This document shows, piece by piece, positions 1-24,029 of a DNA stretch of 24,029 nucleotides. Numbering within the stretch: position 1 is the stretch's first letter; every line of letters starts with the position of its first letter. The notes beneath the pieces are model-generated. The model was given only the letters and a program-made list of their open reading frames with translations. It was not told where the DNA came from and searched no databases. Position numbers and translations under genes: made by a program. Origin of the DNA: a virus; the IMG/VR virus record IMGVR_UViG_3300033145_000543, positions 1 to 24,029 of that record; one strand, written 5' to 3'.

Positions 1-507
1 TGGTCCGGCTTCAGCTATAATTCCGGCAGTTCTTTTAAGAGATGGGTTTTCCATGAACGTGCCTTCATAGATGTCTTTATCCCGCTTAAAAGCCCCTTCC
101 TTCTGAGCATCATTCCAATAATCCGATGCCTCGTCGCCAAGCTCGGCCAATGTTTCAGAGCCCACCGCTTCCCCTAGCCAACGGGTAGCGGACCCAACAC
201 CGCTAGCCATCCCCTCAACACCACGCATTATGCCTTTTCCTATGGTAGCACCGTACCCTTGTTCTTTTTCAACTGGCGGGGGTTCTTCAGCCGGCTCAGA
301 GCGCCATTGCTCCCTACGGGTGGGGGCGTAATCCCACTTGTCCTGCTCTTCTTCAGGCTCGCCATTAAACGAATCGAACAGAGGCGACACATCCTCAGGC
401 TCATCTTCATAGAATGAGTCAAACAAAGACGTCATGTCGTCTTCCGGCTCGTCTTCGTAGAAAGAATCAAATAGCGCTGTCATGTTATCGTAGTAATAGT
501 AAGGCAT
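1..507 (-). CDS. Large internal virion-type protein, N-terminal part only (runs off left end)
   Basis: An open frame starts at an ATG at 507, immediately after the TAG of the upstream gene, and stays open to base 1, giving 169 codons of a longer protein. A GGTGG at the end of the upstream gene can act as ribosome site. The N-terminus is tyrosine-rich (MPYYYYDN), followed by three acidic 16-residue repeats with core LFDSFYEDEPE, then a proline- and glutamate-rich linker. From about residue 95 it becomes glycine/alanine helical (GKGIMRGVEGMASGVGSATRW), like the start of many large podovirus internal or ejected proteins. No enzyme domain is visible in the part present. The position after the nozzle gene and two coiled-coil-type proteins fits a late virion protein delivered with the DNA. 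The family is not recognised, so the role is inferred from position and style. Confidence 0.7.
   Translation of the reverse strand, partial: MPYYYYDNMTALFDSFYEDEPEDDMTSLFDSFYEDEPEDVSPLFDSFNGEPEEEQDKWDYAPTRREQWRSEPAEEPPPVEKEQGYGATIGKGIMRGVEGMASGVGSATRWLGEAVGSETLAELGDEASDYWNDAQKEGAFKRDKDIYEGTFMENPSLKRTAGIIAEAGP
346..483 (-). repeat. Three tandem 48-base repeats encoding LFDSFYEDEPE
   Basis: Residues 9-24, 25-40 and about 41-54 of the left-edge protein are three copies of a 16-residue unit (M-T-x-L-F-D-S-F-Y-E-D-E-P-E-D-x). The first two copies differ at two residues; the third is degenerate (FNGEPEEE). Several codons differ between copies at third positions, so the repeat has been kept at protein level rather than being a recent DNA duplication. 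Confidence 0.8.
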
Positions 508-1818
508 CTAATACCACCCGTAATCAGCGTTTTTCTCAAATCCGTAATCTTTTGGCGTAGGGGCCAACGTACCCCATCCTTGTGCTTTTTCCCACGCACG
601 CCGATCTTCAAGCATTTGCTCTTCTTCTATCTGCCGTATGATTTCTTCGTCTTCCCTGCTCATGGCTGGTTCGTAATTCGGGTCGTCATAATTTTCCGGG
701 GGCAAAGCTTTCTTGCCCCAATCCGAATTCCAAGCGTCTTTTGCAGCGCCAAGACCTCTTTCAGCGGAACCATAGACATCTTGAGCCAACCTCCAAACAT
801 CTCCAAACCCTTTTCCTTCGTAACCTGTATATGGGGTGCGGGATTGAACTTTGGGCGCCATTGGCGATGGTGTTTCATCCCGCGTTTCCTCCATTGGCGC
901 CCTTGGTATTTCATCGGCAGGATCCCACATTTGAGGTCTTTCTGGTGGCACTCCTTCAGGCTTTGGGTTATACCCTAATGTATCACTTATATCGGTAATC
1001 CCTACAAAAGAATTCTGGTCGTTTCCGGTCATCACGCCCTTATGCTCCCACCCGAACCCTTCAACCTTCCTGTCTACTTTGAATTTCCCCGTTTTACCGA
1101 TAGGCTCACGCCTAATCATTGTCCCGTTCGGGTCAATCCAGAACTCAGTGCCTTTTTTGTATTTATCGCCCGGTCTCGCAGGGTCTTCTTCAACTGTTAT
1201 CTTCCCCCACCCGGATTTCGGTCGTTTTCCATATGTCAATTCGGCGTCTTGGGTTTCAGCAGCCGATTGTGGCATACGTTCCCCGTTTGGTGCAACATCA
1301 CGAGGCTGCATAGCGGTTTCGCCGGCAGTCTCGTTAAATATTTTTTGCTCATCCTTAGCGCGTTTGTAGGCATAGCGCATTACGGTTTCCGGCAACATGT
1401 TTTCGCCGTACCCTTTTGGCGGGTTCCCCTGAAACGCATTCCATTCTTTCATTATTTCGATAGTTCTGGCTCGTAGTTCTTTTGCGTTTTCTCTTTGATA
1501 TCTACGTTCCAAGGCCTTGGCCGCTTTCCGTTCCTTCTCAAGCGCCTCATTCTGCTTTTGTTTCAACGCGAGATACCGCAGATACCCCCTATCGTTTTGC
1601 ATCTTCTTCTTCGCTTCCCAAAGCGGAAGGTTATAGGTGGCGCCCTGAGACCTGCGCCACGCATTGTACTTCTCAACCTCGGCCATCGGCATCACAGCCA
1701 TCCCAGACTTCCCAATTCGGCTAATCGGGAGCCGCCCGTCATCGTTCCCAGGCCTTTTTTGGTATTCGCTACTGCTCCACATTCCTTGCATCATATTTGT
1801 TGGTGCTAATGTTGCCAT
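508..1818 (-). CDS. Probable internal virion protein, hypothetical
   Basis: 436 residues, starting at an ATG with an AGGAGA site nine bases upstream. The protein is hydrophilic and has no membrane segment. Residues about 80-125 form a highly charged helical stretch (KQKQNEALEKERKAAKALER) likely to be coiled coil. The middle holds a compact segment around residues 215-290 with KKGTEFWIDPNGTM and KVDRKVEGFGWEHKG, which looks like a small beta domain. The C-terminal third is proline-rich, then acidic helix (REDEEIIRQIEEEQMLEDR). It lies 9 bases after the next gene upstream and abuts the following gene, so all three are translated together. I do not recognise the family. The position beyond the tail nozzle suggests an ejected or internal core protein, but no catalytic motif is seen. 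Confidence 0.65.
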   Translation of the reverse strand: MATLAPTNMMQGMWSSSEYQKRPGNDDGRLPISRIGKSGMAVMPMAEVEKYNAWRRSQGATYNLPLWEAKKKMQNDRGYLRYLALKQKQNEALEKERKAAKALERRYQRENAKELRARTIEIMKEWNAFQGNPPKGYGENMLPETVMRYAYKRAKDEQKIFNETAGETAMQPRDVAPNGERMPQSAAETQDAELTYGKRPKSGWGKITVEEDPARPGDKYKKGTEFWIDPNGTMIRREPIGKTGKFKVDRKVEGFGWEHKGVMTGNDQNSFVGITDISDTLGYNPKPEGVPPERPQMWDPADEIPRAPMEETRDETPSPMAPKVQSRTPYTGYEGKGFGDVWRLAQDVYGSAERGLGAAKDAWNSDWGKKALPPENYDDPNYEPAMSREDEEIIRQIEEEQMLEDRRAWEKAQGWGTLAPTPKDYGFEKNADYGWY

Positions 1819-1827
1819 AACAATCTC

Positions 1828-2583
1828 CTATACAAACACTTTACCGGTATTGTTATCCACTCGGTATCGGGTTCCACCGGGTGAGGTTCTCCATGTGTAC
1901 GAGGGTTGGGGTGAAAGCGCGCCTGTAGAGCTGCCAGGATAACCAGACGTGGTAGTAGCGGACGCCCTTCTGAGAGCCCTCTGTCTCTCAGCACGATCAA
2001 GAGCGGCCTGCTTCACCTTGTAATCATAATCCTGTTTATACTTAGCAGCGGCGGTTTCTTCCTGACGTCTTCGCCATGAGTCCAGAGACTCGAGCTGGCG
2101 GTTTTGCAGGTCAAGGGATTGGTCGTATTCCAACCCTCTTTGACCTAAGTTCCGGCTAAATTGAGACGCCGCTTGCGTCCTGTCTGCTGCACGCCATCCG
2201 GTTTCAGCCGACAGTTGCTCTTCTCTCAGCGCACGATCAAGCTCCTGTTGCGACCACCCGCCGCGCATGGCTTTTTCCTGAAGCTCCCTTCCACGCACAA
2301 GGTCCGCCCACCTTCTTGTAGCGTCTTGCTTTTGGAGCCCGAATTTCTCAGTATCCAAACCAAACGCTCTGGTCGCCTCTGATTTCCTGTTCGCTTCAGC
2401 AGCTCTTGACAGGTCAAAACTTTCTTTCGCCTGCTTCGCCTGCAATCCCGCCGCGTATTTTTGCCTCAGCATGTTGGATATGGTCTGCGGTGAGTTCCCC
2501 ACAGCCCCATACACGCCGCCTAGAGACCGGCTTACGTTTTTTTCGAGTGTCCCAGGGGCCAGCCCCCATCCTGATAATGCCAT
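1828..2583 (-). CDS. Alanine/glutamine-rich helical virion protein, hypothetical
   Basis: 251 residues, ATG start with GGAGGAC ribosome site. The N-terminus (about 1-40) is glycine-rich. Residues about 40-205 are almost entirely helical and rich in A, Q, R, E and L, predicting a long coiled coil or helical bundle. The C-terminal 45 residues are a Ser/Gly/Pro linker ending in a small beta hairpin (GGTRYRVDNNTGKVFV). It follows the nozzle gene by 9 bases. The composition and position resemble the internal core proteins of T7- and P22-like phages, which are ejected ahead of DNA. No sequence family is recognised, so this is inference from context. Confidence 0.65.
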   Translation of the reverse strand: MALSGWGLAPGTLEKNVSRSLGGVYGAVGNSPQTISNMLRQKYAAGLQAKQAKESFDLSRAAEANRKSEATRAFGLDTEKFGLQKQDATRRWADLVRGRELQEKAMRGGWSQQELDRALREEQLSAETGWRAADRTQAASQFSRNLGQRGLEYDQSLDLQNRQLESLDSWRRRQEETAAAKYKQDYDYKVKQAALDRAERQRALRRASATTTSGYPGSSTGALSPQPSYTWRTSPGGTRYRVDNNTGKVFV

Positions 2584-2592
2584 AATGTCCTC

Positions 2593-5500
2593 CTATTCTG
2601 GTCTCTGCGGCATAAAATCTATTGTTATACCGTACAGTTCCATTTCAGCGTTTAATAAATCCGATTCAAATTCAAACGCAAACTCGTCCCCTGTCTGCGA
2701 AACATTAACTGCACCCGCCACATTGCTGTAACCAGGGTTCTCAAGGGATATGTCCCCTGCATCCACCCCGGTGCTTTTCCCGTCAGGAAACACCGTCACA
2801 CCCGCCACAGCGTTGTCGGTAATATCAGCCTTTCCTTTTATTTTAATCCTTCTGAGGGTACTTGAATAATTTATCGGGTTGCTGATTAACCCCTGCATCG
2901 GCATTATCGGGGCGGTTTTAAAGTTGTGGGTTATTTTCGTTCCTGAGTCAGAGGTGCCCGTATTAGCCCTGTAGACATGCCCCAAAAAACCACCCACATA
3001 CGTCAGGTACTCGTTTGACGAACCGATAACGTCCAACCCACAGTTCACCGCAGCATCTCTCTGGTAAATATCGTACCATTCGTCCGTCAGGTACGCATAC
3101 ACAAGCTCCCGGTTCAAAACCGACTGGGTGCCGGACCCCGACACGTTCATGGGGACCGCAAAGTGAACTGTTTTTTCTTCATGGTCAATCCAGGCGTAGG
3201 ACGTGTCCATGTACTCCGGTTCGATATACGGGCTTGAAGCGGTGCTAAAATAATCCGCTATGGGGGTGCTGATATTGAACAGGGTGGACCCATCAGTCAT
3301 GTAAACCCCGTCCGCTGCCATGAACACCACGCCCCGTACCTGAGTATCCCTATTAAATAAGGTGACGCCACTGTCGATTGAAATAAGGGTCTTCGGGGCC
3401 ATTGCGCCCACCCGGTCACTCACAAGGTTAGACATGAACACATCCGGTGTGGCGCCATGCAAAAAGAATATCTTGTAAGGGTTCTTTGTGGATACAATGG
3501 CTGAAGTCCCCAACATCGTAATGGCGTTCACTTCCCCGCCACCAAAAATGGGTAATGTTGTCCCGCTGTAGGGGCCGTTCATGATATGAGCGTAACCCTG
3601 CTGGGAATAATCCACTGTCCCTGCGCCGCCTAATCCCGGCCACCACAACGCGTAATTGTTGTAGCTCACCATGCCAACATATTTTTCAAGCGGGTCAGGT
3701 TTCGCGGCATACGATACTTCCCATACCTCAACTTCCGCGTCGAGAGCGTTTGACCAGCTTAACTGATACCAGTAATACGGAACTTTAAGACCACCAAGAA
3801 CCATCTTGATTTCACGAAATGCGTCCCCGTCCCATTGAATCATGCCATTTTGCGCTAAGGAGTCCGTCCCGTTACTGGTTCCATCAACGAGAGTCCCAAC
3901 AGATACCCATGAGTCGCCATCCCAGTATTTCACCGTAACCACGGTCGCGTTGCTGTTCCCCTTTCCCGCAACCATGTAGATATTAATGCCCTGCGCTCTC
4001 TCGACAAACCCGAAATAGACTTCTGATGTATTTGCTAAAGAGTCCAAAGGCATGACGTTCACATCGGTTCCATCGGTAACCTCTGCGCCGTAATCTGCAT
4101 ATCCAGAACCCTCATCCAACAAAACACTGGATGCCAATACGCTGTAACCGGACCACAGATTGGCTATTTCGCTCATATCGTCAGATACGGTGATTTTATA
4201 AACAGTGAGCCCGGAAGACAGGTCCCCGCTCGGGGTAAATTTATACCAATAAAGGTCGTCGCTCGTTCCCAGTAAAACTCGCGGGGTTTCCCCCAAAGGC
4301 CCCGTATCCCATGTCATGCTGCCCGATTGAGCCAAGGTAGCAGAACTGATAGCGGTTCCGTCCGACAAATTCCCAACCGGGTTCCAGGTTGAAGAGGCCC
4401 CTTTCCAATAATAAACGGACATGGACTCCACCGCAGAGTTCGGGGTGCCGCCAATGTAGAAATGAACACCATCCACGGGTCGCCTGAAGATGTATCTTGT
4501 GGTAAGGTTATTCCTGACCTCTGCGTACCCGTCCGTTACATCAAGGCCCGCTGGTGGGACAGCCACGATACTGGTCAAGGTATCGAACTGCACCGTTTCG
4601 CCTAGCGGGGTTGAATTACACCCTAAATAAAGTCTGATAAATGCCGTGGTCGCGGGAGATATCCCTTGCGCGGAATACTGCACCCATTCCCCTACGGTCG
4701 GTTCGTTATTCTGCGTGGACGCGGTTTCAAGAACTGCGCTTGCACCGTCAAGGAATTGCATAACGTGAGACGGGAACGGCCCCCCGGATGTGGTGGCTAT
4801 TTCCACGTCATCAAATTCAACCGTGTTCAGGAAGTCTGCTGAAGGTGCTTTTGCTCCTAGATATAATCTGATGTACGCACACGCTACAGGGGTGATCACG
4901 TTCTCTGAATATTTCGTCCATGTGGACCCCGTAGGGTTGTTCTCCTGTGTATCAAACGTGGATAGAACACTATGCCCAGAATCCAGCGCCTGCATGACGT
5001 GGGACGGGTTGGTCTGTGGGTATGCCTCTGATGTGGGTGCTATTGTTATGTCGTCGAATTCCACGACCTGCCCTACTGCATCCGAATTACTCGCTAAATA
5101 CGCCCTGATGTAGCTTGTATCTACAGGGGTTGTAAACGTATCATCGTATGATGTCCAGGTATTGGTTGATGGATTATGAGTTGTCGATACAGGGGTTGAT
5201 ATCAACGCATTGCCTGAAGTGTATGCCTCTACAGTAATCCCCGCTAGTGGGTTGCCGGACGTTGGTGATGTCCTAACAAAAGTGACATCATCAAATTCCG
5301 TCTCCCTGCTTGCTACTGCTGAGTATGTAGATAAATAAACCCTTACATATGATGTTGTAGAATCTGTTGTAATGGCTAGGCTGTCTTCATCCCACGTTTG
5401 TGTTTCTGGAGCTATTTTTTCTGATGTTGTGTTTACAACAGAATCTCCTGAATTATATTCCACTATCGCAACTGCGGGTTGTTGTTGTGTAAGAACTGAT

Positions 5501-7416
5501 ACGGTGACATTATCAAAAAATATATCCCCGGCACCACCATCGTCATTGCCTAACGTAATCCTAACATAAGAAGTTGTTGAGAGTATGGTAGCACTTATCG
5601 TACATTTTTCCCATGAGGTTGGATAACCCTTAGTCCCGCCAGATGTACTTAGTAAATTATCGCCAGAATCGTATTGCTTAACATACGCAACCACAGTCAT
5701 GTCTGGAGGGGATGTGCTCTGGTAACAATAAAAAGTGAGCGTTAAATAGGAATCCGGTGAAACGCTAACATCTTGATACATATACTTATACTCGCTACCA
5801 CTAGTAGTGACGAGCTTCATGCAATTCCCTGACACTCCTCCATCCGAAAGTGACGGAACCAGTACGTCATCAGGATCATATTCAGTCCAACCGCTTATAT
5901 CCGAATCAAAAGTTCCGTTGGTAACGCTTCCCGTCCCGGTTCTGTTGCGGTATGCCCAATAATTCAATGTGTATCCCGTGCTACCAAGCACATTGAAACG
6001 CTGATACCCACCTGCCGTATAACTGCTAGTCGATGTATTCGTAACCTCCAAATCTTTAGAACCCCCGTGAGGATCGGTGGTCCCGCTTGCGATAGAACCG
6101 TTGGTTGCCGTCCATCCCGTAGTACCTGATTCAAAGTCACCGTTTGTAATGGAATCTCCTATTTCAGTCGTTCTATATGCCCAAGAAGTCAACGTGTATT
6201 CAACATCCGGCTCAACTGTAATATCTTGGTAGACACCAGCTTTAGAGCTTTTTATAGCAGTAGACGTTACCTCAACATCATTTGAACCGCCATGGGGGGA
6301 GGTTGTTCCCGTAACCGCTGTAGCGTCATTCTCAGCCCACCCAGTGGGGGGGGCGGCGCTCCCTGTCTCAAAGTCGCCATTTGTGAACTCAAAAACCTGG
6401 TTTTCCCGATACGCCCAATAGCTTAGAGTGTAACCCGTGGAAGCATTGACAGCGATATCCTGGTAAATGCCCGCGCTTTCGGAGTTTGCCGCCGTGGGTG
6501 TTACTTCAGCATCTTTTAAACCAGCGTGCGGTGAGGTTGTGCCTGAAATAGATGTTGCGTTGCTGTTCGTCCAGCCAGTCGGGGGTGTCCCGCCGGTTTC
6601 AAAGTCGTCATTCGTAATGGAAGAAGTCACAAGGGAATCCCGCCTGGCCCAATAACTGATGGTGTACTCCACCCCCGGGGCCGCCGCAATGTCCTGATAT
6701 ATTCCCGCAGAGGCACTCCCCGCCACCGTTGAGGTCACTTCTACGTCTTTTGACCCACCTTGGGGGGCTGTGGTTCCCGAGACAGCCGTTGCGTTGCTTT
6801 CAGTCCACCCGGTAGGTGGGTCGTTCCCGGTTTCAAAGTCGTCATTCGTAATGCTAATACTGTCAGGGCTTGCGCCCCCTATAACAATCTTAAACCCGTC
6901 AGGGTACGCGAGGCCACCGGACCATGCCATGGGGGCGGTTAGGTCCCCTGCGGCCACAAAGTCGTCACCTACGCTGTCTGAGAACAAATCCCCAGTTCCT
7001 GCTGACAAAGAAACGCTCAATTCCGTCCCGAATGTTGTTCCTGCAGATGGCGGATCATTGAACGCAAGGTATAGTTTATCGTTTGTTTGAGCAATAAAGC
7101 ACCTGGTCCCGAATGTGGGGTTTATATATTGGTGCAAGGTGTCAATGGCCGCCGAGGATATGGCGGTCGAGTTGTTCTTCTCCATGCCCCTTCTGGGGCC
7201 CCAACCAGCGGGGATGCCGGGGGCGGGCCTACGCATGTTCTGCGCTGATACGATTGCACCCTGCTTTAGGAATATAAACGGCGCCACCCGGTTCAGTTTC
7301 TCGGTAAACCCGATACTCTTTGACATAATCGGGCTGTTATTTGGGAACACTCCCGGTTCCTGGGCAACGGCAGGAATGGCAAACAGCAAAACTAGGAGGA
7401 TTAATTTCTTTATCAT
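2593..7416 (-). CDS. Giant tail nozzle/hub protein with nested carbohydrate-binding-like domains
   Basis: 1607 residues; start ATG overlaps the upstream stop (ATGA) with an AGAGGT site. Residues 1-18 form a Sec-type signal peptide (MIKK, hydrophobic core, AVA then Q19). Residues 31-185 and about 955-1607 look like the two parts of a podovirus nozzle/hub: an N-terminal NMRRPAPGIPAGWGPRRG stretch, later beta-propeller-like strands with STKNPYKIFFLHG, RGVVFMAADGVYMTDGS and AYLTDEWYDI. Between them, residues about 188-953 are a domain array of CBM4/9-like jelly-roll character: four opening halves (TNGDFETG...PPTGW...YTLSYWAYR), one complete domain, then four closing halves (VEYNSG...YVRVYL...EFDDV). 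The family's role is closing the tail and holding DNA; the inserted domains would contact host surface sugars. Nozzle assignment rests on motif style and gene order after the adaptors. Confidence 0.72.
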   Translation of the reverse strand: MIKKLILLVLLFAIPAVAQEPGVFPNNSPIMSKSIGFTEKLNRVAPFIFLKQGAIVSAQNMRRPAPGIPAGWGPRRGMEKNNSTAISSAAIDTLHQYINPTFGTRCFIAQTNDKLYLAFNDPPSAGTTFGTELSVSLSAGTGDLFSDSVGDDFVAAGDLTAPMAWSGGLAYPDGFKIVIGGASPDSISITNDDFETGNDPPTGWTESNATAVSGTTAPQGGSKDVEVTSTVAGSASAGIYQDIAAAPGVEYTISYWARRDSLVTSSITNDDFETGGTPPTGWTNSNATSISGTTSPHAGLKDAEVTPTAANSESAGIYQDIAVNASTGYTLSYWAYRENQVFEFTNGDFETGSAAPPTGWAENDATAVTGTTSPHGGSNDVEVTSTAIKSSKAGVYQDITVEPDVEYTLTSWAYRTTEIGDSITNGDFESGTTGWTATNGSIASGTTDPHGGSKDLEVTNTSTSSYTAGGYQRFNVLGSTGYTLNYWAYRNRTGTGSVTNGTFDSDISGWTEYDPDDVLVPSLSDGGVSGNCMKLVTTSGSEYKYMYQDVSVSPDSYLTLTFYCYQSTSPPDMTVVAYVKQYDSGDNLLSTSGGTKGYPTSWEKCTISATILSTTSYVRITLGNDDGGAGDIFFDNVTVSVLTQQQPAVAIVEYNSGDSVVNTTSEKIAPETQTWDEDSLAITTDSTTSYVRVYLSTYSAVASRETEFDDVTFVRTSPTSGNPLAGITVEAYTSGNALISTPVSTTHNPSTNTWTSYDDTFTTPVDTSYIRAYLASNSDAVGQVVEFDDITIAPTSEAYPQTNPSHVMQALDSGHSVLSTFDTQENNPTGSTWTKYSENVITPVACAYIRLYLGAKAPSADFLNTVEFDDVEIATTSGGPFPSHVMQFLDGASAVLETASTQNNEPTVGEWVQYSAQGISPATTAFIRLYLGCNSTPLGETVQFDTLTSIVAVPPAGLDVTDGYAEVRNNLTTRYIFRRPVDGVHFYIGGTPNSAVESMSVYYWKGASSTWNPVGNLSDGTAISSATLAQSGSMTWDTGPLGETPRVLLGTSDDLYWYKFTPSGDLSSGLTVYKITVSDDMSEIANLWSGYSVLASSVLLDEGSGYADYGAEVTDGTDVNVMPLDSLANTSEVYFGFVERAQGINIYMVAGKGNSNATVVTVKYWDGDSWVSVGTLVDGTSNGTDSLAQNGMIQWDGDAFREIKMVLGGLKVPYYWYQLSWSNALDAEVEVWEVSYAAKPDPLEKYVGMVSYNNYALWWPGLGGAGTVDYSQQGYAHIMNGPYSGTTLPIFGGGEVNAITMLGTSAIVSTKNPYKIFFLHGATPDVFMSNLVSDRVGAMAPKTLISIDSGVTLFNRDTQVRGVVFMAADGVYMTDGSTLFNISTPIADYFSTASSPYIEPEYMDTSYAWIDHEEKTVHFAVPMNVSGSGTQSVLNRELVYAYLTDEWYDIYQRDAAVNCGLDVIGSSNEYLTYVGGFLGHVYRANTGTSDSGTKITHNFKTAPIMPMQGLISNPINYSSTLRRIKIKGKADITDNAVAGVTVFPDGKSTGVDAGDISLENPGYSNVAGAVNVSQTGDEFAFEFESDLLNAEMELYGITIDFMPQRPE
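4558..6855 (-). repeat. Nested (Russian-doll) half-domain repeats in the nozzle gene
   Basis: Residues about 188-263, 265-340, 343-418 and 421-493 are four opening halves, 496-642 is one complete domain, and 645-716, 718-795, 797-876 and 877-953 are four closing halves. Opening halves share [ND]GDFE[ST]G, GW, GTT.P..G, Q.I and YTL.YWAYR. Closing halves share W..Y, YIR.YL and [EQ]FD. The two outermost closing halves share PSHVMQ and RLYLG with each other, and the two outermost opening halves share TNDDFETG and PPTGWT, which fits successive self-insertion. Confidence 0.75.
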
Positions 7417-8096
7417 TTCGGTACCTCTGGCGGCACATTGTAAAGCTCTTGTTTCAGAGCATTGAGCCCTAACAGGTACATTTGATATAATTTGTCAGAC
7501 TCGGAATATCGGTGCTCTTTCTTGTAAGCCAGGCTCGCAGCATAAAAATATATGAGGTTCTTATATTCAGGTGGAAGTTCAGCAATCCTTAATGCCAATG
7601 TTGCTCCTGCAGGTTGAGTTGCAAAATAAATTTTAACTGATTGACCGTTCTCGCTGGATGATGGGAGCGGCAGCACCCCGATTTTATCCGCAATATGGAA
7701 ATAATATTTCGGTGGCCCTGCGGTCATAAATGGTAAATCGGCCACTTGGTTAGGGTAAACACGCTTCATGCCGATATATTCATTGTCGGGGCTTATATAG
7801 ATACACCCCCAAACCTTCACGATATCCGTCACTCCTGCCGCCCCATCAGTCACAAGGTCCGTGTATTCAAGTTGCCCTGTTGCCAGAAGAAACGTGTCGG
7901 CGGATTGCAGGACAAGGCCTTTTGCGGCAATGTCGGAAATTCCCTGGTCCAGCCAGTTCTGAATTTGTGCATCACTCCAAAAGCTCGCTACAGGCTCATT
8001 TATTAAGCTCCTGACTTCCGTTACAGAATCGTCCGGCTCAGCCCCAAAACACATAAGTGGGTAAAGCGCCATTAGTACAACAAGAAAAAATTTCAT
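7413..8096 (-). CDS. Adaptor-fold head-to-tail connector protein with N-terminal signal peptide
   Basis: 227 residues, ATG with AGAGGGT ribosome site. Residues 1-19 look like a Sec signal peptide (MKFF, then a hydrophobic core, ending CFGA before E20); the Cys lacks a good lipobox. The mature part has the pattern of phage adaptor proteins: an N-terminal helix pair (EVRSLINEPVASFWSDAQIQ, then NWLDQGISDI), a central beta region with YPNQVADLP, and C-terminal helices (PPEYKNLIYFYAASLAYKK) ending in a long helix. This layout is shared with the gene at 8184-9071, so the two are probably paralogues. It overlaps the nozzle gene by four bases, as expected for an adaptor bound to the nozzle. Adaptors of this type bridge portal and nozzle in short-tailed phages. 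The signal peptide is unexpected because adaptors assemble in the cytoplasm. Confidence 0.7.
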   Translation of the reverse strand: MKFFLVVLMALYPLMCFGAEPDDSVTEVRSLINEPVASFWSDAQIQNWLDQGISDIAAKGLVLQSADTFLLATGQLEYTDLVTDGAAGVTDIVKVWGCIYISPDNEYIGMKRVYPNQVADLPFMTAGPPKYYFHIADKIGVLPLPSSSENGQSVKIYFATQPAGATLALRIAELPPEYKNLIYFYAASLAYKKEHRYSESDKLYQMYLLGLNALKQELYNVPPEVPK

Positions 8097-8183
8097 TTTT
8101 TACCCTCTAAAGAGCATTTATGCACCCTCTCTCCCTTCGATTACGGTCATATTTCACACCTACAGAGCCATGTGGCCTTTTCG

Positions 8184-9071
8184 TCACCGGTCGTCGTTGA
8201 CAAACCTTACAGACCCTTGGACTGTCTCTATGGCTGCTTCCAAATCCAGCATGGCTCCTAAAAACAACCCGTGATATCTCTTGGCTTCCAGTTCCATGGG
8301 TTGGTCGTTTTTCGTCTTTCGCTCAAATATCTTCCAGGCGCAGTAGTTCTCCAAAACGCTTTCTTGAAGGTGAACGGGTATCCCAAGCGGTCTGCTTTTC
8401 ACGGTGAACGAACTCCCCGCCGCTTCGTCAGTCGGTGCCGTGGTCACGGTGATATAAGAATAGTCCGTGGCTATAGCGGATATGACGAACGATGTGTTGT
8501 TATTTGTCGTCCCCGTGAAATCCAACGTCTGGCCAACAGAAAAAATACTGAACCCCTTGGCACTGTCCGAAATCCTACTTCCGCTCTCAGCAAACGATAT
8601 GGTAGAAGCGGTATAAGTTTCCATATCCGTTGGCTTTCTGTGGTAGTGGGCCACAAGGGTCTCAGCGCTGGTCGGATATCCTTGGTAGTACAACCTGGCC
8701 CCCCTTACAGCTGCAGCAACTACCCGGTTGGTGTCGTCCAAATTCGGGTATATTCTGAGCAATTCAGTAAAGGACTCATAAAGTTCAATCTCGATATCAT
8801 TTGTCTCGCTCGAAAGAAAGAACAGGTTTCGCCCGTAATCGGACGGCATACTGATATAAGGGTTTGCGACACTCGTTTCTAAACTACTATTCGTGGAAAG
8901 CTCTGGTAGTGGAGAAGAAATAACCTGAGTTTGATCAGGGTACACGACAAGCAACCCGCCGGCGATCTGTCTAACCCCTTGATTAAGGTATTCAAGGATG
9001 CGTGTAGATGTAAACGTTGTGTCCTGAACTATTTCTTTGACACCTTTAATTGATGTTACCTGTTTTGCCAT
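8184..9071 (-). CDS. Adaptor-fold head-to-tail connector protein (no signal peptide)
   Basis: 295 residues from the ATG at 9071 (MAKQVTS), chosen because GAGG lies six bases upstream; a GTG at 9083 would add four residues but has no good site. Residues about 5-45 (IKGVKEIVQDTTFTSTRILE, then YLNQGVRQIAGG) match the opening helices of phage adaptor proteins. The middle has beta strands, with a block around residues 160-215 (GTTNNNTSFVISA and YITVTTAP) that looks like an inserted small beta domain. The C-terminus returns to helix (VLENYCAWKIFERKTKND, then FLGAMLDLEAAIE). Same fold plan as 7413-8096, suggesting duplication with division of labour between a portal-side and nozzle-side ring. An 87-base gap separates it from the next gene. 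Confidence 0.65.
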   Translation of the reverse strand: MAKQVTSIKGVKEIVQDTTFTSTRILEYLNQGVRQIAGGLLVVYPDQTQVISSPLPELSTNSSLETSVANPYISMPSDYGRNLFFLSSETNDIEIELYESFTELLRIYPNLDDTNRVVAAAVRGARLYYQGYPTSAETLVAHYHRKPTDMETYTASTISFAESGSRISDSAKGFSIFSVGQTLDFTGTTNNNTSFVISAIATDYSYITVTTAPTDEAAGSSFTVKSRPLGIPVHLQESVLENYCAWKIFERKTKNDQPMELEAKRYHGLFLGAMLDLEAAIETVQGSVRFVNDDR

Positions 9072-9083
9072 AGGGTTCCTCAC

Positions 9084-9260
9084 TTAGTAATAGTAATAGT
9101 AGTAGTAGCAACATGAGGAGTCGCAGGCGAGTTTCGCTGTGGAGGTAGGTAGGTATTCAGCCTCACTCCCCCGTTGACTTCCATTTTTGCCCCTGGAGCC
9201 GTCTTCCGCGTAGGCTATAGCAGCAAAACACGCAATTATCAGAAAGATAAATTTCTTCAT
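9084..9260 (-). CDS. Small putative secreted protein with poly-tyrosine tail
   Basis: 58 residues. The ATG at 9260 overlaps the stop of the upstream gene (ATGA), so translation is probably coupled. Residues 1-18 are a convincing Sec signal peptide (MKKF, hydrophobic core FLIIACFAAIA, AYA before E19). The short mature part is Ser/Gly-rich and hydrophilic, then CDSSCC and seven consecutive tyrosines before TAA. The tyrosines come from a TAC/TAT run and may reflect slippage. Function unknown. It sits between a small beta protein and an adaptor gene, so a virion-associated or lysis-related role is possible; it is too short to be an enzyme. Coupling and a clean signal peptide argue that it is a real gene. 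Confidence 0.6.
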   Translation of the reverse strand: MKKFIFLIIACFAAIAYAEDGSRGKNGSQRGSEAEYLPTSTAKLACDSSCCYYYYYYY

Positions 9261-9577
9261 GGTTGTACCAAATGTCTGAGGGCCTTAAACGTCCAATCGT
9301 CCGTCGGGACCGCTACTCGAACCCTGATGGTGTTGATGTTCTTGTCAATGACAACCGTGACCGTTGACGGGATTGTACCGATATCCTTGATTCGTCTTAT
9401 GGCCTGAGAAGGAGTGGAACTCGCTGTCTCATCCCAATCCCCCCTCAATTCCCCGGCCCTGCTGTTAGTCCCGTCGCTGATACGGAAATCCCATACGGCG
9501 GAAACTCCGTTGGTATCAGCAAACGAATCTACGGTTGTAAGACCTGCATCTATACTTTCACTGATAGGAGTTGCCAT
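9257..9577 (-). CDS. Small beta-rich virion protein, hypothetical
   Basis: 106 residues, ATG with AGGTGA upstream. The sequence alternates polar and hydrophobic residues (AVWDFRISDGTNSRAGELRG, then TVTVVIDKNINTIRVRV), predicting a small beta sandwich without membrane segments or cysteines. It is coupled to the next gene by an ATGA overlap and follows the zinc-finger/Fn3 gene by seven bases. The context, between the surface proteins and the adaptors, suggests a small tail or head accessory protein. No family recognised. Confidence 0.6.
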   Translation of the reverse strand: MATPISESIDAGLTTVDSFADTNGVSAVWDFRISDGTNSRAGELRGDWDETASSTPSQAIRRIKDIGTIPSTVTVVIDKNINTIRVRVAVPTDDWTFKALRHLVQP

Positions 9578-9584
9578 GTTTCAC

Positions 9585-10082
9585 CTATAATGTGGTAAAT
9601 TCAACTTCAAGCGCGTAACTTACACCCATTGAATTTGTGGCATAGGCCCTGACGTAATATTTCGTGCCTGCCGAAAGACCGGTCAAATTGCTCGTAAATT
9701 CTCCAATGCCAGTCCCGTCTGAAGTCCTGTCATCTGATGTCGTAGGAGCGTGAGAGGTTCCCCAACAAACCCCGTATTCCGTGACGCTTGCCCCGCCATC
9801 GTTTGTGATATTCCCCCCGCTCACCGCTGTTGTGGTCGTAATGGACGTGACTGCCACGGTCTCAAGCACCGTGGGCCGGTCGTTATATCTGGGCCGTGGG
9901 TCAGGGACGGTTTGACGTTCAGGGCGTAGCGGCGGGGGTTTATCCAAGGGGTCACGCGGCCCATCAAAACACGTTTTGCGATGAACGATTAAGCCGTTCC
10001 ACGTCTTCACCATCTCCGCATTGTAGCCCTTAGCCCCGCAAACGTCGCACACAACCCACCACACTCCTGGTTTATAAACCAT
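9585..10082 (-). CDS. Zinc-finger plus fibronectin-like domain fusion, virion protein
   Basis: 165 residues from the ATG at 10082 (MVYKPGVWW). This start is chosen over an ATG at 10094 because GGATGAG sits four bases before it and the earlier ATG abuts a stable hairpin. Residues 1-60 match a common small phage protein: YKPGVW, CDVCG, a W-N/D-G-L segment, a His and a further Cys, then a proline/arginine-rich tail (DPLDKPPPLRPE). This is probably a Zn site with two pairs of ligands. Residues about 70-165 are a fibronectin type III-like repeat of the kind ending GLSAGTKYYVRAYATNSMG and VEFTT, found on phage and bacterial surface proteins. The first part usually stands alone, so this looks like a fusion adding a surface domain to a head-tail accessory protein. 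Confidence 0.7.
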   Translation of the reverse strand: MVYKPGVWWVVCDVCGAKGYNAEMVKTWNGLIVHRKTCFDGPRDPLDKPPPLRPERQTVPDPRPRYNDRPTVLETVAVTSITTTTAVSGGNITNDGGASVTEYGVCWGTSHAPTTSDDRTSDGTGIGEFTSNLTGLSAGTKYYVRAYATNSMGVSYALEVEFTTL

Positions 10083-10096
10083 AATCTCATCCAATA

Positions 10097-10120
10097 TAGG
10101 GGCGAGTTACCCCGCCCCTA
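10097..10120 (-). other. Perfect 8-bp hairpin between two virion genes
   Basis: Arms TAGGGGCG and CGCCCCTA are perfectly complementary around an 8-base loop. On the transcribed strand it lies just before the possible ATG at 10094 and has no U-tract after it. It is therefore more likely an RNA-stabilising or translational element than a terminator. It also supports the later start of the following gene. Confidence 0.6.
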
Positions 10121-10132
10121 ATGTTAAAGGGC

Positions 10133-11578
10133 TTAAGCCGCAACCACTGCGCCATCAGCCGAAAGCGGGATGAACTGACAATAAAAATCAATATCACCGG
10201 CGGTAATATCATCAACAGAGCCGGTCAGAATGATATCAACCCCATTTCCAATTAAAAGCCATTCATCGGCCATTTGTGCACCGTTTATGTCAGCAGCTGA
10301 GATAAGGGACCACGAATCACCGATAGCGAAAGCGGTATTATCAACAGCATCCTGAACACATAATGCCGCCGTGTTCCCTGCAATTCCAACCTCAAGCGTA
10401 GTCGTGCCACTGGTTGAGGTAACCGCAACATCTACAGACGCACCGACCCTAACCAGAACGTCCCCGGTAACCGTAAACAAATTGAGTGAAGTCCCAAAAG
10501 CCGTCAAATCACCAGTGGACTTCAGAACGACGTCCGAAATTCGCGTGGCTTTGTCAATGGCATCTGTCACCAATTGCTTGATATAGCCAACGACCGTGTC
10601 CGTCGTAGTGACAGTGCCCGCCGCCGCCGCATCAGTTTTGTTCCCGATAACTTCGTTAATCTGAGCGTTCAATGTATTATCTGCCGCCGGGACATCGTGA
10701 AACTCATCAATTACGCTGATCGCCGATGCAAGAGCTGTCACGTCATCAGAGGCCAGCGGGGCGTTATCGCCCCCTGAAAACTTGGCATTTGAATTGCCGT
10801 CCCAGCCCTGAACTGACCATGTGGACCCAGTAACCGTATCAACAACGTTCTTGGTTAAGCTTGTGCCGTCATTGTAAAACTTGCCCGTAATGTCGATATC
10901 GTGGCAGGCTGTGGTATGGAATTCAACAACCGCTGTTGAAGCTACACCGTAAAAATCGACATCAATTCTTGCCGTATCAACTCCAACCAACCTGACAGCA
11001 TTAACGCAAGCATTACCAGCAATAAAGCCCCGGTATTTCAGCTTAATGTCAAGTCTTTCAGCGTCAGCGGTAGTCAGAATAGCATTGACGCACTCAACCG
11101 TAGCGCTGGCGTCTTGTACTTCAACGTCAATAGAGCAGTCTGCAGCTGAAACCACTATGGGGCTCACTACGCTATCAATCGAAGGTTTGATCAGGATGTT
11201 TGAAATAGATATAGATGCCGCCGAAACAGTCATCGTTGAAGCTGTGGCAGAAAAGGTAAGGGTCGGCCTATCAGCTCCAGACCCTATACCGATAATTGAA
11301 ATACCGGCGACGTCGGCAGCGATCGCACCAGCAGACGCCACAGTTTCAGCATGGCCGGGCTTTAACATGATTATGTCGCCATTGTTCGCCGTGCATCTGC
11401 CAATTGCATAGTCCAGTGTGGCAAAGGGGAGATCGAAAGTTCCTTTATTACCATCACCACCCGCACCGGAATCAACCCAATAGATGTTCCCGCCATAAGT
11501 ATTTAAAATAGGAACACCTCTAACATTCACACCATAATTAAACCCATTCGGGTAGTTGCTCATCGATCCGTAAGCCAT
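10133..11578 (-). CDS. Beta-helix (pectate-lyase-like) surface or decoration protein
   Basis: 481 residues, ATG with a strong AGGAGGT site. Residues about 30-80 carry the opening seen in many phage and bacterial parallel beta-helix proteins (IYWVDSGAGGDGNKGTFDLP, then FATLDYAIG and NNGDIIMLKPGHAETV). Residues about 80-270 show short repeating hydrophobic strands (ISIIGIG, ISISNILIKPS, RLDIKLKYRG, RIDVDFYG, CHDIDITG), as expected for helix rungs. The C-terminal 200 residues are alanine/threonine-rich beta structure with no known motif. There is no signal peptide and no obvious catalytic triad, so binding or decoration is likelier than hydrolysis. It is the first gene after the capsid gap and may be a head fibre or surface decoration. 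Confidence 0.65.
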   Translation of the reverse strand: MAYGSMSNYPNGFNYGVNVRGVPILNTYGGNIYWVDSGAGGDGNKGTFDLPFATLDYAIGRCTANNGDIIMLKPGHAETVASAGAIAADVAGISIIGIGSGADRPTLTFSATASTMTVSAASISISNILIKPSIDSVVSPIVVSAADCSIDVEVQDASATVECVNAILTTADAERLDIKLKYRGFIAGNACVNAVRLVGVDTARIDVDFYGVASTAVVEFHTTACHDIDITGKFYNDGTSLTKNVVDTVTGSTWSVQGWDGNSNAKFSGGDNAPLASDDVTALASAISVIDEFHDVPAADNTLNAQINEVIGNKTDAAAAGTVTTTDTVVGYIKQLVTDAIDKATRISDVVLKSTGDLTAFGTSLNLFTVTGDVLVRVGASVDVAVTSTSGTTTLEVGIAGNTAALCVQDAVDNTAFAIGDSWSLISAADINGAQMADEWLLIGNGVDIILTGSVDDITAGDIDFYCQFIPLSADGAVVAA

Positions 11579-11674
11579 AGCTTACCTCCTATAAGAACCG
11601 TGTAGGCCCCAAAAAAGGGAAACCTTATAGTTCGGAAATGGTTTTATCTTCACTGGAAGAAATTATATTGTTAT

Positions 11675-11723
11675 TCCCCGCTGAGGGGAGGGATTCTGCT
11701 AGAATTGATTCCCGCTGAGGGAA
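11675..11723 (-). repeat. Three consecutive small hairpins, two with the same loop
   Basis: Hairpin A (11675-11689) is TCCCC-GCTGA-GGGGA, the middle one (11693-11705) ATTCT-GCT-AGAAT, and hairpin B (11709-11723) TTCCC-GCTGA-GGGAA, written on the plus strand. A and B share the loop and differ by one compensated base pair (C-G against T-A), indicating that pairing is conserved. They lie in the noncoding gap after the capsid gene. No U-tract follows on the minus strand, so they are not ordinary terminators. Confidence 0.65.
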
Positions 11724-11724
11724 G

Positions 11725-11889
11725 TTATTTTAGGTAATTTATTGCTTTTGTTAAAAGGTCTGGGGAATCTTTGAAATTGCCTAACCCCTGGTTGCGCATT
11801 TGGCACAATAGCCCCCGAACCCTTCCTGTCTTGTGGTCGTGGTCTATAGCCACCTTCTTGTAACCGCCTCGTCGTTTTCCATTTTTCAC
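11725..11889 (-). pseudogene. C-terminal remnant of an endonuclease VII (HNH) gene
   Basis: Read from a GTG at 11889, 54 residues match the conserved end of the phage recombination endonuclease VII family: YKKVAIDHDHKTGRVRGLLC, then N, LGNFKDSP, LL and AINYL. The usual first zinc-binding Cys pair is missing because the 5' part is gone. In the second pair the expected Cys is replaced by Arg (LLCQMRN; one TGC to CGC change), so zinc binding should be lost. The catalytic DHDH is intact. A stop lies two codons before the GTG and the ribosome site is poor. Just upstream, another frame has MAGVKQKKFFDR then a stop, which might be the original N-terminus. Best read as a decayed homing-type insertion after the capsid gene. 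Confidence 0.7.
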
Positions 11890-11914
11890 CTGTCAAAGAA
11901 CTTTTTTTGTTTGA

Positions 11915-11951
11915 CACCAGCCATGTGAGCTTTAAGGTTATATGGCTGGTG
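11915..11951. repeat. Perfect 10-bp inverted repeat after the capsid gene
   Basis: CACCAGCCAT and ATGGCTGGTG are exact complements separated by 17 bases, starting 30 bases beyond the capsid stop. On the minus strand the stem is followed by TCAAACAAAAAAAG rather than a U-tract, so it is not a standard terminator for the capsid transcript. It may protect the mRNA 3' end, or mark an edge of the degraded endonuclease insertion. Confidence 0.65.
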
Positions 11952-11981
11952 GTTAAAGATTTAGGCAGTAAAATCAACCAG

Positions 11982-12887
11982 TTATGCGCCAGGGGAACCG
12001 AATATGCCTCGCATATCAGTAATTCCAGGAACGAATCTTTCTGTGACCAGATATGATGCATTTTGCGTATCAAAGTCGTTATCCGTTTCCACTTCCCTCT
12101 CCCGGCGCTGGAAATACTTCAACCCGTCGGGGCAAGTGGTTTGGACGAACCACGCATCGCTGTCGGTCAGGTAATTATACACCATTATGTTCGGTATCTT
12201 GCTCAGCGTTTTAAGAGCGTTGACATCGTTATTGGCGGTCCCTGACTGCTGGACGGACTTCAAAATCCTAGCCGCGTCAAACTCAAGAGCGGGCGGAACA
12301 ATGAGTTGTTTTGGGGCTACTTTAATTAGCATACCCCTGTCGGTCTCAAAGGCACCGATGTCGATGCATGCCTGCTCCAGACTGTCCTCGGAAAGGTCGG
12401 CAGCGGTTTCAAGCTCGTTCCGCCACGTTCCGCCGGATTTGTTCGGATGAACCGCCGAACACATTTCCACGCCATCGGCGTAGGTGTAAGAGCTGTTGAA
12501 CGCCCGGTTAAAGATATTCGCAAACAATACCTCTTTGGTCTGCTTCATAGCGAAGGTGAGGCCCTTGGTTTTACGAAGGCCCAAGGACATATACTGATTG
12601 TCCTCGAACATTTCGCGGGTAATCTTGAACCCGAGCGCCATGACATAGTGGGTGTACCTTTGGGTAAACCCCTGTTCCATGTCGTCGTAAAAGACGCCGC
12701 CACCCTCAGTTTTCACCACGGCATACCCGAAGCCGGTCACGCCCACTTCTTCCTCAAATGCCTTGGTTGACGTAAACTTCTCAAAGATTTTCGCGTACTG
12801 CGGCGTATAGTTTTTGTACTCTAGCCCCACCCACTTATGGATCCCCGGCAAAAGCGCTTTTGCGAAGGATCTGGTATTAATAGTCAT
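11982..12887 (-). CDS. Major capsid protein (HK97-type, Mu gpT-like)
   Basis: 301 residues, ATG with AAGGAGT seven bases upstream. The order of elements fits the Mu gpT-like HK97-fold capsid family. An N-terminal helical arm (FAKALLPGIHKWVGLEY) is followed by an E-loop-like region with GGGVFYDDMEQGFTQRYTHY and then the long spine helix (MKQTKEVLFANIFNRAF). A P-domain segment begins LIVPPALEFDAARIL, and an A-domain strand reads DAWFVQTTCPDGLKYFQRRE. No protease or cleavable prodomain is evident; a separate scaffold gene lies upstream. It follows the cement-like gene by 17 bases and is followed by a 400-base gap with RNA structures, which may help its transcript reach high levels. Confidence 0.85.
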   Translation of the reverse strand: MTINTRSFAKALLPGIHKWVGLEYKNYTPQYAKIFEKFTSTKAFEEEVGVTGFGYAVVKTEGGGVFYDDMEQGFTQRYTHYVMALGFKITREMFEDNQYMSLGLRKTKGLTFAMKQTKEVLFANIFNRAFNSSYTYADGVEMCSAVHPNKSGGTWRNELETAADLSEDSLEQACIDIGAFETDRGMLIKVAPKQLIVPPALEFDAARILKSVQQSGTANNDVNALKTLSKIPNIMVYNYLTDSDAWFVQTTCPDGLKYFQRREREVETDNDFDTQNASYLVTERFVPGITDMRGIFGSPGA

Positions 12888-12904
12888 AACTTAACTCCTT
12901 TCGC

Positions 12905-13501
12905 TTATACGCCAGCGGCGCCAAGGCCCTGGCCGAGTTCATGCTGGTTAAACATGATTTCCCACTTGGAATAAGTCCCAAGGGCGTTGTCCGGGCGGTC
13001 CACCAGCCTCATGATTTTCACCTGAAGCGTTGAAGTGGTATCTTCCGAAGATGAGTCAATCTCCACCGTGGATTTCCCCGTGGTGGTGTTCCCCGATTCT
13101 GTGGTAAGGTCCGCGTTCGACCCTGCCGAAGTCGCTGCAAGGTCGGCGGAATCGTTGTCTTCCTGAGCCTCAAAAATAACCTGAGGATCATCCACAACCG
13201 CCACATAATGCGCTGTGCTTGCCGGGCTGTTGGTTAAATCCAGGTCAGTCAGGTCAGCCGCCAGATACGGGGTGTTCCCGAACCCGACAATAACGCCCCT
13301 CACAGAGGTCTGCCCCGCCAGCTTGATGGTCGGGTACTTGCCCGTAGCATCAGCGGAACCGGCGCTCATGACCGGGGTGCCGATGAACATGGCCTCAGCA
13401 AGGCCAGCCGCCTTATAGTAAATATTCACTTTTCCGTTCCAAGGCGCCCCGTTAATATGCTTAACGGGTTTCAACCCTAACGGTCTGTCTTTGTTTGCCA
13501 T
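12905..13501 (-). CDS. Probable capsid cement/decoration protein
   Basis: 198 residues, ATG with GGAGGATATT. The opening (MANKDRPLGLKPVKHINGAP, then NGKVNIYY) is typical of a widespread phage structural protein that lies beside the capsid gene. The body is beta-rich with small residues (AEAMFIGTPVMSAGSAD and RGVIVGFGNTPY). Residues about 100-180 hold an acidic Ser/Thr/Asp-rich stretch, then strands LQVKIMRL and SKWEIMFNQHELG. No membrane segment or cysteine is present. Paired cement and capsid genes are common in this order. The exact family name is not certain. Confidence 0.65.
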   Translation of the reverse strand: MANKDRPLGLKPVKHINGAPWNGKVNIYYKAAGLAEAMFIGTPVMSAGSADATGKYPTIKLAGQTSVRGVIVGFGNTPYLAADLTDLDLTNSPASTAHYVAVVDDPQVIFEAQEDNDSADLAATSAGSNADLTTESGNTTTGKSTVEIDSSSEDTTSTLQVKIMRLVDRPDNALGTYSKWEIMFNQHELGQGLGAAGV

Positions 13502-13510
13502 AATATCCTC

Positions 13511-14038
13511 CTACATCCGCCCGTGCGCTACCTTCACACCACCGTAGAGCCCTTCGTCGGATGGTTTTTTATCACGTCGAATTTCAGCTTCTTGTCTGTC
13601 TATACCTACCTGTTTGGCCTTCTGGTCTTTCTCGTAAAGATCCTGTGGTATTTCCATCAGGAAACCAATCATGCCATCGCCTACGTGCTGGGATGTGTTC
13701 TTCCCGATCCGGCTGGCGTCTCCCGCTCTCGGGTCTCTGCCTTCTACGTCTTCCGTGACGAACGTGTACCCGGCGTCAAGCGCTCTCTGGATACGGTTGG
13801 TCTTTTTGTTGTCGTTAAAGACATGCCGGTGGTATCCCTCTCTTTGGGGGAACCTTAGCCGTCTGCTTTCGTGCATGGGAACTCTGACCTTTTCAGGCTC
13901 AGCCCTCTCCAGGGCATACCCGCCTTCCACCTTCACCACTTCGGTGATAATGTTGTTCTTCTTCAACACTCCGCTTCGGAGATTCGCTGCCTGTTCCGTC
14001 TCGAAGGGCTTCCCTTCTTTGGTCATTATTACGCTCAT
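13511..14038 (-). CDS. Hypothetical head-morphogenesis protein
   Basis: 175 residues; ATG with GGAGGCGTAG upstream, directly after the scaffold stop. The protein is basic and hydrophilic. Residues about 30-50 hold a KKNNIITEVVKVEGGYALER strand-turn, and residues 60-110 an arginine-rich helix (RVPMHESRRLRFPQREGYHR) with NRIQRALDAGYTFV. The C-terminal third is charged helix (IPQDLYEKDQKAKQVGIDRQ). The VFNDNKKTNRIQRALDAGYTFV region recalls small proteins found beside phage scaffold genes, but I cannot assign a function. Confidence 0.6.
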   Translation of the reverse strand: MSVIMTKEGKPFETEQAANLRSGVLKKNNIITEVVKVEGGYALERAEPEKVRVPMHESRRLRFPQREGYHRHVFNDNKKTNRIQRALDAGYTFVTEDVEGRDPRAGDASRIGKNTSQHVGDGMIGFLMEIPQDLYEKDQKAKQVGIDRQEAEIRRDKKPSDEGLYGGVKVAHGRM

Positions 14039-14041
14039 TTT

Positions 14042-14917
14042 CTACGCCTCCCTTTGTTTGGCCCAATCCCTCATATATTCGTCCTGGGTTAAAACTTTGT
14101 TTCGCACCAGGTTCTTCATGACGGTCCGTTCTTCGCTATTTAAATCGCTCGGAGAAAATTGTTTTTTCGCCCTTCCCGGCCTCGGGCTTTCGACCGATGG
14201 GACGGGGGGTTTCGGGCTTTTAGAGAACTTTTTCTCAACCCGTTTCGTCACGATTTCCAGTTTGCGTTCGTAAGGAAGGCTAGGGTACTTTTCCAATTCA
14301 GCCGCTTGTTCATCAGCGAACTGGGTCATGTCCATGTCCCCGCCCTTGCCCGTCGGGGCGTACCAGGGGTTGGCTTTTCGCCAGTCATTGAAGAAAGCCA
14401 CTTCTTCAGGGTCGGCTTGGGGTTCTTTCTGGCCTTCCGGGGTGTCTGCGGTCTGGTAAATGTCGTACATTTCACCTTCAATCTCATCAACACGCTCCGG
14501 GTCCCCTTCTTCAATGGCTTCAATTCGTTGCTTTCGCAGCGCTTCAATTTGCTTTTTGTGTTTGGCCGCTTGCGCCCTGGTGTTGGCCGCGTAATGGTCC
14601 TTGATATCGCGAAGCACGTTTTCCATGGACTCAAGTTTTCGTTTTTGCTCTTTGAGGCTTTTTCGTGTGGATATTCGGATGTCCTCCCCTTTTCGCAAAA
14701 ACTCCGCAGCGGTCAGTTTTGTTTCGCCCTTAAAGTCCCGATTCCAGCCGTACTCGCCGGCAATGTCCTCAATGGTCTCTTCTTTGGACTCTTCTTCCCC
14801 CTTTTTCGTTTCCAGCTCATCTTCGCTATCGAAGTGTTCCCCCTCTACATCGCCTTCTTTCAATGCGCCTATCGCATCCTCGATCTCTTCCTCCACTTTT
14901 GGAATCTCTTCTTCCAT
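14042..14917 (-). CDS. Capsid scaffold-like protein
   Basis: 291 residues, ATG with GGGAGGAA immediately behind a terminator hairpin. The composition is typical of phage scaffolds: about 55 N-terminal residues very rich in Glu and Asp, then long charged helix (residues about 75-150, KSLKEQKRKLESMENVLRDI), likely coiled coil. An aromatic segment follows (VAFFNDWRKANPWYAPTGKG), then a basic proline-rich tail (SPKPPVPSVESPRPGRAKKQ) and a final helix with ERTVMKNLVRNKVLTQDEYM. Scaffolds use a basic C-terminal helix to bind the capsid protein. It lies three genes before the capsid gene. Assignment is from composition and position, not from a sequence family. Confidence 0.72.
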   Translation of the reverse strand: MEEEIPKVEEEIEDAIGALKEGDVEGEHFDSEDELETKKGEEESKEETIEDIAGEYGWNRDFKGETKLTAAEFLRKGEDIRISTRKSLKEQKRKLESMENVLRDIKDHYAANTRAQAAKHKKQIEALRKQRIEAIEEGDPERVDEIEGEMYDIYQTADTPEGQKEPQADPEEVAFFNDWRKANPWYAPTGKGGDMDMTQFADEQAAELEKYPSLPYERKLEIVTKRVEKKFSKSPKPPVPSVESPRPGRAKKQFSPSDLNSEERTVMKNLVRNKVLTQDEYMRDWAKQREA

Positions 14918-14931
14918 TTCATTCCTCCCAT

Positions 14932-14974
14932 AAAAAAGCCCGAGAAAGATTCATCCCTGAATCCGTTCGGGCTT
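14932..14974 (-). terminator. Intrinsic terminator before the scaffold gene
   Basis: On the minus strand AAGCCCGA-like arms pair (TCGGGCTT with AAGCCCGA) around a loop that itself contains a GATTC/GAATC mini-stem, followed by a run of six T. It ends the GroES-containing segment. The scaffold ribosome site starts a few bases later. Confidence 0.8.
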
Positions 14975-15019
14975 CTTAGTGACCCTCTTATGAGGGGCTA
15001 ATCCGTAACCTGCTTTATT

Positions 15020-15187
15020 CTATTTTTCGCGTTTTACAGAGGCTTCCTTCCTGATTTTAAACCCCGAAACCGTTCCGTTCGCAATGTCGAGAATTGGGGT
15101 TATCCTCCCGGTCACCTTCCCTTTGCTGAATTCGTCCAAGTGATCTCCGATATTCTTTAGCACCCACGCTTTTGAATACCCCTTCAT
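15020..15187 (-). CDS. Small 55-residue protein downstream of the GroES-like gene
   Basis: Starts at the ATG at 15187 (MKGYSKAW), with an AGG five bases upstream; an in-frame ATG one codon earlier overlaps the GroES-like TGA. The protein is basic with a helix (YSKAWVLKNIGDHLDEFSKG) followed by strands (KVTGRITPILDIANGTVSGF). It lies between the co-chaperonin gene and a terminator, so it is the last gene of that transcript. No family recognised. Tight overlap and normal codon use support it as real. Confidence 0.55.
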   Translation of the reverse strand: MKGYSKAWVLKNIGDHLDEFSKGKVTGRITPILDIANGTVSGFKIRKEASVKREK

Positions 15188-15474
15188 CATATCCTCGCCT
15201 GGATATCAATGTCGTTCACGATTCTGACATCCACCCCGTCATCACCCGTGACGAACACCCCGCTATGTTTGGCGTGAATCACTTCATCCCCCACCTTTAA
15301 CGGGCCATCATCGAACTCGACTGCAGCAGCAGGGCCTATGGCCAAGACTTTCCCCATGACGGCAGTGAACTTGGCCGCCTCCTGCACGGAATCCGGGACG
15401 TAAATCCCCCCTTCCGTTTTCTTCTCCACCTCTTTAGGCAGAATCAAAACCTTTACCCCTTCGGGTTTAATCAT
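15187..15474 (-). CDS. Phage-encoded GroES-like co-chaperonin (Cpn10 family)
   Basis: 95 residues, the normal length for GroES; ATG overlaps the upstream stop (ATGATTAA) with GGGGAGGAAGACG as ribosome site. Core family features are in order: strand VKVLILPKEVEKKTEGGIYV with the mobile loop at about 17-33 carrying G-G-I-Y-V in place of the usual GGIVL, then MGKVLAIGP (40-48), LKVGDEVIHAKHSG (59-72) and the closing strand VNDIDIQARI (86-95). GroES caps the GroEL ring through its mobile loop hydrophobic triplet. T4 gp31 and related proteins replace host GroES to fold phage capsid protein. Its place between portal and scaffold genes fits a role in folding the capsid or portal subunit. The IYV triplet could tune GroEL affinity. 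A host-derived housekeeping copy is unlikely because no groEL follows. Confidence 0.88.
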   Translation of the reverse strand: MIKPEGVKVLILPKEVEKKTEGGIYVPDSVQEAAKFTAVMGKVLAIGPAAAVEFDDGPLKVGDEVIHAKHSGVFVTGDDGVDVRIVNDIDIQARI

Positions 15475-15694
15475 CGTCTTCCTCCCCTATGATTTGAAAA
15501 AAAGTATTTAGACCTTTTATCTCGCCTGTGGCTTTAGCAATTTGACCGAATGTTTCCTCCATGCTGGACGGGTTTACAAACTGACCGAATGCCATGGCCG
15601 TAATCAGCCGTTCTTTTTCTTCCTGCATGGCCTTAATGACCTGCCCTGATACTTGGTACCTTTTCCACTCGCTTAAGAGGTCTGTTGAGATCAT
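15467..15694 (-). CDS. Small acidic phage protein, hypothetical
   Basis: 75 residues; ATG overlaps the stop of the upstream gene (ATGA) with GGAGGGG as ribosome site, and its own end overlaps the GroES-like start. A helical body (SEWKRYQVSGQVIKAMQEEK, then LITAMAFGQFVNPSSMEE) ends in an acidic tail (GEEDDD). Small proteins of this pattern are common after phage portal genes, but the function is unknown to me. Confidence 0.65.
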   Translation of the reverse strand: MISTDLLSEWKRYQVSGQVIKAMQEEKERLITAMAFGQFVNPSSMEETFGQIAKATGEIKGLNTFFQIIGEEDDD

Positions 15695-16011
15695 TGCACC
15701 CCTCCGCCGTATAGCCGTTGTTTTTTCGCCATACGCTCTCCCAACATTGCTTTATGCTGTACCCCTAGCCGGCGGCGTTCTTTTTCTTTATTGAACCAAT
15801 AATTTCCAGGGCCCCTAATATAATCGTCGTAATCAGGGTTAAGGTGACTCTCATTATGGCGGTAATATTTGCCACGGCGGTCGTATGAACCGCCATGCCG
15901 TCCTTGGGCAAGCGCCTCCAGTTCACTGATTCGCATCCTTTCCTTGAGCTTATTCATTTTTACCCTTGCTGCGTTAGGTACGGACGCCTTATACTTTGGT
16001 TGCATCCCCAT
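15691..16011 (-). CDS. Basic small protein after the portal, hypothetical
   Basis: 106 residues, ATG with GGAGGACGAAA inside the portal gene's last codons (23-base overlap). Very basic (many Lys/Arg) with helices at both ends (NAARVKMNKLKERMRISELE and LGERMAKKQRLYGGG) and an aromatic centre (YDDYIRGPGNYWF). The overlap shows it is translated with the portal. Its charge suggests binding to DNA or to the acidic scaffold or portal. No family recognised. Confidence 0.65.
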   Translation of the reverse strand: MGMQPKYKASVPNAARVKMNKLKERMRISELEALAQGRHGGSYDRRGKYYRHNESHLNPDYDDYIRGPGNYWFNKEKERRRLGVQHKAMLGERMAKKQRLYGGGVQ

Positions 16012-18136
16012 TTTCGTCCTCCAAAATCCTGTCGGTTAGTTTCGAGATAGCATCAGACTGCATCTTCACCACTTTCATCAGACTGTCCAACTTCTGCATG
16101 TGGCCATCGGTTAGAGCCTCTGAATACGTCTTTTTCGTATCCGCAGCGGTCTTTTCCGTGTTCATCCTGGACCTTTGGGTATCCGCTTTCATTTTATCAA
16201 TCTTGGCAGCGGCCAGTTGTTTCTCTATCTCAACCCGTTCTTTGTCGTTCATGGCCTCCATGCGCTTGACTTCAATTTCCTGCCGTTTGATTTCCAACAT
16301 GGGGTCTTCGGGGGGGTCAGCATTTTCAGGGGGCAGCAGTTTCTCGATATCGGGGATGTCCATGGCTTCCAAGTATCGCTTGTCAATCTCACGGTCGTTC
16401 AACCCGGTCCCTTTTTTGGCGTTCAGCGCCTCAGCCTTTATGAGCTTCTGAACGTTCGTCAATTCCGTCTCGTCGGATATGGGCACCACGTCTATGTCGT
16501 TTTCAGCGAAGTCGGATATGTCTGCTTCGGGGTCGTCCAAGACAGTCTTGTAATGCTCCTCGCTTAAATAAAGCCTGTTAAGCCTTCGGACTTTCCTGAA
16601 TTCCGCTTTGAAAGACCGGTGCAGCCTTTTATATATGGAGGAGAAAACTTTAAGCCCCTGTTCAATCAGCGCCAAAGTGGTGGTCGGGCTCGCGTTCGCC
16701 CCCTGCTGTTCCCCGGTTAAAACGTCCGCCACTGAACTGACTTCCTTCGTGGCCTCTATCATCAACCCTAAGAGCTGAAACAGTACCGAGGAGGGGTCTT
16801 TGGCGGGAATAGGCACGATGCCCTTTCTCAGGTCGTCCCCCGTGTTGTTGACGTGTTTCCACTCGCCTGTCTTGAGGTACATGGCGGCGTTCTTGCCAAG
16901 ATTTATCCCTTTCGCCAAAAATCCGCCTTGGCGGTTGGCTCGTTTCCCGGCGTCGAGAAGCTGGTTAATCACATCGTTTATGGTCGTGTTCATGGGGCTC
17001 ATCAAACTGCCAAACCCCATGCCGTAGAAGTTCCCGTCAAAGGCGGGCATGAACAGAAACCGAGTGAAATACTGGACCGGTTTGATTTTTAAAATATCCC
17101 CCCGCTCGTCTTTAATCACGCCGTCCGCGTCGAACCGGGCAATGATTTTCACCACCTGCTCGGATTCTTTGTGGACCGTGATCACGTAGGGTTCTTTGTA
17201 TCCATCCCCGTCAATATCCCACCAGGTATGCTGCTCAAGGAAAGTTTGGGTAGCATCGTCGTCGTTGGCGTCTTTCTCTTCAGTCGTTTCAGGGTCCCCC
17301 AAATCAACGTCCAAGAAGCTCTTGTCCCTAACCCTTTCCTCAACCTCGTTCGGCGTAAGCTCGAAGACGTGCGTAACCCTGGAAGCCTTCCTGAGAGACA
17401 CAGCGTAGTAATTAACCACCAGATCCTCGGCGCTCACGTAAGGGGACTGCGGTTTCCCTTCCACCCCGTCCTGGTAGGTCTTTTTAAAGGCGCACCCGAT
17501 AATCGGTATAGACGCTAAGAGTTGGTCCACATCGTCTTGCCAATCGAAAATCTCGTCCATGAACTGGTACGACATAAACGTTCCGATACGCTCCGCTTTT
17601 GCCCACTTATCCACCGCTTCCTGTTGCTGGTCTAAAATATTCTCAGCATACTCAAGATCTTCTTCGGTTTCCGCCTGGAAATCCTGTTCAAGTTCCGGGG
17701 GTGTGGCAAGGCCGATCACTTTCCCCTTAACAACGTCCCTTCCTTTTATAATGTTAGGCAGGGCTCGGGCCGCGAACTGAATGGCGGCAGTGGCCAAGGC
17801 CGGGTATTTAATGTTGGCAACCACTTCCCCGGCGTAATATTTCGTTTCCGTAACTTGCTTCGCCAGGGCAAAAGCGTCTTCAATCATTCGTTCCCATTCG
17901 GCACGGGAAGATTTGTCAATCTTAAAATCCTCGACAATCTTGTTGCCCATTTCTTTCAGAACATCGTCGTCGATATCGTCCGCCACGTTGGTCATGGCCA
18001 GGTAGGCGCTCAGTTGGTCCGTGGCGATCGTTTCGTCCACAACCTCTTCCGGCTGGTCGAGCAGCACCATCTCTTCCGGTGGCGGCATACCTTCTTGGGA
18101 TTGCGGGGGCAATATCGGTTCTATGAAATCAGGCAT
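15989..18136 (-). CDS. Portal protein, P22-like
   Basis: 715 residues, the usual size for P22-type portals. The N-terminus is acidic and proline-rich. Residues about 70-150 (EDFKIDKSSRAEWERMIEDA, IKYPALATAAIQFAARALPN) resemble the clip/wing entry of P22-like portals. A long middle region with KTYQDGVEGKPQSPYVSAED and FFGMGFGSLMSP-type turns follows. The C-terminal 120 residues are a long coiled coil (MLEIKRQEIEVKRMEAMNDK). The portal is the dodecameric ring through which DNA is packaged and on which the connector is built. The gene starts within the end of the small upstream gene (8-base overlap). Confidence 0.82.
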   Translation of the reverse strand: MPDFIEPILPPQSQEGMPPPEEMVLLDQPEEVVDETIATDQLSAYLAMTNVADDIDDDVLKEMGNKIVEDFKIDKSSRAEWERMIEDAFALAKQVTETKYYAGEVVANIKYPALATAAIQFAARALPNIIKGRDVVKGKVIGLATPPELEQDFQAETEEDLEYAENILDQQQEAVDKWAKAERIGTFMSYQFMDEIFDWQDDVDQLLASIPIIGCAFKKTYQDGVEGKPQSPYVSAEDLVVNYYAVSLRKASRVTHVFELTPNEVEERVRDKSFLDVDLGDPETTEEKDANDDDATQTFLEQHTWWDIDGDGYKEPYVITVHKESEQVVKIIARFDADGVIKDERGDILKIKPVQYFTRFLFMPAFDGNFYGMGFGSLMSPMNTTINDVINQLLDAGKRANRQGGFLAKGINLGKNAAMYLKTGEWKHVNNTGDDLRKGIVPIPAKDPSSVLFQLLGLMIEATKEVSSVADVLTGEQQGANASPTTTLALIEQGLKVFSSIYKRLHRSFKAEFRKVRRLNRLYLSEEHYKTVLDDPEADISDFAENDIDVVPISDETELTNVQKLIKAEALNAKKGTGLNDREIDKRYLEAMDIPDIEKLLPPENADPPEDPMLEIKRQEIEVKRMEAMNDKERVEIEKQLAAAKIDKMKADTQRSRMNTEKTAADTKKTYSEALTDGHMQKLDSLMKVVKMQSDAISKLTDRILEDENGDATKV

Positions 18137-18260
18137 CAGCTATCCTTACATTGTGCTTTTCGACGTGCCGTTTTACGGTTTTCCCGCTCGGCATTTTGAT
18201 AATCACCGTTTTCTCGTTCTCTTTTATAATGGTGCCTTTTGCGGTCCCGGTTCCGAGCAT
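18129..18260 (-). CDS. Small 43-residue protein between large terminase and portal
   Basis: Start placed at the ATG at 18260 because GGAGG lies eight bases before it; a longer reading from 18356 would overlap the end of the large terminase and has no site. The protein is a short beta-type sequence (MLGTGTAKGTIIKENEKTVI, then IKMPSGKTVKRHVEKHNVR), resembling a small SH3-like barrel. It overlaps the portal start by eight bases, indicating coupled translation. Function unknown. Confidence 0.6.
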   Translation of the reverse strand: MLGTGTAKGTIIKENEKTVIIKMPSGKTVKRHVEKHNVRIADA

Positions 18261-18283
18261 GAAAGTAACCTCCATCTCAATAA

Positions 18284-19615
18284 TCAATACCCCGTCATGG
18301 GATTGGGCTTGCTGGTTTGGTTGTCTTCGTAGTAACCGCCCTCGTCTTCGTCCCACCCTTGCTGCAAAACTTTTGCGAAAAATGTCAGAGAAATTGCATC
18401 TGCCAAGTCCGGGCTCGGCAAACCACGCTTCTTCATGTCTTCCTTTTTCTCGATTTGAAGTCGGTCGGATGGGTCGAATTTGTATTCAACGCTCGAAAGT
18501 TGTGAGATTAAAACCGGGTCGTCAGGAATGTCCCCGCCGTCTTCGAGCCACTTCTTCATGAGGTCCCACATTTCGGCTCGTTTGTTCTTGTATTTCAGGT
18601 TATCCGGCGAGAAACCGGCGTTCGCCCCTATCACATTGGTGTACCCGAGGCTCGTGAGACGGTCCACCACCCCTGCGCCTAACCCCACAACATCTATGAA
18701 CGTCATAGCGGCAGCGTGCTGGTTTATGGCCCCGGCTACGTAGTCGGCAAACTCCATTAAATTAAGGTTCTGGTATTTCCTTATTTCTAAGGTGTGACAC
18801 CCTTGACGGACGTAAATAACACTCTGGTCGTCCCCAAATCGCGCCACGTCAACCCCGATAACCACAGGCGCCCAGGAATAAGTCTGTGGGAGGTTCGTTT
18901 TCTTAGACGCTTTTAAGACCGTATTCAGAGATATTAAAATCATCTCGGAACTGGCTGTGAAATCGCAGCCGAATTCTTGCCTGAATTGCGCTTCGCTCAT
19001 GGTTTTGCGAGCTTCTTTCAGGTCTTCTTCCGATAAAACCCCCGTCTCATTCGCCGGGAAAGACTTCGCGTACCAATCGGGGTCTTTGAGCCCTTTATTA
19101 TAAAGTTCATGCAGCAAATTAAATCCCGCCGGCGTCCCGATGAAGACACACCACCCACATCTGTCCACCAAAGTTGGTAAAATAACCTCACCCCAGACTT
19201 GCGGTTTCATTTGAGCCACTTCGTCCATCACCACACCGTCGTTATATTGGCCCCTTAAAGCATCCGGGTTATCCGCACCAAACAGACGTATCCGTGCCAT
19301 GTCACCGCTTCGGCTCGGGATCTCAACCCACAGCTCGCTCTCGTTCCGCTTAACCCCCGGTATTGGAGCAGTGTAGTGCTTCAGGTAATCCCATGCGATA
19401 GCCTTCGCTTGGTTAAATTGAGGAGCCAGGTAGGAAAATCTTGGCCGTTCCTTCTCACACAAGGCCGCACATTTAATGAGTTGATTAATCACCGCCACGG
19501 ACTTTCCTAAACGCCTATGAGCAACGATCACGCTGAACCTATGGGCGTCGATGGCCGCATGGAGCTCAACCTGAACGGGTCTCGGGGTGTATGGGATTTG
19601 TATAATTTCCTTCAT
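18284..19615 (-). CDS. terL: Terminase large subunit
   Basis: 443 residues, ATG with GAGG site. ATPase part: a Walker A-like HRRLGKS at residues 33-39, Walker B VVMDE at 128-132, and a coupling motif FIGTPAG at 158-164. Nuclease part (RNase H-like): D256 in GVDVARFGDD, D308 in FIDVVGLGAG and D403/D406 in SPDLADA are the expected metal ligands. The length is normal for the family. The enzyme cuts concatemeric DNA and drives it into the prohead through the portal. Unusually, the small terminase gene is about 3.6 kb away, with a homing endonuclease block between them, and a strong terminator sits directly upstream. Confidence 0.93.
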   Translation of the reverse strand: MKEIIQIPYTPRPVQVELHAAIDAHRFSVIVAHRRLGKSVAVINQLIKCAALCEKERPRFSYLAPQFNQAKAIAWDYLKHYTAPIPGVKRNESELWVEIPSRSGDMARIRLFGADNPDALRGQYNDGVVMDEVAQMKPQVWGEVILPTLVDRCGWCVFIGTPAGFNLLHELYNKGLKDPDWYAKSFPANETGVLSEEDLKEARKTMSEAQFRQEFGCDFTASSEMILISLNTVLKASKKTNLPQTYSWAPVVIGVDVARFGDDQSVIYVRQGCHTLEIRKYQNLNLMEFADYVAGAINQHAAAMTFIDVVGLGAGVVDRLTSLGYTNVIGANAGFSPDNLKYKNKRAEMWDLMKKWLEDGGDIPDDPVLISQLSSVEYKFDPSDRLQIEKKEDMKKRGLPSPDLADAISLTFFAKVLQQGWDEDEGGYYEDNQTSKPNPMTGY

Positions 19616-19630
19616 AATAAAGCCTCGAAT

Positions 19631-19675
19631 AAAAAAACCGGCGCAACAAGGGAATCAGGCCCCTGTTGGCCGGTT
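19631..19675 (-). terminator. Strong intrinsic terminator immediately before the large terminase
   Basis: On the minus strand AACCGGC pairs with GCCGGTT, continued by CAACAGGGG/CCCTTGTTG with one bulge, and followed by seven T. It lies 16 bases before the terL start, so readthrough, antitermination or a local start would be needed for terL. Confidence 0.85.
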
Positions 19676-19739
19676 CGTTTATTCTGTCCTTCCGGGGATC
19701 AGTCGGAAGTATTCTATTGTACCCGATGTCGGGTTTTAA

Positions 19740-20306
19740 TTACAGCCCAGCACGCCTCCGCGCTTCTTTTTGCAATTTGTACTCATTAATTTTCCTATCC
19801 ATTGCATTTTCCTTTGAATACATCATGGGTTGCATCCCGCCGCTTCTACCGGCATATTGCCGTCTCCTAAGTGCTGCATTATTGTCTCTTGCAGCATGGT
19901 AGCTTTTCAAAACATCGCCCGCCTCTTCAAGCTCATCCTCTATTGCCCATTGTGACCTTAAATCTTGCCGTTTACCCGGTGAGGCATTTTCAAGCATTCG
20001 GTTTCGTTCGTACGCCTTCGCTTTCTTGATAGCTTTTCGGTATCTATCGCTAACCTTTGCGGCATCAGATATTTGCTTCTCCATAGCCCTGTAATCCCGA
20101 GTCCATTCAACCCACTTCAAGGGGTTGTTGCCGGAAGTGTCCCACGGACGTGATACCCCGCTACCATACCGGCTATCACGTCTTTGTATGTTATTTACCC
20201 ACTCTGGAAGGCCCCCTCTGCCCGTCCCTTCAGGAAGCAATCCTTGGTGGTTAAAAGGCAGCCTGTATGTGTGTTTGCCAATACCAAAAGCTAATCCTTC
20301 AGACAT
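19740..20306 (-). CDS. Basic hypothetical phage protein
   Basis: 188 residues, very basic, starting at MSEGLAFGIGKHTYRLPF, four bases after the upstream stop. Residues about 30-65 are Gly/Pro-rich (GGLPEWVNNIQRRDSRYGSG), the rest is charged helix (AKVSDRYRKAIKKAKAYERN and LEEAGDVLKSYHAARDNNAA), then a Met/Gly-rich turn (GRSGGMQPMMYSK) and helix. Its arginine-rich helix ending resembles that of the small gene at 15691-16011, but no clear homology can be shown by eye. Last gene before the terminator. Function unknown. Confidence 0.6.
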   Translation of the reverse strand: MSEGLAFGIGKHTYRLPFNHQGLLPEGTGRGGLPEWVNNIQRRDSRYGSGVSRPWDTSGNNPLKWVEWTRDYRAMEKQISDAAKVSDRYRKAIKKAKAYERNRMLENASPGKRQDLRSQWAIEDELEEAGDVLKSYHAARDNNAALRRRQYAGRSGGMQPMMYSKENAMDRKINEYKLQKEARRRAGL

Positions 20307-20310
20307 AGTA

Positions 20311-20532
20311 TCACCTCATCCAAAACGGCTTTGACGATTGCTGCCATTGCCCTATCCCGTCGAAAAAGCGTTTCTCTTTGGCGTCTTCTTCTTCAACCGC
20401 CCTCCGGTATTCTTCACGAGTGGCATAATCCCTCGGGTCTATCACCGTGCCCTGTCGCATACCACCCATCACAAAGCCTCTCGGGAGCATGCTGCCACTC
20501 ATCGCCTGCCTCGGGCCTACACTGTTTCCCAT
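20311..20532 (-). CDS. Small hypothetical phage protein
   Basis: 73 residues from the ATG at 20532 (MGNSVGPRQ). This start is preferred over one at 20574 because GGAGG lies eight bases upstream and the longer N-terminus is encoded by a direct repeat. Gly/Met-rich at first (SMLPRGFVMGGMRQGTV), then acidic helix (RDYATREEYRRAVEEEDAKE). It pairs with the following gene (4-base gap). Not recognised. Confidence 0.55.
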   Translation of the reverse strand: MGNSVGPRQAMSGSMLPRGFVMGGMRQGTVIDPRDYATREEYRRAVEEEDAKEKRFFDGIGQWQQSSKPFWMR

Positions 20533-20561
20533 GATATCGTCCTCCGAACACACCTGTTGCA

Positions 20562-20601
20562 TATTTTTTGCCATTTGTCAAGTTATTTTTTGCCATTTGT
20601 C
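20562..20601. repeat. Tandem 18-bp direct repeat with 22-bp period
   Basis: TATTTTTTGCCATTTGTC occurs exactly twice (20562-20579 and 20584-20601), four bases apart. It lies just upstream of the small gene at 20311-20532, with two helical turns between copies. On the minus strand it carries TTGACA but no matching -10. It may be a binding site; the remaining stretch 20602-20756 is AT-rich and shows no gene, only a weak hairpin near 20731-20752. Confidence 0.6.
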
Positions 20602-20756
20602 TTTTCAATACCCCGGATACGTCTCTATTACCCCAATCTAACCCAATGAGTTTAAATTAACAGAGGGTCCTTATAAAAAAATAATATAGTTGCCATTTCC
20701 ATAGAAAATCATAGATTCGGCTGTAAGGCATGGAGACCATATGCTCCCATGATAAA

Positions 20757-21515
20757 TTACCATTTATAGGCATAACATTCAGCAGGACATTCACCAATAT
20801 AATTTAAGAAAGCAGAAACAGAATAAGCTGATATATTAATAATATTACGAGACGGTTGCCTTGTTGATTTAAACCCTAAATTTTGAAGTTTATTAATTAA
20901 TCTATTAACGTCAATAATCGTAAATCCATTGGTGCATAACTTAATATTAGCCTTACCATTGGGGCCATAATATTGGATGCAACCATCACCCATATACCAC
21001 TGCCTACAAGTAAGAGGGTTTAATTTTATTCCTTTTGGAACTATTTTTTTATCAAAGGGGTACCATTTTTTTCTGATCGGCAAAAGTTCTATATAATGCT
21101 TTGAAATATAGCTATAGCTTGTATTCCCCCAATCTTTATGATGTTCTATAAGAATATTGCCGGTTTGTTTTATGCCGAAGGATAACAAAGTGTCTGATAC
21201 ATATTTAATATACTCTTTGTGCTTTGAACTATAAGAAAAACAAGCAGAATATTTACTCTGAGATTTGATGCAACCATCGCCTAATAGTTCTCCATTAATC
21301 CATTCAATTGCTTTTTTAGATAAATCGCAATGATTGCATGTTCTTATGTGACGACCTACTGAACTTGACCTTGCAGGGATACCAAAACGTTTTAACCATT
21401 TACCTACAGTCCCTTTTCCAACATCAAGTTTTTGTGCAATTTGGCTTAATGACAATTTATCGTTTTGGTACATCTGGATTAATTGTTCTTCTTTGTTTTT
21501 GTATTTTGCTTTCAT
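20757..21515 (-). CDS. LAGLIDADG homing endonuclease with N-terminal helix-turn-helix
   Basis: 252 residues. Residues about 8-47 form a helix-turn-helix like those of resolvases (LSLSQIAQKLDVGKGTVGKW). Residues 60-63 (CNHC) may bind zinc. The first LAGLIDADG motif is WINGELLGDG (72-81, acidic D80); the second is LTCRQWYMGDG (168-178, acidic D177). Both acidic residues and the helical packing glycines are present, so the enzyme is likely active as a monomer. Such proteins cut intron-lacking or element-lacking alleles to spread their gene. It is much more AT-rich than its neighbours, a sign of transfer. It begins 48 bases after a recombinase fragment. No intron structure or split host gene is apparent, so it looks like a free-standing element. 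Confidence 0.85.
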   Translation of the reverse strand: MKAKYKNKEEQLIQMYQNDKLSLSQIAQKLDVGKGTVGKWLKRFGIPARSSSVGRHIRTCNHCDLSKKAIEWINGELLGDGCIKSQSKYSACFSYSSKHKEYIKYVSDTLLSFGIKQTGNILIEHHKDWGNTSYSYISKHYIELLPIRKKWYPFDKKIVPKGIKLNPLTCRQWYMGDGCIQYYGPNGKANIKLCTNGFTIIDVNRLINKLQNLGFKSTRQPSRNIINISAYSVSAFLNYIGECPAECYAYKW

Positions 21516-21563
21516 TCTTCAGCAATTTCTTTAAGTTTTTCAAGTTTGCCAATATTTGCGAAT

Positions 21564-22010
21564 TTAAGGTTTATCGTTGATTTTCTTATCATCTTGAAGC
21601 TCTTTTATTAATTGTTCAGTCTTTCGCTTGCTTCTGCGTTGGCCATAAATTTTTGCACAATATGAAGTTATTATTGAGATAAAATCCTGTATTAAATCTT
21701 GTTTATCTGTTTCGGTTTGATTTAGAATTATTATTTCACATCCAATATGATCGCATAATATTTCAAGACAACGAACTCCGAATCTCGAAAGTCTATCTTT
21801 GTGTTCAACGATAATCTTTGTTGCTTCGCCTTTAATTAAAACAAGTTCAAGCTTTTTGCGTTTATCATTTAATCCTGAACCAATTTCTTTAATGTTAAGA
21901 TTTGTTTGCCATCCTTTTGCATTACAAAAATCAATTAGTCTTTGAGATTGTCTATCAAGATTGTTTCTATTTTGGGATGAGCTTACCCGGCCACTTTCTA
22001 CGACGCCCCC
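21564..22010 (-). pseudogene. 5'-truncated IS607-type serine recombinase (TnpA)
   Basis: An open frame of 148 residues with no ATG, GTG or TTG before its conserved region. It keeps the catalytic serine motif GRVSSSQNRNNLDRQSQRL, then KEIGSGLNDKRKKL, VEHKDRLSRFG, QDLIQDFISIITSYCAKIYG and QRRSKRKTEQLIKEL, all typical of IS607-family TnpA. The N-terminal MerR-like DNA-binding domain (about 50-60 residues) is missing and a stop lies immediately before the frame. Base composition is AT-rich like the next gene and unlike the phage, except the first 10 codons, which are GC-richer. So the break point probably lies near 21975-22010. Without the DNA-binding domain and start it is unlikely to work. Confidence 0.82.
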
Positions 22011-22067
22011 TCAGAAAGACACCCCTTGCTTTTGACTTTTTCCGGCGGAATAGGGGTCCCACGACTC

Positions 22068-22419
22068 TTAGGCTCCTGCTAGTGACATTCCATCAAAATC
22101 CAACTTATACTTCCACGCTTCCAAGTCATATTCAGCTTTCTTACCATGACCACCAGGAGCAAGCTCCTCAATAATACATCTGTTGACCAGTACCCCTATA
22201 TGTTTATAATGGGTGCTTTTCGGGATACCAAAACAACTTGGCATCCGATGGGCCAAACGAAACCTTTTTCAAGCTCCGGTTCACCCAACCGTTGTTGTCG
22301 TTGTATAAAGAATTCATCATGCACGTGTATAAATCCCTTGCTATCGGACCCGCCATCCTATAAGCACGGTGCTCAACCAGCTTCCTTTCCAACCTTACAA
22401 ACGGTTCCTTTTTCTTCAT
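22068..22419 (-). pseudogene. Winged-helix/HTH (replication-protein-like) gene with one frameshift
   Basis: From the ATG at 22419 (site AGGAGGGG) the frame reads MKKKEPFVRLERKLVEHRAY, then GWVNRSLKKVSFGPSDAKLF, and stops early at 22204. Skipping one T in a TTTT run (22230-22233) continues in the next frame as GIPKSTHYKHIGVLVNRCII, then EELAPGGHGKKAEYDLEAWK, to a TAA at 22068. The joined protein of about 117 residues looks like the small phage winged-helix proteins with a recognition helix (IPKSTHYKHIGVLV) and a basic wing (APGGHGKKAEYDL). Replication-initiation proteins begin this way. Either the gene is broken, the base is a sequence error, or a +1 shift at UUU-U is used. The three iterons upstream suggest autoregulation or origin binding. 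Confidence 0.65.
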
Positions 22420-22429
22420 GATCCCCTCC

Positions 22430-22491
22430 TGTAAGGGATGCCGGGCTAGGGGAGCTACAGACCTCCCCTACTTGCGTCCGTCGAACCCGGC
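22430..22491 (-). promoter_or_regulatory. Structured leader covering the ribosome site of the winged-helix gene
   Basis: TAGGGGAG and CTCCCCTA (22447-22454 and 22463-22470) form an 8-bp hairpin inside a longer stem GCCGGG/CCCGGC (22440-22445 and 22486-22491). Next to it ATCCC can pair with GGGAT around TTACAGGAG, placing the AGGAG ribosome site in a small stem-loop directly before the ATG. This would allow control of translation; whether it is used is inference. Confidence 0.5.
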
Positions 22492-22504
22492 CTACACTTT
22501 CCCA

Positions 22505-22595
22505 GTCCACCATATGGACCAGGTAGTCCACCACGTGGACCAGCGAACTTAATAACGCTTAATCTCCTTAACCGCTGGTCCACCACGTGGACCAG
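22505..22595. repeat. Three phased palindromic iterons GTCCACCAYRTGGACCAG
   Basis: Copies at 22505-22522 (core CCATATGG), 22526-22543 and 22578-22595 (core CCACGTGG). The first two are 21 bp apart and the second and third 52 bp, close to two and five helical turns. Copy three has arms CTGGTCCAC/GTGGACCAG around a 3-base centre. They lie 86-176 bases before the winged-helix gene, as expected for binding sites of that protein. Confidence 0.8.
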
Positions 22596-22683
22596 AATCA
22601 GGGGTACATCTATTATCTATATCAACTTTAAAAATTAACCCGCTTTACTGACTGCAACCCTTGATGCGAGGGGGATTATAGCT

Positions 22684-22932
22684 GTGAGGGGTAAGGTATC
22701 CTTAAATATGGGACCCGACGGCGAAGCGAGACCACCCCACCCCCGAATCACCCAGAAAAAGGATTGTTTAGGCCCTCTCTCTCATATACACCCCCGCCAC
22801 TACCCCCTGCACCCCCACCAGGCCATGCATCCATGCTACCCCTGCCTACTGTGTTCCGCTGCACCTAATGGCTGTCTGCGCTCAGCCTTGCTCACCCTAG
22901 CCCCTGCGCTACCTACCACCACCACCCTTTAG
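22684..22932. other. Non-coding block with extreme strand asymmetry (C-rich plus, G-rich minus)
   Basis: The plus strand holds many runs of CCCC and CCACC and few G. On the minus strand three G5 runs (GGGGGTGCAGGGGGTAGTGG followed by CGGGGG) could form a G-quadruplex. A plus frame of 82 codons exists but its product is His/Pro-rich with no ribosome site, so it is probably not a gene. Position beside iterons suggests an origin or packaging region. Confidence 0.5.
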
Positions 22933-22984
22933 ATCCTTAGGCCCGTAGGCGCTGACTATGACTGCATATCATAATCAAGTTTAC

Positions 22985-22999
22985 ATAATAAGTTATTAT
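22985..22999. repeat. 15-bp AT-rich palindrome
   Basis: ATAATAA-G-TTATTAT has perfect 7-bp arms around one base. It lies in the non-coding stretch between the asymmetric block and the small terminase, and could be an operator or an easily melted site. Confidence 0.5.
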
Positions 23000-23045
23000 C
23001 GGACATTGTAATTATACCAGCTACTTACACGGTGCATAAATAATG

Positions 23046-23083
23046 CAGGCTCGAAACATATCGCCATGATACGCTTGAGCCTG
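23046..23083. terminator. Possible terminator downstream of the small terminase
   Basis: CAGGCTC pairs perfectly with GAGCCTG across a 24-base loop. The plus side is followed by TTTGGTTGTGTTCTTTT and the minus side by CATTATTTATG, so neither has a clean U-run. It lies about 130 bases beyond the small terminase stop. Confidence 0.3.
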
Positions 23084-23138
23084 TTTGGTTGTGTTCTTTT
23101 GTGCGTATATGGGTGTGGATATTACGTTAGCCAATTAT

Positions 23139-23215
23139 GCCTAATCTTGCCTAATCTTTTTTGCATACTCACCGGGTGACGTTTTTAAACTCGCTGAGTT
23201 AGATTGCGCCTAATC
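23139..23215. repeat. Repeated GCCTAATC motif at the end of the small terminase
   Basis: GCCTAATCTT is present twice in direct tandem (23139-23148 and 23149-23158), and GCCTAATC recurs at 23208-23215 across the terminase stop codon. Small-terminase genes often contain or adjoin the packaging start site, so this may be a recognition site; that is inference. Confidence 0.5.
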
Positions 23216-23758
23216 GTCCGTCTCCGGGGTTACTATCTCAGCGTCGGGGATTTGCTCTGGTTGCCCCCACGTAATGCGTATATCATGCTTGGTCTCGGTT
23301 TTCTCGGTGAACATGCCCAAATGCTTGGCTAAACTGTCAAGTGCTGCCTTTTTGTCAGAGAATTTTATTTTTTTAATAACGGCTTCGGGAACACCGTCCT
23401 TGTACATTTCTTTGACATCCATGCCCGTGAGCGCCGCAGCTGTGTCCTTGGGTAGCTCATGAATAGGAATTAGCCGCCCTTTATCGTCGAAATACGCGGC
23501 TGGGTCCAGGAAGGCAATCTTTGCATACTCCGCCAGCACCCGATCAACAGTGATCGAATGCTTTTCCCTCAATCTCTCCAATTTGGAGGTGACCACCCGG
23601 TCAACATTAATATTGGCTAACAAACGTGCAGCTTGTTCGTTTGCTGTTTTTGGAGAGTACCCCGCCCGAATTGCGGCTTGCGTTCCGTTTTTATCTATAA
23701 GATATTGTTGAACAAAGGCGGTTTGTTTTGGCGTTAGGGCTCGTTTAGCTCTTGACAT
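23210..23758 (-). CDS. terS: Terminase small subunit
   Basis: 182 residues from the ATG at 23758 (MSRAKRALTPKQ), preferred because the family begins here and GAGAAG lies upstream; the frame extends to 23845 but the extra residues are unlike the family. Residues about 8-60 are the classic small-terminase DNA-binding part: LTPKQTAFVQQYLIDKNGTQ, AAIRAGYSPKTANEQAARLL, then NINVDRVV. Residues about 60-130 form the oligomerisation helices (LEYAKIAFLDPAAY-type), ending DKKAALDSLAKHLGMF, followed by a flexible acidic tail (VTPETDD). It recognises phage DNA and feeds it to TerL. Start of the leftward late transcript; preceded by a promoter at 23813-23841. Confidence 0.92.
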   Translation of the reverse strand: MSRAKRALTPKQTAFVQQYLIDKNGTQAAIRAGYSPKTANEQAARLLANINVDRVVTSKLERLREKHSITVDRVLAEYAKIAFLDPAAYFDDKGRLIPIHELPKDTAAALTGMDVKEMYKDGVPEAVIKKIKFSDKKAALDSLAKHLGMFTEKTETKHDIRITWGQPEQIPDAEIVTPETDD

Positions 23759-23812
23759 GGTTTTGCTCTTCTCAGCCACTTTTTGTTTGTTTCTTGTCCA
23801 TTTTATACGCGC

Positions 23813-23847
23813 CACATAACATAAGTGTATAAATATGTCAAACACTT
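23813..23847 (-). promoter_or_regulatory. Leftward promoter of the small terminase, overlapping an inverted repeat
   Basis: On the minus strand TTGACA (23841-23836) and, 17 bases on, TATGTG (23818-23813), a perfect -35 and a weak -10. An inverted repeat AAGTGT...ACACTT (23823-23828 and 23842-23847) straddles the -35 and could bind a regulator. An upstream activator or phage factor may compensate for the poor -10. Confidence 0.5.
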
Positions 23848-23956
23848 TTTAATCTCATTACTATTAATTACTGCCATAGCTCAGTAATAGGTTTGGATGT
23901 TTCTTGTCGAGAATTCGCAAAAAAAACTATTTTTTCTTTGTTATTTTGAAAATAAT

Positions 23957-23972
23957 GCTTGACATGTTAAGC
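23957..23972. promoter_or_regulatory. Palindromic operator-like site over the rightward -35
   Basis: GCTTGACATGTTAAGC is a 16-bp palindrome with a single mismatched pair (fifth against twelfth base). It fully covers the TTGACA of the rightward promoter, so a bound dimer would block RNA polymerase. Confidence 0.55.
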
Positions 23973-23987
23973 AGGATGACTTATATT
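23959..23987 (+). promoter_or_regulatory. Strong sigma70-type rightward promoter
   Basis: TTGACA (23959-23964), a 17-base spacer and TATATT (23982-23987) match consensus at almost every base. The transcript would run out of the window; GGAGAAG at the very end (24023-24029) looks like a ribosome site, so a plus-strand gene probably starts just beyond. This makes the region a divergent control point. Confidence 0.75.
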
Positions 23988-24029
23988 ATATATAACAGCG
24001 CAGGGGATGGCGCACAAACACTGGAGAAG

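Follow-up and report, generated by a model that had tools for sequence, protein, structure and literature searches.

A probable concentric nest of CBM_4_9-type domains in the putative tail nozzle protein of an uncultured podovirus

How a single polypeptide comes to carry four N-terminal halves of a domain in a row, followed by one complete copy and then by four C-terminal halves, is the question raised by a 1607-residue ORF of an uncultured, short-tailed phage (podovirus). The ORF lies in the 24,029-nt stretch of DNA analyzed here (positions 1 to 24,029 of IMG/VR record IMGVR_UViG_3300033145_000543; hereafter, the window). The initial annotation, referring to positions 4558-6855 of the minus strand, which correspond to residues 188-953 of the ORF, had described four opening halves, one complete domain and four closing halves, and had proposed that a domain was repeatedly inserted into the same loop of its predecessor, yielding the order 1(2(3(4(5)4)3)2)1. 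Searches with Pfam and with profiles built from the halves bore out this succession of halves. Residues 188-955 (768 residues) consist of nine pieces, O1 O2 O3 O4 D5 C4 C3 C2 C1, which begin at residues 188, 266, 342, 422, 497, 647, 722, 803 and 881 and end at residue 955. The features concerned are listed below; L071 and L080 denote two viral homologues that are described further on.

2593-7416, minus strand: host ORF of the nest (1607 residues), a putative tail nozzle / head-closure protein with a signal-peptide-like N terminus
6856-7416, minus strand: part of the host protein before the nest (residues 1-187), homologous to the N-terminal part of the L080 protein (E 1e-23)
6622-6855, minus strand: O1, N-terminal half of shell domain 1 (residues 188-265); CBM_4_9 positions 4-76; L071 orthologue 77%
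6394-6621, minus strand: O2, N-terminal half of shell domain 2 (residues 266-341); CBM_4_9 positions 3-76; L071 orthologue 82%
6154-6393, minus strand: O3, N-terminal half of shell domain 3 (residues 342-421); CBM_4_9 positions 5-73; L071 O3 61%
5929-6153, minus strand: O4, N-terminal half of shell domain 4 (residues 422-496); CBM_4_9 positions 2-70; no separate level in L071
5479-5928, minus strand: D5, complete central CBM_4_9-like domain (residues 497-646); CBM_4_9 positions 3-128
5254-5478, minus strand: C4, C-terminal half of shell domain 4 (residues 647-721); found with the closer HMM; no L071 equivalent
5011-5253, minus strand: C3, C-terminal half of shell domain 3 (residues 722-802); L071 orthologue 71%, versus 39% for C4
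4777-5010, minus strand: C2, C-terminal half of shell domain 2 (residues 803-880); L071 orthologue 78%
4552-4776, minus strand: C1, C-terminal half of shell domain 1 (residues 881-955); L071 orthologue 88%; O1 and C1 together match GTA_spike_fiber
2593-4551, minus strand: part of the host protein after the nest (residues 956-1607), homologous to L080 (E 4e-147)
7413-8096, minus strand: adjacent gene of the SU10_adaptor family (PF24175, E 6e-9)

The Pfam family CBM_4_9 (PF02018, 136 positions) matched the four openers over positions 2-76 of the model only, with scores of 23-28 bits, and D5 over positions 3-128 with 27.5 bits (cut-off, 25.9). That openers alone score near or above this cut-off, and that neither C4 nor C1 alone was assigned to any Pfam family, might be taken to mean that the openers are full small domains and the closers a domain of another type, their order being coincidental. 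We regard this reading as very improbable, for D5 contradicts it. Half HMMs made from the shell halves only, D5 being left out, and run against a background of ~1650 ORFs both hit D5, the opener HMM at its residues 1-72 (E 1.8e-7) and the closer HMM at residues 83-144 (E 2.2e-7). As D5 carries an opener-like and a closer-like part separately, and contiguously, openers and closers are two halves of the same domain. D5 also gave weak but full-length matches to contiguous domains of other phages' virion proteins. Moreover, abutting in silico the opener and the closer of one level stretched the family matches across the model, with near full-length family matches for six of the seven levels of the window and L071. 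At levels 1-3 of both viruses, the abutted halves matched CBM_4_9 with 26.8-61.4 bits and reached positions 115-131 of 136, the best score (61 bits) being that of level 3 of L071; in the control, where O1 was joined to another, unrelated part of the protein, the match ended at position 80. Abutted O4 and C4 yielded no CBM_4_9 match, and level 4 thus rests on the half profiles and on position. With the NCBIfam model GTA_spike_fiber, O1 and C1 scored 38.8 bits over positions 18-148 of 182 when abutted (cut-off, 36), while O2 alone reached 22.5 bits over positions 18-76 and the uncut protein also stayed below the cut-off. In sequence family, D5 and the shell halves resemble CBM_4_9 and the NCBIfam models GTA_spike_fiber and NTTRR-F1, yet all three models describe a contiguous domain, whereas four of the five copies in the nest are split by the next level. 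For annotation, such splitting produces a class of false 'partial domain' hits, namely N-terminal halves that look orphaned but find their completion hundreds of residues further on. Matches to Hemolysin_N (obtained with the central segment X of L071), PFU and MAM were rejected as chance.

The break in each of the shell domains falls into the same loop, the one behind the YWAYR strand, and the interruptions of levels 1-4 measure 150 to about 615 residues; D5 alone is contiguous. Similarity among the halves of the nest lies far above chance, at ~92-131 bits each with profiles built from the same set and so not independent. As had been read from the sequence at the outset, O1/O2 and C1/C2 are the closest pairs of their respective arms (67% and 45%), and level 5 is the most divergent. 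The units are spaced nearly constantly, at ~234 bp, which also fits a rival account in which half-units of ~234 bp underwent tandem duplication, openers apart from closers, and in which the halves pair otherwise, in opener-opener sheets or with swapped neighbours; domain swapping has indeed been reported among recursively inserted HABAS domains (PMC11515920). We consider this account unlikely. The family profiles place the opener in the first half of the domain only, and openers and closers are equal in number in both genomes (4/4 in the window and 3/3 in L071, the centre excluded). The comparison of the two nests bears on it further.

L071 (IMGVR_UViG_3300007775_000018 of IMG/VR) has the same gene neighbours as the window and encodes a protein 71% identical over its whole length to that of the window. 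Its nest reads O1 O2 O3 X C3 C2 C1. Each of O1, O2, C1, C2 and C3 is more similar to its orthologue in the window (77%, 82%, 88%, 78% and 71%, respectively) than to any other level, while O3 of L071 is ambiguous, with 61% to O3 and 59% to O4 of the window. X, a segment of ~178 residues (residues 416-593; L071 positions 8688-9221), takes exactly the place of O4-D5-C4 of the window, behind the same level-3 strand; searches of Pfam, PHROGs, PDB sequences and phage records gave no significant match to it. Between these two nested states, a whole concentric unit was added, removed or replaced, in the centre as well as in each arm, the polarity of the change being uncertain. Since the inner unit changed on both arms at once, as is predicted by nesting and not by independent duplication of halves, nesting is favoured; the separate multiplication of half-units sits ill with an inner end altered in both arms at the same time as the centre was replaced. 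All halves are under purifying selection between the window and L071 (dN 0.10-0.32; dS 1.6-3.0 or saturated). An origin of L071 O3 by recombination (5′ part like O4 of the window, 3′ part like O3) looked clear in DNA windows but was not significant on informative amino-acid sites (p=0.12), and is therefore not proposed.

In L080, a distant homologue (E 4e-147 over the body of the protein), the flanks of the nest are joined by a short ungapped stretch, YPDAFLVKHETGTTLYVDGWDRV, at the site where the window reads YPDGFKIVIGGASPDS-(nest)-GLDVTDGYAEV. The known states of the nest are therefore 0 (L080), 3 plus X (L071) and 5 (window), and it is mainly through L071, with the same outer three layers around another centre, and L080, with its uninterrupted site, that the order 1(2(3(4(5)4)3)2)1 finds support. 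We conclude that a podovirus tail protein of the nozzle type very probably bears, inserted at a single site, CBM_4_9-type beta-sandwich domains in a concentric stack; growth and change of the nest appear to proceed from the centre. The comparison of nested states involves a single pair, the window and L071, together with one nest-free homologue. Searches of viral contigs (with whole-protein, opener, nozzle-body and adjacent-opener patterns), genome contigs and 50,697 phage records retrieved only L071, present in two data sets, and the nest-free L080; among 45 contigs with the adjacent-opener DNA pattern 'WA...NG[DN]FE', the matched stretches held no further opener array, and no homologue of the host protein was detectable in the major-capsid relatives L007-L070.

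That the window is a single 24-kb virus contig leaves room for an assembly or collapse artefact of a repetitive region, a suspicion that we find scarcely credible. The shell openers are 53-63% identical in DNA, and the closers less, which is too diverged to collapse; the ORF is intact; and L071 displays the same outer architecture in a sequence that was recovered from a second data set with 99.99% identity.

Two local differences between the homologues were noted apart from the nest proper. Just past it, near residue 976 (window ~4485-4490), 13 residues of L071, PYPASTFDPVYVG, are missing from the window, and L080 has residues there too. Elsewhere in its N-terminal part, L080 carries one contiguous segment (~7036-7518) that looks CBM-like by eye and breaks the alignment to the window protein; it had no family match.

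The two arms of the nest differ in their divergence. Across levels, openers are far more alike than closers (e.g. 59% for O1/O3 versus 25% for C1/C3), although, between orthologues, the closers have evolved no faster than the openers. Paralogue distance divided by orthologue distance gives 2.0 for openers (95% interval, 1.5-2.6) and 5.0 for closers (3.7-7.4), the bootstrap intervals of the two not overlapping. As whole-domain copying would be expected to give equal ratios, simple copying without later exchange is insufficient. The unequal depths, and the sequence that openers seem to trade among themselves, are points in favour of half-units having multiplied separately. Exact tracts were looked for in ~26 pairs, and O1 and O2 of the window share the following:

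6827-6853, no strand: tract of 27 nt at the start of O1 that recurs unchanged in O2, again at the start (positions 6593-6619); likely due to conversion

This tract encodes ITNDDFETG and has p=0.001 against reshuffled synonymous codons. O1 and O2 of L071 share a different, 20-nt exact tract (p=0.003), which is only suggestive after correction for the number of pairs. No closer pair has an exact tract of at least 14 nt in common, which counts against a separate multiplication of half-units. Returning to the nested reading, the likeness of the openers is likely explained by gene conversion among neighbouring openers, and not closers, and tracts that differ from one virus to the other suggest that such conversion is ongoing in the opener array; a further contribution to the difference between the arms may come from invariant sites being distributed differently in each half. 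The proposal of repeated insertion of the same domain is supported as to the nested order but not shown in its original form, given the arm depths of 2.0 and 5.0 and given that neither D5 nor X is a recent copy of a shell.

Trees of the two arms, which had been expected to mirror each other under nesting, did so weakly. Across five levels, the opener and closer distance matrices correlated modestly in the nested pairing (r 0.56-0.67), but this pairing ranked only 5th-6th of 120, and the crossed pairing (O1 with C4) was not much worse. In the closer tree, a supported group (96/100) unites C1 and C2 of both viruses; in the opener tree, O1 and O2 pair with their own orthologues (95/92 and 91/96), the inner branching of the openers not being resolved. 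AlphaFold2 returned a mean pLDDT of 27 for residues 179-960 from a two-row alignment (window and L071), other phage CBM domains having been left out because MAFFT misaligned them, and a mean pLDDT of 32 for the nest-free homologue L080 from three rows, both values being too low for use.

The identity of the host protein was approached through its neighbourhood. In the window, genes follow the order TerL-portal-capsid-adaptor, then the ORF carrying the nest, which fills the slot next to the adaptor gene as does the nozzle of podoviruses (SU10 gp17 / P22 gp10, Hc3). L047 and L067, two syntenic relatives, have in this slot an ORF with a match to PHROG 578 ('head closure Hc3'). From this gene order, the host protein is a putative protein of the tail nozzle / head-closure type. 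The name 'tail nozzle' given by the initial annotation thus agrees with the position beside a SU10_adaptor-family gene and with PHROG 578 in the relatives' slot, but no profile identifies the protein directly: profile searches assigned nothing outside the CBM region directly to a family, the PHROG 578 proteins were matched only over short stretches, below threshold and without significance, no sequence similarity to SU10 gp17 was detected, and sequence comparison with the SU10 adaptor gave nothing. Right behind the nest, the protein contains a tandem pair of related modules (window ~3690-4551, residues 956-1240; 31% identity, E 4e-16).

In each of the three lineages, the N termini of the putative nozzle and adaptor proteins resemble canonical Sec signal peptides, e.g. 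MIKKLILLVLLFAIPAVAQ (window 2593-7416 and 7413-8096; L071 6769 and 7443; L080 3096 and 6649), as scored by a simple home-made score rather than a signal-peptide predictor. Further tail-region ORFs of L071, L080 and L012 also start in this manner. Such N termini are unusual in virion proteins assembled in the cytoplasm.

In the arrangement that we propose, the next level would break into each shell domain at the same loop, the innermost domain (D5, or the unrelated X in L071) being uninterrupted, and each opener would fold with its mirror closer. Each domain would then hang by two linkers from a loop of the previous one with both chain ends at the base, so that mirror folding gives an unbranched stalk and not the branched one initially imagined: up to five beads on double linkers, both ends anchored in the nozzle. 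By analogy with the hexamer of SU10, we assume probably six copies per virion. The tip domain, D5 or X, would be the most exposed and exchangeable part. During adsorption, the stalk may make contact with glycans of the host surface, the centre being its variable tip; carbohydrate binding by the nest domains is suggested by family names and resemblance. Evolution may have proceeded by whole-domain insertion at the innermost loop, together with gene conversion keeping the openers alike. We are evenly divided on the fuller picture, an adsorption stalk growing by recursive self-insertion whose newest, exchangeable lectin-like tip is outermost in space and innermost in sequence, while conversion maintains the likeness of the openers.

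Inserted domains have precedents in tail proteins. The nozzle protein gp17 of SU10 is a hexamer in which four Ig-like domains form an insertion between blades 2 and 3 of the propeller (PMC9509320), and a long inserted stalk in the window protein is thus plausible. Gp17 of Kuravirus SU10 and gp12 of T7 would share with the putative nozzle of the window the character of beta-rich tail proteins, with extra domains inserted into a beta-propeller (PMC9509320, PMC6702177); SU10 gp17 differs in that nested CBM-type domains are not described in the SU10 text consulted (PMC9509320). The closest parallel in kind is Si3 of the cyanobacterial RNA polymerase beta-prime subunit, where HABAS / sandwich-barrel hybrid motif domains are inserted into each other up to six levels deep, in a nest that branches (some hosts bearing several insertions), that is partly domain-swapped and that is described as fixed early in bacterial evolution (PMC13114784, PMC11515920). 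Both systems have same-family domains recursively inserted, and the order, the identity of the halves and the comparison with L071 and L080 likewise place a family member repeatedly inside another's loop in the phage protein. Si3 differs in its fold and protein, its branching and its swapping, whereas the phage nest is strictly concentric, has five levels and has a relative with another centre. Recursive same-family insertion is already known from Si3, of which the concentric five-level nest in a phage tail would be a variant; no viral case was found among the open-access papers inspected. Nests this deep, made by recursive insertion within one domain family, are rare; here one occurs in a viral tail protein that evolves fast and whose relatives show other states of the nest, so that the order of growth (centre last) becomes readable and testable. 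The architecture also suggests a way in which a long stalk can arise from the middle of a protein when both ends have to come back to one core, and a means for a phage to swap its tip domain with the base undisturbed. If true, a stalk of this kind would be a viral counterpart of the Si3 nest, caught in the states 0, 3 plus X, and 5.

Two further ORFs of the window, both on the minus strand, were recognized by eye: one (20757-21515), near the terminase gene, resembles a homing endonuclease with an N-terminal helix-turn-helix, and the other (15187-15474; 95 residues), between the portal and the scaffold-region genes, resembles a GroES-type co-chaperonin.
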